Assembly (NCBI RefSeq): GCF_003096415.1
Contig: NZ_QEKH01000003.1
Span: 62,001-126,000, forward strand
Length of the DNA stretch: 64,000 nt
DNA from: Victivallis vadensis
GTDB lineage: Bacteria; Verrucomicrobiota; Lentisphaeria; Victivallales; Victivallaceae
Direction: 5' to 3'
Positions 1 to 64,000 of this stretch are shown here, piece after piece (the first letter of the stretch is position 1; each line of letters opens with the position of its first letter). The translations under genes were made by a program, and so were the position numbers. Below the pieces are notes generated by a model. It worked only from the letters and a program-made list of their open reading frames with translations, did not search any database and was not told the DNA's origin.

Positions 1-1
1 G

Positions 2-3000
2 ATCGCATTCGACGTGCGCAACGGCCGGCCTCCCGCCGGCGTGATATTCCGGGGTGAAATCATGTTGAAGAACGGCACCGTGATTCCGCTGGCCAGCAAC
101 GGGAACGTCCTGTCCAGTGCCGAAGCGCCGGAAAACTGGCGGCTGCCGGAGTTCGATGATTCAGGCTGGCGTCAGGCAAACCGGGTCGGAGCCGCCGATA
201 TGAAGCCGTGGAGCAAGCTCACCGATATGACGATGTTCCTGCCGGCGATGCCGCCGCCGGCGGTTCCGGCGACGCCGGGAAGGCTTCTGCTCGATGATTT
301 TGCGGATATCTCCAGCTGGCTGGGAGGGCCGGGCGAGGGGGGAAGGCCGGGAGCGACGCATCCGTTTGACTTCAGTTTCGGTTCGGTGCCGGATTCCCGC
401 CGGGAGGACGGCTGGGCCGGTGCCCTCTGTTTCGATACGGCCAGGCCGGGAGGCGAGGCCCGGTTCAGCAAAAACAGCATTTACCAGATGCCGATGGCGC
501 CATCGGCCGTGCTCTTTTCCGCCGATGCCGCAGGACATGCGGGCGGCGTGAGCTTTGCTTTCCTGGACCGCTTCGACCGCACGTTCACGACTTCCGAAGT
601 GCGGATCGGCGGGGAAGGCTGGCGGGACTACCGGCTTGAACTCAATGAAAAAACGATTCCGGAATTCCGCAAGATCGCCTTCCCGGTACGGCTCTCGCGG
701 ATTGCCTACCGCAATGACGAACCGGCGGCGGGACGTGTCCTGATCGACGACCTTTTCTGCGAGGCTGACGTTTCCCGGCCGGAGCGGCAACTTGAAGTGC
801 ATCCCGATTACCGGAAGCTCTGCTTCGATGTCGGTGAGCCGGCCGGCATGACTTTCCGGGTCCGCAATGCTCTGCCGGAGAGCGTGAACGGCAGTTTTGA
901 ACTCAAGGTGTTCGATATGGACCGCAAGGAACTGGTTTCCCGCCGGGCGACGCTGGAACTGGGTAAATTCGGTTTCGGCCGCGTGGATTTCGATCTCGGA
1001 ACATTTTCCCGGAAGGGGGGATATGCGGTGGAGTTGACCGTCGGCAACGGCCGCGTGAAACACGTATATCAGGGCTGGCTCGGCGTGATGCGGCCGAATG
1101 GAAGCCGCATCAACAAACTGCCGATGTGGTTCGGGCTGGAGGATCAGGAGATCAACACCGCTCCTTATGAAGCAGGTTTTCATGTGGAGTGGATGAAGTT
1201 GCTCGGCGCGGATATGATCCGGGGCGGTTTTTCCGGCAACCGGGCCGAGCGGGAACGCGGCAGCACTGCCGGTTATGAGGCATTCCGGCGAATGTGGCGG
1301 CCCCATACGGAAGCGGGGCTGGACATCTGCCTGGACTATGCCGGAGGCATACCGGCGTGGACGGCCGGAAGCGGGAAATCGCCTGCGGGGGTGATTCGAC
1401 CGCACAACTGCGATCCCGCCCTCTTTCGGGAACATATCGGCCGCGTCGCGGAATTCGTCGCCTCAATGCCGCGGATCAAGTGGTTCGAGTGGTTCAACGA
1501 ACCGAATCTGGGTTGGCGGATGCCGAACGAAGCTTATATGGAGGGCCTGCGGCTGCTGTATCCGATTCTGAAGGAACGGGCGCCGGAGGTGGCGGTCGGA
1601 ACCGGCGGGCTGGTGATCGGTGCGCATCCGAAAGCGCGTCCCGGCTTCATCAGGGAAACCTACGTGGACAATGCCGCCAGTTACGATATCGCGTTGTTTC
1701 ACGCCCATGACGGACTGTCGAACTACCGGAAATATACACAGGAGGTGATTCGCCTGACCGGAGGCACAAAACGGTTCGCCAATACCGAAACCGGCTACCG
1801 CTCCTATCACGGGAAACCGGAGCTGTTTTACCGGCAGGCAGGCGTACTGGTCCGGAAAATGGCCTATTCCCGCGCGGTCGGAATGGAATTCTACGTCTGG
1901 TTCATGGTGCAGGACTACTGGGATAAATATATCAATGCCGACGATTCTTTCGGACTGATCACGGTGGACAACCAGCCCAAGCCTTCCTGTGTCGCCTACA
2001 ATGAGCTGGTGCGGCAACTGGCCAATACCGTGCCGGCTCCGGGGGGCGGACTTGATCCGCGGCTGGAAAGCTACCGGTTCCGTGGCGGCGGCGAGGAGGT
2101 GTTCGCCGCATGGCCGAAACAAGATGGCGCGGTTTTCAGTTTCTGCCTGAAAAGCACGGCGCCGGTGCGTATGGTGGATATTTTCGGCAATGAGAACGTA
2201 CTTGAGCCGGTCAGGGGGATTGTTTATGTGAATACGCCGCAACTGCCGTTTTACCTGCGTGCTCCGGAGGGGGCTGTATCCTCGGTAGGCGAACTGGTGA
2301 GAATTGCGGGAAATCCGGTGTATGCGCCCGGAGAGAAACGCCCGGTTGAGCTGGAACTTTGCAATCCTTATCAGGAAAAGATTCAGTACGCCTTGTCGTG
2401 CAACGGGGAAAAGGTGACCGGAACGCTTTCCGCCGCGGCCGGACGGAAAGTCAGGCTGGCGACACTCTCTCCGGCTTCCGTCAAACCCGGTCCGTTTACG
2501 CTCCCGGTGGCGGTGGAACTGAAAAATACGGAAAGCAGGATACTTTACCGGGGAAATCTGAAATTGCAGGCCTGTATGGCGCTTCCGGTCGGCATGCGCG
2601 GTCAGGCGTATCCGGTCCGGCTGGATTCGGAGGCGGTCCTGACCGAACTGGCGTTCGATCCGACTACGCCGCGCTGGAGCGGTAAAGAGGACCTCTCCGC
2701 GGAAATCCGGTTGAGCCGGACCGCGACGGCTCTGGTATTCGATATTGATGTGCGCGACCAGAATCACTGCACCCCTTTCCGGCAGGCCATGAATTGGAGC
2801 AACGATTCCATTCAGGTCGGTTTGGCCGATCGCAGCGGAGCGCACCGGGAATTTACTTTTTCGGATGGGCCGGATGGCGAGCCGATCGCCTGGTGTCATC
2901 ATTCCCCGGTGGAAACGGAAGTCGGAAAGGCCGGGCTGCCGCTGACGGTTGCGCGCCGCGACGGAGTGACGCATTACCATTTTGAAATTCCGTTCCATCG

Positions 3001-3154
3001 GCTCGGAATCAGGCCGCAAAAGGGGGAACTGTTCCGCATGGCATTGCTGGTCAATGATAATGACGGCGGGAAACGCCTGCGCGTCATGGAGTATTTCGGC
3101 GGAATTGAAGGCGGCAAGAATATCGACTTCTTCGGCTGGTGCATCTTGAACTGA
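2..3154 (+). CDS. Secreted-type glycoside hydrolase, clan GH-A, with C-terminal CBM9-like domain (5' partial)
   Basis: The reading frame is open to the left edge, so the GTG at 14 is probably not the true start and the N-terminus (signal peptide, first domain) lies outside the window. What remains begins with a beta-rich segment containing a GH2-like [14 protein letters not shown] stretch, then a (beta/alpha)8 region. The acid/base is probably the Glu of WFNEPN (codon 1499-1501) and the nucleophile the Glu of ANTETGY (codon 1787-1789), the clan GH-A arrangement seen in GH39- and GH5-like enzymes. The last ~160 residues (ENLSAEIR-like start to VNDNDGG) match the C-terminus of the enzyme at 55290-58688 and look like a CBM9-type sugar-binding fold. 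A pseudopilin gene follows after 19 bp and a second hydrolase after that. Substrate cannot be told from sequence. Confidence 0.78.
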
Positions 3155-3173
3155 TCAACGAAAGGATGGTTAT

Positions 3174-3971
3174 ATGAAAAAGAATCTGATCCATGTTACA
3201 TCTCCTGCCGGATCTATCGCGGCCCCGCGCTGCCGGTTTACCCTTATTGAGTTGCTCGTTGTAATAGCGATCATCGCCATTCTCGCGGCGATGCTGCTTC
3301 CTGCGCTGAACAAGGCGCGGGAAAGGGCGCACACGGCTTCCTGCAGCGCCAATCTGAAACAGATCGGCAGCGCCAATCTGTTTTATGCGGGGGATTACCG
3401 TGACTATCTGCCGGTAGGCGAGTACCCGGGAACATTCGGCGGCGACCGGCCGCTGACGCGGTGGCATCAGCGCCTCGCACACCTTTATCTTGCCAACAAC
3501 GCGGCGCTGTTCCGGTGTCCGGGAGCCAGGCCGGACGAGGGATTCAACAGCGAATACAAGGAGAACGGTTCTTATACGACGGCTTCCGGCACTCCGCGTT
3601 CGGATAAGGAGAATTACCGGATCGCCGGCAGGCCCACCTGGGTCACTTATACGGCGGTCGCAACAATTGCGGGAGCATTGAACAGCTGGACCGGAGGAGC
3701 GGAGCAGTACACACCCCGGCGGCTTATCCGGATGAAACGGCCGTCGTTGACGGTATATGCTCTGGACGGCCGGGAGATGCTGGTGCTGGGAAGTGAACTG
3801 ACGCAGGTCGCGGCAGCCCGTTATCCGCAGGTTTACCGCCATAACCGTAGGTCCAACGTCTGTTTTGCGGACGGGCATGCCGGTACGATCCGGATGGGAT
3901 TGAGCTGGGGAAAACTTTCACAGGAATATGTGTTCATCTGGCCCGAAAGTTCCAGGATGAACGACAAATAA
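3174..3971 (+). CDS. Type II secretion/type IV pilin-like pseudopilin
   Basis: A 265-residue protein with a polar leader of about 22 residues ending in arginine, then the prepilin cleavage/methylation segment [17 protein letters not shown] and the helix continuation ending LNKARE. The C-terminal part is a globular head with an H-X9-DG signature ([12 protein letters not shown]), typical of the pilin-like proteins that are strongly expanded in Lentisphaerae and Planctomycetes. A GAAAGGATGG ribosome site precedes the ATG. It lies between two secreted glycoside hydrolase genes (19 bp after the first, 28 bp before the next), so the three are probably co-transcribed. Family knowledge: such proteins are processed by a prepilin peptidase and assemble into pseudopili. 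A role in export or display of the neighbouring hydrolases is inference. Confidence 0.88.
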
Positions 3972-3999
3972 CAGACGAAAACAATCGGGGGCATAAAAA

Positions 4000-6921
4000 G
4001 TGTCGATTTCAATTTCAGGAAAATGGGCGGTTTTGTTCTGTCTTTTGTCATTGCCGGCGGCCGGTGCGTCGGGAGAAGGGACCGTGCGCGAATGGCTTCC
4101 CGGAGCCGGTGCGCCGCCGGCCCGGATTGCGTGGACTCCATCCGGCGGTACGCCGGTGCGGATACAGGAACCGGCGGCACGAGAGAGTGCGGATAAAACG
4201 AAGGTGTGGCGTTTCGACTCCAGGCCTTCCGACAAGGCATTGGCTTATGCCGTGAAACTGGATGGCGTGGAATTGAAACTTGAACACGGCTGGTTTGAGT
4301 TTTCCTACTATCTTCCGGCGGATTCGCGGGTGACCCGGCTGCGTCCCGGCGTGCGGGTGCGGGGCAAAAAACATGTTGCGGCGGATCTGGTTCCGGTCAA
4401 AGGGCGCTGGACCGTCGTACGATGGCCGCTGGACGGGCCGGAAACCGCCGCGATACGGCGCGACGGCGGCAAGTATGCGGAAGCTCTTGAATTGGGTGTA
4501 CTCGCTTCCGGCGGACCGATTGCGCTGGAAATCGGCGGATTTGCAGTGGGTGCCGGCAGCCGGGACCGGGAAGGTATTTATTCCATTCCTCTGACGCCGG
4601 AAACACAAGGAGCCTGGAATGCCGTCACCGGGCTGCCCGGTTTCGCGGGCGTCTGGCCTCCGGGAGGCTTCACACAAAAGCGAACGGCTCCCACTTTACC
4701 GGGGGAGAAGGAGAAGGTGTTCCGGTTTGACGCGAAAGGCAATGCGCTGGCGCTGACCTTCCGCATCGAGGCGCCGCTCGCGGATACATGGCTGGAATTC
4801 GACTACTTCCTGCCGGAAGGCTCTAAAATAAAGTCGGTCAATCCGGGCATCACCGTCCGGGAGTGGAACGGAAAACGGCGTACCCTCCGGCTGCCTCCGG
4901 TGGTCGGAAAGTGGCGGAAGGAGAAGCTCGCGCTGGCGGAGATCATGGGCGGCGATACCTGGCGAAGCGGCGAGGCGGCGACCGCTTCCTCATTTGAAAT
5001 CGGCTTTCTCGGCGAGCCGGAGAGTTCCGTCGCGGTGGAATTCGGCGAGATCCGCCTGCTGCGGGAGCCTGCCGCCTTTGCTCCGCTGGTCCGTCCGCAG
5101 TGGCTGGAGGAATCGGGCAGGCTGAAGCGCACCTTCCATATCGAAGACGCTCCCCGGAAAGGCTGGATCATGGCGCTGGCCGCTCCTTCCTTTACGCTGT
5201 GGGTCAACGGCCGCGAGCTTGGCCGGGGGAAGTTCAACAACTCCGGCGTCTGGACGATGCACGCCGGAAACGGCTGGCCCGTCGCCGCCGAGTGGCCGCT
5301 CGACGGCGTGTTGAAAGCCGGAGAAAACGAGGTCGAAATCGAGATCGCCCCAGGCGGGGCGCGCGGGCTGGTCGCGCTCGGTTGGGAGGAGGATTCCCGG
5401 CGGTGCGTGGTGGTTTCGGATGGAGCGTGGCGGAATGTTTCAGGAGATGCGGTCAAAGTCCGCCCGATCGGGGAGCCGGTGCGGCTCAAGGGGTTGGATA
5501 TTTATCCGGTCAGGCGTCCCGCCGCATGGCTTCCCGAGGTCCGGCGTCCCGACTATGCGGCAGTTCCCGCTTATGCTCCGGCCTGCGAACGGCTCAAGGT
5601 CGCGCCGGAACCGGGGAAATGGGGCACGGTTCAGGAAAACGGCCGCTGGTGGCTGAAAACTCCATCCGGCAAGCCGTTCTTTTTCAACGGCATCCAGACG
5701 GTGGCACGCATCTGCGAAAATTACGGATATTCCGACTGGGCGCGGCGGGCCTATTCCTCCGAAAAGGAGTGGGGCGACGATGCGGCCGCTCTGGCGCAGC
5801 GGCTCGGCTTCAACGGACTGGCGGTCGCGGCCACCGCAGATGCCGCCTTCGCGGCGGGAGCGCGGCGTGGAATGGTCTATTTCACCTATCTGGGGTGCGG
5901 CGACGGCGGCCCGGCTCTGGTGAACCGGCAAGGGCAGCCGCTGCCGGGACTTGCGGACCCGTTCGACGAAAACTGGAAAAGCAGGTTGCGCCGCCGGGCG
6001 GCGGAAGCGGGAAAACGGTGGAACCGCGATCCGGCCTGCATCGGATTTTTCGTGAACAACGAAGCGCATCTGGAAGGAAATCTCGCGGGGCGTTCTTCCT
6101 CGGGTTTCGTTTATTCGGAGGCGTGCGGCCGGGAATTTGTCCGCTGGCTGCGCGAACGCTACCGGAACGACCTGCAAATGCTGAATCTGGCGTGGTTCGG
6201 CAAGGCGGAAGCGGAGTATCTCGGGAGCTTTGAGGAGGTGCTGGTGAAAAAGCCGGACCCGCTGGGCAAAGTTCCTTTCATGGCCGATCCGACCGCCGCC
6301 GCCGCGCTGGCGCAGATCGGCCGCCGCCTCGGCGGAGATGAACGCGACGGCAGGAAGGGGCGCATGCGCAAGGATTTTGACGATTTTGCGGTGCATACGG
6401 TCAAGGTTTATGCCGGTTACGTGCTTAAGACAATGCGTGAATTCATGCCGGATAAACTCATCGGCAGCAACCGTTTCATGGGCGCGTCGACCGAGGCGAT
6501 GCTGGAAGCGTGGAAGGATTACGACCTGATCGCATGGAACTCCTACCCGATGTGGGTCTGGAAGGATGCGACATACACCGGCCGTCAGCTGGCCGAAATC
6601 CGGAAGGCGCACCGGGTCACGGGCAAGCCGGTGATGCTGACCGAATGGGGCGTTCAGGCGCTGGATGTGCGCATGGCGTCGCCGTCGGCGCAGCTGCTGA
6701 CCCAGAAGGAACGCGGCGAGGGCTACGGCAAGGTGGTGAAACAGGTCGTCGAAACCTTTCCCTTCGTCGTCGGGATGGTCAACTTCGGCTATCAGAACCT
6801 GGCGGACAGCGAAGGGCAGGGCTGGGGTGTGGTGGACAATGAGGGGCGGCCCTATCATGACTTCATCTCCGGCATCGTCGCGGCCAACCGATGGCTTGAC
6901 GAATATTTCGTCGGTAAATGA
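4000..6921 (+). CDS. Secreted glycoside hydrolase, GH42/GH-A beta-galactosidase-like
   Basis: GTG start; residues 1-25 form a signal peptide (hydrophobic VLFCLLSLPAAGASG). The first ~520 residues hold two related beta-sandwich modules with LELEHGWFEFSYYLP- and TWLEFDYFLPEG-type segments, then a galactose-binding-like domain. From about residue 540 a TIM barrel follows. The acid/base is probably Glu688 in FFVNNEAH and the nucleophile Glu882 in VMLTEWG, at beta strands 4 and 7 as in clan GH-A beta-galactosidases. The protein ends soon after the barrel. It is the last gene of the hydrolase-pseudopilin-hydrolase group and is followed by a strong hairpin terminator 26 bp downstream. Exact family and substrate are uncertain; GH42- or GH2-related activity on beta-linked galactans or glucans is the likeliest reading. 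Confidence 0.75.
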   Translation: MSISISGKWAVLFCLLSLPAAGASGEGTVREWLPGAGAPPARIAWTPSGGTPVRIQEPAARESADKTKVWRFDSRPSDKALAYAVKLDGVELKLEHGWFEFSYYLPADSRVTRLRPGVRVRGKKHVAADLVPVKGRWTVVRWPLDGPETAAIRRDGGKYAEALELGVLASGGPIALEIGGFAVGAGSRDREGIYSIPLTPETQGAWNAVTGLPGFAGVWPPGGFTQKRTAPTLPGEKEKVFRFDAKGNALALTFRIEAPLADTWLEFDYFLPEGSKIKSVNPGITVREWNGKRRTLRLPPVVGKWRKEKLALAEIMGGDTWRSGEAATASSFEIGFLGEPESSVAVEFGEIRLLREPAAFAPLVRPQWLEESGRLKRTFHIEDAPRKGWIMALAAPSFTLWVNGRELGRGKFNNSGVWTMHAGNGWPVAAEWPLDGVLKAGENEVEIEIAPGGARGLVALGWEEDSRRCVVVSDGAWRNVSGDAVKVRPIGEPVRLKGLDIYPVRRPAAWLPEVRRPDYAAVPAYAPACERLKVAPEPGKWGTVQENGRWWLKTPSGKPFFFNGIQTVARICENYGYSDWARRAYSSEKEWGDDAAALAQRLGFNGLAVAATADAAFAAGARRGMVYFTYLGCGDGGPALVNRQGQPLPGLADPFDENWKSRLRRRAAEAGKRWNRDPACIGFFVNNEAHLEGNLAGRSSSGFVYSEACGREFVRWLRERYRNDLQMLNLAWFGKAEAEYLGSFEEVLVKKPDPLGKVPFMADPTAAAALAQIGRRLGGDERDGRKGRMRKDFDDFAVHTVKVYAGYVLKTMREFMPDKLIGSNRFMGASTEAMLEAWKDYDLIAWNSYPMWVWKDATYTGRQLAEIRKAHRVTGKPVMLTEWGVQALDVRMASPSAQLLTQKERGEGYGKVVKQVVETFPFVVGMVNFGYQNLADSEGQGWGVVDNEGRPYHDFISGIVAANRWLDEYFVGK

Positions 6922-6947
6922 CCGATAACGGAAGTTCTGATTCCGCC

Positions 6948-6972
6948 GGCTCCGAATTTCGGAGCCTTTTTT
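6948..6972 (+). terminator. Rho-independent terminator after the hydrolase gene
   Basis: GGCTCCGA pairs perfectly with TCGGAGCC (8 bp) around a 3-nt loop and is followed directly by six T. It ends the transcription unit of the first three genes. Confidence 0.9.
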
Positions 6973-7091
6973 ATTGCAACAAGCTGGCATTTCGGAAAAA
7001 TGGGAATATTGTTTGGAATAAGCGGAAATAAGGCTAAGTTTTTTTATCCTGGTCACGTCTTATTCTTCAGTGAAACTCCGGGAGGTCAGGT

Positions 7092-10000
7092 GTGGGATTG
7101 AAATGGATTATGGCGGCGGCGATGCTGCTGGTTGCGACAAACTTTGTCATGGCAGCAGCGGTTCGGGTGGCAGTGGTGGGGGAAGAGGAGACTGTCCGGG
7201 AAATTCGTTCCCGGCTGGAAGCGGAACAGGATATCGTCCTGGCGGAGTGGAAGGATGCTCCGGAGGTTTCCGCCTTGTATGATCCGAAAATTGCCGCGTA
7301 TCCGCTGCCGGAGGCGGATTTTCTGATCGTGGCGGCCAAAGAGCGGCTGGTGGCGGTTCTGAATCTCCGTCACTCCTATCTCGCCGCCGAATTTTCCCCC
7401 GGCCGGGAGCCTGTCGAAACGGCGCAGCGGGTTCTGGAACGCATACGCAAGGCCGCAACTGCGGAACAGAGCGGATACTTCTGGAGTGTGGTGATTGAAG
7501 AACCGCATCGGCTGACTTCGGGTACCGGCGGAGGAAACGCGCCGGAACTTCTTTCGGCAGGGCTGGAGGAGTACTGGTTGAAAGAGCCGTCATGTCTGGT
7601 GATCGATCGGCATGAGCCGGAGAAAAGCTGTGCTGAAGGAGGCTTTTTCCGGTACTGTTTCCCGATTCGGCTCAATAGCTGGGTGGTGAGGCTGCGCGAG
7701 GGAAAGAAAAACGGTTTCTATCTGGAGGCGGCTTCTTTTTTCGGCCGACGGATGTTTGTCGCTTATACGAAGGAAGTACCGGTTACGCAGGAAACCGCGG
7801 TGCAACTGAAGGAGTTTGACGCTGGTCTGAAACTGTTTTTAAAACGGAACGGAGCGGAAAAATCACCGGAACGGCAATCGTATCCGAATACTCTGTCGGG
7901 TTACCGGGATCAATTGGGGAGGCTGCACATTTTTTCCGACCGCTGGTTCGATCTATGGGCGGCGGCGATCAAAAAATATCCCTATTATTCCTGGGGAGGG
8001 GAATTAACCCAGAGAAGCGGTGGCGAACAGGCTGTTGCAAATTCTGCGTATTCCTCCGACCATGCGTTCTCCATGGCCAGAAAATGGTTGAGCGGGATGC
8101 GTGAAATGAGGCTTCGGCATGCAATACCGAAAATGGATCCCACCGGTTTGGTCGCACTCTCATTGCAATGCAATACTTTTCCCAGATTCGGCAAGAACAG
8201 GAAACTTCCCGATATCGATTGGGACGCGATCAAGACATTGGCGGCGGAGGCGCGCCGGGAGTACCGGTTGTGGTATCGGGCACGTTTCGGGCTGAAGTAT
8301 GACCCGGAGCGCGGGCTGCGTACCGTCCCCGAACTGCAGGCGTATTTCCGGGAATTGGAAAATGTGGGGCTGAGAGAACATAACTACTATTCGCTTCAGG
8401 ATTACTATGACGGCCTGTCCGAAGTGATTGCGGAAGAGATCCGGGCTGCCGATGCCTTTCTGACGGTGGAGGATACTCCGGAACGGCAGCGCGGAATTCC
8501 GCCGATCGGCCAATTCATTCTGAGTGAAAGTTTTTCGACAAATACGCAGACGGCTGTTCCGGAGCGGCGGATACTCTACGAGCAGATTGAAGCCGCGCAG
8601 CGTTCAAAATCCAAACTGATCCGCCAGCTCGGCTGCTTCTGGCAACTTCACAGAGAACAGGATAAAGTGGAATACCGTCCCGATGAATCACTGAAATTAT
8701 TCCGGGAATATTGCCGGCAGGTAAAGGAAATCTACGGCAGGGAAGCCCCCTATCTGGCTGTGGTGAATAATAAATCGAAAATAAAAGGGGGGAATTTTTC
8801 AATTGTGCAGAAGAAATTTAAGGCGATTGCGGCTGAAGTATTCGGCGATGATACGGATTTCCTGCCGTCAGGACGGGAATTATATGAATTACGCGGTTTG
8901 GGGAGAGTACCGCCCCGGCAAGTGGAAAAATTCCTGCCGGTGATCAGGGAGCGCATGGATTTCTATCTGACTTCAGCAGCCGGTAAGGAACTGCAGGCCA
9001 TTTTCAACAACATGGCTTGGGAGGGAGATGATTATTTCCTGCAGCATGATGCAAAGGAACGGCGGGAGCTGATTGAGAGATTCAATTCAAAGGTTGAACT
9101 TTCAACCCCGGTTCCGTGGGGTGACCGGGGCGTAATTCTGAATTCCATTATGCGGGGAGGGATGATCTATCTGGTGGGGTTCCGGGAACGGCAGCAGTTG
9201 ATAACACTGTACCGGTTCAATCCGGAAAGCAGACAACTGGATTGTTGTGCCTCGTCTAAAGTGGATCTGGAGCGTGCCGGCCGTTTCGGCAGGGGGATTG
9301 TGGATACTTGCGGCATGTTTGATGTGGAAGGGGATTATGCCGTCTGGATGAGAGAAAAAGAGGGAGACGGTTTCCGCCCGGATGGCAATGTGTTTCGTCC
9401 CGGAATTCCGAAGGAAAGGGTTCATGTTTTTGATTTGAAGGGGAAAAAAGCATGGACTCTTACGGACTTTCCACACAATGGCCTGAGGTCAGTCGCGTTG
9501 CTCGGCGGCAAACTCTATATTGCACTGAATTCCGCAAACAATACGAATTCCATGCTGGTTCGTTGCGATTTGTCCGGAGATAACCGGGAAGTCCTTTTCG
9601 ATACCGGCCGGGAGGAAGAACAGAACAGTTTCGATGCACGCGACCCGTTCTCACGTTTTCTGCTGAGGAGCAACCCTTTTCGCGGGCGGCTGCTGCTGTT
9701 TGGAGACTCCGTATTGTATGAGATGGATCCGAATACCATGGAGGCTTCTGAAATTTCCGATGAAACCCTTGGCGGAAACAGAACGATTGTGGGTGATGAA
9801 ACACTCTATATTCCCGGAATGGATTGCCGTTATTTAACTTATAATCTGAAATCCGGAAAATTGCAGCGTGTGGCGGTTTTCGATTGCAGTTCCACGGGCG
9901 TAAAAGAGCAGGATTTGCTTCCGTATCAATGGCGCCTGAAGTTCAATTACTCTTATGCGGGGATTCCTGCGCGTGCACTGGCATTTGTTCTGCAGGGGAA

Positions 10001-10184
10001 TCGGATGCTCCAGCCGAGAGAACAGATGGTGCTGATTGATCTCGATCATATTGAACAGTCACCGCCAGTGCTGGTGCCGCGACAGTTCAATGCCTCGCCG
10101 GCGGACGCCTATCCGGCAAAAGACGGAAAATCCTTCTGGCTGGTTTTGCCGGAGGGAAAAATTCAGTTGTTGACTCCCAGGTGA
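7092..10184 (+). CDS. Secreted protein with CsgG/FlgO-like N-terminal domain and C-terminal beta-propeller
   Basis: GTG start with GGGAGG six bases upstream. Residues 1-23 are a signal peptide. Residues ~24-260 (VRVAVVGEEETVREI..., ADFLIVAAKERLVAVLNLRHSY) resemble residues ~25-270 of the next gene product and, loosely, the CsgG/FlgO group of outer-membrane or surface proteins. The middle (~260-660) is mostly helical and unrecognised. The last ~350 residues show repeated hydrophobic strands of the kind MIYLVGF, LYIALNSANN, VLYEMDPNTMEA, LYIPGMDCRYL, which suggest a beta-propeller. The stop overlaps the next gene region, so the two are co-transcribed. No enzyme motif was found. Codon third positions look less GC-rich than in flanking genes, so recent transfer or low expression is possible. 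Function unknown. Confidence 0.6.
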   Translation: MGLKWIMAAAMLLVATNFVMAAAVRVAVVGEEETVREIRSRLEAEQDIVLAEWKDAPEVSALYDPKIAAYPLPEADFLIVAAKERLVAVLNLRHSYLAAEFSPGREPVETAQRVLERIRKAATAEQSGYFWSVVIEEPHRLTSGTGGGNAPELLSAGLEEYWLKEPSCLVIDRHEPEKSCAEGGFFRYCFPIRLNSWVVRLREGKKNGFYLEAASFFGRRMFVAYTKEVPVTQETAVQLKEFDAGLKLFLKRNGAEKSPERQSYPNTLSGYRDQLGRLHIFSDRWFDLWAAAIKKYPYYSWGGELTQRSGGEQAVANSAYSSDHAFSMARKWLSGMREMRLRHAIPKMDPTGLVALSLQCNTFPRFGKNRKLPDIDWDAIKTLAAEARREYRLWYRARFGLKYDPERGLRTVPELQAYFRELENVGLREHNYYSLQDYYDGLSEVIAEEIRAADAFLTVEDTPERQRGIPPIGQFILSESFSTNTQTAVPERRILYEQIEAAQRSKSKLIRQLGCFWQLHREQDKVEYRPDESLKLFREYCRQVKEIYGREAPYLAVVNNKSKIKGGNFSIVQKKFKAIAAEVFGDDTDFLPSGRELYELRGLGRVPPRQVEKFLPVIRERMDFYLTSAAGKELQAIFNNMAWEGDDYFLQHDAKERRELIERFNSKVELSTPVPWGDRGVILNSIMRGGMIYLVGFRERQQLITLYRFNPESRQLDCCASSKVDLERAGRFGRGIVDTCGMFDVEGDYAVWMREKEGDGFRPDGNVFRPGIPKERVHVFDLKGKKAWTLTDFPHNGLRSVALLGGKLYIALNSANNTNSMLVRCDLSGDNREVLFDTGREEEQNSFDARDPFSRFLLRSNPFRGRLLLFGDSVLYEMDPNTMEASEISDETLGGNRTIVGDETLYIPGMDCRYLTYNLKSGKLQRVAVFDCSSTGVKEQDLLPYQWRLKFNYSYAGIPARALAFVLQGNRMLQPREQMVLIDLDHIEQSPPVLVPRQFNASPADAYPAKDGKSFWLVLPEGKIQLLTPR

Positions 10185-10189
10185 GCGGC

Positions 10190-12022
10190 ATGAAGCATTC
10201 TGTGAAACAACTGTTGGTGATTGTTGTGTCAGCCGGACTTTGGAGTTCGGCTGTCGCCGAAGAACTGCCCAAAGTGGCGATTGTGGGGGATTCCGCACTT
10301 GTGGATCTGGTGTATGCCCAGTTGAGTGCGGAAGAGAATTTCGAGTTGCTGGAGCGCGATAAGATCCGGCTGATTCTTAAGGAGCGGAAGTTGGCGGCCT
10401 GGAACAGTTCCGAGTTGATTCGGCAAATTCCGCATGCGGATATCTTAGTGGCGTTTGAACCGGCTAATGCTGCGGCGAAACGTGTGATCATCTTCAATGT
10501 CCGGAACAGCTATAGGATGGCGGATTTCCCGTTGCCCGACAATACGGAACAGGCTGCCGTTGCCACCGTTGCCCGACTGCGAAAAAGCATGACCGGTCAA
10601 ATCCGCCCGGCGACGCTGACCCTGGGGATTGTCCGGATCGTGGATTCAGGGGTGCCGCAGCGCTATCAGGGGAAAATCGACGAGTTTGCCTCTGCTTTGG
10701 AACAAGCCATGGGAAAAGCCGAATGGATTGTTGTTCTGGAACGGAATCATTTGGAACAAGTCAACCGGGAGCGGGAAATTTCCCGGGAACATTTCCCGTT
10801 GACTCCGTCTGCCTGCCTGATCGGATTGGAATTTACGCCGGGAAAACGCCCGGAAATCACACATTGTACCGTGCGGCTGATTGACCGGAATGGCAAAGTT
10901 TTGGAAAAAATCCATGCGGAGAATGTGTTTGAGGATATTCCTGAGAGCGTGCGCAAACTGATCCCTGTGATTCAGCAGAAAGCACTGAAAGTTGTCGAGG
11001 AGAAAAATCGTGCAATCCAAGCTGGAGCCAGAACGAAAGCAGCAGTTGCCGAACATGAACAGCAGGAAGAAGCGAAACGCTACTATGAAACCTATCTGAG
11101 GCTCTGTTCCAGCAGATATCAGGAAGCGCGGGAGGCTTTGGAGGCTGCGATTGCTCTGGCCCCGGACAATCAGAGGTATCGCGCTGCACATCTCAGGCTC
11201 GGCTGGGAGAAAAGTCCGGAAGATCCGGCTGAATACCTTCAATATCAACAGGAACGTCTGGAAGAAATGCGGCGTTATGAGCGCAATACGAAAGGCCAAT
11301 CGTATTTTGCTTCGGATTCGTATTTCCCGTTGTTTGCCCGGCCTTTTCCGAAAGAATTCAACAGGGAACGGGAATATGTGGGCAACCGAAACCCCACAGA
11401 GGCGGAGTGGCTGGCGGAGATGAATCTGGCGGAGGAAGTTCGGGAATTTTTCTGGAAAGCCGGTATGACGCGTCTGAAAGGGACAGAGCCGGCAAATCTG
11501 TGTGAACTCTATTACTATCTCGGCCTGATTGAGCGTATTTATCTGGCAGAGCAGCTTTATGTGGATTTTGAATCTTACAAGCTGGCGGTCAGAAAGGGGG
11601 TTCGGATGGGAATTGAGGCAGTTGAACGTTATGTGAACCAATATGGGCACGCAGAAACGATGAAACAACGCAGGAAGTTTGAGAATCTCGCCTGCCCGCT
11701 ATATGACCGGAAGTTATTCGAAGCGGATCCGGAAGGCGCTGTTTCAACCCTTGAAATGGCGAAACGCTCGCCGCAGCAGGCGATCCGGAAATATGCGATG
11801 GTACTGGAATTTGCGTGGCGTATCAGGCAACTCTCCCCCGATACTCCGGAGAGTTACCGGCGTGTTGTGGAAGCATGTTATCTGGAATACCGCAAGCAAT
11901 TTAAACAGAATCCAAATTTATTTCCCTGGATCTCTGGTATGCCACAGATTCAGAGAGAAGTCCTGGAGCGAATCCTGGAAGAAATGGAAGAAAAATTCTG
12001 GTATCTTGCTCCTGAACGGTAA
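10190..12022 (+). CDS. Secreted CsgG/FlgO-like protein with helical-repeat C-terminus
   Basis: An upstream GTG at 10181 overlaps the previous stop, but the ATG at 10190 has an AGGTGAG ribosome site at good spacing, so I chose it. An N-terminal signal peptide (LLVIVVSAGLWSSAVA) is followed by two segments typical of CsgG-like proteins, FELLERDKIRLILKERKL and WIVVLERNHLEQVNRERE, in a domain of about 270 residues. The rest is alpha-helical, with a TPR-like patch (YQEAREALEAAIALAPDN) near residue 310. It shares its N-terminal pattern with the preceding gene product, including AD(I/F)L(I/V)..(N)(V/L)R.SY. CsgG proteins form or assist outer-membrane export channels; whether this one does is inference. 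It is probably lipid-free, as no lipobox Cys is present. Confidence 0.6.
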   Translation: MKHSVKQLLVIVVSAGLWSSAVAEELPKVAIVGDSALVDLVYAQLSAEENFELLERDKIRLILKERKLAAWNSSELIRQIPHADILVAFEPANAAAKRVIIFNVRNSYRMADFPLPDNTEQAAVATVARLRKSMTGQIRPATLTLGIVRIVDSGVPQRYQGKIDEFASALEQAMGKAEWIVVLERNHLEQVNREREISREHFPLTPSACLIGLEFTPGKRPEITHCTVRLIDRNGKVLEKIHAENVFEDIPESVRKLIPVIQQKALKVVEEKNRAIQAGARTKAAVAEHEQQEEAKRYYETYLRLCSSRYQEAREALEAAIALAPDNQRYRAAHLRLGWEKSPEDPAEYLQYQQERLEEMRRYERNTKGQSYFASDSYFPLFARPFPKEFNREREYVGNRNPTEAEWLAEMNLAEEVREFFWKAGMTRLKGTEPANLCELYYYLGLIERIYLAEQLYVDFESYKLAVRKGVRMGIEAVERYVNQYGHAETMKQRRKFENLACPLYDRKLFEADPEGAVSTLEMAKRSPQQAIRKYAMVLEFAWRIRQLSPDTPESYRRVVEACYLEYRKQFKQNPNLFPWISGMPQIQREVLERILEEMEEKFWYLAPER

Positions 12023-12097
12023 GATATTTTTCCGGCATATGATGAAAATCTTTCGATTCCTGTTTCCGGGATAGCGATGTATCCACTGGTTTATAAT

Positions 12098-12127
12098 TTG
12101 CAATAATTGGTTTTTGTGTTTTATTAA
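12098..12127 (+). promoter_or_regulatory. Candidate sigma-70 promoter for the esterase gene
   Basis: TTGCAA at 12098-12103 and TATTAA at 12122-12127, spaced 18 bp, in an AT-rich gap in front of the esterase gene. Match is moderate. Confidence 0.4.
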
Positions 12128-12149
12128 TGACAGATGAGGAGTTCCCCAA

Positions 12150-13151
12150 ATGCGGGAAATAAAAAGAGGAGAATCTGTCATGAAAAGCAAACCGTCATCG
12201 GAAACGCCGTGGTTGACCGCGGACACTCGCAAATTCGTCAAAGCACTGGAAAAGCAGGGCGGGCCGCCGCTGTACAAGCTGGCGATTCCGGATGCGCGCC
12301 AGGTATTGCTGGATGCCCAGTCCGGCAAGATCAAGGCCCCGGCCGTCGAATCCGAAGATTTGAAAATTCCGCTGGGGAGCGGTTCGGTCGGCGTACGGCT
12401 GGTCCGGCCCGAAAAAGCCGGAGGAACGCTGCCGCTGATCTGTTATTTTCACGGCGGAGGCTGGATTCTCGGCAACCGCGATACCCACGACCGGCTGGTC
12501 CGGGAGCTTTGCGCCGGAACCGGCGCAGCGGTGGCGTTTGTCGAATATACACCGTCCCCGGAGGCGGAATACCCGGTCCCGCTCAAACAGGCTTTCGCGG
12601 TGTTGCAATATCTGGCCGTCCACGCCGGTGAGCTGAAACTCGATCCGGAGCGGATCGCGGTCGCGGGCGACAGTGTCGGCGGCAATATGGCCGCAGCGAT
12701 GACCCTGATCAGCAAGGCGAAGAAAGGGCCGAAAATCATTTTCCAGGCTCTGTTCTATCCGGTTACGAATGCGAAATTCGACACCGATTCCTACCGGAAG
12801 TTTGCGGAAGGGCCGTGGCTGACCCGCCGGGCGATGAAGTGGTTCTGGAACGCTTACGCGCCGGACCGCCGTTCCCGCAATGAAATCACCGCGTCGCCGT
12901 TGCGTGCTTCGCTGAAGGATTTGGCGGGGTTGCCTCCGGCTCTGGTCATCACGGCCCAGAATGACGTGCTGCGTGACGAAGGGGAGGCATACGCCCAGAA
13001 ATTGATGGAAGCCGGCGTCGAAGTCACGGCGTTGCGCTGCAACGGCACGATCCATGACTTCATGATGCTGAATGCGTTGGCGGAATCCGCTCCGGCGCGT
13101 CTCGCGGTTTCTGTAGCCTGTGATGCGTTGCGGAATGCTTTCCGGCAATGA
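12150..13151 (+). CDS. Alpha/beta hydrolase, hormone-sensitive-lipase (HSL) family esterase
   Basis: The oxyanion-hole motif HGGGW (FHGGGWILGNRDTHDRLVREL) and the nucleophile elbow GDSVGGN (Ser at codon 12672-12674) place this in the HSL/acetyl-hydrolase group; the usual elbow is GDSAGG. The acid and base are probably the Asp of NDVLRDEG and the His of TIHDFM near the C-terminus. No signal peptide, so it is probably a cytoplasmic carboxylesterase acting on short acyl esters such as acetylated sugars. Two start codons are possible: ATG 12150 and ATG 12180 each have a GAGGAG exactly eight bases upstream; the second gives a 323-residue protein starting MKSKPSSETP. The core fold is complete with either start. 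Confidence 0.85.
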   Translation: MREIKRGESVMKSKPSSETPWLTADTRKFVKALEKQGGPPLYKLAIPDARQVLLDAQSGKIKAPAVESEDLKIPLGSGSVGVRLVRPEKAGGTLPLICYFHGGGWILGNRDTHDRLVRELCAGTGAAVAFVEYTPSPEAEYPVPLKQAFAVLQYLAVHAGELKLDPERIAVAGDSVGGNMAAAMTLISKAKKGPKIIFQALFYPVTNAKFDTDSYRKFAEGPWLTRRAMKWFWNAYAPDRRSRNEITASPLRASLKDLAGLPPALVITAQNDVLRDEGEAYAQKLMEAGVEVTALRCNGTIHDFMMLNALAESAPARLAVSVACDALRNAFRQ

Positions 13152-13179
13152 ATTCCTCTGGAGAAAATCAGAGATAATG

Positions 13180-13209
13180 GGGATTTCGTTCCGGCAGGAG
13201 CGAAATCCC
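13180..13209 (+). terminator. Stem-loop, copy 1 of an intergenic repeat family
   Basis: GGGATTTCGTTCC pairs with GGAGCGAAATCCC (13 bp, one G-T) around a 4-nt loop, 28 bp after the esterase stop. Near-identical stem-loops follow two other + genes (15960, 37587). No T-run follows. Confidence 0.6.
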
Positions 13210-13235
13210 GGTATTGCATGCCGGTCACACCGGGA

Positions 13236-13596
13236 TCAGCCGATGAAATCCAGCTCCGTTTCAAGCATGGTTGGGCGGCTGAAGTCGAAGCTGCGCACTT
13301 CCCGCCGTCCATCCCGCCAGTGGATCGTCAGTTCGAGCACGCCGGCGCCACGGAGGCGCTCGGTGCGGCGGAAAGCTCCGGCACCGGGAAAGAGGCGCGG
13401 GCCGGGGCGTTCCACTGGCCGCTGTACTCTCCGCCGGGGCCTTTGACCCGGACACCGCAGAGTTCGGCAAGATCGCCGCCGTTCCACAAGGCGAGGGCGT
13501 TCCATTCGCCTCATTTCCGAATTCTTCAAAAACACCGCATCCGGTCAACGTACCGACTGCCGCCAAAGCGGTAAAGAGAAGATAAATTTTTTTCAT
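13236..13596 (-). pseudogene. Frameshifted small lipoprotein gene
   Basis: An ATG at 13596 with AAAGGA eight bases upstream opens a lipoprotein signal (MKKIYLLFTALAAVGTLTGC, lipobox LTGC). After FEEFGNEA the sensible reading jumps frame to NALALWNGGDLAELCGVRVK and on to SGQWNAPARASFPVPE, then jumps again to GAGVLELTIHWRDGRREVRS and ends at 13236. Joined, the three pieces give a plausible ~115-residue lipoprotein; read singly, each frame degenerates into Arg/Pro-rich sequence. The shifts are near 13503 and 13370. This is either a decayed gene or two sequencing errors. The product is not a family I recognise. Confidence 0.55.
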
Positions 13597-13798
13597 GACT
13601 ATCAATCCTTTTTATTTTACGTTCCAGAAAATCACGAGCGGCGGCTTCCGCACGTCGTTCCTCCGTGATTTTCGCTCCGCTTTCATCCCGCAGGATCATT
13701 GCCTTGCGTTTGTGATCCTTCGTCGTATACTGGAGCAAGTAGACTCCATTTTCTTTATATACCCGTCCAGTTCCTCGTACACGTCGTTTCTGCTTCAT
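13526..13798 (-). pseudogene. Tyrosine-integrase N-terminal fragment
   Basis: Starts with a strong GGAGGT site five bases before the ATG. Residues 1-70 (GTGRVYKENGVYLLQYTTKDHKRK..., ERRAEAAARDFLERKI) look like the N-terminal arm-binding and early core-binding part of phage-type tyrosine recombinases. After about residue 70 the frame runs into the start of the frameshifted lipoprotein gene and stops, so the catalytic domain with its R-H-R-Y residues is absent. The product cannot be an active recombinase. It suggests that a mobile element once inserted here and was largely deleted. Confidence 0.5.
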
Positions 13799-13827
13799 TG
13801 CTACCTCCGTATTGGTTGGTGTTGAGT

Positions 13828-13926
13828 TTTCCCGTCATGGGGAGGCATGGTCAAAGCTTTCTTTTTCATTTCTTGCTTCCTTCTGTGACACGCAACGGTT
13901 TTCCGGTATCGGGCAATGACGGGAAA
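13828..13926. repeat. 11-bp inverted repeats bounding 99 bp
   Basis: TTTCCCGTCAT at 13828-13838 is repeated in inverse as ATGACGGGAAA at 13916-13926, with 77 bp between. The position, just upstream of the integrase fragment, fits a small mobile-element remnant, but no target duplication was identified. Confidence 0.4.
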
Positions 13927-14081
13927 TAACATCCGGTTCAGGAGAACACAGTACAGGCCTTTTCGTGTTTTGTGATAATGCAAACCCTTTGGAACGAATT
14001 ATTTTTAATATTCGATATCGCACTCAATTCCTGTTGTAAAAAAACTGGACGCCCGTTCGGTTCTCCTTTCGGGTTCCTGTT

Positions 14082-14103
14082 GATTTGATAACGATATCAA
14101 ATC
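14082..14103. promoter_or_regulatory. LacI/GalR-type operator palindrome
   Basis: GATTTGATA-ACGA-TATCAAATC is a perfect 9-bp inverted repeat about a central CG, close to the TGNAANCGNTTNCA pattern bound by LacI/GalR-family repressors. It lies about 160 bp upstream of the promoter for the gene at 14354. Confidence 0.55.
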
Positions 14104-14262
14104 GCGTTGTTCCAATTATGAACCGGAAAGTCCGAAATGTCAGTACCCCGATTGAAAAAATCCACTTCTTATTCCGGTCTGGAGCGCAATTCCGGTATGG
14201 GCTGCATGATGGAGGGGAATGGAAAATTTTAACGGAAATCCGAACTATTTGCGATATCCCGC

Positions 14263-14291
14263 TTGACACTCCCGATTTTCCGGTCTATTAT
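14263..14291 (+). promoter_or_regulatory. Sigma-70 promoter for the gene at 14354
   Basis: TTGACA (14263-14268), 17-bp spacer, TATTAT (14286-14291): a near-consensus promoter 62 bp upstream of the start codon. Confidence 0.8.
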
Positions 14292-14353
14292 TGAATAAGG
14301 TCCGCCTGAAAGCGGGCTGAAAGTAAGTTTTTTGAAACAGGAAGAGCAGCATC

Positions 14354-15949
14354 ATGGAGTCTATTGCATCCCGCAGAAAACAGCTTTTCGATTTGATCGT
14401 CGCGAACGAGGCCTACGGCATTCAGCGCCGGGCCGAACCGATCGTGAAATTTGAACTCGGCGAGGAGCGGGCCGCCAACGCCGGGCTTCGCCATCTTTCC
14501 GGCTGGTTCGACCGCCCTCATCCGGACGGGCAGCCGTTGCGCGAGGAGTCGGATTTCACCGCCCAGAAGATCGCGCTGGCGCTGGCCCGCTACCGGGAAC
14601 GGCTCGAAGAAGATACTGTGGCGGCGGTGCGCCGCTTTTTTACGCAGTTTGATTTTTCCAGCACCAATCCCGCCGAGAATCAGCTGGTGCGGTTTCGCGC
14701 GGCACGGCTGGTGGCGGGAAAACAGTTTCCGGATGCGGTATTTCCGGCGTTCGGGAACCGTTCCGGCGCGGAGCTTGCCGCTGAGGATGCGGCGTTCCTG
14801 AAGGAATTTATCCGTTCGCGCGCCCGTCGCGGCCGGGGTGAGGCGGATTCTTCGCGCTGTCTGGTTTCGATCTGGCAGAGTCTGTTGCTCTGTTTTGATC
14901 ATGCGCAGGATGAGGAGCTTTCCCGCCTGGCCGGGAATATGATGAATCTTCTGCTGGCCGGATTTTTCCAGAAATCGCCGGACGGCTGCTGCGGCGGAGC
15001 GCAGGGGCGGATCGGCACCGCCGAGGCGCTGGACCATGCCGCCGCCGGAATGTATGCGCTCGGCTATCTTTACGGCGGCGTGGGCTGCCCCGAGCTGATC
15101 CGGGAATGTCTGGTCGATGCGGTGCTGTCGAAGTTTGAGCCGCTGCCGGAGGTGGCCGCGGTCGCGCTTTGGAAGCCGGACGGCGAAGCGGTGATCCGCG
15201 AGAGCGGCGAGGGCAGGGCGCAGTACACGCTGCGCAGCGCCGATTATGTGATCGGTTCGATCGTCCGGCAGGAGCGCCGTCCCGAAGTCAGCGACGGCCA
15301 GCATGACTGGGATATGACCTTGCGCGGCGGTTCCACCCGCAGCCGGATTTTCAGTCATCATCCCGGCAATGCCGACGGCCACGGGTGCTGGACCGGCGAT
15401 GCGGGATGCGGCTGCGCCCAATTCTTCCAGAACCGTTCGGCGGTGCTGGCGCTGTATCATATTCCGGCGGATCAGCCGTGCCGCTACATTCATGCGTACC
15501 TGCCGAAAATGGAGTTTCTGGATGTGGTGGAAACCCCTGAAATCATCTTCGTTTCGACGCCCGGCGCGTATGCGGCTTTGATCCTGACGACTCCGTGGCG
15601 GTGGACCGGCGGTTACGAGTACCAGGACCGCGAAATCGTATGCGACGGAACTGTGAACGGTGTGATCTGCGAAGTGGCGGAGGCCTCCCGCTATCAGAGC
15701 TTTGCGGAATTTCAGGCGGAAATTCAGGAGAATACCTGGTGCCTCGATCGCGACCATCTGCGGCTGACTTATGTTTCGAAGCAGTGCGGAGCGATGGAGC
15801 TGCGGGCCGACGGCTCCCGCTGGCAGGACGGGATTCCGGTAAGTGCGGATTACCCGTTGATCGATTCGCCGCTGATTCACTCCGACTGGGATTCCGGCGA
15901 AGTAACACTGACCGTACCCGGCTTTGCGCCGCTCATACTGACATTTTAG
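14354..15949 (+). CDS. Unrecognised protein, possibly a polysaccharide lyase-like alpha-toroid plus beta-sheet enzyme
   Basis: A 531-residue protein with AGGAAGAG ahead of the ATG and no signal peptide. The first ~270 residues are helix-rich (for example FTAQKIALALARYRERLEE and LSRLAGNMMNLLLAGFFQ), the remainder strand-rich (PWRWTGGYEYQDREIVCDGTVNG, GEVTLTVPGFAPLILTF). A His/Gly/Cys-rich stretch, HHPGNADGHGCWTGDAGCGC, joins the halves and could form an active site or metal site. The two-part layout recalls heparinase II/III and alginate lyase families, but I see no decisive motif. It has its own strong promoter and an upstream LacI-type palindrome, which fits a sugar-responsive gene. Function is inference. 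Confidence 0.6.
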   Translation: MESIASRRKQLFDLIVANEAYGIQRRAEPIVKFELGEERAANAGLRHLSGWFDRPHPDGQPLREESDFTAQKIALALARYRERLEEDTVAAVRRFFTQFDFSSTNPAENQLVRFRAARLVAGKQFPDAVFPAFGNRSGAELAAEDAAFLKEFIRSRARRGRGEADSSRCLVSIWQSLLLCFDHAQDEELSRLAGNMMNLLLAGFFQKSPDGCCGGAQGRIGTAEALDHAAAGMYALGYLYGGVGCPELIRECLVDAVLSKFEPLPEVAAVALWKPDGEAVIRESGEGRAQYTLRSADYVIGSIVRQERRPEVSDGQHDWDMTLRGGSTRSRIFSHHPGNADGHGCWTGDAGCGCAQFFQNRSAVLALYHIPADQPCRYIHAYLPKMEFLDVVETPEIIFVSTPGAYAALILTTPWRWTGGYEYQDREIVCDGTVNGVICEVAEASRYQSFAEFQAEIQENTWCLDRDHLRLTYVSKQCGAMELRADGSRWQDGIPVSADYPLIDSPLIHSDWDSGEVTLTVPGFAPLILTF

Positions 15950-15959
15950 AGAAGCGGCC

Positions 15960-15989
15960 GGAACTTCGTTTCAGCAGGAGCGAAATCCC
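15960..15989 (+). terminator. Stem-loop, copy 2 of the intergenic repeat family (degraded)
   Basis: The right arm GGAGCGAAATCCC is identical to copies at 13180 and 37587; the left arm has two mismatches. It begins 11 bp after the stop of the gene at 14354. Confidence 0.5.
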
Positions 15990-16009
15990 GGATGGCGGTA
16001 CTTGACCGC

Positions 16010-16041
16010 AAAAAAACGCCCGGCGGATTTCCGTCGGGCGT
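16010..16041 (-). terminator. Rho-independent terminator of pnp
   Basis: An 11-bp stem (one G-T pair) with a 4-nt ATTT/AAAT loop spans 16016-16041. On the minus strand it is followed by seven T. It lies 22 bp past the pnp stop codon. Confidence 0.88.
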
Positions 16042-16063
16042 TTGGTGTTTCCAGAGGGCGGAA

Positions 16064-18175
16064 CTATTCGTCCAGTTCCTTCAGGGCGGCCTTGCGGCTC
16101 AGCCGGATCTTGCCGGAAGGATCGATGTCGATCACCTTGACCGTCACGAACTGGCCTTCTTCGCAGATATCGGTGACTTTGTTGACGCGGTAGTCCGCCA
16201 TCTCGGAGATGTGGAGCAGACCGTCCACGCCCGGCAGGATTTCGACGAACGCGCCGAAATCGCGAACGGTCACGACCTTGCCGCGGTAGATCTTGCCGAT
16301 TTCGGCTTCCGCGGTGCTGCCGAGGATGCGTTCCTTAGCGGCTTCGAGGTGCTCCTTGTCCGGGGCCATGATCTTCACGTTGCCGTCGTCGTCGATATCG
16401 ATGCTGGTGCCGGTTTCTTCGGTGATCGCGCGGATGTTCTTGCCGCCGGGGCCGATCAGGGCGCCGATCTTTTCCGGATTGATCTGGATCACTTCGAGAC
16501 GCGGCGCACGGCTGCTGATCTCTTCGCGCGGCTTGGCGATGCACGCCTCCATCACGTCGAGGATCTTCATCCGGGCGATCCGGTTGCGCTCCATGCCTTC
16601 GCAGAGCAGGTCGATCGGAATGCCGGGCAGCTTCAGGTCGAGCTGGAAGCCGGTGATGCCGTCACGGGTGCCGCAGACCTTGAAGTCCATATCGCCGAAG
16701 TGGTCTTCCGCACCGATGATGTCGGTGAGCAGCAGCCGCTCGCCGTTGTCCCCGGTCACGAGGCCGCAGCTGATGCCGGCCACCGGGGCGGAGATCGGCA
16801 CGCCCGCATCCATCAGCGCGAGAGTCGCGCCGCAGACGGAAGCCATCGAGGTCGAACCGTTGGAGCTCATGATTTCGGAGACGCAGCGAACCACGTACGG
16901 AAAATCCTTCGGCACGACCTTGGAGACCGAACGCTCCGCGAGATTGCCGTGACCGATTTCACGACGGCCGGGGCCGGTGATGCGGCCGACTTCGCCGACG
17001 CTGAAATTCGGGAAATTGTAGTGCAGATAGAAACGCTTCTTGGTGATGCCGGTTTCGCTGGTCAGGTCGTCGGCTTCCTGCGCGTCCTTTTCGTTGCCGA
17101 GGGTCGCGAGCACCAGCGCCTGGGTTTCGCCGCGCGAGAAGAGCGCGCTGCCGTGAACCACGGGGAGCACGCCGACTTCGGCGGAGAGCGGCCGGATTTC
17201 GGTGGTCGAACGGCCGTCCGGACGGAACTGCTTCTGCAGAATCACGTTACGGGTGACGGTGCGAACCAGGTCGTCGAAGCCCTTCGCGGTCTCAAGGCCG
17301 AACTGGGTGTCGCTCATATCGGCGAACTGTTCGCGCAGCGCCTTGCGGGCGTCGTCGCGCAGCGCATCCATCGCGACCATGCGGTCTTCCTTGCCCGGGA
17401 TGGTGCAGACCGCTTCGATGCGGTCGGCGCAGAAGGCTTCGATGCCCTTCATCAGGGCTTCCGGAACCGGATAGAGCTTATATTCCTTTTTGGCGCGGCC
17501 GGCCTTTTTCGCCAGCTCGATCTGCGCGTCACACTGTTTTTTCACTGCCTCGTTGGCGAGGTACATCGCCTCCTTCATCTGCGCTTCGCTGACGAAATCG
17601 GCTTCGCCTTCGATCATGATGACCTGGTCGGGCCGGCCGGCGTAGATGAGTTCGAGCTTGCTCTGCTCCATCTGGGCGCGGGTCGGGTTGATCACGAACT
17701 GACCGTCGACAAGACCGACGCGCACCGCGCCGATCGGCCCTTGGAACGGCAGGTCGGAGAGCATCAGACTGGCGGAGGCGCCGACCATCGCGAGCACATC
17801 CGGCTCATTCACGCCGTCGGCGGACAGCAGAACGCTGGAAATCTGCACTTCATCGAAGAAGTAGTCGGGGAAGAGCGGCCGGATGGGGCGGTCGATCATG
17901 CGGCAGGTCAGGATCTCCTTGGTGGAGGGACGGCCTTCGCGCTTGATGTAGCCGCCGGGGAACTTGCCCGCCGCGGAATACTTTTCGCGGTAATCGACCT
18001 GCAGCGGGAAAAAGTCGGTGCCTTCGCGCGGCGCGCCGGAGCAGGCGGCGGTCAGGACAATGGTGTCGCCGAGGCGGACCAGACAGGAGCCGTTGGCGAG
18101 TTTGGCGACTTTACCGGTGGAAATTTCCATGGTGCGTTCGCCGTCGAACTGAAAAACGATTTTTTCTTCAGCCAT
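16064..18175 (-). CDS. pnp: Polyribonucleotide nucleotidyltransferase (PNPase)
   Basis: A full-length 703-residue PNPase, the phosphorolytic 3'-5' exoribonuclease of the RNA degradosome. Order of domains: first RNase PH-like domain ([24 protein letters not shown], with [22 protein letters not shown]), helical linker, second RNase PH domain ([20 protein letters not shown] and the [20 protein letters not shown] catalytic stretch), KH domain with IGPGGKNIR near residue 570, and a C-terminal S1 domain ([22 protein letters not shown]). The gene stands alone: the usual upstream rpsO is absent from the window. It is preceded by a ~210-nt leader with hairpins and a good promoter, which fits post-transcriptional autoregulation as known for enterobacterial pnp. 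Confidence 0.98.
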
Positions 18176-18389
18176 GATGTTGTTCGTCCTTTCAAAACGA
18201 ATGTTTGATTCAGGAAAAGAACGACTCCGGACGGCTGAAAACGGAACGGGAAAATTCCCGCCGCCGTGTTCCGCATGACTCGCGGAATCCCGGTATCAGC
18301 TCCCGGACAATCCTGCCCGGACGCTGATAGCGACCGAATTCCACCAATCAAGTCAATCCCGGAATCGCCTTTTTCCATAAAATTAAAAT
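18176..18389 (-). promoter_or_regulatory. Structured 5' leader of pnp
   Basis: Between the promoter at 18390-18418 and the pnp ATG lie about 210 nt with no gene. Two hairpins are visible: TATCAGC (18294-18300) pairing with GCTGATA (18323-18329) with further inner pairs, and TTCCGC/GCGGAA at about 18270-18288. A leader hairpin is the target of autoregulation in other bacteria; that role here is inference. Confidence 0.5.
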
Positions 18390-18418
18390 AATATACCCCG
18401 TGGAACCGGAAAAAACAA
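18390..18418 (-). promoter_or_regulatory. Sigma-70 promoter for pnp
   Basis: On the minus strand TTGTTT (18418-18413), 17-bp spacer, TATATT (18395-18390). Confidence 0.6.
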
Positions 18419-18509
18419 GTATTGAACGGAGTACATCATGATTTTTTAAGAAAGATACCGATTTTTCCTCCGCCACCTTGAAACAGTTTGACGGGAGGAG
18501 TATTTTAGA

Positions 18510-19889
18510 ATGCGGAAGTTTACGGCGCGGTCAAGAAAGAATCGTTTCCAAATGTTGAATGCTGCAAAAGAGTTTTTGAAACGCGCGTTTCATCATGACG
18601 GCGTGCGCCGCTACGGGGCGAACACTTTATGGTTGATGGCGGAGAAGGTCATAAGGCTGGCCGTCGGTTTTTCCGTAGGAGTCTATGTCGCGCGCAGCCT
18701 GGGGCCGACGCAGTATGGGCTGCTGAATTATGCGATCAGTTATGTCGCGATTTTTTCCGTGATTTCCACGCTCGGCCTCGATCAGATCGTCCTCCGGGAA
18801 CTGGTCAGGCATCCCGAACAGTCTGACCGGCTTCTGGGGACAACCTTTGGATTGCGTCTGGCCGGGACCGGCATTATGCTGACGCTGCTGGCATTCTCCC
18901 TGTTTTTTCATCCCGCCGGAGGAGGGCTGATTGCGATTATCGGCGCCGGATACTGCTGTTCCGCTTTTCAGGTAATTGAATTTTACTTTCAGTCGAAGGT
19001 GCGGAGCAAGTATATCGCCCTCTCCCAGATCATCGCCCTGCTGGTGGTTTCCGGTTGTAAAATCTGGGCGGCCGGGCAGGGGGCAGCCTTGTACTGGTTC
19101 GCCGGGATCGAAGCATTCTATATGGTTCTGATGTTTCTCATCTATCTTGTCTTTTTCCAATCGCGGGAGGGGGATTGCCGCAACTGGCGGTTTGACTCTC
19201 GCATTGCACGCGCCATTCTGACCGACTCCTGGCCGTATTTGCTCACTTCGATCGCAGGCATGGGATATTTGCGGATCGATCAATTGATGCTGAGATATAT
19301 GCAGGGAGATGCGGCGGTTGGCTGTTACTCCGTGGCGATGCGGCTGGTGGAGCTGCTCTATGTGATTCCGACCATTCTGGGAAATTCATTTCTGCCGGCG
19401 GTCATTCAGGCGGTCGGCTGTTCCAGAGAAACCTATCGCGTGCGGCTGTTGGGATTTCTTTCACTGATGTTTTATGTCGGCCTGACGCTTTCCGTTCTGC
19501 CGATGCTGGCGGCCGGACTGATCACGGTGGTTTACGGGGCGGCTTACGCTCCGGCAGTACCGGTGTTCCTGATCGGTCTATGGCGCGTGTTGTTCTGCTC
19601 CATGGGGGTTGCGTCGGGCGGTTATCTGCTCAATCAGAATCTGCAGCGTTATTCAATGCTTTTCGCCTGGATCGGGTTTGCTTTTAATATTGGAATGAAT
19701 TATATTCTGATCTCGCGGTTGGGAGAGGTGGGCGCCGCCGTTGCTGCGGTATTGTCCGGTGGGGTGATTGTTTATGGACTGCCATGCTGTTTTACACCGA
19801 CCCGTGGATTATTCCGGCTTTTGGTTCGGGCGCTGAATCCACTGTGGATCAGACGCGGGTGGAAAGAAATAAACCGGAGAGAAATATGA
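18510..19889 (+). CDS. Polysaccharide flippase (Wzx-like, MATE/MVF superfamily)
   Basis: A 459-residue integral membrane protein with about twelve to fourteen hydrophobic segments. The N-terminal region RRYGANTLWLMAEKVIRLAVGFSVGVYVARSLGPTQYG is the hallmark of the polysaccharide biosynthesis/oligosaccharide flippase family. It would move lipid-linked repeat units across the inner membrane. GGGAGGAG lies nine bases ahead of the ATG. Its last codons overlap the start of the next gene by 4 bp (ATGA), and it heads the first block of a surface polysaccharide locus. A weak promoter (TTGAAC at 18422, TTTAAG at 18445) is possible. No Wzy polymerase was seen beside it. Confidence 0.9.
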   Translation: MRKFTARSRKNRFQMLNAAKEFLKRAFHHDGVRRYGANTLWLMAEKVIRLAVGFSVGVYVARSLGPTQYGLLNYAISYVAIFSVISTLGLDQIVLRELVRHPEQSDRLLGTTFGLRLAGTGIMLTLLAFSLFFHPAGGGLIAIIGAGYCCSAFQVIEFYFQSKVRSKYIALSQIIALLVVSGCKIWAAGQGAALYWFAGIEAFYMVLMFLIYLVFFQSREGDCRNWRFDSRIARAILTDSWPYLLTSIAGMGYLRIDQLMLRYMQGDAAVGCYSVAMRLVELLYVIPTILGNSFLPAVIQAVGCSRETYRVRLLGFLSLMFYVGLTLSVLPMLAAGLITVVYGAAYAPAVPVFLIGLWRVLFCSMGVASGGYLLNQNLQRYSMLFAWIGFAFNIGMNYILISRLGEVGAAVAAVLSGGVIVYGLPCCFTPTRGLFRLLVRALNPLWIRRGWKEINRREI

Positions 19890-20515
19890 ATAGTTGGCTG
19901 AAACGGTTCTGTTATAATCGATTTCGCGGAATGTGGGCCCAGGGAAAAGATGGATATTTGCACGATACCGGCTGGTTTCGGAGCTTTCAGGAACGGCAGG
20001 CTGTTGATCTATCCGGTCAACCAGTGCCATGGCTGGGCTATCCGTTTGTCGAATTTCTCTCCAAACGCTTGTCGCCGGCAATGCAGATGTTTGAATTTGG
20101 GTGCGGAAATGGAACGCTTTATTGGGCTGGACGTGTCGGGAATATTGTAAGTTGCGAGCACAATCGTGCTTGGTTCGATAAAATTTCTCCGCGTTTGCCT
20201 GATAACGCGCAGGTAATATGGGCTCCGGATGGGCCGGAATATGAAGCGACCATTTTAAATACCGGGAAGCGTTATCATTTGGTTTTGGTTGACGGTATCC
20301 GTCGCGAAGAAGCTGCGGCAACGGCACTGGAAGCACTGACTTCAGACGGGGTTATGATTCTTGATGACAGTTTTCGCAGTGAATATCGACCGATTTTCGA
20401 GCGAATGCAATTTGCCGGATTCCGAAAACTTGAAATCAGCGGGGCTGCGCCTATTCACAATAATTATGATGAAACTACCGTTTTCTATCGGGATGGCAAC
20501 TGTTTGGGAATTTGA
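19886..20515 (+). CDS. SAM-dependent methyltransferase, class I-like
   Basis: The open frame extends upstream within the flippase gene, but the ATG at 19886 overlaps the flippase stop (ATGA) and has GGAGAG six bases before it, so the protein is 209 residues. Motif I FEFGCGNGTLYWA followed by VSCEHNRAWFDKI (acidic residue binding the ribose) and YHLVLVDGI and MILDDSFR complete a Rossmann methyltransferase pattern. Position inside the polysaccharide locus suggests modification of a sugar or of a glycan end, though the acceptor is unknown. Its base composition is visibly more A/T-rich than the flanking flippase gene, a sign of separate acquisition. Confidence 0.75.
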   Translation: MNSWLKRFCYNRFRGMWAQGKDGYLHDTGWFRSFQERQAVDLSGQPVPWLGYPFVEFLSKRLSPAMQMFEFGCGNGTLYWAGRVGNIVSCEHNRAWFDKISPRLPDNAQVIWAPDGPEYEATILNTGKRYHLVLVDGIRREEAAATALEALTSDGVMILDDSFRSEYRPIFERMQFAGFRKLEISGAAPIHNNYDETTVFYRDGNCLGI

Positions 20516-20524
20516 AACTGCATT

Positions 20525-21715
20525 ATGAGAATCGTAATTTTGAACCGTTGGTTTTCCGAGAGAATGGGATATGCAGATGCGTCATTGGCACATGAATATT
20601 CAATGGCCGGGCATGAGGTCTTTCTGGTAACTTCCAATGCGCAGCCGTATTTTGACAGCCCGGACTATTGTGATATTTACGAAAAGTTCAATGGGCCGCC
20701 ATTGACGGAATGCTGCTGGAAGCCACACGATAATTATACCCTGATCCGGCTGCCGATCTGTGCATGGCCCTACAAGTACAGTTTTCGCAATCTATCTGCC
20801 ACATTGAAGAAGATCAAGCCGGATATTGTACAGACTTTTGACCTGCTTGCCCCTTATAATATCCAGGCGGCGCTTTTCTGCAAATTTCACAAGGCGTGTT
20901 TTTTCAGTGGAAATCATGTGGTCAATTCGGTATTTTCTCCTGCACGAGGCGGGATGAGCTTGCTGCGCAGGATCAAATGGAATTATTGGATGCCATGGAT
21001 CGGCGGTATTTTCTACCGCAATTTCTGTGAAAAAAACTATGCCGCCACAATTGATGGTTTTGAAATCAACCGACGCTTTTTCGGAGTGCCGGATACCTGC
21101 AATGTATTGTGTGAATTGGGGGTCGACACCCGTTTGTTTTACCCGGATCCGGTTGCGGGTGCCGCCAAACGGCGGGAGTTGGGGGTGACGGACTCGGAAT
21201 TGCTGGTTCTTTACTCCGGGCGCTTCAATGAAGGAAAGAATCCGTTCGTATTGGCTGAAGCGGTGCGGATTGCCCGTCAGCGCGGTGTGAATTGCCGGGG
21301 ATTCTTTATCGGCAATGGCTCGGAAGAGGCAATCCGGCATTTGGCCGGAGTCGAGGGGTGTACGGTATTGCCGTTTGTGGAAAGTTCCAAGCTGCCGGAT
21401 TTTTACCGCGCTGCCGATATTGCCGTCTGGCCCCGGCAGGAGTCCACAAGCATGTTGGATGCCGCCGCCACCGGAACGCCGATTGTGGTCAGCGATCGGG
21501 TGCTGGCGCATGAGCGGTATGAGGGGAACGGATTGACCTATCGCGAAAACGATCCGGTCAGTCTGGCGGAGGCCCTGCAGACTTTGGCCGATCCGGAGCT
21601 GCGCCGCACATTGGGCGAACACGGCACGGAAAAGATGCTTACCCGGTTCAGTTGGAAAGCGATTGCGATGCGGCGGCTTCAGGACTATGGCGAAAGCCTG
21701 GCGCGGCGGCGGTGA
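20525..21715 (+). CDS. Glycosyltransferase family 4
   Basis: A 396-residue GT-B enzyme. The N-domain opens MRIVILNRWFSERMGYADASLAHEYSMAGHEVFLVT; the C-domain has LYSGRFNEGKNPFVLAEA (donor site loop) and ADIAVWPRQESTSMLDAAATGTPIVVSD, the position of the EX7E-type donor motif, here modified. It would transfer a hexose from an NDP-sugar during assembly of a surface glycan. It starts 9 bp after the methyltransferase and ends only 3 bp from the convergent end of the 2-epimerase gene, so there is no space for a separate terminator. Confidence 0.88.
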   Translation: MRIVILNRWFSERMGYADASLAHEYSMAGHEVFLVTSNAQPYFDSPDYCDIYEKFNGPPLTECCWKPHDNYTLIRLPICAWPYKYSFRNLSATLKKIKPDIVQTFDLLAPYNIQAALFCKFHKACFFSGNHVVNSVFSPARGGMSLLRRIKWNYWMPWIGGIFYRNFCEKNYAATIDGFEINRRFFGVPDTCNVLCELGVDTRLFYPDPVAGAAKRRELGVTDSELLVLYSGRFNEGKNPFVLAEAVRIARQRGVNCRGFFIGNGSEEAIRHLAGVEGCTVLPFVESSKLPDFYRAADIAVWPRQESTSMLDAAATGTPIVVSDRVLAHERYEGNGLTYRENDPVSLAEALQTLADPELRRTLGEHGTEKMLTRFSWKAIAMRRLQDYGESLARRR

Positions 21716-21718
21716 GAA

Positions 21719-22834
21719 TCAGTTCGTGCCGCCGAAATGTTCAAGAATCGCGGTCACTGTTTTTTCCGCAGCGTCCCCGGTTCCGTAGGCCTGCAATGGA
21801 GTCGCCGGTGACTTCGCTTCACGGACTGCCGAGAGAATGGCGGCGGTGTCGGCGCCGGTCAGATGGTTCCAGCCGCTCACGACAGTTTCATCCCACTCTG
21901 TTTCGTTCCGCAAAGTAATGCAGGGCACGCAATGAAACGCCGCCTCTTTCTGAATACCGCCGGAATCGGTCAGAATACATGAAGCATGTTTCTCAAGTTT
22001 GACCATATCCAGAAAAGAGAGTGGCTCCGACAGCAGCAATCCGGGGGTTTTCCGCAACTGCGAAGCGATTCCGGCATTTTCCAGCCGGATGCGGGTACGC
22101 GGGTGCAACGGGAGAATCAGCGGAAATTCCGGCGACGCCAACTCCTGCAGCGCGGTAAAAATGGCGGCCAGACGCAATGGATCGTCTGTGTTTTCCGCCC
22201 GATGAACCGTGGCCAGCCGGAAATTGCCGGAACGCAGATTGAACCGCCCAAGTACTCCGGAATACTGTTCAGCCAATCCTCCGAAGCACAATGCGGCATC
22301 GTACATCACATCGCCGACCTCACATGCCCGGTCGGCCAGACCTTCCCGCTGAAGATTCAACAGGGCGGAGCGGGTCGGGTAAAGCAGCAGACTGGAGGCA
22401 TGGTCGGTCAGAATCCGGTTCAACTCTTCCGGCATCGCCTGATTGAAACTGCGCAGCCCCGCTTCCACATGGATGACGGGGATATGCAACTTGGCGGCCG
22501 CCAGCGCTCCGGCCAGAGTCGAGTTGGTATCGCCATAAACCAGCAGTGCGTCCGGAAGTTCGCTCAACAGGATTTTTTCGATCTCGATCAACATGGTGCC
22601 GGTCATTTCAGCGTGGGTCATACCGCCGCAATTCAGCCGGAATGACGGTTCTGGAATCTCAAGCTGACGGAAAAAGATTTCGCTCATATCGGGATCGTAA
22701 TGCTGACCGGTATGGAGAATCTGCTCCGTAATCAGCGTACTCCCGGACATGGCGTTGCGACGCAGAATCGCCCGGCTGACCATGGCGGCCTTGATGAACT
22801 GGGGACGGGCCCCGACGATCGTCAGAAGTTTCAT
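21719..22834 (-). CDS. wecB: UDP-N-acetylglucosamine 2-epimerase (non-hydrolysing)
   Basis: 371 residues starting MKLLTIVGARPQFIKAAMVSRAI, with GQHYDPDMSEIFF, VYGDTNSTLAGALAAAKLHIPVIHVEAGLRSFNQAMPEELNR and LTDSGGIQKEA, all diagnostic of the WecB/WbpI epimerases. It converts UDP-GlcNAc (or a 2,3-diacetamido derivative) to the manno form. Start overlaps the end of the acetyltransferase gene by 4 bp. With the dehydrogenase and acetyltransferase upstream it resembles the Wbp/Wlb route to UDP-2,3-diacetamido-mannuronate, in which the epimerase acts last. The required UDP-GlcNAc 6-dehydrogenase is not in the window, so the simpler ManNAc role is also possible. Confidence 0.93.
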   Translation of the reverse strand: MKLLTIVGARPQFIKAAMVSRAILRRNAMSGSTLITEQILHTGQHYDPDMSEIFFRQLEIPEPSFRLNCGGMTHAEMTGTMLIEIEKILLSELPDALLVYGDTNSTLAGALAAAKLHIPVIHVEAGLRSFNQAMPEELNRILTDHASSLLLYPTRSALLNLQREGLADRACEVGDVMYDAALCFGGLAEQYSGVLGRFNLRSGNFRLATVHRAENTDDPLRLAAIFTALQELASPEFPLILPLHPRTRIRLENAGIASQLRKTPGLLLSEPLSFLDMVKLEKHASCILTDSGGIQKEAAFHCVPCITLRNETEWDETVVSGWNHLTGADTAAILSAVREAKSPATPLQAYGTGDAAEKTVTAILEHFGGTN

Positions 22835-23484
22835 GGCCTGTGCTCCCGGCGGAAATGGCGATAGCTGTATTCCGCATTGCCCAATTCCGCAGGAAGCGGC
22901 GCTTCCTCATCCAGATCAAGGCAGCGGCAATGCCCATCGATGACCCGATAACGCAAACCGCTTTCCGGACAGGTCATCAACCCGGAACTGTCCGGCTCCA
23001 TGCGATGTCCATGACGGCTCATCCAGCCCGAAAAACGGGCGGGGCATCCGGCGACCAGCGCATAATCCGGCACATCCCGTGTAACGGTGCTTCCGGCTGC
23101 AATGAAGGCATAACGGCCGATCGTAACACCGCAGACGATCGTGGCATTGGCTCCGACTGTGGCGCCGCGGCGGAGAAGAATGGATTCATAAAGGGCGTGG
23201 CGGTTGATCTGTGAACGCGGGTTCGTCACGTTGGTCAGGACGGCTGAGGGGCCGAGAAACACATCGTCTTCAACAATGGTTCCGGCATAGATCGATACAT
23301 TGTTCTGCACTTTGACGTGATCGCCGAGCCGGACGTTGTCAGCAATGAAAGTGTTCTGCCCCAGAATGCAATCTTTCCCGATTTCTGCTCCGGAGCAGAC
23401 GTGGGCGAAGTGCCAGACCTTCGAGCCGGCGCCGATGCTGGCCCCCGGATCAATGACGGCGGTCGGATGTTGGTAAAAGTTCAT
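22831..23484 (-). CDS. Hexapeptide-repeat sugar N-acetyltransferase, WbpD/WlbB-like
   Basis: 217 residues forming a left-handed beta helix: HPTAVIDPGASIGAGSKVWHFAHVCSGAEIGKDCILGQNTFI, then VKVQNNVSIYAGTIVEDDVFLGPSAVLTNVTNPRS, the signature of acetyltransferases that act on the 3-amino group of UDP-2-acetamido-3-amino-2,3-dideoxyglucuronate. The ~45-residue tail contains CPESGLRYRVIDGHCRC, a possible small metal-binding knuckle. It lies between the dehydrogenase (12 bp gap) and the epimerase (4-bp overlap), which fits the Wbp/Wlb pathway order. It could instead acetylate a 3-amino-3,6-dideoxyhexose made by the ketoisomerase/aminotransferase pair at 25.5-27.1 kb. Confidence 0.87.
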   Translation of the reverse strand: MNFYQHPTAVIDPGASIGAGSKVWHFAHVCSGAEIGKDCILGQNTFIADNVRLGDHVKVQNNVSIYAGTIVEDDVFLGPSAVLTNVTNPRSQINRHALYESILLRRGATVGANATIVCGVTIGRYAFIAAGSTVTRDVPDYALVAGCPARFSGWMSRHGHRMEPDSSGLMTCPESGLRYRVIDGHCRCLDLDEEAPLPAELGNAEYSYRHFRREHRP

Positions 23485-23496
23485 GGCCTTTTCCTG

Positions 23497-24447
23497 TCAG
23501 TATGAGAGCATTTCCATCAGGCGAATACCGCTGAGCACGTCTTCACGGGAGGGAAACATCTCCCAGCGCTCTTCGGCAAGATAGCGGTAGAGCTGGTCAT
23601 GTCCCTTCCCGTAGATATGGTCCAGCGTAAAATCCATATCCGGCCGGGCAAGATCGCGGACGTTCCAGAAATCAATCCGGTTCAGATTGGTGCCGGAGAG
23701 GCGGATCGTCCCGTTTTCTGCGATCAGGGTGAACTCGGTCTGATAGTTTTTCTCGAAAACATCCACGGTTGCATTCAGCGAGCCGACAATGCCGTTCCGG
23801 AAGCGCATCGTTGCAGAAACCGCGTCGAACACTTCCAGATTGCGCCGGCAGCCGCCTATCCCCTTGCTTTCGGCAATCTCTCCGAAGAGGTAATGCAGCA
23901 GGTCAACGTAATGGCTGGCCTGAGTATAGAGTACGCCGCCGTCGAATTCGCGCGTGCCATGCCAGTCGATGGAGAAATAGTCGTTATCTCTGTTCCACAA
24001 CACATTGCAGATAAACTGGTAAAGTTTTCCGAGCCGGCCGCTGTCGACCAGCTCTTTCAGCAGGATAACCAATGGATTGTAACGATTCTGGTAGATCGGC
24101 AGCAGCCGTTTCCCGGTCCGGTCGATCCGGCTGAACAGGTGGTACGCCTCCCGCATCGTCAGTGAAATCGGCTTTTCGCAGAGAATGCCGCCGACTCCGG
24201 TAGATTCGGCAATGGCGGCAGCGTGTTCCGGATGATTGCCCGAAGGAGTCAGTACGGCGGCGAAATCCACAGGAGGCAGTTTGCGGAAATCCGTAGTCCA
24301 GGGCACGGAAAGCTCCTCCGCGCATTTTCTGGCACGTTCCGGAAGGATATCGCAAACGGCTGCGATCTCGACTCCTTCTGTTGCCTGAATGGCTTCGATA
24401 TGTCGGCGTGAGATGCGTCCGCATCCCACCAGTGCTATGGTTTTCAT
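23497..24447 (-). CDS. Gfo/Idh/MocA sugar dehydrogenase, WbpB/WlbA-like
   Basis: 316 residues. The N-terminal NAD(P)-binding Rossmann fold opens MKTIALVGCGRISRRHIEAIQ (GxGxxx variant with R), followed by the conserved EKPISLT motif and a C-terminal alpha/beta domain with YQNRYNPLV and GGVLYTQASHYVDLLHYLFG, which match the WlbA/WbpB group that oxidises C3 of UDP-N-acetylglucosaminuronate before amination. It is the first gene of the minus-strand block and has a good promoter 100 bp upstream. Expected partners are the aminotransferase at 25977 and the acetyltransferase immediately downstream. Confidence 0.87.
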   Translation of the reverse strand: MKTIALVGCGRISRRHIEAIQATEGVEIAAVCDILPERARKCAEELSVPWTTDFRKLPPVDFAAVLTPSGNHPEHAAAIAESTGVGGILCEKPISLTMREAYHLFSRIDRTGKRLLPIYQNRYNPLVILLKELVDSGRLGKLYQFICNVLWNRDNDYFSIDWHGTREFDGGVLYTQASHYVDLLHYLFGEIAESKGIGGCRRNLEVFDAVSATMRFRNGIVGSLNATVDVFEKNYQTEFTLIAENGTIRLSGTNLNRIDFWNVRDLARPDMDFTLDHIYGKGHDQLYRYLAEERWEMFPSREDVLSGIRLMEMLSY

Positions 24448-24548
24448 CAGAATTCTCCTTATGCTCCGTCGGATCCCGGAGGCCTTTCGGGGCCGCCGCG
24501 CATTTCATCCTGTCAGCGCCCCGCCGGCTGAATTATTTTTTATTTGGA

Positions 24549-24577
24549 AATATATGCTGTTTGTAGTAAAATTACAA
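24549..24577 (-). promoter_or_regulatory. Sigma-70 promoter for the dehydrogenase-acetyltransferase-epimerase operon
   Basis: On the minus strand TTGTAA (24577-24572), 17-bp spacer, TATATT (24554-24549), in an A/T-rich 240-bp divergent interval. Confidence 0.6.
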
Positions 24578-24598
24578 GCCTTTGACCGGATGGCTACA

Positions 24599-24626
24599 TT
24601 GATTTTTGTTTGACAGATAGTATTGT
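24599..24626 (+). promoter_or_regulatory. Candidate promoter for the plus-strand glycan block
   Basis: TTGATT (24599-24604), 16-bp spacer, TATTGT (24621-24626). A perfect TTGACA also occurs at 24610 but has no convincing -10 at the right distance. Confidence 0.35.
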
Positions 24627-24688
24627 ATTAGGAAAACAGGAAAAACACACCGGGATAACAACATGAAAAATATCTCGCTTGATGAAAG

Positions 24689-25531
24689 ATGGAAACGGTG
24701 AAAAGAATATTCCGGGAATATGTGCCGCCAGTTCTGTTGCGCTGGTGGCGGGAGCGCAACGGAGTACGGTATGCGGGGAATTTCCCCGACTGGAAAAGTG
24801 CGGAGCAAATGGGTTCCGGCTATCAGGCTGCCGACATTCTGGAAAAAGTTGCCGATGCCACCCGGCAAGTGCTTGCCGGCAACGCTGTTTTTGAACGGGA
24901 TTCCCGGCTGTTTTTTCAGGAGGAACCCAATTATCCGCTGGCGGCGTGTCTGCTGCTGGCCGCCGCCAGGGAAGAAGGTAAACTGCGGGTGGTGGACTTC
25001 GGCGGTTCTCTCGGCAGTGTTTTCTTTCAGAACCGCTGCATGCTCGCGGAATTGAAAGAGCTTGTCTGGAATATTGTGGAACAGCCTCATTTTGTGGACT
25101 GCGGCAAGCGGTTGCCTATGCCGGAATGTATTCGTTTCCACCGGGATTTCCGGACGGCCTTGTCGGAATGCAGGCCGAATGTGATTCTCTTTTCCAGTGT
25201 CTTGCAATATCTGCCGGATTATCACGAAATATTACAGCAGGCGATTGCGTCGCAGGCCGCCTGGTTGCTGATTGATCGCACGCCGTTGATTTCCGGCTCG
25301 GATCGCTGCCGAATCGCGTTGCAGACCGTTCCGGCAAGTCTTTATGCGGCACGGTATCCGGTTCATTTTATCGGAGAAAGGCGGCTTATGCGGGAATTGG
25401 AACCTGAATTTGAACTGGTAACCCGCTTTGAGAGTTATCCGTTCAGCATCCGGCTCCGGGGTGAGAAGGAGCCGATCCGTTATCACGGTTTCCTGTGGCA
25501 ACGCCGGAAACATGCCTGCCGAGGAGTATGA
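24689..25531 (+). CDS. Putative methyltransferase, TIGR04325 (LIC12133) family
   Basis: 280 residues. The segment LRVVDFGGSLGSVFFQNR is the SAM-binding motif I as it occurs in this family, which is usually found in surface polysaccharide loci. WNIVEQPHFVDCGKRL and NVILFSSVLQYLPDYHEIL are further family-typical blocks. The N-terminal start VKRIFREYVPP, with DWKSAEQMGSGYQA shortly after, also fits. It heads a four-gene run in which each junction overlaps or touches (next start at 25531). The methyl acceptor is unknown; a sugar hydroxyl or amino group is likely from context. Confidence 0.8.
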   Translation: METVKRIFREYVPPVLLRWWRERNGVRYAGNFPDWKSAEQMGSGYQAADILEKVADATRQVLAGNAVFERDSRLFFQEEPNYPLAACLLLAAAREEGKLRVVDFGGSLGSVFFQNRCMLAELKELVWNIVEQPHFVDCGKRLPMPECIRFHRDFRTALSECRPNVILFSSVLQYLPDYHEILQQAIASQAAWLLIDRTPLISGSDRCRIALQTVPASLYAARYPVHFIGERRLMRELEPEFELVTRFESYPFSIRLRGEKEPIRYHGFLWQRRKHACRGV

Positions 25532-25980
25532 TGGAGGAATCAGTGAAGAACTACCCGGAAATTATCGTGAAGCATTCCGGCTATCTGGAATTGCCCCGGA
25601 TCGTCGACGAGCGCGACGGGGCGTTGTGCATCGCCGAATTCGGGCGGCAGCTCCCGTTCGAGCCGCGCCGGCTCTATTATATCACCAATCTGGAAAGCGG
25701 TTCGAGTATCCGGGGAAAACACGCTCACCGCAAGCTGCGGCAGGTGATTTTCTGCCTGAGCGGCTGTTTTACCCTGTCGCTGGATGACGGGCGGAACAAA
25801 CAGGATATCCTGATGTGGCGCGACAATGTCGGAGTGATTCTCGGACCCGGATTGTGGCATACCATGCACAGTTTCTCCGGCGGTTGCGTATTGCTGGTAT
25901 TGGCGGATGACTATTATGATGAATCGGATTATATCCGTGATTATGACGGATTTCTGAAATGGGTCGGGGAGAGGAAATGA
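25531..25980 (+). CDS. WxcM-like cupin sugar 3,4-ketoisomerase (FdtA/QdtA-like)
   Basis: The open frame begins upstream at 25495, but GAGGAG sits best for the ATG at 25531, giving 149 residues. Blocks RRLYYITNLESGSSIRGKHAHRKLRQVIFCLSG and PGLWHTMHSFS are those of the single-domain cupin ketoisomerases; the two His of KHAHR are expected catalytic residues. These enzymes convert dTDP-4-keto-6-deoxyglucose to the 3-keto sugar, which a DegT-type aminotransferase then aminates. That partner is the very next gene (ATGA overlap), so the pair would make a 3-amino-3,6-dideoxyhexose for the surface glycan. Confidence 0.87.
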   Translation: MEESVKNYPEIIVKHSGYLELPRIVDERDGALCIAEFGRQLPFEPRRLYYITNLESGSSIRGKHAHRKLRQVIFCLSGCFTLSLDDGRNKQDILMWRDNVGVILGPGLWHTMHSFSGGCVLLVLADDYYDESDYIRDYDGFLKWVGERK

Positions 25981-27077
25981 AGATTCCGCAATGCGCTCCG
26001 GGAAGATTCTACGGCGCCCATTCCGCCGAGATGGAGGAGGCCATCCGGAAAGTATTCGCCGGAGGCTGGTATATTCTGGGGAACGAGGTGCGCGCCTTTG
26101 AAGAGGAGTTCGCCGCATGGTGCGGTTGTGCCGGTGCGGTCGGAGTCGCCAACGGAACCGATGCGCTGGAGCTGGCATTGCGGGCGTTGCGTCTGCCGGA
26201 AAAAAGCCGGGTGGCGGTTCCCGCGCTGACCGCGTCGGCGACCGGCATGGCGGTTCTGCGCGCCGGATTGACGCCGGTACTGGTTGATCTGGATCAATAT
26301 CGGACGATGTCGGTTGTTTCGCTGCGGGAGGCGTTCCGGTTTTTTGCGGATATCCGTGCGGTGGTGCCGGTTCATCTGTACGGCCAGATGGCGGCGCTCG
26401 ACGAAATCATTCCGGCTGCGGCGGAGTACGGTGCGGCTGTCGTGGAGGATTGCGCCCAGGCGCATGGAGCGCAATTGCACGGCAGGCGGGCGGGCGTTTT
26501 CGGTGTTTTCGGCTCCTTCAGCTTCTATCCGACTAAAAATCTGGGTGCGGTCGGGGACGGGGGATTGGTGACCTGTGCGGATGCTGCATGTTGCAGTGAA
26601 CTTGAGGCGCTCCGGCAGTACGGCTGGAGCGAACGGTTCGACAGCTCGGAATTCGGCCTGAACAGCCGCCTTGATGAATTGCAGGCCGCGATCCTGCGCG
26701 TGAAATTGCCGCATCTGGACAAGGACAATGAAAAGCGCCGGTTTCTGGCTGCCCGTTACACCGCCGGGCTGACCGGCCTGCCGCTGGAGCTGCCGCTGGA
26801 GCGGCCGCAAAGCCGGATGGTGTTTCATCAGTATGTGATCGGGTGCGAATGCCGTGAGGAATTGCGGAAGTTTCTGGCAGACCGGGGGATCGGTACGGCG
26901 GTCCACTATCCGAAGAGTCTGGCGGAACAGCAGGCGTTCGCCGCCGCCTCCCGCACAGAACTGCCGGAAACGGAGCGTCTGCTGCCGCGGATTCTGAGCT
27001 TGCCGATGTATCCGGAGCTGACGGAGGAGGAAGCGGATTTCGTGATTGAGGCGATCCGGGAGTTTTTCGGCGCATGA
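25977..27077 (+). CDS. DegT/DnrJ/EryC1 sugar aminotransferase
   Basis: Start ATG 25977 overlaps the ketoisomerase stop (ATGA) with GGGGAGAGG before it; 366 residues. Opening KIPQCAPGRFYGAHSAEMEEAIRKVFAGGWYILG and GVANGTDALELALRAL are standard for PLP-dependent nucleotide-sugar aminotransferases. The Schiff-base lysine is Lys187 in SFSFYPTKNLGAVGDGG; VVEDCAQAHGA holds the PLP-ring Asp. The direct upstream ketoisomerase points to a QdtB/FdtB-type 3-amination; the WlbA-like dehydrogenase on the other strand would need a similar enzyme (WbpE-like), and this is the only candidate in the window, so it may serve one or both pathways. Confidence 0.92.
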   Translation: MKIPQCAPGRFYGAHSAEMEEAIRKVFAGGWYILGNEVRAFEEEFAAWCGCAGAVGVANGTDALELALRALRLPEKSRVAVPALTASATGMAVLRAGLTPVLVDLDQYRTMSVVSLREAFRFFADIRAVVPVHLYGQMAALDEIIPAAAEYGAAVVEDCAQAHGAQLHGRRAGVFGVFGSFSFYPTKNLGAVGDGGLVTCADAACCSELEALRQYGWSERFDSSEFGLNSRLDELQAAILRVKLPHLDKDNEKRRFLAARYTAGLTGLPLELPLERPQSRMVFHQYVIGCECREELRKFLADRGIGTAVHYPKSLAEQQAFAAASRTELPETERLLPRILSLPMYPELTEEEADFVIEAIREFFGA

Positions 27078-28078
27078 AGTATCGTTTCTGCACTTGTTTT
27101 GACCGGAACTATCTGGTGACCGGTCTTACCCTGTTCCGTTCGCTGCTGCGTTCTGTTCCCGATTTCGTATTGTATGCGGCCGCGCTGGATGAGGAGGCCT
27201 ATCGGCTGCTGCAGGAGTGGGGGGATGCCCGGCTGGTGCCGGTTCGGCTCTCCGAAATCGAGGAAGCCGATCCGGAATTTGCCGCCTGCCGCCCCGGACG
27301 GAGCCGGGCGGAGTACTGTTTCACGCTCAGTCCGGTGCTGCCGCTCTTTCTATTTCGGCGCTTCCCGGAGGCGGAAACGTTGAATTATCTTGATGCCGAC
27401 TTGTTTTTCTACCGCGATCCGGAACCGCTCTACCGTGAACTCGGAGAGAGATCCATCCTGATCTGCCCGCACCGTTTCCCGGAATCACTGCGCTGGCGCG
27501 AACGGTTCGGCATTTATAATGTGGCTTATCAGATCTACCGGCGCACTCCGGAGTGTTTCCGGCTGCTGGAACGCTGGAGGCGTCAGTGCATCGACTGGTG
27601 TTTCGACCGGGTGGAACCGGAACGGTTCGCGGATCAGAAATACCTGAATGAATGGCCCTCCTTATCGGCGGATGTCGCAGTTTCGCAACATGCCGGCGCC
27701 GATGTCGGCCCGTGGAACTGGATGACCCTCGACTGGCGCAAAGCTGAGGACGGTTCCTGGAATCCTTCCGGGGAGCCGTTGCTTTTCTACCATTATCAGG
27801 GATGCCGTTTTCTGATGTCCGGGGTGCTTTGCCACAATCTCGGCAGCTATGGCACCCGGATGCCGGGAGAGCTGCGTGACTATCTGTATGGCGGTTACGG
27901 CCGGAAGTGGCTGGAAACGCGCGAATTGCTGATGCGCCGTTTCCCGCGGGAGGAGTTTCCGCTGGCGATGCGGGCGAACCGGACCGGGTTCTCCATCTTC
28001 CGGGGAGTGCTTTCCGGTTTGCGGCACCACAATCTGATGTGGTGCCGCGGTGTCGGCGCCCCTACTGCTTCACTGTAA
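27074..28078 (+). CDS. Glycosyltransferase with GT-A fold (GT8-like)
   Basis: 334 residues starting MKYRFCTCFDRNYLVTGLTLFRSLLRSVPDFVLYAAALDEEAY, a GT-A nucleotide-sugar-binding opening. The DxD motif is in TLNYLDADLFFYRDPEPLY. The C-terminal part includes the acceptor-side stretch EPLLFYHYQGCRF. It overlaps the aminotransferase by 4 bp and closes the plus-strand glycan block. Its 3' end overlaps the convergent secreted-protein gene by 17 bp, and a 10-bp perfect hairpin lies in its final codons. Exact sugar transferred unknown. Confidence 0.82.
   Translation: MKYRFCTCFDRNYLVTGLTLFRSLLRSVPDFVLYAAALDEEAYRLLQEWGDARLVPVRLSEIEEADPEFAACRPGRSRAEYCFTLSPVLPLFLFRRFPEAETLNYLDADLFFYRDPEPLYRELGERSILICPHRFPESLRWRERFGIYNVAYQIYRRTPECFRLLERWRRQCIDWCFDRVEPERFADQKYLNEWPSLSADVAVSQHAGADVGPWNWMTLDWRKAEDGSWNPSGEPLLFYHYQGCRFLMSGVLCHNLGSYGTRMPGELRDYLYGGYGRKWLETRELLMRRFPREEFPLAMRANRTGFSIFRGVLSGLRHHNLMWCRGVGAPTASL
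28021..28048. terminator. Hairpin inside the convergent gene ends
   Basis: GCGGCACCAC (28021-28030) and GTGGTGCCGC (28039-28048) form a perfect 10-bp stem with an 8-nt loop within the last codons of the glycosyltransferase. No T-run follows on either strand, so it may be a pause or end-protection structure rather than a classical terminator. Confidence 0.45.
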
Positions 28079-28958
28079 AGTTCCTGAACCGGAATTGGCC
28101 CGCGGGGGCGGATTTGTCCGCGGTGTCGAGGCGCAGGCCGACGATATTGCCGGACCAGTTCGGATTGCCGGACAGGTCGATTCTGACTTCGTGAAATTCG
28201 CCGTCGGCCGGAATCCGGTAGCGGACGGCGTTCTTCTCGTTGAACGCCTTCTGGTTCTCCGAACACCAGAAAAGCTGGCCGGAGGAACTCGCGCCTTTCG
28301 GGAGGCTCAGCTCGAAACTGACGCTTTTCAGGCGGTCCGCCGGAATCGGGCAGGGGAGGTTCGCGAGCGTCTGCGGGTCGTTTTTACCGGTATAATCGCC
28401 GGTGACCGTATCGCCCTCGATCCGGTGGTTCGCATAGTTGCTGCCGCGGAACCAGCAGGCCGCCGGGATCGGCAGGCCGCCGGCAAGGCCGGTCAGTTTG
28501 AATTCCCCGATGGAAAACTCCGCCTCAGTCCCTTTCGGCAGCGCTGCCGGGTCGAGGCGCAGGCCGGTGATCGTACCCTCCCAACCGGTGCGGCCGGCCA
28601 GCGGAATCACGCAGGTTTCCAGCTCGCCGGTGCCGACAATCGTCCGGCGGAGCGACTTGGCCTCCGACAGCTTGCGGTCCCGGTCGTTCATCCAGAAAAA
28701 TTGGAGTGTGGTCTTTTTCCCTTTCGGGAAGCGCATCGAGAAGGTCAGCAGATCGTTTTCCGCCGCCGGGAAGGGCTGAAAGGATTTGAGGGTCAGGATC
28801 GTATCCGGGCCGTTGGCGGTCGCGGAGAAGCTCTCCTCAGTCACGACCGGGTCTTTGGCGTCCCGGCCGATTTTCCAGTCGGCGGGAGTGACAATCACCT
28901 CCGCCGTCAGCTGAACGGCGGCGAGCGAAACAATTCCGAGCATACAGGCTTTTTTCAT
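28062..28958 (-). CDS. Secreted protein of two tandem beta-sandwich domains
   Basis: The frame opens at 28994 but the ATG at 28958 has AAAGGAGAG upstream and starts a clear signal peptide (MKKACMLGIVSLAAVQLTA), giving 298 residues. The mature protein contains two copies of one ~120-residue unit: LQFFWMNDRDRKLSEAKSLR ... GWEGTITGLRLDPAALPKGTEAEF and GQLFWCSENQKAFNEKNAVR ... NWSGNIVGLRLDTADKSAPAGQF. The pattern is like galactose-binding/CBM jelly rolls found beside glycoside hydrolases. No catalytic motif. Possibly a free-standing carbohydrate-binding protein of the cell surface; that role is inference. Confidence 0.65.
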   Translation of the reverse strand: MKKACMLGIVSLAAVQLTAEVIVTPADWKIGRDAKDPVVTEESFSATANGPDTILTLKSFQPFPAAENDLLTFSMRFPKGKKTTLQFFWMNDRDRKLSEAKSLRRTIVGTGELETCVIPLAGRTGWEGTITGLRLDPAALPKGTEAEFSIGEFKLTGLAGGLPIPAACWFRGSNYANHRIEGDTVTGDYTGKNDPQTLANLPCPIPADRLKSVSFELSLPKGASSSGQLFWCSENQKAFNEKNAVRYRIPADGEFHEVRIDLSGNPNWSGNIVGLRLDTADKSAPAGQFRFRNFTVKQ

Positions 28959-28999
28959 GGAAAACTCTCCTTTCGTGGTATGAAAGTATACCATCCTTT

Positions 29000-31105
29000 T
29001 CAGACGATTTCAAATTTGTAGGGCAGTGAATCGAGGAAAATCCGGCCGTAGTTCTTGGAGATCACCCGCTTGTCCAGCAGCACGATGATGCCGCGGTCGC
29101 TGCGGCTGCGGATCAGCCGTCCCGCTCCCTGCCGGAATTTCAGCACCGCCTCCGGCAGACTGTATTCGGCAAAGGAGCTTTTGCCCTGCCGCTCGATCCG
29201 GGCCATGCGCGCCGCGATCAGCGGGTGGCTCGGCACCGCGAAGGGCAGCTTCGTGACGATCACGTTGCTCAACGCTTCGCCCGGCACATCCACGCCGGTC
29301 CAGAAGCTGTCGGTGCCGAACAGCACCGAATTCACGTCCTCCTTGAATTCGCGGAGCAATCCGGTGCGGGTCAGGTTCTCGCCCTGAATCAGCAGTTGCC
29401 ACCCTTTCTCCTGAAAGTAACCGCGCAGCGCGTCGGCGCAGTACCGCAGCGTTCCATAACTGGTGAAGAGCACGAAAGCCTTCCCCTGCGTGACCTCCAC
29501 GAAACGGGGAATCTCATCGGCCAGCGCCGCATTGAAGTTGTCATCCTTCGGATCGGGCATGCCGCGCGAAATGTAGATGTGCGCCTGGTCGGAGCCGAAC
29601 GGCGAATCCAGCAGCAGCGTGCGGCCGTTGCAGAAGCCGGTCCGGTTCACGAAATAGTCGAAGGACCGGCGCACCGTCAGCGTCGCGCTGCACAGCATCA
29701 CCGGAAAATCCTGGTTGAACAGCACGTCGGCCAGAATATCGGCGACGTTCAGCGGCGCCGCGTGCAGCGAAATCGAATTGCGGTCGCTTTCGGCGTAGTA
29801 AACCGCGTCCGGCAGCGTCTTGTGGGTGAAGTGGTCGATGCCGTTGAGGAACTCCCGGCAGCGGACCAGTTGCGCGTCAAGTTCGGTGCGGAACGAGGCG
29901 TCGTCGATGTCGTCGAGGTAGTCGGTCAGCAGCTTGGAGAGCTTCAGCAAATGGGGGGACAGCCGGTCCGGGAAACGGTCGGGCTGCTGGATCTCCAGCG
30001 CGGTTTCCCGGTGGTCGGCCAGAAAATCCTCGAAGTGCTTGAAGAAGCCGTAGGCTTCGTCCCGCGCGTCGGCGACGATGCCGCGCAGCTCCGGATCGGC
30101 TCCCTTGCGCATCAGCAGCCCGCGCGCCGCTTCCGGGTTGTAGAGCCGGTTCAGCGTGGAAACGATGCCGATCCGGGAGAGGTGCAGCCCGAGGTGTTCG
30201 GCCGCGTTGTCCTCGAGCGTGTGCGCTTCGTCGATCAGCACCGCGCCGTAGTTGGGCAGCAGCGAACCGGCGGCGCCGTTGCCGCCGGAGGCCAGCCGCA
30301 TCCCGAGGTCGGTGAAAAAGAGCGCGTGATTCGCGACCACGATGTCGGCATCTTCCCACGCCTGCCGCGCCTTGTAGTAGAAGCAGTTGCGGAAAAATTC
30401 GCATTTGGGGCCGAGGCAGTTGATCCCCTCGCTGCACACCATGCTCCAGACGGTCGGTTCGAGCCGGAAGTCGATCGAATCGCGTTCGCCGTCGGTGGTC
30501 CGCTGCATCCATTTGCCGAGCCGCGTCACATCCACCGCCAGCCCGGCGGCGGGCAGCAGCGTGTCGCGCTGTTCGCCGCTCAGCATCGCGAACCGGCGGC
30601 GGCACAGGTAGTTGTGCCGCCCCTTGGCCAGCGCCGCCTTGAAGTTGATGCCGGTCAACTGCTTCAGCAGCGGCAGGTCTTTGTCGATCAACTGCTCCTG
30701 CAGATTGATGGTTTCGGTGCTGACCACGGCGGGACGCCCCGAGTGGACCGCCCGGTAGATCAGCGGCACCAGATAGGCGAAGCTCTTGCCTACTCCGGTC
30801 GGAGCTTCGATGCAGAGGTTTTCCCCCGCGGTCAGCGCGTCGGCGATCGCGGTGGACATCTCCAGCTGCTGCGGCCGGAACTCATAGGGGCGGCCGCCGT
30901 ATTCCGCCGCCTGCTTGAGCGGTCCGCCGGGGGCGAAAAACTCCTCACAGGCGGGACGCAGCAGCGGCGGGGCGTTTCCGCTTTCAAGCTCATGAGGAAG
31001 CTCCTCGAACTCGGCGGCGTCGAATTCGCAGGAAATGTCGAGTTCCGTCGCGGAAGCGGCCGGGGCATCCTCCGGCTCGAAAGGCACGTCAATCGGTTTG
31101 ATCAT
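29000..31105 (-). CDS. dinG: DinG-like ATP-dependent helicase (XPD/Rad3 family)
   Basis: Superfamily 2 helicase. Walker A is ENLCIEAPTGVGKSFAYLVPL near residue 95, the DEAH box is VLIDEAHTLEDNA near residue 290, and four cysteines (CSEGINCLGPKCEFFRNC) between them fit the 4Fe-4S cluster of DinG/XPD helicases. The C-terminal motifs VLFGTDSFWTGVDVPG and FRQGAGRLIRSRSDRG are motifs V and VI. The frame extends to an ATG at 31135, which overlaps the upstream gene; the ATG at 31105 lies 8 bp past the upstream stop and is the better start. DinG enzymes unwind 5'-tailed DNA and R-loops. It closes an operon with a Schlafen/AlbA protein and a zinc-ribbon protein. Confidence 0.92.
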   Translation of the reverse strand: MIKPIDVPFEPEDAPAASATELDISCEFDAAEFEELPHELESGNAPPLLRPACEEFFAPGGPLKQAAEYGGRPYEFRPQQLEMSTAIADALTAGENLCIEAPTGVGKSFAYLVPLIYRAVHSGRPAVVSTETINLQEQLIDKDLPLLKQLTGINFKAALAKGRHNYLCRRRFAMLSGEQRDTLLPAAGLAVDVTRLGKWMQRTTDGERDSIDFRLEPTVWSMVCSEGINCLGPKCEFFRNCFYYKARQAWEDADIVVANHALFFTDLGMRLASGGNGAAGSLLPNYGAVLIDEAHTLEDNAAEHLGLHLSRIGIVSTLNRLYNPEAARGLLMRKGADPELRGIVADARDEAYGFFKHFEDFLADHRETALEIQQPDRFPDRLSPHLLKLSKLLTDYLDDIDDASFRTELDAQLVRCREFLNGIDHFTHKTLPDAVYYAESDRNSISLHAAPLNVADILADVLFNQDFPVMLCSATLTVRRSFDYFVNRTGFCNGRTLLLDSPFGSDQAHIYISRGMPDPKDDNFNAALADEIPRFVEVTQGKAFVLFTSYGTLRYCADALRGYFQEKGWQLLIQGENLTRTGLLREFKEDVNSVLFGTDSFWTGVDVPGEALSNVIVTKLPFAVPSHPLIAARMARIERQGKSSFAEYSLPEAVLKFRQGAGRLIRSRSDRGIIVLLDKRVISKNYGRIFLDSLPYKFEIV

Positions 31106-31112
31106 CGCAGCG

Positions 31113-32378
31113 TCACCGTCTCTCCAGATGGGCATGGATCAGCCGGGGCAGATTCTGCAGATAGTGTTCGGGCAGGTTGAACCGTTCGCAGCATTCGCGG
31201 ATCAGCCGCTGGGCGTGGGTTTCAAAACCGGTCGCGAGGTCGGCGGCGCTGCGGCGCATTTCGATGCGGACCTCCGGTATCCGGCAGCGGAATTCCTCAT
31301 CGCTGTCGGCGTTCGGCCGCAAACTGAAGTTTTCAGTCCCGGAAATGGTCAGCCGGATGGTCAGCAGTTCTTCGGCATAGCCCAGTTCCGCATAAAGTTT
31401 GCCGAGAAACGACACCGCTTCCGCCAGCGCCTTGACCAGATTCTCATAGCTGACGCGGCGATCGGGCGCCTCCAGATATTCGATGTAGTGGAACAGCCCG
31501 GTTTTGAAAACCTGCCACATCTTGAGCTGCTTTTCCGGCAGCGAACGCAGCGACACATTGGTCAGGTAGGCTTTGGAGAGGTCGCCGAACCGGATGAACT
31601 CCGAACCCGCCAGCAATGTCCACGCGTTGTCCACCGCGCGGCGGATATGGCTCAGAGTGAAGGCTTCCGGATTGTAGGTCGGCGGTTCCACCGACAGATT
31701 GAGCAGCAGCGACGGCATCCCCGGCGGAGGCGATTTGCGGCGGCGGAAGAAAACCTGCGCGCTGGCGATCGTATCCGCGAACTGTGTGGTGGCGGATTCC
31801 TGCAGCCCGGAACGGTTTTCGTACAGGATGCCGCGCAGCATCCGGCCCAGCTCCTCGCGCTGGTTGCGCAGCGAACGCTGAATCAGGGCCTGCATTTCGA
31901 TCGCCCGGTAGGCGGGGCGGCTCGACGCGTCGGTGGTGCGGATGTAAAACACTCCGGTCTGGAGTTCGTTTTCAATACTGGCGGTGCAGACGTGCGGCAG
32001 TTTTTTGAACGGGCGGACCACGAAGATCGCGTACCGCTTGCCGTCGATCACCGGGCGCTCGATCGTGAAGTCGATCGGCGGTTCGACGTAACGGTTGATG
32101 AAAGGCCCCGCCGTAGAAGGATCGAAACCGTGCGCCTGCTCGGGCGTCAGCCCCTGATAGACCGACGGATGGCCGGAGGCGTCCTCCCCGACGCCGACCA
32201 CGATGTAGCCGCCCTTGGTGTTGGCCAGCGCGATGCAGTGCCGGACGATCTTGGCGCGGGCGGCGCGGGACATGCCCGTCCAGTTCAGCGCGGCCTTGTA
32301 GTCCAGTTCATCGGACTCCACTCCGCGGTAAACCAGCTCGCGCAGGTCATTGGAGGATTTTTCCGGCGTCTTGTCCAT
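31113..32378 (-). CDS. Schlafen/AlbA_2 domain putative DNA-binding protein
   Basis: 421 residues. Residues ~12-130 form an AlbA_2 (Schlafen) domain: ESDELDYKAALNWT, then RHCIALANTKGGYIVVGVGED, and ERPVIDGKRYAIFVVRPFKKLPHV. The conserved E..DYK and AN..GG elements are present. The rest (~290 residues) is helical and unlike the common winged-helix C-terminus of such proteins. AlbA_2 domains bind nucleic acid, and some act as nucleases; which applies here is unknown. It sits 6 bp downstream of the zinc-ribbon gene and directly upstream of dinG, so a role in DNA repair or regulation of this operon is a reasonable guess. Confidence 0.75.
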   Translation of the reverse strand: MDKTPEKSSNDLRELVYRGVESDELDYKAALNWTGMSRAARAKIVRHCIALANTKGGYIVVGVGEDASGHPSVYQGLTPEQAHGFDPSTAGPFINRYVEPPIDFTIERPVIDGKRYAIFVVRPFKKLPHVCTASIENELQTGVFYIRTTDASSRPAYRAIEMQALIQRSLRNQREELGRMLRGILYENRSGLQESATTQFADTIASAQVFFRRRKSPPPGMPSLLLNLSVEPPTYNPEAFTLSHIRRAVDNAWTLLAGSEFIRFGDLSKAYLTNVSLRSLPEKQLKMWQVFKTGLFHYIEYLEAPDRRVSYENLVKALAEAVSFLGKLYAELGYAEELLTIRLTISGTENFSLRPNADSDEEFRCRIPEVRIEMRRSAADLATGFETHAQRLIRECCERFNLPEHYLQNLPRLIHAHLERR

Positions 32379-32384
32379 TTGCGC

Positions 32385-33104
32385 TTATTCCGGCTGGGCC
32401 TCGTCGTCGTAGAGCAGATGCTGGCAGTTCGCGCAATAGGTGACCGCTCCTTTGGAGATATCGTTCATCACCTGCGGCGAAACCCGCAAGTGGCAGCTGC
32501 CGCAGATGCCGTTTTCAACCTTGACCAGCGGTGTGCCGCCGTTCTTGCCGCCGAGCAGCGCGTTGTAGCGCCCGAGAGTGTCATTGTCCACAAAGCGGAT
32601 CATGCCGGGACGGCTCTCGCGGAGTTTTTTGATCTCCTCCTTGACTTCCCCGGCGAAGGCGACCAGCTCCTCGAATTCGCCGCGGATGGTCTGGATGGTC
32701 GCGTCGTTGGCGGTCTTGACCTTGCGGCAGTTGACCTTGGCCGCCTCGAACTGGTCCATTAGTTCGAGCACTTTGCCTTCAAGGTCGCCGATTTTGTTCT
32801 TGTTCAGCGCGATGGTGTTGAGCATCGCCTGGTATTCGGTGTTCTTCTTGACCATCGCGGACTGCTGCTGGAGCTTTTTGCTCTCCTCGGTCAGCCGGGC
32901 GATTTCGGACTCATTGGCCTTGATCGCACGCTCGATTTTGCGTGCGGCGTCAGCAGCCGCGGCGGTGCCGGCGGCCACCTTGTCGCGCTTTTCCTTGAGC
33001 TTGGTGAGTTCGCCGGGCAGCAGCGACATGCGCGTTTCCAGATCCCGAATCCGCAGGTCCGTCGCCTGCACCTCCAACAACGCCTGTACCCATCTTGCCG
33101 GCAT
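32385..33104 (-). CDS. Coiled-coil C4-type zinc-ribbon protein (DUF164/CdsZ-like)
   Basis: A GTG at 33113 extends the frame, but GAGGGG is better placed for the ATG at 33104 (239 residues). Residues ~10-170 are a long heptad-rich coiled coil. The C-terminus carries a four-cysteine zinc ribbon, ICGSCHLRVSPQVMND ... YCANCQHLLYDD, preceded by PGMIRFVDNDTLGRYNALL, the conserved layout of this bacterial family. Its molecular role is unsettled; roles in RNA metabolism and secretion chaperoning have been proposed for relatives. It is the first gene of the run leading to dinG and has a perfect 18-bp palindrome just upstream. Confidence 0.85.
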   Translation of the reverse strand: MPARWVQALLEVQATDLRIRDLETRMSLLPGELTKLKEKRDKVAAGTAAAADAARKIERAIKANESEIARLTEESKKLQQQSAMVKKNTEYQAMLNTIALNKNKIGDLEGKVLELMDQFEAAKVNCRKVKTANDATIQTIRGEFEELVAFAGEVKEEIKKLRESRPGMIRFVDNDTLGRYNALLGGKNGGTPLVKVENGICGSCHLRVSPQVMNDISKGAVTYCANCQHLLYDDEAQPE

Positions 33105-33137
33105 GTCGATCACCCCTCTTTGGTTGAATGGTTAAGA

Positions 33138-33155
33138 GCTTATCAATTGATAAGC
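33138..33155. promoter_or_regulatory. Perfect 18-bp palindrome upstream of the zinc-ribbon/dinG operon
   Basis: GCTTATCAATTGATAAGC is fully self-complementary and lies 33 bp before the start codon. A related, imperfect site occurs at 33277-33295, over the end of ruvB. It looks like a dimeric repressor operator. Confidence 0.5.
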
Positions 33156-33294
33156 CAAAACGTTCTGACTTGCGGCGAAAATCCATCCGCTTGTCCGTAA
33201 AAATCATCGATAATTCCATGATCGCCGATTTTTTCAGACTTCGCAGCTGAAATTTCGGCGCGGCGTCATAACCTTTCTTTATCAGTTATAAGCT

Positions 33295-34320
33295 CTAAAA
33301 CAGCTCCGGCTGACGGTCGGAACCACGTAGCGGCTTCATCCCGACCTTGTCCCACGCTTTCGGAGTCGCGACGCGCCCCTTGGGGGTGCGTACCAGATAT
33401 CCTTTCTGGATCAGAAATGGTTCATATACGTCCTCGATCGAATCCTCCTCTTCGCCGATCGACACCGCGATGTTCTTGAGTCCGACCGGGCCGCCGCCGA
33501 AGCTGGCGATGATCGTTTCGAGGATCCGGATGTCCATTTCGTCGAGGCCGTCGTGGTCGATCTGCAGCATCTCCAGCGCCTCCTCCGCCACCTTGCCGGT
33601 GATTACGGAATCCGCCCGCACCTGCGCATAGTCGCGGGCGCGGCGGAGCAGGTTGTTCGCGATGCGCGGGGTTCCCCGGCAGCGCCCGGCGATCTGCCGC
33701 GCGCCGTCGTCGTCGATGTCGATGTCGAGGATTCCGGCGGAACGCTTCAGGATGCGGCTCAGGCTCTCCGCATCGTAGTAGTCGAGCCGGATGTTCAGCC
33801 CGAAGCGGGAACGCAACGGGGCGGAGATCATCCCCTGCCGGGTGGTCGCGCCGATCAGCGTGAAGTGCGGTACGGTCAGGCGGACCGAGCGCGCCCCCGC
33901 CCCCTGTTCGATCATGATGTCGATGAAGAAATCCTCCATCGCACTGTACAAATATTCCTCGACCGTCGAATTGAGACGGTGGATTTCGTCGATGAAAAGC
34001 ACGTCGCCCGGCTCCAGCGCGGTCAGCAGCCCGGCGAGATCACCGGGCTTTTCGATCGCGGGACCGCTCGAACTTTTGAGATTGGTGCCGCGCTCGTTGG
34101 CGATGATGTAAGCCAGCGTGGTCTTGCCGAGCCCCGGCGGGCCGCACAGCAGGATGTGGTCGAGCGCCTCCTCGCGGGCCTTGGCGGCGTGAACGAACAG
34201 TTCCAGCTGCTCCTTGACCCGGTCCTGCCCGGGGAAATCTGCGAATTTCGGCGGTCGGAGCGAGGTTTCGCGCGCCGGATCTTTCTTGTTCAGGGTCGAA
34301 GTGATGAAACGCTCTGTCAT
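33295..34320 (-). CDS. ruvB: Holliday junction branch-migration ATPase RuvB
   Basis: 341 residues, full length. AAA+ domain with Walker [21 protein letters not shown] near residue 60 and Walker [14 protein letters not shown] near residue 112, sensor 1 in [20 protein letters not shown] with the arginine finger, sensor 2 [12 protein letters not shown], and the C-terminal winged helix ([18 protein letters not shown] ... [19 protein letters not shown]). RuvB hexamers drive RuvA-bound junctions. ruvA and ruvC are not adjacent. The ATG is preceded by a 12-bp palindrome (34322-34333) rather than a strong ribosome site. Confidence 0.98.
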
Positions 34321-34321
34321 A

Positions 34322-34333
34322 TTTCTCGAGAAA
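34322..34333. promoter_or_regulatory. 12-bp palindrome covering the ruvB ribosome-binding region
   Basis: TTTCTCGAGAAA is perfectly self-complementary and ends one base before the ruvB start codon. AAGCAC/GTGCTT hairpin arms follow within 20 bp. Confidence 0.35.
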
Positions 34334-34351
34334 GCACTTGTTTTTCGGTGC

Positions 34352-34380
34352 TTGTTGTGTTAAATTGAATACCGTATAAG
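34352..34380 (+). promoter_or_regulatory. Sigma-70 promoter for transketolase
   Basis: TTGTTG (34352-34357), 17-bp spacer, TATAAG (34375-34380), 66 bp before the tkt start. Confidence 0.5.
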
Positions 34381-34446
34381 AAAATAGCTCCGGTTTGCCG
34401 AAATTGCCAGTATTCCGGTATCAAAAAGAAAGGATTTTAAGAGATT

Positions 34447-36531
34447 ATGTTCGATTCAGCCAAAGCGCAGCTCGCTGCCAATACCGTCAGAATGCTTTCT
34501 GCCGACGCGGTCCAGAAAGCGAAGTCGGGCCATCCCGGCATGCCGCTCGGCTGCGCGGATTTCGCGGTGACGCTGTGGAGCAAGTACCTGCGCGTCAATC
34601 CGAAGAATCCGGCATGGATCGGGCGCGACCGTTTCGTGCTTTCCGCCGGACACGGTTCCATGTTGCTTTATTCGCTGCTGCATCTCTTTGAATTCGGCCT
34701 TTCCATCGACGACATCAGGGAGTTCCGCCAGTGGGGCAGCCAGACGCCGGGCCATCCGGAATACGGGCACACCGACGGCGTTGATGTGACCACCGGCCCG
34801 CTGGGCAGCGGCTTCGCGTCGGCGGTCGGCATGGCGATCGCGAACCGCAATTTTGCGGCGCGTACCGGGCTGGACAAAACCGGCCTGATGAATCATAAGA
34901 TTTTCGTGATCTCCGGCGACGGCTGCATGATGGAAGGGTGCACCGGCGAAGCGGCTTCCCTGGCCGGCACGCTCGCGCTGGATGAACTGGTCGTCTTTTA
35001 CGACGACAACTCGATTTCAATCGAAGGCAGCACCGACCTCGCGTTCGGCGAGGATGTCGCTGCCCGGTTCGCCGCCTACAACTGGCGTGTAATCAAGGTG
35101 GACAACGCCAACGACATCGCGAAGTGCGACGCGGCGCTGGCGCAGGCGGTCGAATCCGACGGCCGTCCGACCCTGATCATCGGCAAGACCAGAATCGGCT
35201 TCGGCGCGCCGAACAAAGAGGGAAAGGCGAGCGCTCACGGCGAGCCGCTCGGCGCGGAAGAGGTCGAGGCGCTGCGCAAACACCTGAATATGCCTGCTGA
35301 GCCGTTCACGGTTCCGCAGGAGGTGAAGGAGTTCTGCCACGCCCGCGCGGAAGAACTGGAAGCGCAGGCCGCGGACTGGGAGAAACGGTTTGAGGCGTTC
35401 CTCGAAGCCGATTCCGAACGGGCGAAGCTGATCTACTCCTTCCTGAACCGCACGGTTCCGGAGAATATCCAGGACGAATTGCTCAAGGTGATCGACGTGT
35501 CGAAGCCGGTCGCCACGCGTGCCACTTCCGGCGCGGTGCTGCAGAAGGCGGCGGAACTGGTTCCGGCGCTTTTCGGCGGCGCGGCGGACCTCGCTCCGTC
35601 GACCAAGAGCAACGTGAAGGACGGCGGGGATTTCTCGCGCGACAATTACGCGGGACGCAATGTGCACTTCGGCGTGCGTGAATTCGCGATGGGTCTGGCG
35701 GGCAACGGCATGGCGCTGAACGGCACCGCGATCCCGTATACCTCGACCTTCTTCGTGTTCAGCGATTATATGAAGCCGGCGATCCGCCTCGCCGCGCTGC
35801 AGCATCTGCATGAAATCTACGTGTTCACCCACGACAGCTTCTATGTCGGTGAAGACGGTCCGACCCACGAGCCGATCGAACAGATCGCGATGCTGCGGAG
35901 CATTCCGGGGCTGACCGTGATCCGCCCGGCCGAAGCGCACGAAACGGCGCAGGCGTGGGCGGCGGCATTGCAGGCAGACGGCCCGGTGGCGCTGCTGCTG
36001 ACCCGGCAGGATCTCACTCCCTTCGACGCGGAAACCGCGAAGAAGGTCGATGTCTCCAAAGGAGCTTACGTAATCAGCGACGATGAGGAGACCGATATCG
36101 TCTTTATCGCGACCGGTTCCGAAGTGAACCTCGCGCTGGAAGCGGCGAAGATCCTGCGCGAAAGCGGGGTCGGCGTGCGGATCGTGTCGATGCCGAGTCA
36201 GGAGCTGTTCCTCGAACAGGATTACGACTATCAGGATTCGGTGCTGCCGCCGGACTGTATGTGCTACGTGTCGATCGAGGCGGGCAGCACCTTCGGCTGG
36301 CACCGCTTCATCGGCCGCGACGGTCTGGCGATCGGCCTCGACCACTTCGGCGCGTCGGCTCCGTACAAGGTACTGGCCAAAGAGTTCGGTTTCACGCCGG
36401 AAGGGGTGATCGAGCGGATCAAGGATCACTTCATCTGCTCCGAGGAGGACGACGATTGCGGCTGCGGCTGCGGCTGTGAGGACGATGACTGCGGCTGCGG
36501 CGATTGCGGCTGCGAGCACGATCATAAGTAA
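34447..36531 (+). CDS. tkt: Transketolase with Cys/Asp-rich C-terminal tail
   Basis: A complete thiamine-diphosphate enzyme of the pentose phosphate pathway. Opening [23 protein letters not shown] and [17 protein letters not shown] contain the ThDP and substrate His residues; [11 protein letters not shown] ... [13 protein letters not shown] is the GDG-DDN cofactor motif; the pyrimidine domain has [18 protein letters not shown] with the catalytic Glu. The C-terminal domain ends near residue 663. The final 31 residues (664-694) are extra: nine Cys at 664, 671, 673, 675, 677, 682, 684, 687 and 689 among Asp, Glu and Gly, ending in two His. Such a tail is not part of transketolases I know and looks metal-binding. 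Own promoter upstream and terminator downstream. Confidence 0.96.
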
Positions 36532-36576
36532 AGGGGGTATCGAGTTCCGCTACCACTGCATCATTCAGTGTCTTCA

Positions 36577-36621
36577 GGACGTCGAACCGGCCGGTGACGG
36601 TAGGGTTGGGCGTCCTTTTTT
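36577..36621 (+). terminator. Rho-independent terminator after transketolase
   Basis: GGACG (36577-36581) pairs with CGTCC (36611-36615), with an inner AACC/GGTT stem, and six T follow at once. Confidence 0.7.
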
Positions 36622-36651
36622 CTTTCATATTTCAACAGGGAGGGGCATGGT

Positions 36652-37578
36652 ATGAGAAGATTGGCACGCAGTTGGAGTATCTTTCGCAAGTCGCTGGCGG
36701 TGATCAATCAGGAGCGTAAGCTGCTGATTTTTCCGCTGATTTCGGCTTTTGCGATGTTCGCGCTGATCCTGCTGATCATCGCGGGCATCGGCACGGTGGC
36801 CTATCTGGTTATCGGCAGCAATCCGGAAATGATGCAGTCAATGGCGGCGGCCGCCGAATCCGCTGAATCCGCCGAGGAGGAACCGGGGATGCTGGTTCAG
36901 ATTGTCAGCGTCGCGATTTTCGCGGTGTTCTATCTGGTCACGATGGTGTTGACGAATTTCTGCAACGTCGCATTCTACAGTGAAATCATCCGCGGCATTT
37001 ACGGCGAACCGGTAAGGATCGGGCGCGGCTTCGGATATGCGCTGAGCCGTTTCAAGGCGATCTTCCTGTGGTCGCTGCTGGCTTCGACGGTCGGCGTGAT
37101 CCTGTCGATGCTTTCGGAACGGGCCGGATTGCTCGGCAAACTGATCATCAGGCTGATCGGCGTGGTCTGGGCGGTGGCTTCGGCCTTCGCAATTCCGGCG
37201 CTGGTGTGCGATCCGGCGCTGGACAATCCGTTTCAGGCATTGAAGCTGTCCGCCGTTGCAATCAAAAAGACCTGGGGGGAATCCCTCGCCGGATTCGTCG
37301 GTTTGCGGATCATCACCGGCATGGGAACAATACTGCTGGTGTTGCTGACCGCGCTGTTGATCGCTGTGAACGTGATGACCGGCGGCGTGCCGGCAGTGAT
37401 GATCGGCAGTGCGGTCGTCTGGTTCATCGGACTGGTCGGGCTCTTCGTCCTCGGTTATCTGGTGATGGTGGCGGAGCAGGTCTACCGGGCATCACTTTAT
37501 TTGTATGCGCAATACGATGTGGTGGGCGCGGACTTCTCCGAAGATGAGATCGCCGGCGCGTTCAAGATGAAAAAGTAA
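36652..37578 (+). CDS. DUF6159-like integral membrane protein
   Basis: 308 residues with about six transmembrane segments (FPLISAFAMFALILLIIAGIGTVAYLVI, IVSVAIFAVFYLVTMVLTNFC, AIFLWSLLASTVGVILSML, and others). The N-terminal RSWSIFRKSLAVINQERKLLIFPLIS and the central NFCNVAFYSEIIRGIYGEPVRIGRGFGYALSRFKAI match a widespread uncharacterised membrane family. A short low-complexity loop, AAAAESAESAEEEPG, lies outside the membrane. GGGAGGGG precedes the ATG. It forms its own unit between the transketolase terminator and a stem-loop. Function unknown. Confidence 0.75.
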   Translation: MRRLARSWSIFRKSLAVINQERKLLIFPLISAFAMFALILLIIAGIGTVAYLVIGSNPEMMQSMAAAAESAESAEEEPGMLVQIVSVAIFAVFYLVTMVLTNFCNVAFYSEIIRGIYGEPVRIGRGFGYALSRFKAIFLWSLLASTVGVILSMLSERAGLLGKLIIRLIGVVWAVASAFAIPALVCDPALDNPFQALKLSAVAIKKTWGESLAGFVGLRIITGMGTILLVLLTALLIAVNVMTGGVPAVMIGSAVVWFIGLVGLFVLGYLVMVAEQVYRASLYLYAQYDVVGADFSEDEIAGAFKMKK

Positions 37579-37586
37579 ACCTCTCG

Positions 37587-37616
37587 GGGATTTCGCTCCT
37601 TTCGGAGCGAAATCCC
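37587..37616 (+). terminator. Stem-loop, copy 3 of the intergenic repeat family
   Basis: GGGATTTCGCTCC pairs perfectly with GGAGCGAAATCCC (13 bp) around TTTC, 8 bp past the stop of the membrane-protein gene and 28 bp from the end of the convergent dehydratase gene. It is the best-preserved copy. Confidence 0.65.
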
Positions 37617-37644
37617 AGCTCCCATGTAGGCTGCACGGGAGTAT

Positions 37645-38817
37645 TCAGAATTCCAGTTGGTAATACCGGACCGCGTCGGGCGGGCGGATGGCGGTCAGGT
37701 CGCCGCGGTAGTGGCGCAGCTGCGTCGGCACGAAAGGATGCTTGAGCAGTTCCTTTTCATCGAGGTCGATCCCGAGGCCGGGACGCGTCGGGATCACCAT
37801 TTCGCCGTTGCGCAGCGTCAGCTCCTCGTCGCAGATTTCGGCGCGGAACGGCACGTCGGTCATCATCATTTCCAGTTGGATGAAGTTCGGCACACATGCC
37901 GCCAGCTGCAGCGTCGCCGCGTTGGCGACCGGGCCGGAGGGATTGTGCGGGCAGAAGCCGAGGTGGCGGGCTTCCGCTTCCGCGCCGAGAAACCGCATCT
38001 CCAGCAGTCCGCCCGCATGGGAGACGTCCGGCTGGATGTAGTCGGCGCAATTGAGGTCGAAAAACTGCCGGTATTCATAGCGGTTGTAGAGCCGTTCCCC
38101 GGCGGCGAGCGGTATGCGGACGCGCTCTTTGACTTCGCGCATCCCCGGCAGGTCGTCCGGAGGCAGCGGCTCTTCGAACCAGTAGATGTCGAACTCCTCC
38201 AACCGCCTGCCGATCTTCACCGCGGTCGGAATGTTGAAGCGCCCGTGTCCCTCGATCAGCAGCTTCACATCGCCGCCAGCCGCCTCCGAGACCTGCCGAA
38301 CGCATTCGATGGCGTTCTCCAGCTCCTTTTTGCCGATTTCCTGCCACGCCTTGCCGAAGGGGTCCCATTTGCAGCCGGGATAACGGCAGCGGCGGACTTC
38401 AACCGCCTTTTCCGCAAACTCCTCCGGCGTTTTGGCCGGGGAGAACCAGCCGTTCACGTAGACCGGCACCGCGTCGCGCACCTTGCCGCCGAGGAGTTCA
38501 TACACCGGCACTCCGAGCGCCTTGCCTTTGATGTCCCACAGCGCCATCTCAACGCCCGCGAGCGCGCTCATCAGCACCGGGCCGCCGCGCCAGTAGGCGT
38601 CGCGGTAGCAGTCGTGCCGGAACTTCTCCACATTGGCCGGATCGCTGCCGATCAGGTAATATTCGAGGTCGTGAATGGCGGCGGCGACGGTCGGCTCCTT
38701 GTATTCGAGCGTCGCCTCGCCCCAGCCGTGGATGCCGGAATCGGTTTCGAGCTTCACGAATACCCAGTTGGTACGGAAGCAGTTGCACAGATAAGTCCTG
38801 ACTCTGGTGATTTTCAT
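37645..38817 (-). CDS. Enolase-superfamily sugar-acid dehydratase (galactonate dehydratase-like)
   Basis: 390 residues of the mandelate racemase/muconate lactonising group. The capping domain opens MKITRVRTYLCNCFRTNWVFVKLETDSGIHGWGEA. Metal ligands are probably the acidic residue of LLIEGHGRF, the Glu of YWFEEPLPPDD and the Glu of LAAGERLYN; the catalytic His is probably in FCPHNPSGPVANAATLQLA, as in D-galactonate dehydratases. The first ligand is Glu where Asp is usual in DgoD. It dehydrates an aldonic acid to a 2-keto-3-deoxy acid. It starts 16 bp after the SDR gene, so the two form a sugar-acid catabolic operon opposite the AraC regulator. Confidence 0.85.
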   Translation of the reverse strand: MKITRVRTYLCNCFRTNWVFVKLETDSGIHGWGEATLEYKEPTVAAAIHDLEYYLIGSDPANVEKFRHDCYRDAYWRGGPVLMSALAGVEMALWDIKGKALGVPVYELLGGKVRDAVPVYVNGWFSPAKTPEEFAEKAVEVRRCRYPGCKWDPFGKAWQEIGKKELENAIECVRQVSEAAGGDVKLLIEGHGRFNIPTAVKIGRRLEEFDIYWFEEPLPPDDLPGMREVKERVRIPLAAGERLYNRYEYRQFFDLNCADYIQPDVSHAGGLLEMRFLGAEAEARHLGFCPHNPSGPVANAATLQLAACVPNFIQLEMMMTDVPFRAEICDEELTLRNGEMVIPTRPGLGIDLDEKELLKHPFVPTQLRHYRGDLTAIRPPDAVRYYQLEF

Positions 38818-38833
38818 CTTTGTCCGCTTTCTG

Positions 38834-39577
38834 TTACGGTGCGTAGTACATGCCGCCGTTGATGTTGATGGTTTCGCCGGTCACGTAACCGTTGCGGATC
38901 GGGAAAAGCACCGCGTCGGCGATTTCCTCGCCGGTTGCGCCGCGCCCGAGCGGAATCGCGGCGGATTCCTCGGCATATTTTTCCGGCGTCAGGCGTTTGT
39001 CGATGTTCTCGGTGATCACCATGCCGGGACAGACGGTGTTGGCGGTGATGTTGAAAGGCGCGCCGTTGTGGGCGAAAGCGCGGGTCAGCGCGTGCATTCC
39101 GAGCTTGGAGACGCCGTAGGCGATCATGTGCATCTCCGCCGGGCGGAAGCTGCGCACCGAGGCGATGTTCACGATCCGTCCCCAGCGGCGCGGCTGCGCC
39201 TGCCGGAAGAACGCTTCCGAACAGAGGAAAGCGCCCTTCAGGTTGACCCGCATCACGCGGTCGAACCATTCGCCTTCGCTCATTTCCGGCTTGCGCTGCC
39301 ACGGATCGAGCCGGGCGTTGTTGACGAGGATGTCGACGGGGCCGAGTTCGGCGAACATCGCATTGACGGCCGCTTCGTCGGAGACGTCGCAACAGTATAC
39401 TTCCGCCATTCCGCCGTCGGCGCGGAGTCCGGCAGCGACGGCTTCGGCTTTGTCGTGCCCGTTGCGGCAGTTTACAATCACACGGCAGCCGGCCGTTGCG
39501 AGCTCCCGGGCGATCACCCGGCCGATTCCCTGCGAGGAACCGGTGACGAGGGCGACGCGGTCTTTCAGGTTTTCCAT
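38834..39577 (-). CDS. Short-chain dehydrogenase/reductase
   Basis: The frame runs to 39625 but the ATG at 39577 with GGAGG upstream gives the normal SDR start (247 residues). Residues: LVTGSSQGIGRVIARELATAG (TGxxxGxG cofactor motif), VDILVNNARLDPWQRKP (NNAG variant with Arg), Ser/Tyr/Lys catalytic set in IVNIASVRS and IAYGVSKLGMHALT, and the CPGMVITENI segment. The likely substrate is a sugar or sugar acid feeding the downstream dehydratase. The NNA-R variation next to the active site is mildly unusual. Confidence 0.9.
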   Translation of the reverse strand: MENLKDRVALVTGSSQGIGRVIARELATAGCRVIVNCRNGHDKAEAVAAGLRADGGMAEVYCCDVSDEAAVNAMFAELGPVDILVNNARLDPWQRKPEMSEGEWFDRVMRVNLKGAFLCSEAFFRQAQPRRWGRIVNIASVRSFRPAEMHMIAYGVSKLGMHALTRAFAHNGAPFNITANTVCPGMVITENIDKRLTPEKYAEESAAIPLGRGATGEEIADAVLFPIRNGYVTGETININGGMYYAP

Positions 39578-39742
39578 AAGCTGATGCCTCCATTGTTGGT
39601 TGGTCCTGCTGTCAGTATACCACACTTCGGGAAAAATCCGTAGGAACCTTCTGCCAAAGTGGACGGTAATTTTATGCCAATATGATTTGCATTTGCGCGG
39701 GAATGCGGTATGTTTGTAAACGGATACGACCGGGAGGAAACG

Positions 39743-40630
39743 ATGTCATTTGAATTATCGACGGATGGGCCGCGCCTGATGCGCTTTCCCTATCCGGTAT
39801 GCTGGGCGGGGGCGACGGTGGAGGAGTGCAAGGCGGTCAACGATTTTTATTTCACGGACCGGATCGAAATCTGCCTGCGGCTCTCCTCCGCCGAGCCGGA
39901 GGCGGTGGACGAGATCGACGGTAGAATTTACCGGACGAGGTTTCCGCATGTGTTTTTCAAGCATCCGTTCCACCACTTGCGGTACAGCTACGTGCAGCCG
40001 CGGAACGCGGTGCATTTCAGCTATGCGCCGGAAACGCTGGCGGCGTTGCGGGAAACGGGAGGTTTCCCGCCGGACGGGGAGTTCTTCCGGGAGTTCAGGC
40101 TGACGCCGGAATTGGAGATTCTGATCCGCCGGTTCACGGAGCTGCTCGGGCATACGATGGAGCGCAACGCGTTGGACCGGCTGGACCTGACCGCCTACGA
40201 ACTGCTTTGCGAACTGCTGCTGGAACGCAATGCGCCGCCGGATCGGCAGGAGTTCCACCGGGATGATATCCTGGCGATCGCGTCGTACCTGAAACAGTCG
40301 TTCCGCCATGAGATCGACTATGAGGAGCTGGCGCACAGGCACGGCCTGTCGCTCCGCTCGTTTTTCCGCTGCTGGGGGCGGCACTTCGAGGTGAGCCCGG
40401 CGCGATTCGTGCTGAAGCTGAAGCTGGAGGAGGCGGCGAGGCGGCTGCGGGAAACCAGCTATACGGCGGCGGATATCGCCGCTTTCGTCCGGCTGGGGGA
40501 TTGCGCCTATTTCGCGAAGGTGTTCCGGAAGCATTACGGGATGACGCCGCTCGAATACCGCCGGAAACACGCTCCCGGCCACCTGCTCGAACGCGCCCGC
40601 GCCCTCCCGCCGAACGCCCGCCGGGTGTGA
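39743..40630 (+). CDS. AraC-family transcriptional regulator
   Basis: The open frame starts at 39710 but GGGAGG five bases before the ATG at 39743 decides the start (295 residues). The C-terminal ~100 residues hold two helix-turn-helix motifs: IDYEELAHRHGLSLRSFFRCWGRHFEVSPARFVLKLKLEEAARRL and YTAADIAAFVRLGDCAYFAKVFRKHYGMTPLEYRRKH. The N-terminal ~170 residues are a probable cupin sensor (FPYPVCWAG ..., FKHPFHHLRYSYVQP). It is divergent from the SDR-dehydratase operon with a 165-bp gap, so it most likely activates that operon in response to a sugar acid. Confidence 0.88.
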   Translation: MSFELSTDGPRLMRFPYPVCWAGATVEECKAVNDFYFTDRIEICLRLSSAEPEAVDEIDGRIYRTRFPHVFFKHPFHHLRYSYVQPRNAVHFSYAPETLAALRETGGFPPDGEFFREFRLTPELEILIRRFTELLGHTMERNALDRLDLTAYELLCELLLERNAPPDRQEFHRDDILAIASYLKQSFRHEIDYEELAHRHGLSLRSFFRCWGRHFEVSPARFVLKLKLEEAARRLRETSYTAADIAAFVRLGDCAYFAKVFRKHYGMTPLEYRRKHAPGHLLERARALPPNARRV

Positions 40631-40640
40631 AGGAAGAAGT

Positions 40641-40664
40641 CATGCCGTTTTTACGGACGGCATG
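40641..40664. terminator. Possible bidirectional terminator between convergent genes
   Basis: CATGCCG (40641-40647) pairs with CGGCATG (40658-40664); the inner loop has five T on the plus strand and five A on the other, and GTTTTT follows further on. Classical shape is only partial. Confidence 0.4.
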
Positions 40665-40722
40665 GAAACTGAGGCGTTTTTCATCATGAATCGGCAGAGT
40701 GTCCGGCACGCCGTTTGAAGCG

Positions 40723-43017
40723 TCATCGCCTCTTTCCGGATTCTTCCCGCATTTTGAACTCTTTGATATCCGCCAGGGATACGTGTCCTTCCACGCGTCC
40801 GTCGTCAAGCGGGTTGTCGGTGCGCGCGGCCAGGTCCCGGAGCATCCTGCGCAGATCGACGATCCCGCCGATCATGAACCATACGGTTGAAATACAGGCC
40901 ACGATTCCCGGCACAATCAGGTTGAAGATGAAGAAATACCAGCTCCACCACAGCATGGGCCACGGGCGGATCGCATTCCAGACGAATACACCGGCGAACA
41001 TCACGACGAAGGAATAGACGAAGGAATAGGCGAATACACTCCAGGCGATTACTTTGTCGCCCCGGGTGTAATTTTCGTCAATGCCGATCAGCCTGGAAAA
41101 AACAGATCGGAAATTCGGCTCCGTTTTCCGGCTTTCTCCTCCGTCACTGTAAATGCCGCGGTGAAGCATCCGGTCCAGATTGAACTTTTCCTTGAAAGTC
41201 AGCAGGGAAACGGCGCAGTAAGCCGCGATGCCGAGCAACATTGCAATGAAAAAAAGTTCGTTGGAGTTGATCGGAAATTTTATGGCATCCATCCGCCAGA
41301 CGACGTAAGGGTGGAAAGGTCCCGAAACCGCCTCCAGAACGGCGCCGATGTTTTCCTGCCATCCCACCCGTTCGAGCCACGGATAAATGGAATCGGCCCA
41401 GTTCCGCTGCATGAGGATTCCTCCGCCGGAAACCACGGTTCCGACAATCAGAGACGCGTAGGCTCCCGCCGTATTGCCGAAACGGGAATACAGCCCTCCG
41501 ATCATCACCGGCCCCGCGCCGCCCAGCCAGATGCTGGTGGTGATCACGCAGAAAAGGTTGATGTAATCCAGCTGAGCCATGCAGAAAGACCCCAGAAAGA
41601 AAATCACGCCGATTCCGACTGCCGCAAGGCGCAGCGCCAGAAGATGCGTCCGTGGCGGAAGCGCCTTGCCGTAAACCGGCAGGATCACATCCTGAACCAG
41701 GGTCAGGGCGCCGCTGAAAATACGGCTGTCGTCGGTGGAGAGCATCAGCATGATCATCAGCAGCGCAAAAAGCCCGATGAGGCCGACCGGCAGCACATGA
41801 CGGATCGTTATCGGCAGCATCTGCTGAAAATACAAAGTCCGGAATTCCTGAAATTTTGCATTGCCGTTTTCCCCTTCGCGGAGTACCGAAAGCGCCGTAT
41901 CCAGATAGGGAGTATCCGGATTGCGGAGTTGGGAATAAGGCTCGTCCACGCCGATTTCATGATGCGTTTCCGGCAATGCCTCCGCCGCCGCGATGTATTT
42001 CCGCCGGAGTCCGGCATCGTCGATCACCTCCTCCGCGGCCCGGCCGGAAAGATTCCGGCGGATTTCCCTCGCCTTCGCAGAAAAATCCGCGTGCGTGAGC
42101 ACGGTGATGACCACCGCCCCCATCAGGAAATAGAAGATGATGGCAAAACCGTTGCGCCATGCTCCGAGTACGCCGGCCATTTTCTGTTCGTGCGGAGTAC
42201 GCCCCGCGGCCGTGGCTCCGGCGCCGATCCAGCTGGCCCGGTTGAGGATGCTGCTCATCAGCGTGACGATCAAGGCGAACAGATTGAAATCGCGCAGAGA
42301 CTGTATGTCATAAGGATTCAGGAAACTTTCGCCGGGAATCCGGTCGGCCATGACCGGGGCGATCTGGTCGAACCAGGAAAAGTTGCACAGTACAAAAATC
42401 ACCAGCACCGTAAGAATCGGATAACTCAGGATCGCCTGCAGTGCGTCGGTGATGATCAGCGCCACCGTGCCGCCGCACCAGATGATGAAAAGCGCCAGCG
42501 TCAGCACCCCGATCACGATCAGCGCAAAAGTGGAGATTTCAAAGCCGAAAAGCTTCACCTGAAAAGGCAGGCCGAGCAGGCAGATGAAAAAACGGGCCGA
42601 TACCGCCGGCACGATCATGTTGCAGATCGTCTCGGAGAAAGTACGCAGTGCGGAAGCGAAAATGCGGAAGTTGCGGCTGTACCGCATTTCCAGAAACTGC
42701 CCCAGCGACATGGCCCGGGTTTCCCGGTAACGATAAGTGCAATAGCCGGTCAGAGCCATGACGATGCCGAGCGGGGCAAGCAGCTGGTTCCAGAAGGTAA
42801 GGGCAAAACCCGTCTGGTAATTGGCTTCGACCTGCGCCACCAGCGTGACGACCGCCAATGCGCCGACCACATCGGCAACGCAGATCACGTAACGGCCGCA
42901 GATCCGTCCCGCCGCCAGAAAGTCGGCGACTCCCTTGACGTAACGGCGGGAACGATGACCCATGTAGATAACGAACATCAACGGAAGCAGAAGAATAATC
43001 CAGTCAATCCAACTCAT
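40723..43017 (-). CDS. Sodium:solute symporter (SSS family)
   Basis: 764 residues with roughly fourteen hydrophobic segments. It opens WIDWIILLLPLMFVIYMGHRSRRYVKGVADFLAAGR, the SSS N-terminus, and has GALAVVTLVAQVEANYQTGFALTFWNQLLAPLGIVMALTGY in TM2-3 and LIMLMLSTDDSRIFSGALTLVQDVILPV later. A large insert with charged, partly helical sequence (REIRRNLSGRAAEEVIDDAGLRRKYI) sits between mid segments. It probably imports a sugar or related organic solute with Na+. It is the last gene of the regulator-pseudopilin-hydrolase group, 91 bp after the hydrolase, and would take up the hydrolase product. Confidence 0.9.
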   Translation of the reverse strand: MSWIDWIILLLPLMFVIYMGHRSRRYVKGVADFLAAGRICGRYVICVADVVGALAVVTLVAQVEANYQTGFALTFWNQLLAPLGIVMALTGYCTYRYRETRAMSLGQFLEMRYSRNFRIFASALRTFSETICNMIVPAVSARFFICLLGLPFQVKLFGFEISTFALIVIGVLTLALFIIWCGGTVALIITDALQAILSYPILTVLVIFVLCNFSWFDQIAPVMADRIPGESFLNPYDIQSLRDFNLFALIVTLMSSILNRASWIGAGATAAGRTPHEQKMAGVLGAWRNGFAIIFYFLMGAVVITVLTHADFSAKAREIRRNLSGRAAEEVIDDAGLRRKYIAAAEALPETHHEIGVDEPYSQLRNPDTPYLDTALSVLREGENGNAKFQEFRTLYFQQMLPITIRHVLPVGLIGLFALLMIMLMLSTDDSRIFSGALTLVQDVILPVYGKALPPRTHLLALRLAAVGIGVIFFLGSFCMAQLDYINLFCVITTSIWLGGAGPVMIGGLYSRFGNTAGAYASLIVGTVVSGGGILMQRNWADSIYPWLERVGWQENIGAVLEAVSGPFHPYVVWRMDAIKFPINSNELFFIAMLLGIAAYCAVSLLTFKEKFNLDRMLHRGIYSDGGESRKTEPNFRSVFSRLIGIDENYTRGDKVIAWSVFAYSFVYSFVVMFAGVFVWNAIRPWPMLWWSWYFFIFNLIVPGIVACISTVWFMIGGIVDLRRMLRDLAARTDNPLDDGRVEGHVSLADIKEFKMREESGKRR

Positions 43018-43108
43018 GATAATACTTTCCGGTTGCGAAAAGACATTCTTCCTCCGGAGGCGGTTGTCGAAAACCGCCGGAATTTTCCGGAAGATGAAAA
43101 GGGCGGTA

Positions 43109-45139
43109 TCAGTTGCCGGCCGGTCTGCCGTCGTCCGCAGGGACGCTTTCCAGAATATCGGAATCGATCCGGGCGGAACTGAATTCGTAACTGCCGTCCG
43201 GCAGCGGGTGGGTCAAACCGAACCTGGAAATCAATTTCCCGGTTCCGTTGAATCGGAAAACCGCTTTCCCCGGCGTCGCATTGTCGGCAACAATCACGAT
43301 CCGTACTTCTCCGGTCGGCAGCCGGAAATAACGGCAGTGTATTGTCGGATTGACGGGACCGGATTGAGGGACGGCCCGGGATTCCGCTTCCAGAATGAAC
43401 GGTTCGAGCCGTTTCAATTCTCCGGCGCAATGGTAGAGCTTTTGCAATTCCGCGGCGGAAGAACCGGGGCGCGCGGCTTCATAACGCTGGGCCGCATCCA
43501 TATAGGAGTAAAACAGAAAACCTTTGGCGCCGTAGATAACGCTTAACAGGCACATCGCACGCATTTCCTCCCGGGAAGGGGCGCGGGTACGGTCCAGGGC
43601 GGCCGCATTCCAGGGGCGTTCCGAATAGATCCCCCGGTTGAATGCCTGAAGCGTTATCCAGATGGGCTGCGAACTGAGCGAGGCGGCCTGCAGTGCCGTG
43701 GTGACCTCCTCGATGCTCTGGGTTTTTCCCTTGGCCTTGACCGGATAAGGATCGACTCCGGCAATATCTCCGGTAAGGCCGTAATAGGGAAAATTGGCCC
43801 ACATGTTCGTCAGGGAATATGTCGGGTGATAAGGGTCCGCTGCGGCAATGACTTCACGCATTTTTTGAATGGCGGGAACATGCAGCCGGACTGCTTCGTC
43901 GCAGATATACCAGGCGAGCAATGCCGGATGGTTCCGCAGGGAGGAGACCGCTTTGACTGCAACCGCAAGCCCTCCTGAAGCGCCTTCCCATTCACGGATC
44001 TGCCAGGACGTGACGTTGTCCGGCTGGTCTTTCAGTGAGAAAATGGCTTTGATGCCATATTGCTGCATCAGGTCGAGCTGCCTGCGAGTCTCGGCTTCGC
44101 CGCTCCGTTGCAGTGAGCTGTAACTGATGAGGCAGTTGAAGCCGTTGTCCCGGAGCCGTCGCAGCATTTCCCGGTCAATGCGGTCGGTGAATACTCCGAC
44201 CGGCATGAAAGGTTTGCCGTTCACGACGGCTCTGCCGCGGTCATCGATCAGACAACTGCCGGCGGGGAGAGGGGAGCGGCGGGCTTTTTGGAACGCGAAG
44301 CGGGTGGCTCCCAGGCGGAGCCGTCCGGCCGCATTGATTACGTTGATCTCCACATCAACGGGGCCGGGAGACAGTTGCGGCCATTTCCCGGTGAGTTGTT
44401 TTCTGCGGTCAAGTCCGAGTCTGATATCGCTGGTTTTGCCGTTTTGGGTGACGGAGACGATCGCTTCGGCTTCGGCCGGCGCGGCGGGATCGATCTGAAA
44501 ACGGAAATCTTTTTCATCCGGCCGGATCGTCAGGGCTGTGGAAGGCTTCAGCGGAATGGCTGTGAACTGAGAGCCGCGAGAGACGACTTCCACGTCATCA
44601 AAAAATAATTTTCCGGTAACGCCGCGGGACATGAATAGAACCATATTGGTTTTCTTCGCATTTGCGGGGATGGTGAAATCAAGCGTATACCTGCGGAAAT
44701 CTTCTTGTTCGACTTCACCCCCGATGTAACTGCCGGAAATCCATTTATCTTTGTCGCCCTTGAATTCCAGACCGGCGAAGCTCATGATTTTCCATTGACT
44801 CAGGTTTTCACCCCGGACATGGAGACGGAGCTGATAAAGTTCTCCGGGGGCCACATTTTCCAGCGTGATTTCCTGAAAGAAATAATCTTCCGGTTTATGT
44901 CGGGTCAGGCACAGGGCGCCGCCGCCGTTCAGGCCGCTGTGCGGTTCAATTGAGTAACAGCCGAGCCTGAAGGGATTGGCGGTCCTGTTTTCGAAGCCGT
45001 TTCCCCAGATCACCCTGCCGGAACCGGTGTTATCCCGCCATCCGGACCAATCCGCGGCGTAAAGCTCTGTCCCGGCGACGGTTCCGGCCAGGATCAGGAG
45101 CTGTTTCAGCATGTTTAAGAAGTGAAAATTTTTTACCAT
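43109..45139 (-). CDS. Secreted TIM-barrel glycoside hydrolase-like protein
   Basis: 676 residues; signal peptide in the first ~28. Residues ~30-195 form a CBM-like jelly roll (YQLRLHVRGENLSQWKIMSFAGLEF). A TIM barrel follows from DDRGRAVVNGKPFMPVGVFTDRIDREMLRRLRDNGFN. The putative acid/base is Glu415 in LLAWYICDEAVRL. At the strand where the nucleophile Glu would lie the text reads QPIWITLQAFNRG, with no obvious Glu. The ATG shares one base with the pseudopilin stop (TAATG), so translation is coupled. Upstream are the pseudopilin and a GntR/LacI regulator, downstream the SSS symporter. Family assignment beyond clan-A-like is uncertain. Confidence 0.72.
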   Translation of the reverse strand: MVKNFHFLNMLKQLLILAGTVAGTELYAADWSGWRDNTGSGRVIWGNGFENRTANPFRLGCYSIEPHSGLNGGGALCLTRHKPEDYFFQEITLENVAPGELYQLRLHVRGENLSQWKIMSFAGLEFKGDKDKWISGSYIGGEVEQEDFRRYTLDFTIPANAKKTNMVLFMSRGVTGKLFFDDVEVVSRGSQFTAIPLKPSTALTIRPDEKDFRFQIDPAAPAEAEAIVSVTQNGKTSDIRLGLDRRKQLTGKWPQLSPGPVDVEINVINAAGRLRLGATRFAFQKARRSPLPAGSCLIDDRGRAVVNGKPFMPVGVFTDRIDREMLRRLRDNGFNCLISYSSLQRSGEAETRRQLDLMQQYGIKAIFSLKDQPDNVTSWQIREWEGASGGLAVAVKAVSSLRNHPALLAWYICDEAVRLHVPAIQKMREVIAAADPYHPTYSLTNMWANFPYYGLTGDIAGVDPYPVKAKGKTQSIEEVTTALQAASLSSQPIWITLQAFNRGIYSERPWNAAALDRTRAPSREEMRAMCLLSVIYGAKGFLFYSYMDAAQRYEAARPGSSAAELQKLYHCAGELKRLEPFILEAESRAVPQSGPVNPTIHCRYFRLPTGEVRIVIVADNATPGKAVFRFNGTGKLISRFGLTHPLPDGSYEFSSARIDSDILESVPADDGRPAGN

Positions 45140-45858
45140 TACAGGAGCTCCTTGATACCGTTTTCATTGAAAATATAGGTGAATTTCATATAATCTTTCA
45201 GGTTTTGAAGCGCGTTGTTGTCCATGGTTGTTCCTCCGTGGCCATCCAGATAGAGCATATTCGCCTTGCGGCCGTGGCGGTATGTGACGGCTCCGCCCGC
45301 TCCGGCATAAGTGCTGTTGCGCTCCAGGCGGTAATCCTGCCGGTTTGCATTGAGGTTGACTCCGGAATCCGCCAGAAGCACGTAGCGTGTGGGCATTTTG
45401 ACGCGATTGGTTTTGAGATAGAAATCTGCCCAGTTCGGCGTCACTTCACCTTCCACTGTCGGATAGCCGCAGGTCATGCCGTAGGCGAGGTTCCATTCGG
45501 GCTGGTTGACGGGGACGGATTTGGGGCAGCTTGTCAATGGACGGTCCGCGACTTTCTGCTTTGTTCCGTTCAGGTGGTCACGCATGCCCTGAATGTAAAA
45601 CCATTTATCCCCGCTGTCCCAGCCCCACTGAAAGATGAAATCATTATAAGCTGTGGAATACATCGCGAATATCTGGCTGTTTTGTTTCAGGTTGTTGAGG
45701 CACTTCGTCGCCTGAGCCGCTTCCCGAGCCTTGTTCAGCGCGGGCAGCAGCATAGAGGCAAGAATGGCGATTATCGCTATTACGATAAGCAACTCAATCA
45801 ATGTGAATAAATTGTCCTGTATGGTGCGGAAAGTGCGGCCGGCCGGTGGAATAATCAT
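45139..45858 (-). CDS. Pseudopilin (prepilin-type N-terminal domain, H-X9-DG head)
   Basis: The open frame extends to 45954, but AAGAAAGG ahead of the ATG at 45858 gives a 239-residue protein with a leader of ~17 residues, then [19 protein letters not shown] and [10 protein letters not shown]. The C-terminal globular head includes [18 protein letters not shown], an H-X9-DG match. Genes on both sides are co-directional: regulator upstream (71-bp gap), hydrolase downstream (shared base). It is the same gene type as at 3174 and 53715, each tied to a different hydrolase, but the heads beyond the helix differ. A role as a dedicated minor pseudopilin for export or anchoring of its hydrolase is inference. 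Confidence 0.88.
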
Positions 45859-45929
45859 GGTGATACCTTTCTTTTTTGATGTTGCCGTATTTTCATTGCT
45901 GCTGAATTCTGCTTCCGTGTTATTAAAAA

Positions 45930-47009
45930 TCAGCCGCTCTGTATGGAACTGCATTTCGTGGCGGAGTCGCGCACAATCAGTTCAACGGGCAGGGGCGGTA
46001 TGGTGAAGTCCGTTTCGCCGGCGATCCGGCGTACCAGGCCGGCGACGGCCAGCCGCGCCAGCTCTTCCGTGGAATTCCGCACTGTCGTGAGCGGCGGCAG
46101 CAAATGGCATGCAAGTTCCAGGTCATTGATGCCGATGACGGAGACATCTTCCGGGATGCGCAGGCCGGCGCGGGCCAGTTCCCGGTAGACGCCTGAAACG
46201 ATGTGATCATCCGCGATTACGGCAGTGAACTTGCAGCCCTGATTCAGGATTTCCCGGATTGCCGCGGCGCTTCCCTCCGGTGAAAAGTTGCCGAAACGAA
46301 CTAGATTCAGGTTCGGTACGATGTTGTGCATGGTGCAGCACCGGTAAAATTCCCGTTCCCGGATATGTTCCCAGCGCAGATACCACTGCGTACTGACGCC
46401 GTGGATGTAGCAGATGTGCCGATGGCCCAGTTTCGTCAGGTAATCCAGAATCTGTTTCATGATGGAGGCGTCATCAAGGTAAAGTGAATATTCCTGATCG
46501 GCGGGATGTGCCGGCGTGATGCAAATATACGGAATTCCGCGGGACCGCAGATATTGCGTGATTCCCGGATTGTACATATTGATGGTGATTACCGCCTGCG
46601 GCCGCATCTTTTTCAGTTTCTGCTTTACGGCCTCCAATGAGGCTTCCGGAGGAAAAAGCGTAAAAGTTGCACTCATTCCGGCCAAACTGAGCTGCAGGCC
46701 GAGCAAGTTGCTTAAACTGCGGATAAAACCTTCGGAAGTAAGCGAGCTTCGATAACCGAAGAAAAGAATATTGACGACCTCCACCGGTTCCCCGCCGATT
46801 TTCTCCGGGAGTTTGTCAACGTAAATCCCCGAACCATGAATCGCCCGAAGCCGGCCGGCGTCCTTGAAGTGTTTTACGGCTTTATTGAACGTGGTCAGGC
46901 TGATATGGTACTCTTTCAGCAAAGTGCGCACCGGAGGCAGTCTGGTTCCGGCCGGAAGGTCTTTCAGCAAGGCCCCAAGCTGCCTTTGAAAAAATTCTGC
47001 TCTCGTCAT
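45930..47009 (-). CDS. GntR-type HTH / LacI-type sensor chimeric regulator
   Basis: The frame opens at 47069, inside the promoter; the ATG at 47009 ([17 protein letters not shown]) is the real start, giving 359 residues. Residues 1-70 form a winged helix of GntR type ([45 protein letters not shown]). Residues ~85-350 are a periplasmic-binding-protein-like effector domain ([62 protein letters not shown]). This is the AraR-like architecture known for arabinose and other sugar regulators. It heads the pseudopilin-hydrolase-symporter group and probably controls it. Confidence 0.92.
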
Positions 47010-47040
47010 TGTATTTCCCTGTATGATTCTGTTTATAATA

Positions 47041-47069
47041 ATTATGAAAGTGTATCGCTCTATTGTCAA
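47041..47069 (-). promoter_or_regulatory. Sigma-70 promoter for the regulator-pseudopilin-hydrolase operon
   Basis: On the minus strand TTGACA (47069-47064), 17-bp spacer, CATAAT (47046-47041), 31 bp before the start codon. Confidence 0.8.
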
Positions 47070-47249
47070 TATTCTTTTTCAAAAAAATATTTTTTTCATG
47101 GCGTTCTCGCGGAACTTCCGAATGAACAGTGAAAAAGCGTATCGCTTCCTGCGGAATCGATGAAGTACGATATGATGTGCCGGATTCTGGCACGACAGGC
47201 GGGCGCGGGGGAAGATGCCATGTTCTACGGGCCGGGCTGAGATGCAGAA

Positions 47250-47278
47250 AGGCCCGCGCTTCATGGAAACGCGGGCCT
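47250..47278 (-). terminator. Terminator-like hairpin after clpC
   Basis: AGGCCCGCG (47250-47258) pairs with CGCGGGCCT (47270-47278), 9 bp perfect, 11-nt loop, starting 19 bp past the clpC stop. Only a short TTT follows on the minus strand. Confidence 0.6.
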
Positions 47279-47297
47279 CATATTTCGCCGATAGTTG

Positions 47298-49805
<2,508 letters not shown>

Positions 49806-49825
49806 GATGAAAATCCTCCTCTCTT

Positions 49826-49837
49826 CCTTAATTAAGG
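49826..49837. promoter_or_regulatory. Palindrome at the clpC transcription start
   Basis: CCTTAATTAAGG is a perfect 12-bp palindrome lying just past the -10 box of the clpC promoter, where a repressor would block initiation. Confidence 0.45.
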
Positions 49838-49838
49838 T

Positions 49839-49866
49839 AATATAATGCAGAAAACAAACTTGTCAA
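49839..49866 (-). promoter_or_regulatory. Sigma-70 promoter for clpC
   Basis: On the minus strand TTGACA (49866-49861), 16-bp spacer, TATATT (49844-49839). Confidence 0.7.
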
Positions 49867-49933
49867 CTATTGAAATGTGGCAGGGCAGGGGACATATTAT
49901 AAAAATGTCGACTGTTTCAGTGAGGATTTTGGG

Positions 49934-51010
49934 ATGAAAGAGAAGGTGATAGTGGCGCTTTCCGGGGGGGTGGATTCCTCGGTGGCGGCGGTGCTGGCGC
50001 AGCAGGCGGGGTGTGAAGTGATCGGAGTGACGCTCCGGCTGAAACATCCCGACCCGGAATTTTCGGCGGCGCAGCTGTGCGCGTCGAAAAACGACGAGGC
50101 TGCGGTGGAATCGATCTGCGCGAAGCTCGGCATCGAACATCACTATCTGGAACTCTTCCCGGAATTTGAATGTAAGGTGCTGCGTCCGGCGGCGCAGGAG
50201 TATGCCCGCGGGCGCACTCCGAATCCCTGCTGCGAGTGCAATTACCGGATCAAATTCGGCAAACTGGTCGAATTCGCCCGTTCGGTCGGGGCCGCGAAGG
50301 TGCTGACCGGCCACTATGCGAAGCTCTCCGAACACGGCGGCGTCTATGAGCTGCGCCGGGGGGACGACCTGAAAAAGGACCAGAGCTATTTCCTGTACCG
50401 GCTCGACCAGGCGATTTTGTCGATGGTGCGCTTTCCGGTCGGCGCGATGGACAAGGGCGAGGTGCGGCGTATCGCCGCCGAATACGGCCTTGTGACCTCC
50501 GACAAGCCGGACAGTCAGGATGCCTGCTTTCAGGTGCCCGGCGAGAGTTTCGGCGAGACGCTGCGGCGGCTGGAAAAACTGCCGCGCCGTCCCGGACTGT
50601 TCCGGTATCAGGGGCGGATCGTCGGGCGGCACAACGGCGTGCATGAGTTCACGATCGGCCAGCGCAAGGGGCTGAATGTCGCGCTGGGCGTGCCTGCCTA
50701 CGTGGCCGGAATCGATCCCGAATCGGGCGATATCCGGCTGGAAACCGAACCGGAGCGGCTGCTCGCGTCGCGCTTTACCGTGGAACGGGTTTCGTGGCAG
50801 TCCGGCCGGGCGCCGGATCTGTCGGGGGAGCTGGAAGTGCAGATCCGCTACCGTTCCCGGGCGGTGCCGTGCCGGGTGGAGCCGGACGGCGCGGGCGGGG
50901 CGGCGGTGTTTCCCGCGATTCCGCAGCGGGCGGTGACGCCGGGACAGGCGGCGGTTTTCTATCGCGGCGACCTGCTGCTGGGAGGAGGCGTGATCGGCCA
51001 TGCTGATTAA
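49934..51010 (+). CDS. mnmA: tRNA-specific 2-thiouridylase MnmA
   Basis: The frame opens at 49877, but the ATG at 49934 has GAGGA seven bases ahead and begins the conserved MKEKVIVALSGGVDSSVAA (PP-loop), giving 358 residues. Catalytic cysteines: Cys99 in GRTPNPCCECNYRIKF and Cys198 in PDSQDACF. KKDQSYFLYRL and HEFTIGQRKGL are further family blocks. The enzyme thiolates U34 of tRNA-Lys, -Glu and -Gln. The 3' end overlaps rlmH by 11 bp, so two RNA-modification genes are translationally linked. A promoter (TTGAAA at 49870, CATATT at 49893) is possible but weak. Confidence 0.96.
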   Translation: MKEKVIVALSGGVDSSVAAVLAQQAGCEVIGVTLRLKHPDPEFSAAQLCASKNDEAAVESICAKLGIEHHYLELFPEFECKVLRPAAQEYARGRTPNPCCECNYRIKFGKLVEFARSVGAAKVLTGHYAKLSEHGGVYELRRGDDLKKDQSYFLYRLDQAILSMVRFPVGAMDKGEVRRIAAEYGLVTSDKPDSQDACFQVPGESFGETLRRLEKLPRRPGLFRYQGRIVGRHNGVHEFTIGQRKGLNVALGVPAYVAGIDPESGDIRLETEPERLLASRFTVERVSWQSGRAPDLSGELEVQIRYRSRAVPCRVEPDGAGGAAVFPAIPQRAVTPGQAAVFYRGDLLLGGGVIGHAD

Positions 51011-51437
51011 GGTGCTGGTGGTCGGCCGCCTGAAGGACCGGGCGATTCAGGCGCGCTGCGACGAATTTGCGAAGTGGCTCGGTCCGTATGCGAAGCTCGA
51101 AGTGCAGGAGCTGCCCGACTCCAATGTGGCGAAGGAGGGGCAGGCGATCCTGAAAGCGCTGGAGCGGGATCGTGGCGCGGCGCTGGTCGCGCTCTCCGAG
51201 GAGGGCAAGGAGTTCACCAGCGTGAAATTTGCCGAAGTGCTGGGGAAATTCGACCGCAAGGTGGTGTTCGTGATCGGCGGCCCCTACGGCCTCGCGCCTG
51301 AAATCCGGGCGAAGGCGGATCTGCTCTGGTCGCTCTCCAGGCTCACTTTTACGCATGAACTCGCGCGGCTGTTGCTGTTTGAGCAGCTCTTCCGCGCGGT
51401 GAACATCCTGCACGGCGGCAGCTATCACAACCCCTGA
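51000..51437 (+). CDS. rlmH: 23S rRNA pseudouridine-1915 N3-methyltransferase RlmH
   Basis: 145 residues, slightly short of the usual ~155. SPOUT-class methyltransferase with KFDRKVVFVIGGPYGLAPEIRAKADLLWSLSRLTFTHELARLLLFEQLFRAVNILHGGSYHN, which contains the knot-forming GGPYG and the invariant LxGxxYH C-terminus. It modifies helix 69 of 23S rRNA. Start lies inside mnmA (11-bp overlap), so the genes are coupled. Confidence 0.96.
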   Translation: MLIKVLVVGRLKDRAIQARCDEFAKWLGPYAKLEVQELPDSNVAKEGQAILKALERDRGAALVALSEEGKEFTSVKFAEVLGKFDRKVVFVIGGPYGLAPEIRAKADLLWSLSRLTFTHELARLLLFEQLFRAVNILHGGSYHNP

Positions 51438-51547
51438 ACCGTCATCGATTCCGCGCCGGCCCAGTAGAGCAGGGCGGCAAAGGGGGACCGGGGGAGCGGT
51501 TGTATTCGTCCTCCCCTGATATATCCCGCTGTTGGCGTCTGGGAGGC

Positions 51548-53620
51548 TCAGTTGAATTCGAAGGCCGTCATTGAGTGCGGCGGGAGCTTACAGCGGAACT
51601 CGTTTCCCATGACGCTTTCCTCACGACGTTCCGGAGTGAAATCGGCGACCGATTCGATTTTCTCCTGATACAGGGAGACGATTTTGACACGGGTGGCCGG
51701 AAAATCTTCCAGCTTCAGTGTTACGGGAATTTCCTGCTCATAGCTCCGGTTGAAGACAAGTAAGCCGAGACGCCTGCCGTCCGCCGACGTGGACGCGAAA
51801 GCGGAGAGGGCGGGATAGGCGGGAAAATGACCCGCCGGGTACGCCTTGATTTTAAGGTTGCGGAATTCGAGTCTCCCCGAGAGCGCTCCGCTGATATGCT
51901 GGAAGCGGATCAATAGTGACAGTTGGCTGGAATCATCGAGCATTTGAAGCGTCCGGGTGAATGGAGTCCACTCTTTTGCAGAATTTACTCCGTAAACGGC
52001 AGCCGCGCAATGGGTCGCGTTCCAGCCGCGCGCATCCATGAGGCCGAGCCCGAGAGTGCCGGTGCCGGTATTGCCGGAAGCGGGGAGGAAACGCGCTTCA
52101 CAGGAAACCTCCACCTTCCATGCTTCGCCTTCCGGCAGTGACGCAGGGCGGTTGACTGTGACGAATGCGGGATAGGCTTCCTGATTGAATCGGTTGAGTT
52201 CCACGGCGACCGTGCCGTCCTGATGAGAACCGGAAAAGGCAAGCTCGGGAAACTTTCGGAACGGGGCGGGATTGTACGGAGCAAGCGATACTTCAAGACC
52301 GTCGCCGCCGCCGTCTACATATCGGTCGCCGTAGGAGGGCAGCACGCCGGGAGCGGCGGGAGCTTCCAGTCGGGGGGAACCGGAGACGGAACAGGCGACC
52401 AGCGTATCCAAAGTGAATTCCCGGAGCGTCTCGAAAAAGCGGGCTGCCGCTTTGAAGCCGGTTGGTTTCCCCGTGTAATTTTCCGGTATCTTACCCGGGA
52501 TGGTGGTTATGACGCCGTACATGCCGTTCAGCAAGTACCAGTAGTTGGCCAGCAGGATATTCTCCTCGGGCTGGAGCAGTCTGCACCAGGTTTCGGCATT
52601 CGCCAGCCCGGCGAAAAAGCTGAAGCGGTAGGCGTCCGGTTTCGGGGAGGTGGAACTGAAGTTGAATTCGGTGAGGGCGAGCGGCAACTCTTTGCCTCCG
52701 AGGCGGATCAGTTTGCGATAGGCTTCCAGGCGGTGGCTGAATTGTTCGCCTCCGGCCATCGCGGTGTTGAAAGCGGTTTGCGGCGGCATCGAATCCACCT
52801 GAGGATAGTAACTGTGCACGATTGCAAAATCGGCGGCCGCGGCACAGCCGCGCGCCACGATCGGATCCCAGCTTCCGCCGGCATCATCCATCACGTAACC
52901 GGCGAGGATGGAAGGATCCACCTTTTTCATTGCGCCGACAGTGGCGTTGAAGTATTTGACGTATTGCTCCGGCGTATAACGGCGAAATGGTTTGTTGGCG
53001 TGATTGCCGTGGATGGATTCGTTGCCGATCTCGAAATATTTGACGTGGTAAGGCTCCGGACGGCCGTTGGCGGCGCGCCGCTGCGCCCAGGGATATTGCG
53101 GTGTGGCGGGCATATTGAGATATTCCACCAGATCCGCTGCGTCGCGGGGAATCTCGTCACAGGCAAGGCCGTAGTCGGTGACGATGATTTGGGGCTCGCA
53201 GTTCAGCGCTTCGCAGAGCCGGAGATATTCGTCAAGGCCGAACTCCCAGATTTTGCTGCCGCGTTGTTCGACCGGACCGATGCTTTCCTTCCAGCGGAAA
53301 TTGTGGGCAAGACAACCGCCCGGATAACGGAGTGCTCCGAATGGAAAGCGTTTCATGGTATCGACGACGTCCTGAGCCGGCTTTCGGCCGACCGGGTCCC
53401 AGTATCCCTGAGCGTAAGTTACTTCCAGCGCTCGCGGTTCGGGAGCGTCCGCCGGCAGGCTGAAAAGTCCCCGGCTGTCGCCGCACTCGAAGTTCTGACC
53501 GAAGACCGCCTGACGGACCGGCCCGCGATCTTTTGCGGCATTTATCGTGATGGAAGCTTCGCCGGCAACAAGCCGGGAACTGAGGAGCAGAGAGAAAAGC
53601 AGTGCGAATCTGAGTGTCAT
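51548..53620 (-). CDS. Secreted GH51-like alpha-L-arabinofuranosidase
   Basis: 690 residues; signal peptide LLFSLLLSSRLVAGEA. The TIM barrel shows FGALRYPGGCLAHNFRWKESIGP, the RxPGG...Y/FxW..IGP block of GH51. The acid/base is Glu201 in KYFEIGNESIHG, the nucleophile Glu318 in LALTEFNFSS. The C-terminal ~290 residues form beta domains, including a jelly-roll insert (AYPAFVTVNRPASLPEGEAWKVEVSCEARFLP) and a final GH51-type beta domain (DGRRLGLLVFNRSYEQEIPVTLKLEDFP). Likely releases arabinose from hemicellulose or arabinan. It lies 94 bp after a pseudopilin gene and completes the second regulator-pseudopilin-hydrolase group. Confidence 0.87.
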   Translation of the reverse strand: MTLRFALLFSLLLSSRLVAGEASITINAAKDRGPVRQAVFGQNFECGDSRGLFSLPADAPEPRALEVTYAQGYWDPVGRKPAQDVVDTMKRFPFGALRYPGGCLAHNFRWKESIGPVEQRGSKIWEFGLDEYLRLCEALNCEPQIIVTDYGLACDEIPRDAADLVEYLNMPATPQYPWAQRRAANGRPEPYHVKYFEIGNESIHGNHANKPFRRYTPEQYVKYFNATVGAMKKVDPSILAGYVMDDAGGSWDPIVARGCAAAADFAIVHSYYPQVDSMPPQTAFNTAMAGGEQFSHRLEAYRKLIRLGGKELPLALTEFNFSSTSPKPDAYRFSFFAGLANAETWCRLLQPEENILLANYWYLLNGMYGVITTIPGKIPENYTGKPTGFKAAARFFETLREFTLDTLVACSVSGSPRLEAPAAPGVLPSYGDRYVDGGGDGLEVSLAPYNPAPFRKFPELAFSGSHQDGTVAVELNRFNQEAYPAFVTVNRPASLPEGEAWKVEVSCEARFLPASGNTGTGTLGLGLMDARGWNATHCAAAVYGVNSAKEWTPFTRTLQMLDDSSQLSLLIRFQHISGALSGRLEFRNLKIKAYPAGHFPAYPALSAFASTSADGRRLGLLVFNRSYEQEIPVTLKLEDFPATRVKIVSLYQEKIESVADFTPERREESVMGNEFRCKLPPHSMTAFEFN

Positions 53621-53714
53621 TTGAAAAATTCCTGTTTATTCCAATCGGAGTGAATGGCTCGCTCCCCGGGACGGCTGCTGAAAGTCCCGGGATTGTTTTT
53701 TGCCTTGTGGAGGT

Positions 53715-54473
53715 TCATCTGCTGTACGTACACCAGAGTTGCTTGTTCTCGTCGGAGAGATCGTATTGAAAGCGCCGGTAATCCCGGCGTTCCACATGTC
53801 CGTCCCAGAAACCGGCGTTGAGGCTGTCGTTGCTGTGCCGGTAGGCTGCCTGCATATTGGCGGCTTCATCAGAGGAATGGGCCAGGGTCCGGTTAAAGGC
53901 AAGCCACCAGTCATTGCCGTCCGCCAGCATGAACCGCATGGAGGGATTGCGGACCCGCTGAAGCATATAGTGATTGGGTTCATCGTCAGCGACGCGGCTG
54001 CCGTCGAAACCGTAGGAGGCGTTGCTGCGATTGCCGTCGGCATTCATCCCGTAGCTGGATTCGATCGTCGGGATTTTCTTGCGGAGCGCCGGAGACTTGG
54101 GGCAGTAGATGCCCCGCGGAAGTTGAGTGTGCATTTTCACCCCGAAGAACTTCAGGAAGCCGGGCTGATCGTACCAGATTTTAACCTGTACTCTGCCGTT
54201 GTGCTCATCTGCGTACATCAAACAGAATTGTGTCAGTTGTTTCAGCGAGGCGGCGCAACGGACTTCCGCCGCCTTATCGCGCGCTTTGTTCAGAACGGGA
54301 AGCAGCATCGAGGCGAGGATAGCGATGATTGCTATCACAACCAGTAATTCAATTAGTGTAAAATATCGGCGGACTGCAGGACGCTGAAAGACGATGCCGC
54401 TCCGGGAAACATGCGGAAACCGCAGAGTTGAGAGGTTGAAATTCCGGGGGACTGGTTTGATGATTCTTTTCAT
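53715..54473 (-). CDS. Pseudopilin (prepilin-type N-terminal domain)
   Basis: 252 residues. A long basic leader (~36 residues, with several Arg) precedes [19 protein letters not shown] and [12 protein letters not shown]. The head ends with a variant signature, H-X10-DG, in [21 protein letters not shown] overlaps the upstream regulator stop by 4 bp (ATGA), with AAGGA at good spacing. Downstream is the GH51-like enzyme. Same gene type as at 3174 and 45139. Confidence 0.87.
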
Positions 54474-55240
54474 GACAGGATTCCTTCTTGAGAAGTTGTG
54501 GCATACCGTGGCTGGTGCGTTATTTCCGTTGGATAAAGAGAACCGCGCTTCATAAGTTCGAGATCGGTGAGCAGATATTCCGGTTTGTTTTCCTGCCGCA
54601 GCGCGATTTTTCCGGCGATGATCCCCAACTGCATACCGGGCTGGCGCAGGGCGCTGACGCCGTTGTTTTCAAAATCGAAGCTGTCGCCGTAGACAAGCAG
54701 AAAAACATCCCTGCCGGGTTTCAGGCCGGAAGCGGCAAATTCCTCGAGCAGAAGCGGAACCAGAGCAGTCGTATGCACGAAAAACACCCGTTCACCTACG
54801 GAAAGCCGCTTTCGGAAGACAGTCGCGGCTTCCCGGTGCCAGTCAGTCTGGGGAACCAACGCCTCTCCAAGCTCCAGCGGCAAGTTTTCTTCCGTGATCC
54901 GGGCGGTGAATCCGGCTTCGACTTTCCGATAAAACGCCTGTTCGGATTCAAGATAGACGGAACAGACGCGGCGATGCCCGGCCCGGACCAGTTCACCGGC
55001 GGCAAATCGTCCCACTGCGGTATGGTCGACCGATACGGAGTGGATTCCCGGGTAGGAGACGCAACGGTTGACCGCGATGACGGAGCATTCCAGATCAGAG
55101 AGTTTTTTCATCGCCTGAATTTCATTTTGTTCCGGCGAGATCCAGATGGTGGGGGCCTCCCGGTCGGCGAGAAGTTTGTAGAGAAGCGACTCGGAATATT
55201 GTTCCAGACTGAACTGGCATTCAGTGCCGAGGGTGCGCAT
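54470..55240 (-). CDS. LacI-type effector-domain protein lacking its DNA-binding part (probable truncated regulator)
   Basis: 256 residues that match the second half of a LacI/GntR-LacI sensor: [48 protein letters not shown], and [22 protein letters not shown]. The N-terminal HTH and about 60 residues of the first lobe are missing. An in-frame TGA lies three codons before the ATG at 55240, there is no ribosome site, and the hydrolase gene at 55290 on the other strand occupies the space where the missing 5' part should be. It therefore looks like a remnant of a regulator equivalent to that at 45930. It still overlaps the pseudopilin start (ATGA), which preserves the original operon layout. Confidence 0.65.
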
Positions 55241-55289
55241 ACGGGTTCACGAAGATCGCGGTCAACGGTAAAATCGAAAGCTTCTGATT

Positions 55290-58200
55290 ATGAAATATCG
55301 GTTCGGTTTCTGGTTGGGGATGACGCTGTGCTTTTCGCTTTGGGCGGCGGAGTTGGCGGATTTCGGCGTCGCGAAAACATGGATGTACCAGGCGGAAGAA
55401 AGAGGGCAGTCGGCGGCTCGGGCTGCGGATGGCGGAACCGTTTTGCGCTGGGACGGGCAACGGGCGGGATACGCGGAACTGTTTCTGGCGGAACCGGTGC
55501 CGGTTCCGGGGAAAGGAGAGGGGATTTTCCGGTTGAAATACCGGAATTTGTCGGAACCGGCCGCTCTCCGTTCGATCAACCTGCGGCTGCGCGATCAAAA
55601 AGGGGAAATGTTCCAATGGAAGCAGAGGCCGGGAGAAAAGAATGGAGCGTTGTCTTTCGATGTGAGTGCGGATAATTTTTCCGACTGCTGGGGCGGAAAC
55701 GGCAGGCCGGAGCTGCCGTTGGAAGTGGCGGGACTGGGATTCGATTTCGCTGCGGGGAGCGGCGTGGGAGCGATTGAGCCGGGCAGACTGACTTTTGAGG
55801 CGGGGCGTCATCTCCGATTCCCGGCACGGGAAGTGTGGCGTTCGTTCGGTGAGGATGAATTGTGGCAGCTTCAGGCTTACCGGGGGAGGGTGCACGCTGT
55901 TGAGGAGGCCGATTCGCTGACGGTCGACGCCGCCGCCGAGATTGTGATATTGCGCGATCGGGGATTGCAGCTTGAGACATTCGGCCGTCCCCGCGAGATG
56001 CGGTTCCGGGTCCGGCTGGATTCGGGGGAGGCGCAGTTCGCCCCGGAGCTGCGCGATTCGACCGGAAAAGTCCGGCTGCTGCCGAAACAGCGGTTGAAGC
56101 AGGGGGAGAATGAGTTGCGTTTCCCATTGCGGGAAGCGCTGCGGGAATTTTCCGGGCTGGTTTCGGTGGAGTGCCTGAAACTTTTCCTGCCGTCGCGTCA
56201 GGCGCGGGTGACTTTGGAACAGGCGGAGTTGAGCCGGGAACTGACTCCGGCGGAGGCGGTGCGGTTCCGGGTGGAAACCGGCAACGGGGTGCGGGTTCTG
56301 AAGCTGGGAGAGGAAAGGGCGCTGGCCGTCACTTTTACCAATACGCTTACGGACCGGCCGGTTGAACTGGCCGCCGGATTGGAAATCATGGATTACCACG
56401 GCAGGTGCAAGGTGTTGGAGAAAACGCTCCGGCTGCTTCCGGGGGAACGGCGGTGCCTGCCGCTCGACTGGAAGCCGGAGAGGTTCGGCTGGCATCGAAT
56501 ACGTTGCACGCTGAGCGATCGATCGGTCCCGGAGGAAAAACGGCAGGTTTCAAACAGTTTCGCCTACCTGAAACCGGCCGGGCCGACGCCGGGGCGGGCC
56601 GAAGGATTCCTGTTCGGGGTCTGTTCGCACCCGGAGCGGTGGGGAAAACGTGTCAGGGAACTGGAGGCCGAAGCAGCCGGGCTTTGCGGCGCCAAAGTGA
56701 TGCGCGATGATACGGAGTGGAACCTGATCCAGCCTGAGCCGGGCATCTGGAACTATTCGCTGTTCGACCATATCGTCGAAGCGTTCGGCAAACGGGGGAT
56801 TGAGCTGAATGCGATTCTCGCTTATTCGCCGCTCTGGGCGCGGGACCGGGAGCGGTTTCCGAGACAGGATGCGTGGCGGGCTTTCGTGCGCCGCACGGTG
56901 GAACGTTATCGGAACCGCATCCGTTTCTGGGAGGTCTGGAACGAACCGGATCTGCCCGGCTTCGCTCCGTTCGGTTCCGACCGGTATGTGGAGATGCTGA
57001 AAAACGCCTATACTGAAATCAAGCAGGCCGCGCCCGAAGCGGTCGTGCTGACCGGCGGTTTCGCAACCAGCGTCACGTTGCCGCAGATGCTTGCCGATCC
57101 GGATCGGCAGAAGCGGATTCTGGCGGAAGGCCGCGGCAGTTATCAGGTGCATGCGTTTCACGGTCACGGCGATTTTCCGTACTTCGCGCAGCTGGTCGAC
57201 CTGAATCTGCTGCCGATGCGCCGGAAACTCGGCGTGACGGAACCGTGGTACGCCAACGAAACCGCCCTTACGTCCACCGAGGGAGGGGAACGCAAACAGG
57301 CCGAGACGCTGTTCAAAAAGCTGTTCCATGCGTGGAGCCGGGGTTCGATCGGCTACAACTGGTACGATCTTCGCGACGACGGGTACAGCAGGACGGACGG
57401 CGAACACAATTACGGCATGTTGACCCACGACTTCCTGCCGAAACCGGTCTATGCGGTCTACAATATGCTGGCCGGGACGTTCTCCGGGGCGGAGTTTCTG
57501 CGTCAGGAACAGGTTGCCGGCGCGAAGAATTTATGGCTTTTCACCTTTCGGAGCGGAAACACGCTTCTGCTGCCGGGGTGGAGTGAAAACTCCGGTTATG
57601 GCTGCCGCCCGGTCGCGGTGCGGACCGACGCCCGCCGCGCCGAACGGATCGACCTGATGGGCAATATCGAACCGCTGCCGCTTGTAAACGGGCTTCTGTT
57701 GTTTGAAATCGGCCCGGAACCGGCGACGCTCCGGTTGATTGAGGCGCACAAAAGTGAAATCGCCGGGTGTCCGGTCCAGTTGGCGGGGGGCGGTCTGGCG
57801 GTGCCGGGCAGGGAGTATCCGGTGACGGTGCTGCTGGAGAACCCGTTGGGTACGGCTGCCGATTTTGAAGTGGCGCTCACTGCTCCGGCCGGGCTGGAGT
57901 TTCAGGGGGAGACTTTGCGCCGCTTCCGGCTGGAAGCGGGAGAAAAGCGGCGTTGGAATTGTGTGGCCGTTACAGGCCGAACTTTCCGTGCCGCCGGGCA
58001 AGAACCGGCGGTGATCCGGCTGCGGTATGCGGTTTCCGGCACGCCGTGGAAAGGCGAGGAGAGCCTGACGGTTCGGGCGGCGGTGGCGATTCCTGCCGCG
58101 GACAGACCGGATCGCAAGCCTGATTTCCGGCTTGACCGGGTCGGGCAGGTGCAAAGTTTTTTCCGCAACGACCCGGCGATGTCGCATCTGGTCTGGAAAG

Positions 58201-58688
58201 GGCCGGAGGATCTGTCCGCCGAAATTCGGCTGGCGGCGGATGCGGAGGCGCTGGAGCTTTCGGTTGCAGTGCGCGATGATATTCATGTGCAGCCTTTTCG
58301 CGGCGCGGCAGTCTGGCAGGGGGACAATGTGCAGATCGGGCTGGCGTTCCCGAACCAGCGCGGTTTCTGGGAAATCGGCCTGTCCCGGCTGGAGGACGGA
58401 ACGAGTGAGGTGTTCATATGGCGGGCCGCTTACGGCTTTGCTCCCGCCGTGGTTGCGAAACAGTTCCGCCTGATTGCAGAACGGAAAGGAACGGTCACCA
58501 CGTATCAGGCGAAGCTTCCATTCCGGGCATTGGGGATTACCCCAGAAACGGCGCAAAGCGGATTCCGTTTCAATCTGGTGGTGAACGACAACGACGGAGG
58601 CGGGCGCGAGAGCTTTATGCGTATCGCGTCGGGGCTGGCCGAGTATAAACAGCCGGAATTATTTCCGTATGTGATGGTTGTTGAATAG
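55290..58688 (+). CDS. Secreted GH-A (GH39-like) glycoside hydrolase with C-terminal CBM9-like domain
   Basis: 1132 residues; signal peptide MKYRFGFWLGMTLCFSLWAAE. N-terminal beta modules (~20-430), then a TIM barrel starting near FLFGVCSHPERWGKRV. Acid/base Glu552 in RFWEVWNEPDLPGF, nucleophile Glu657 in EPWYANETALTS, the GH-A arrangement. A greek-key domain follows, and the last ~170 residues ([25 protein letters not shown] ... FNLVVNDNDGGGRE) parallel the C-terminus of the enzyme at 2-3154 and resemble a CBM9-type domain. Divergent from the truncated regulator with 49 bp between. Next gene, an esterase, begins 8-17 bp downstream, so they are co-transcribed. Substrate unknown; xylan or beta-linked plant glycans are plausible. 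Confidence 0.78.
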   Translation: MKYRFGFWLGMTLCFSLWAAELADFGVAKTWMYQAEERGQSAARAADGGTVLRWDGQRAGYAELFLAEPVPVPGKGEGIFRLKYRNLSEPAALRSINLRLRDQKGEMFQWKQRPGEKNGALSFDVSADNFSDCWGGNGRPELPLEVAGLGFDFAAGSGVGAIEPGRLTFEAGRHLRFPAREVWRSFGEDELWQLQAYRGRVHAVEEADSLTVDAAAEIVILRDRGLQLETFGRPREMRFRVRLDSGEAQFAPELRDSTGKVRLLPKQRLKQGENELRFPLREALREFSGLVSVECLKLFLPSRQARVTLEQAELSRELTPAEAVRFRVETGNGVRVLKLGEERALAVTFTNTLTDRPVELAAGLEIMDYHGRCKVLEKTLRLLPGERRCLPLDWKPERFGWHRIRCTLSDRSVPEEKRQVSNSFAYLKPAGPTPGRAEGFLFGVCSHPERWGKRVRELEAEAAGLCGAKVMRDDTEWNLIQPEPGIWNYSLFDHIVEAFGKRGIELNAILAYSPLWARDRERFPRQDAWRAFVRRTVERYRNRIRFWEVWNEPDLPGFAPFGSDRYVEMLKNAYTEIKQAAPEAVVLTGGFATSVTLPQMLADPDRQKRILAEGRGSYQVHAFHGHGDFPYFAQLVDLNLLPMRRKLGVTEPWYANETALTSTEGGERKQAETLFKKLFHAWSRGSIGYNWYDLRDDGYSRTDGEHNYGMLTHDFLPKPVYAVYNMLAGTFSGAEFLRQEQVAGAKNLWLFTFRSGNTLLLPGWSENSGYGCRPVAVRTDARRAERIDLMGNIEPLPLVNGLLLFEIGPEPATLRLIEAHKSEIAGCPVQLAGGGLAVPGREYPVTVLLENPLGTAADFEVALTAPAGLEFQGETLRRFRLEAGEKRRWNCVAVTGRTFRAAGQEPAVIRLRYAVSGTPWKGEESLTVRAAVAIPAADRPDRKPDFRLDRVGQVQSFFRNDPAMSHLVWKGPEDLSAEIRLAADAEALELSVAVRDDIHVQPFRGAAVWQGDNVQIGLAFPNQRGFWEIGLSRLEDGTSEVFIWRAAYGFAPAVVAKQFRLIAERKGTVTTYQAKLPFRALGITPETAQSGFRFNLVVNDNDGGGRESFMRIASGLAEYKQPELFPYVMVVE

Positions 58689-58705
58689 AAAAACGGATGG
58701 ATGAT

Positions 58706-60364
58706 ATGAAAGTCTGGAGAGTCCTGATATTGCTGGGAGCGGGGATCGCTTCGGCCGCTGTGGAAATGCCGCCCGTTTTTTCTGATTTCATGGTATTGCA
58801 GCGGGATGTGCCGTTACGTCTGGCCGGGCGTGGGGATGCCGGGGAGCAGATTACCGTTGAATTTGCCGGACAGCGCAGACAGACTGTTGTCGATTCAAAT
58901 CGCAATTGGCAGATTCGGCTTGAACCGTTGGAAGCCTGCCGGGAGGGGCGTACTCTGTCGGTGCAGGGAAATACACGTCTTGAATTTTATGATGTATTGG
59001 TTGGGGACGTCTGGCTCTGCAGCGGCCAATCGAATATGTACTTCCGCGTGAAAGATGCGGCAGGCGGAACCGAAATAGCCGCCCGGCAGAAGAACCGGTC
59101 AATTCGGATGTTGAAGATTGAACCGGCGTGGAGTCGGGAACCGCGTGAATTGCTGGTGAAATCATGACAGACTGTTCGGCCGGATAATGCGCCGATGATG
59201 GGAGCGCTTCCGCTTCTCCTGGCGGAAGAACTGCAGCGGAACCTCGATGTTCCCGTCGGAATCATTGACAACAGTATGAGCGGCACCCGGATTGAGGTTT
59301 GGACATATCCGCCTGCGTTTCGGTCCGTTCCCGCTTTGCGCAAGACTGCGGAATGGGCCGAAGCTGAAATCGCACGTATGACAAGTTGGCCCCGGGGAAC
59401 GTATCAGGGCAGATTGAATCGACTGCCGGCCCTGGTTTTCAATGCGATGGTCTGGCCGGTTACGCCGTTTCAGTTCCGGGGAGTGATCTGGTATCAGGGG
59501 GAAGGAAATCATACAGAGGGAATGTTATATGCGGAAAAACTGCGTGCGTTGACTGGCGGGTGGAGAAAACTTTTCCATAATCCTCAACTGCGGTTTTATA
59601 TCGTTCAGTTACCGCCCTTCGATTATTGGGGGGAAGATCCCGGCATTATCCCTGAATTGCGCCGGGCGCAGCAATGTTTTGTGAAAACGGACCGCAATGC
59701 GGCATTGGTGGTGACCTCTGATCTTGGAGATCCTGCGGATATTCATCCGAAAGACAAGCGTCCGTTGGCAACACGGATTGCCGGAGTGATCCAGGCACGG
59801 GAATTTGAAGGAGATTCTGCCGGTTTTTCGCCAATGGCGCAACGGGCAATTTTCGAGGTGGAACACGTTGTCGTGGAGTTTGCCGATCCGAATGGACTCA
59901 AGTCCCGGGATGGCAAACCGTTGAATCATCTTGAAATCGCCGGAAAAGATGGAATATTTCATCAGGCGGAGGGGACAATTGACCATGAAAGGCTTATCAT
60001 TGCATCTCCTCTGGTTCCCGAGCCGGTTTCCGTCAGGTTCGGCTGGCATAAGCTGGCAAATCCTAATTTAGTCAATCGCTGTGGAGTTCCCGCTGCTCCA
60101 TTTAAATTTGATAAGGAAGCAGAAAGATTCGAGGGCGGTACGGATACAAAAGGAAGGCGGAACTGGATGGAAAAGAAATATACCGGTGAAATCACGACAA
60201 GCGCGGTTGGACGTCGCGCGGCTGCGGCACGATCACATGTCGGGAAACGCCCGCCACCCGCACGTCGCCATACCGTATCCGGTCGAATAAAAGATCAGGC
60301 CGGCCCGCCGCGCTGTTTTTACGGAGTGCGGTTGGCTTTGCGCTACAAAACCAACCGCCGGTAA
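58706..60364 (+). pseudogene. Sialate O-acetylesterase-like (SASA/SGNH) gene broken by an in-frame TGA
   Basis: Signal peptide MKVWRVLILLGAGIASAAVE, then VEMPPVFSDFMVLQRDVPLRLAG and VLVGDVWLCSGQSNMYF, with the GQSN block of SGNH esterases (Ser nucleophile). The frame stops at TGA 59165-59167. Exactly the same frame then reopens and continues the family pattern: MMGALPLLLAEELQRNLDVPVGIIDNSMSGTRIE, FRGVIWYQGEGN and DPADIHPKDKRPLATRIAG (catalytic Asp-His). The stop sits where a Trp is common, so TGG to TGA is likely. The last ~60 codons (from about 60180) read as Arg/Pro-rich nonsense, so the natural 3' end is also lost. Probably non-functional, unless TGA is read through. Confidence 0.72.
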
Positions 60365-60375
60365 CCGCTTGCGGG

Positions 60376-61347
60376 CTACGCCACCTGACGGACCGGGAAG
60401 CGTTTTCCGGCCAGGTGCAGCAGGATGTCGTTGGAGGTCAGCATCCCGGCGATCCGGTTGCCGGAATCCCGGACCAGCAGCAGCCTGGAATCCAGCCCGT
60501 CTACATTTTCAAGCAACTCCAGCAAAGAAACCCCGGAGTTGACGTAGTGGACCGGCCGGATCAACTGCCGCCACTCTCCGGTGTGGAAAAGCAGGTCGCG
60601 GGCGGTCAGGCTGCCGACGATCTCCCCCGGGTTGCCGTTCCGGCAGACCGGATAGCGGGAGTGGCGCTCCTGAGCGATGCGGCTGAGCACTTCGTCGCGG
60701 CTCATCGTGTCGGAGAGCATGCGGATTTTATCCATCGGCGTCATCAGTTCGGTGACAACCTGATCCGCCAGTTCCGGCGCGTTGCGGATGATCTGTTCCT
60801 GCGTCGAGGAGAGCTGGTGGGTTTCGCGGGCGTGGGCGGCAAGCGCGCCGATCTCGCGGATGGTTTCGTCGTTTTCCTCTTCACTCTTGTTTTCCGCCGG
60901 CTCGAACGGGCGGTTGATCAGGTGCACCAGCGCGATCACCGGCGAGAGCAGCCAGACCAGTACGCGCAGCGTATTGGCCGTACCGGCGATCACGTGGCGG
61001 TTGAACCGCACGCCGAGCGTTTTCGGCAGGATTTCGGTGTACTGCACCATCAGCACGGTGAAGATCAGCGAAAACAGCCAGATGTAGCTGCTGCCGAAGA
61101 GCTTGTCGAACTGGGCGCCCGCGATGGCCGCGCCGAAGGTGTGGGCGGCGGTGTTCAGGATCAGGATCACGGCGATCGGTTTTTCGATATCCTCCTTGAA
61201 ACGGCGGCAGATGCTGCCGATCCGGGGGCGTTTTTCGGCGATCAGGGCAATTTTGCTCGGGGTTATGCTGAGCAGCGCAGCCTCCATGACCGAGCAGAGA
61301 AACGAAACGGACATCGCCACGGCGATGCTGACGATAAGAAGAGTCAT
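60376..61347 (-). CDS. CNNM/DUF21 transmembrane protein with CBS pair (CorC/HlyC-like)
   Basis: The frame starts at 61395; the ATG at 61347 begins the first membrane helix directly (323 residues), and neither start has a strong ribosome site. Four hydrophobic segments (IVSIAVAMSVSFLCSVMEAALLSI, IAVILILNTAAHTFGAAIAGA, IWLFSLIFTVLMVQYTEILPKTLG, VLVWLLSPVIALVHLI) make up the CNNM domain, with the family E..LPK motif. Two CBS motifs follow (VVTELMTPMDKIRML and PVHYVNSGVSLLELLENVDG). The long C-terminal CorC/HlyC domain of many relatives is absent. Relatives move or sense Mg2+ and other divalent cations. Confidence 0.87.
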   Translation of the reverse strand: MTLLIVSIAVAMSVSFLCSVMEAALLSITPSKIALIAEKRPRIGSICRRFKEDIEKPIAVILILNTAAHTFGAAIAGAQFDKLFGSSYIWLFSLIFTVLMVQYTEILPKTLGVRFNRHVIAGTANTLRVLVWLLSPVIALVHLINRPFEPAENKSEEENDETIREIGALAAHARETHQLSSTQEQIIRNAPELADQVVTELMTPMDKIRMLSDTMSRDEVLSRIAQERHSRYPVCRNGNPGEIVGSLTARDLLFHTGEWRQLIRPVHYVNSGVSLLELLENVDGLDSRLLLVRDSGNRIAGMLTSNDILLHLAGKRFPVRQVA

Positions 61348-61412
61348 ATAAAACCATTCAATCCTGTTGTTGTTGAAAAAAAATCTGAATTTCAAAAGAA
61401 AAACGGATCTTT

Positions 61413-61712
61413 TCAGCGACGCAGCGGGATCGGAAAGCGGTAGCCGCTCACGGGAAGTTCAACGGGAATCCGGACGCTTTGCAACTGGAACGCCGCAAGG
61501 CCGGGGATCGGTGAAAACTCGATTTCAACCGGTTCGGGGGAGTGTGCGAAAGTCCGGGAAACTTCGTCGTGGAACCGTTCGGAAAACACCGTTTCGAGGG
61601 ATTCCTCCGGCTCGTCCGGCAAAGACACGGGGGCGGCTGCGGTGTTCAGGCAGAAAAAAGCAGCCGTCGCAAGCAGCAGGCAAAGACATAATCGATATAA
61701 GGTTTCGCTCAT
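61413..61712 (-). CDS. Small secreted protein of unknown function
   Basis: The frame begins at 61772 but ATG 61712 opens a good signal peptide (MSETLYRLCLCLLLATAAFFCLNTAAA) and follows a promoter so closely that the mRNA may be leaderless. Mature part of ~70 residues: acidic and proline-rich with SLETVFSERFHDEVSRTFAH, then EIEFSPIPGLAAFQLQSVRIPVELP. No match recognised. It precedes the CNNM protein gene by 65 bp and may share its transcript. Confidence 0.55.
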   Translation of the reverse strand: MSETLYRLCLCLLLATAAFFCLNTAAAPVSLPDEPEESLETVFSERFHDEVSRTFAHSPEPVEIEFSPIPGLAAFQLQSVRIPVELPVSGYRFPIPLRR

Positions 61713-61719
61713 ATAAAAA

Positions 61720-61748
61720 AATATAGCATACGAGTTGCGGAAATGCAA
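61720..61748 (-). promoter_or_regulatory. Promoter placed to give a leaderless or near-leaderless transcript
   Basis: On the minus strand TTGCAT (61748-61743), 17-bp spacer, TATATT (61725-61720), with only 7 bases to the ATG at 61712. Confidence 0.6.
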
Positions 61749-61757
61749 ATCGCATGG

Positions 61758-61786
61758 TTTCTCCCGGAGCATAACTCCGGGAGAAA
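61758..61786 (-). terminator. Hairpin terminator of the beta-helix protein gene
   Basis: TTTCTCCCGGAG (61758-61769) and CTCCGGGAGAAA (61775-61786) pair perfectly over 12 bp with a 5-nt loop, 7 bp past the stop codon. No separate T-run follows. Confidence 0.7.
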
Positions 61787-61792
61787 GGAGGA

Positions 61793-64000
61793 TTATCTGG
61801 CAAGCAGGGCGGGATAGTTCAACTGCCAGTCGAGCCTGCCGAGGCGGCGGAGGTCGAGCAGCGCGTTGACCGCGGCGGCCGGGTTGTGGGCGGCCCCGGG
61901 AAGCGTCAGCGCCGCCTTGTTGAATTCACTGCTGCCGCCGGTCGCGAGCAGTTCGAGCGGCAGGTTCTCCGGAACCAGCCGGAAGCTCTTCACATAGAAG
62001 AAGCTGCTGAAAATGCCGAGTCTGGCCTTATCCCCGGCGACGGTGAATTTCGCCGGATACCTGGGCGGGTAAAGCTGCGACGCGATGAAGTTGATTTCGC
62101 CGTTGTAGCGGTCGATCGCGACCAGTTCGTCGGCCATCGAGGCGTTGCCGTCGCGGTTGATGTCCAGCTTGGCGAGTCCGAGCGTGACCCGCCCCGGCGC
62201 GTCTGCGTCGCCGCCTTTGAGCGTGATGGTGCGCGCAATCGCCTGTTCGATGTAGAAATCGCTGGCGATCAGGGAACTGCTGTTTTCCAGATGGATGCTG
62301 TACTCCGACAGTGTGGCAAGGCGGGTCATGATTCCGAAAATGCCGCCGGAGGCTTTGCCTTTGATCCAGACGGTTCCCTCGTAGCTGACCGGGGCGAAAA
62401 TCGTGGCCGCGCCGGAGTTGATTGCGTGGATGTTCCCCTCGACATTGTCGAGGATCACGGTGTCGCGGGCGGTGAGGTTTTCCAGCCGGAACCCGAGCAG
62501 GAAAGGCATGTGCGAATACTTGCCGCGTACGTAAACGCTGTGGTAGGTCACGCGGGAACCGGTTTCCGACGGGAACTGCCGGATGTCCGCGCCGGTGCCG
62601 CCGAAGCCGGAAACGGTGCGGTCGGCATTGAACTTCAGGCCGTACCGGTTCACCGCGAAGTTGTCCAGCAGCAGTTCGCCGGAGGGACGGACGTTGATTG
62701 CGTTCTCTTCGGGCTTGCCCGCAAAGAGAATCTCCGAATACAGACCGCTGCCGCCGAGGCCGAAACCGCTGCCGGTGAGTTCAAGCGGACGGGTGGTGCG
62801 GTAGATGCCGCGCGGCAGGTAGGCGATTGCGCCGTTGCCGTGCTTTCTGGCGGCGTCGAGCGCCTTCTGGATCGCTTCGGTGTCGTCGGCGCGGCCGTCG
62901 CCTCTGGCGCCGAATTGGGTTTTCGCGTCAAAGAGTGCGGTCGGCAGTTTCACTTCCGCCGGAATGAAATCAGTGTCGGCATTGAGCGGGAGCGCGCCTT
63001 CCGGCAGGGGAACGGTGATGGCGCGGGGCGATTCTCCGGCGGTGAGCCGGGACGGGCCCAGCAGCGTGTTGGCGGCCAGCAGCAGGAACTGGTTGCGGTT
63101 CGCCTGCAGCGGAGCTTTTTGTGCGTCGGCGTGGCGGAAGGTATTGTCGAAGAGGGTCAGCGGCGCGCCGAAAGAGGTGATCGCCGCCGCGTCTCGCCAG
63201 TCGGCGACATAGCAGTTTTCGACCGTCATCGGACTGACCGAGTTGCCGAATTTCAGAAAAGTTCCGGCGTTGACCGACACGGAGCGGCGGATGCTGGAGG
63301 CGTGTTCCGGATTGGCGACCACGTCGGTGCCGTTGTTCTCAAAGCGGCTGTTGCGGACGTAGAAGTTGCCGTTGACGCACTCGACCGCGACCGCCTTGTT
63401 ATTGGTGAAGCGGCAGCCGTCGAAGGTGTAGTTGTAGTCGTTGAAGGAGGTGAAGCTGATCGCGGTGCCGCAGTTGTCGAAGATGGTGTGCTCGAATGCG
63501 ATTTCGGCGGTCGAAAGGCCGTCGATGCTGTTCTTTTCGGAGAGGACGCCGAACTTCGAGAAATTGCGGAATTCGCAGAACGCGTAATAGAGGTGGGTTT
63601 CAAACTTGTTGTCGTTGTCGTGGTTGAGTCCGGCGGCCGCCTTGCCGTTTCCGTCGAAGGTGAGGCCGATCATCCGGCAGTGGAGCATGCCCCGGTCACG
63701 CAGGATGGTGCCGTCCGCTTTCCCCTGCCAGCGCAGCACGGTGTTGCGGCCGTGGCCGTAGATGCCGGTGCCGAGCAGCCGCTTTTCCTTGCCCTTGAAC
63801 GGAGGCTTTTTGATGATGACGAGTTCGGAACTGACCGGATAGACGCCGGGCGGGAAGTAGATTACGGTTCCGTCCTGAACCGCGTCGAACGCCTTTTGAA
63901 GCGCGGCGGTGTCATCGGTGGTCCCGTCGCCTTTCGCCCCGAAACTTTTCACATTGAGCCAGTCGCTGCCCGGAACCCAGTTCAGCTCCGGCAGCGGGAC
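61793..64000 (-). CDS. Pectate-lyase-superfamily beta-helix protein (5' partial)
   Basis: The frame is open to the right edge (VPLPELNWVPGSDWLNVKSFGAKGDG), so the GTG at 63952 is internal and the signal peptide lies outside. Two copies of the Pectate_lyase_3 start motif are present: VKSFGAKGDGTTDDTAALQKAF with YFPPGVYPVSSELV, and TQFGARGDGRADDTEAIQKALDAAR with YLPRGIYRTTRPLEL, about 330 residues apart; each begins a right-handed beta helix. The first helix continues with FDGNGKAAAG, FENNGTDVVANPEHA and FDNTFRHAD coils. Proteins of this type cleave or bind polysaccharides such as pectin or exopolymer; the catalytic type is not clear. A perfect 12-bp hairpin ends the gene. Confidence 0.82.
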   Translation of the reverse strand, partial: VPLPELNWVPGSDWLNVKSFGAKGDGTTDDTAALQKAFDAVQDGTVIYFPPGVYPVSSELVIIKKPPFKGKEKRLLGTGIYGHGRNTVLRWQGKADGTILRDRGMLHCRMIGLTFDGNGKAAAGLNHDNDNKFETHLYYAFCEFRNFSKFGVLSEKNSIDGLSTAEIAFEHTIFDNCGTAISFTSFNDYNYTFDGCRFTNNKAVAVECVNGNFYVRNSRFENNGTDVVANPEHASSIRRSVSVNAGTFLKFGNSVSPMTVENCYVADWRDAAAITSFGAPLTLFDNTFRHADAQKAPLQANRNQFLLLAANTLLGPSRLTAGESPRAITVPLPEGALPLNADTDFIPAEVKLPTALFDAKTQFGARGDGRADDTEAIQKALDAARKHGNGAIAYLPRGIYRTTRPLELTGSGFGLGGSGLYSEILFAGKPEENAINVRPSGELLLDNFAVNRYGLKFNADRTVSGFGGTGADIRQFPSETGSRVTYHSVYVRGKYSHMPFLLGFRLENLTARDTVILDNVEGNIHAINSGAATIFAPVSYEGTVWIKGKASGGIFGIMTRLATLSEYSIHLENSSSLIASDFYIEQAIARTITLKGGDADAPGRVTLGLAKLDINRDGNASMADELVAIDRYNGEINFIASQLYPPRYPAKFTVAGDKARLGIFSSFFYVKSFRLVPENLPLELLATGGSSEFNKAALTLPGAAHNPAAAVNALLDLRRLGRLDWQLNYPALLAR

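Follow-up and report, generated by a model that had tools for sequence, protein, structure and literature searches.

TolB of the Tol-Pal system is an exported protein in which one N-terminal alpha/beta domain stands directly before a six-bladed PD40-type propeller. The core fold of this domain recurs in CsgG (PF03783), the curli export channel, and among the FlgT/FlgO, LpoB, PelC and PqiC-type envelope proteins. Several of the last-named proteins form periplasmic rings or scaffolds, and TolB, FlgT, LpoB and PelC are all envelope scaffolds or ring parts. In ECF sigma/anti-sigma regulons, a sigma factor is paired with a one-helix membrane partner, and a two-box element precedes the sigma gene as well as unlinked genes. 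Autoregulated ECF promoters usually have this arrangement, with an element before the sigma gene itself.

Features of these systems come together around two adjoining genes of Victivallis vadensis. The window, the whole stretch of 64,000 nucleotides that was analysed, carries them as follows:

7092 to 10184, plus strand: P1, 1030 amino acids, Sec signal peptide without a lipobox Cys, divergent full-length family member
10181 to 12022, plus strand: P2, 613 amino acids, Sec signal peptide without a lipobox Cys, family member without a propeller

The genes are codirectional and overlap by 4 bases; over 4.9 kb both frames are uninterrupted, and their codon use is like that of coding sequence. P1 starts at a GTG preceded by GGGAGGT; the P2 start is more likely the ATG at 10190, which follows AGGTGA. 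P1 and P2 are a translationally coupled pair. Both are exported and probably periplasmic. The signal regions contain no Cys, so the lipobox that would mark a CsgG-type lipoprotein is lacking in both. The flanking genes are GH42-like, DUF1559, CBM9-like and Abhydrolase_3 by Pfam, and curli genes are absent among the pair's neighbours.

The N-termini of P1 and P2 are 25% identical over 220 residues (BLASTP, E 8e-7). The relatedness noted in the first-pass annotation is thus borne out, and the motifs it quoted are found as ADFLIV/ADILVA and NLRHSY/NVRNSY. P2 scores 36 bits against Pfam CsgG (cut-off 20.8) in two stretches, and PDB sequence searches returned nothing useful. A structural model of P2, made from a 23-sequence alignment (mean pLDDT 71), displays tandem domains at residues 28-136 and 143-243 that have one topology (beta-alpha-beta-alpha-beta-beta-beta). 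Residues 250-305 form a long helix, which corresponds to the helical linker of about 45 residues described earlier, and a helical repeat then extends to the C-terminus. The parts of P2 are:

10262 to 10603, plus strand: TolB-N-like domain 1 (structure match and Pfam CsgG stretch)
10610 to 11005, plus strand: domain 2, same fold, without the CsgG transmembrane hairpins (structure match, model strands)
11042 to 12004, plus strand: alpha-helical repeat with a TPR-like start (weak TPR matches, model, structural comparison)

The TPR-like character first proposed for the C-terminal part is recovered. Domain 1 (residues 25-138) matches TolB 7mx5_B with Z 10.7 and an rmsd of 3.1 over 105 residues, and LpoB with Z 8.1. 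Domain 2 matches FlgT (Z 10.1), TolB (Z 9.5), CsgG (Z 8.7) and PelC (Z 7.9). The annotated CsgG/FlgO-like N-terminus holds at the level of the superfamily fold; it comprises, however, two tandem domains nearest to TolB-N and FlgT rather than one CsgG half, and those of P1 are very degenerate.

A resemblance to export proteins had also been suggested, and P1 and P2 might be part of a CsgG-type outer-membrane export channel. The Pfam score of P2, the presence of CsgG among its fold matches and a CsgG-like protein of 300 amino acids encoded near family members elsewhere speak for it. Yet about 125-129 residues of P2 domain 2 align against 204 residues of CsgG (48-251), and the model strands are 7-10 residues long (pLDDT 82-92), so that the membrane hairpins of CsgG are missing in P2. 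TolB and FlgT are better fold matches than CsgG, and the match of the 300-amino-acid protein itself to the CsgG model is confined to positions 10-99 of 210. As the barrel regions are missing and neither P1 nor P2 is a lipoprotein, an export pore is unsupported, and a place in such a channel is highly improbable. The pair differs from CsgG also in its tandem domains and in its partners.

P1 has no Pfam family match, and neither protein has a Pfam match to the FlgT/FlgO, LpoB, PelC or PqiC-type proteins, from which the pair differs further by an added helical repeat and propeller. The earlier statement that no named family could be recognised is in keeping with this. A model of P1 from 23 sequences (pLDDT 62) has N-terminal elements ordered as in P2, at lower confidence, followed by a helical middle (residues 231-661) and a propeller (662-1027). 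The parts of P1 are:

7161 to 7469, plus strand: domain 1, TolB-N/CsgG-like, degenerate (P2 alignment, hhalign P 1.2e-5, secondary-structure order only)
7482 to 7763, plus strand: domain 2, TolB-N/CsgG-like, degenerate (P2 alignment, low-confidence model)
7791 to 9083, plus strand: alpha-helical middle (model)
9084 to 10181, plus strand: C-terminal WD40-type beta-propeller (model, Z 18.4, family C-terminal homology at E 3e-22)

The long helical part and the propeller that the first reading had assigned to P1 are both present, the propeller being of WD40 type by structural comparison (Z 18.4 over 282 residues). The N-terminal fold of P1 is predicted less securely than the other domain folds, and domain 1 has lost the hallmark LxER..L....ER. 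Neither outcome that would have refuted the first reading occurred: the P2 model has a CsgG/FlgO-type fold, and the two N-termini are alike in sequence.

P1 and the full-length family have in common with TolB export and a C-terminal propeller; the N-terminal likeness to TolB is seen directly in P2 domain 1 and, for P1, by way of its alignment to P2. P1 differs from TolB in having two N-terminal domains and then a helical arm of about 430 residues ahead of the propeller, in a WD40-type propeller without a Pfam match, and in the ECF sigma neighbourhood of its family. P2 differs in having no propeller.

Profile comparisons place P1 and P2 as divergent paralogs in a family of about 1000 amino acids, which combines tandem TolB-N/CsgG-fold domains, a helical arm and a beta-propeller. 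A family profile built from 16 members outside the window scores 243 bits against P2 (profile positions 3-533) and 87.5 bits against P1, mainly over positions 423-1024 in the C-terminal half; 2500 shuffled sequences score at most 6 bits. The N-terminus of P1 matches the profile weakly. Jackhmmer scores of P1 were discarded as proof, P1 itself being inside the iteration; the 16-member profile is the clean test. A search with P2 of 60 relatives found matches in 13 other genomes, mostly within reading frames of about 1000 codons. In a sample of 388 genomes of the phylum, 92 are matched, many of the weaker ones through CsgG-like proteins only. Full-length members are present in many genomes of the phylum, and carriers include Oligosphaera ethanolica DSM 24202, which is a cultured relative, and a genome of Victivallaceae, the host's own family.

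Split members also occur in relatives, with N-terminal genes of about 270-300 or about 530 amino acids and C-terminal genes of about 400-800 amino acids. The assembly part and the propeller part can therefore be separate polypeptides. By the profile matches, P2 has retained the assembly half but lost the propeller, and P1 still has the propeller while its N-terminal domains degenerate. In a tree of N-termini, P1 and P2 group in 56% of bootstrap trees, and the P1 branch is about 5 changes per column. Given this extremely long branch, the N-terminal domains of P1 may perhaps no longer work. No relatives of P1 were found in the genome contigs by a single-protein scan, or in the 60 relatives by sequence search. 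P1 is too divergent for single-sequence searches, which come back empty for this reason, and profiles are needed. P1 was not found in eight same-genus genomes by sequence search, and the pair therefore cannot be essential to the family module as such. P1 and P2 are a species-specific satellite of it.

These same features might signify decay. The pair could represent duplicates with little function, P1 being on the way to losing its N-terminal domains and P2 having lost its propeller; the very long branch, the lost hallmark motif and the absence from same-genus genomes would fit. Decay is nevertheless very unlikely: the frames are intact with coding-like codon use, and the pair has retained its ribosome sites, the coupling of translation and an exact copy of the promoter-like element.

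The neighbourhood of the family, counted within 5 kb of 56 family loci, displays a recurring set of genes. An ECF sigma gene is near 24 of these loci, where about 1.5 sigma-bearing loci are expected by chance; the expectation is an estimate made in this analysis from the sigma density of the V. vadensis genome (10 matches to sigma-70 region 2 over 5.2 Mb). The conserved 300-amino-acid CsgG-like protein is encoded near 33 of the 56 and an uncharacterised NLWSGR protein near 13; 11 have an anti-sigma-like protein for which a single membrane helix is predicted. At least two family genes lie together at 21 loci. The canonical operon is present in O. ethanolica DSM 24202. V. vadensis itself has such an operon on contig C34, with genes for the sigma factor, the anti-sigma-like protein, a 1025-amino-acid family member, a 758-amino-acid protein and a 310-amino-acid CsgG-like protein. 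No sigma, anti-sigma-like or CsgG-like gene lies beside P1 and P2 within the window. P1-P2 is an orphan pair, and the sigma operon of its own genome is on another contig.

The gene association invites the reading that P1 and P2 are a sensing arm, a periplasmic scaffold that reports its binding state to the anti-sigma-like protein and so serves ECF sigma feedback rather than supplying structural parts. In its favour, sigma and anti-sigma-like genes accompany family genes, and a considerable portion of the anti-sigma-like protein lies outside the cytoplasm. The pair of the window is, however, an orphan and a species-specific satellite, with no physical link to the anti-sigma-like protein, and a sensing role is unlikely for it.

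What connects the pair to the distant operon is a short element upstream of P1. Two features precede the pair:

6948 to 6966, plus strand: intrinsic-terminator-like hairpin, 8 bp stem followed by TTTTTT (consensus match only)
7034 to 7062, plus strand: promoter-like element CTAAG-N17-CGTCTTA (exact match, 29 bases before the P1 start)

The boxes and spacing of the element before P1 are identical to those of the element before the ECF sigma operon of the same genome. Upstream regions of sigma genes have CTAAGA(A) and CGTCTTA in common, spaced by 16-17 bases; the P1 element carries TT where 11 of 12 reference sites carry AA. In 5.2 Mb of genome the exact element is found four times. One copy precedes P1 and another the sigma operon; a third is embedded in coding sequence on the upstream side of the CsgG-like gene, and the fourth precedes the gene for an 827-amino-acid repeat lipoprotein on contig C30. 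Across 61 genomes there are 27 exact matches, 19 of them before sigma, family, CsgG-like or P748 genes (15 of 23 when four CsgG sites embedded in coding sequence are left aside). Allowing at most one mismatch, the element stands before 10 of 28 sigma genes, compared with 2 of 391 among unrelated genes and none of 580 shuffled upstream regions. All five same-genus genomes that have a family match in the P2 search, V. vadensis included, have the element, and none of the four without a match has it. In more distant genomes a drifted form, CAAAGAT...CGTCTAA, occurs before sigma and family genes alike. The matches upstream of CsgG-like genes, mostly at 158 nt, were rejected as promoters; they lie inside conserved coding sequence (AKxPGxLSV).

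The identity of the two elements suggests that the sigma factor encoded on C34 itself reads the site before P1. Because the element is partly palindromic (TAAGA/TCTTA), a dimeric regulator may act there. The tie of a phylum-wide family to ECF sigma, anti-sigma-like and separate 300-amino-acid CsgG-like proteins, with the operon's promoter-like element before P1, goes beyond what the first-pass annotation had described.

The same upstream features bear on a possible role in carbohydrate use. The pair is flanked by genes for secreted GH42-like and CBM9-like proteins and for an Abhydrolase_3 (acetyl-esterase-like) esterase, and P1 and P2 could serve these genes, for instance in a complex that binds glycans at the surface by means of the propeller. 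The terminator-like hairpin, which sits between the pair and the upstream GH42-like gene, and the pair's own promoter-like element nevertheless set it apart, and its relatives adjoin sigma, anti-sigma and CsgG-like genes. This role is accordingly rated as quite unlikely.

The favoured reading, held to be somewhat better than an even bet, is that P1 and P2 belong as a satellite unit to an ECF-sigma envelope regulon and extend a scaffold whose mode of work resembles that of TolB or FlgT, not that of the CsgG export pore. The sigma factor encoded on C34 would switch on the pair through the element at 7034-7062. P2, with its assembly domains intact, probably docks in the envelope with further module proteins that have a TolB/CsgG fold. 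P1, with degenerate assembly domains and an intact propeller, is probably the binding head, and the two proteins would bind each other. The pair would then represent a species-specific extension of a scaffold for envelope maintenance or stress. This putative role is drawn by analogy, because the fold-sharing TolB, FlgT, LpoB and PelC are scaffolds or ring parts, and because of the putative sigma control.

A broader proposal, offered tentatively and with odds below even, extends to the phylum. Here an undescribed ECF-sigma-controlled system, made almost entirely of TolB/CsgG-fold proteins, would form a periplasmic ring or scaffold; a conserved 300-amino-acid tandem-domain protein would be joined by very large, variable relatives bearing helical arms and propellers. 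P1 and P2 would be a lineage-specific extension of split function, recruited through the sigma promoter. Such a system resembles other ECF sigma/anti-sigma regulons but differs in its putative targets, which are genes for TolB/CsgG-fold proteins. No description of an ECF-linked system of this kind was found in the literature searched on CsgG, sigma factors, the fold relatives, and the host's and related phyla.

The family and its putative regulon are real, well defined and apparently undescribed. Of interest is that sequence alone links an orphan gene pair to a distant operon. The sigma/anti-sigma pair, the precise promoter-like element and the family of TolB-domain and propeller proteins provide a testable handle on the envelope biology of a little-characterised phylum.

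An exact copy of the promoter-like element (CTAAG-N17-CGTCTTA) is found 14 bases upstream of the start of a lipoprotein gene on contig C30 of the same genome, G000.

L142:7120-9603, minus strand: gene encoding an 827-amino-acid lipoprotein with lipobox LAGGC

The lipoprotein is built from many WGVFPLAW...FxLAGPVWW repeats and is likely an additional member of the regulon. A relative is present close to a family operon at locus L098. The family gene itself is repeatedly found naturally divided into an N-terminal gene, carrying the tandem domain, and a C-terminal propeller gene (L135, L132, L134, L128, L098 and L113).

The promoter-like sequence also recurs at an identical distance, 158 nt, upstream of the CsgG-like gene in L012, L036, L037 and L082.

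L012: promoter-like sequence 158 nt before gene 4745-5677

These sequences fall within coding DNA, at the conserved 3′ end of the gene before it, which encodes AKxPGxLSV there, so coding constraint alone could account for the recurrence.

Within the window, a DUF1559 pseudopilin-like protein (PF07596; 3174-3971) adjoins a large secreted GH42-like protein (4000-6921). A 90-amino-acid open reading frame (13526-13798, minus strand; VYKENGVYLLQYTTKDHKRK) resembles, read by eye, the N-terminal region of tyrosine integrases and is perhaps a remnant.

In distant phylum members (L102, L092, L088, L045 and L100), the element has drifted to CAAAGAT-N-CGTCTAA. The drifted form is found upstream of sigma genes as well as family genes, and sigma factor and promoter are apparently co-evolving in these organisms.
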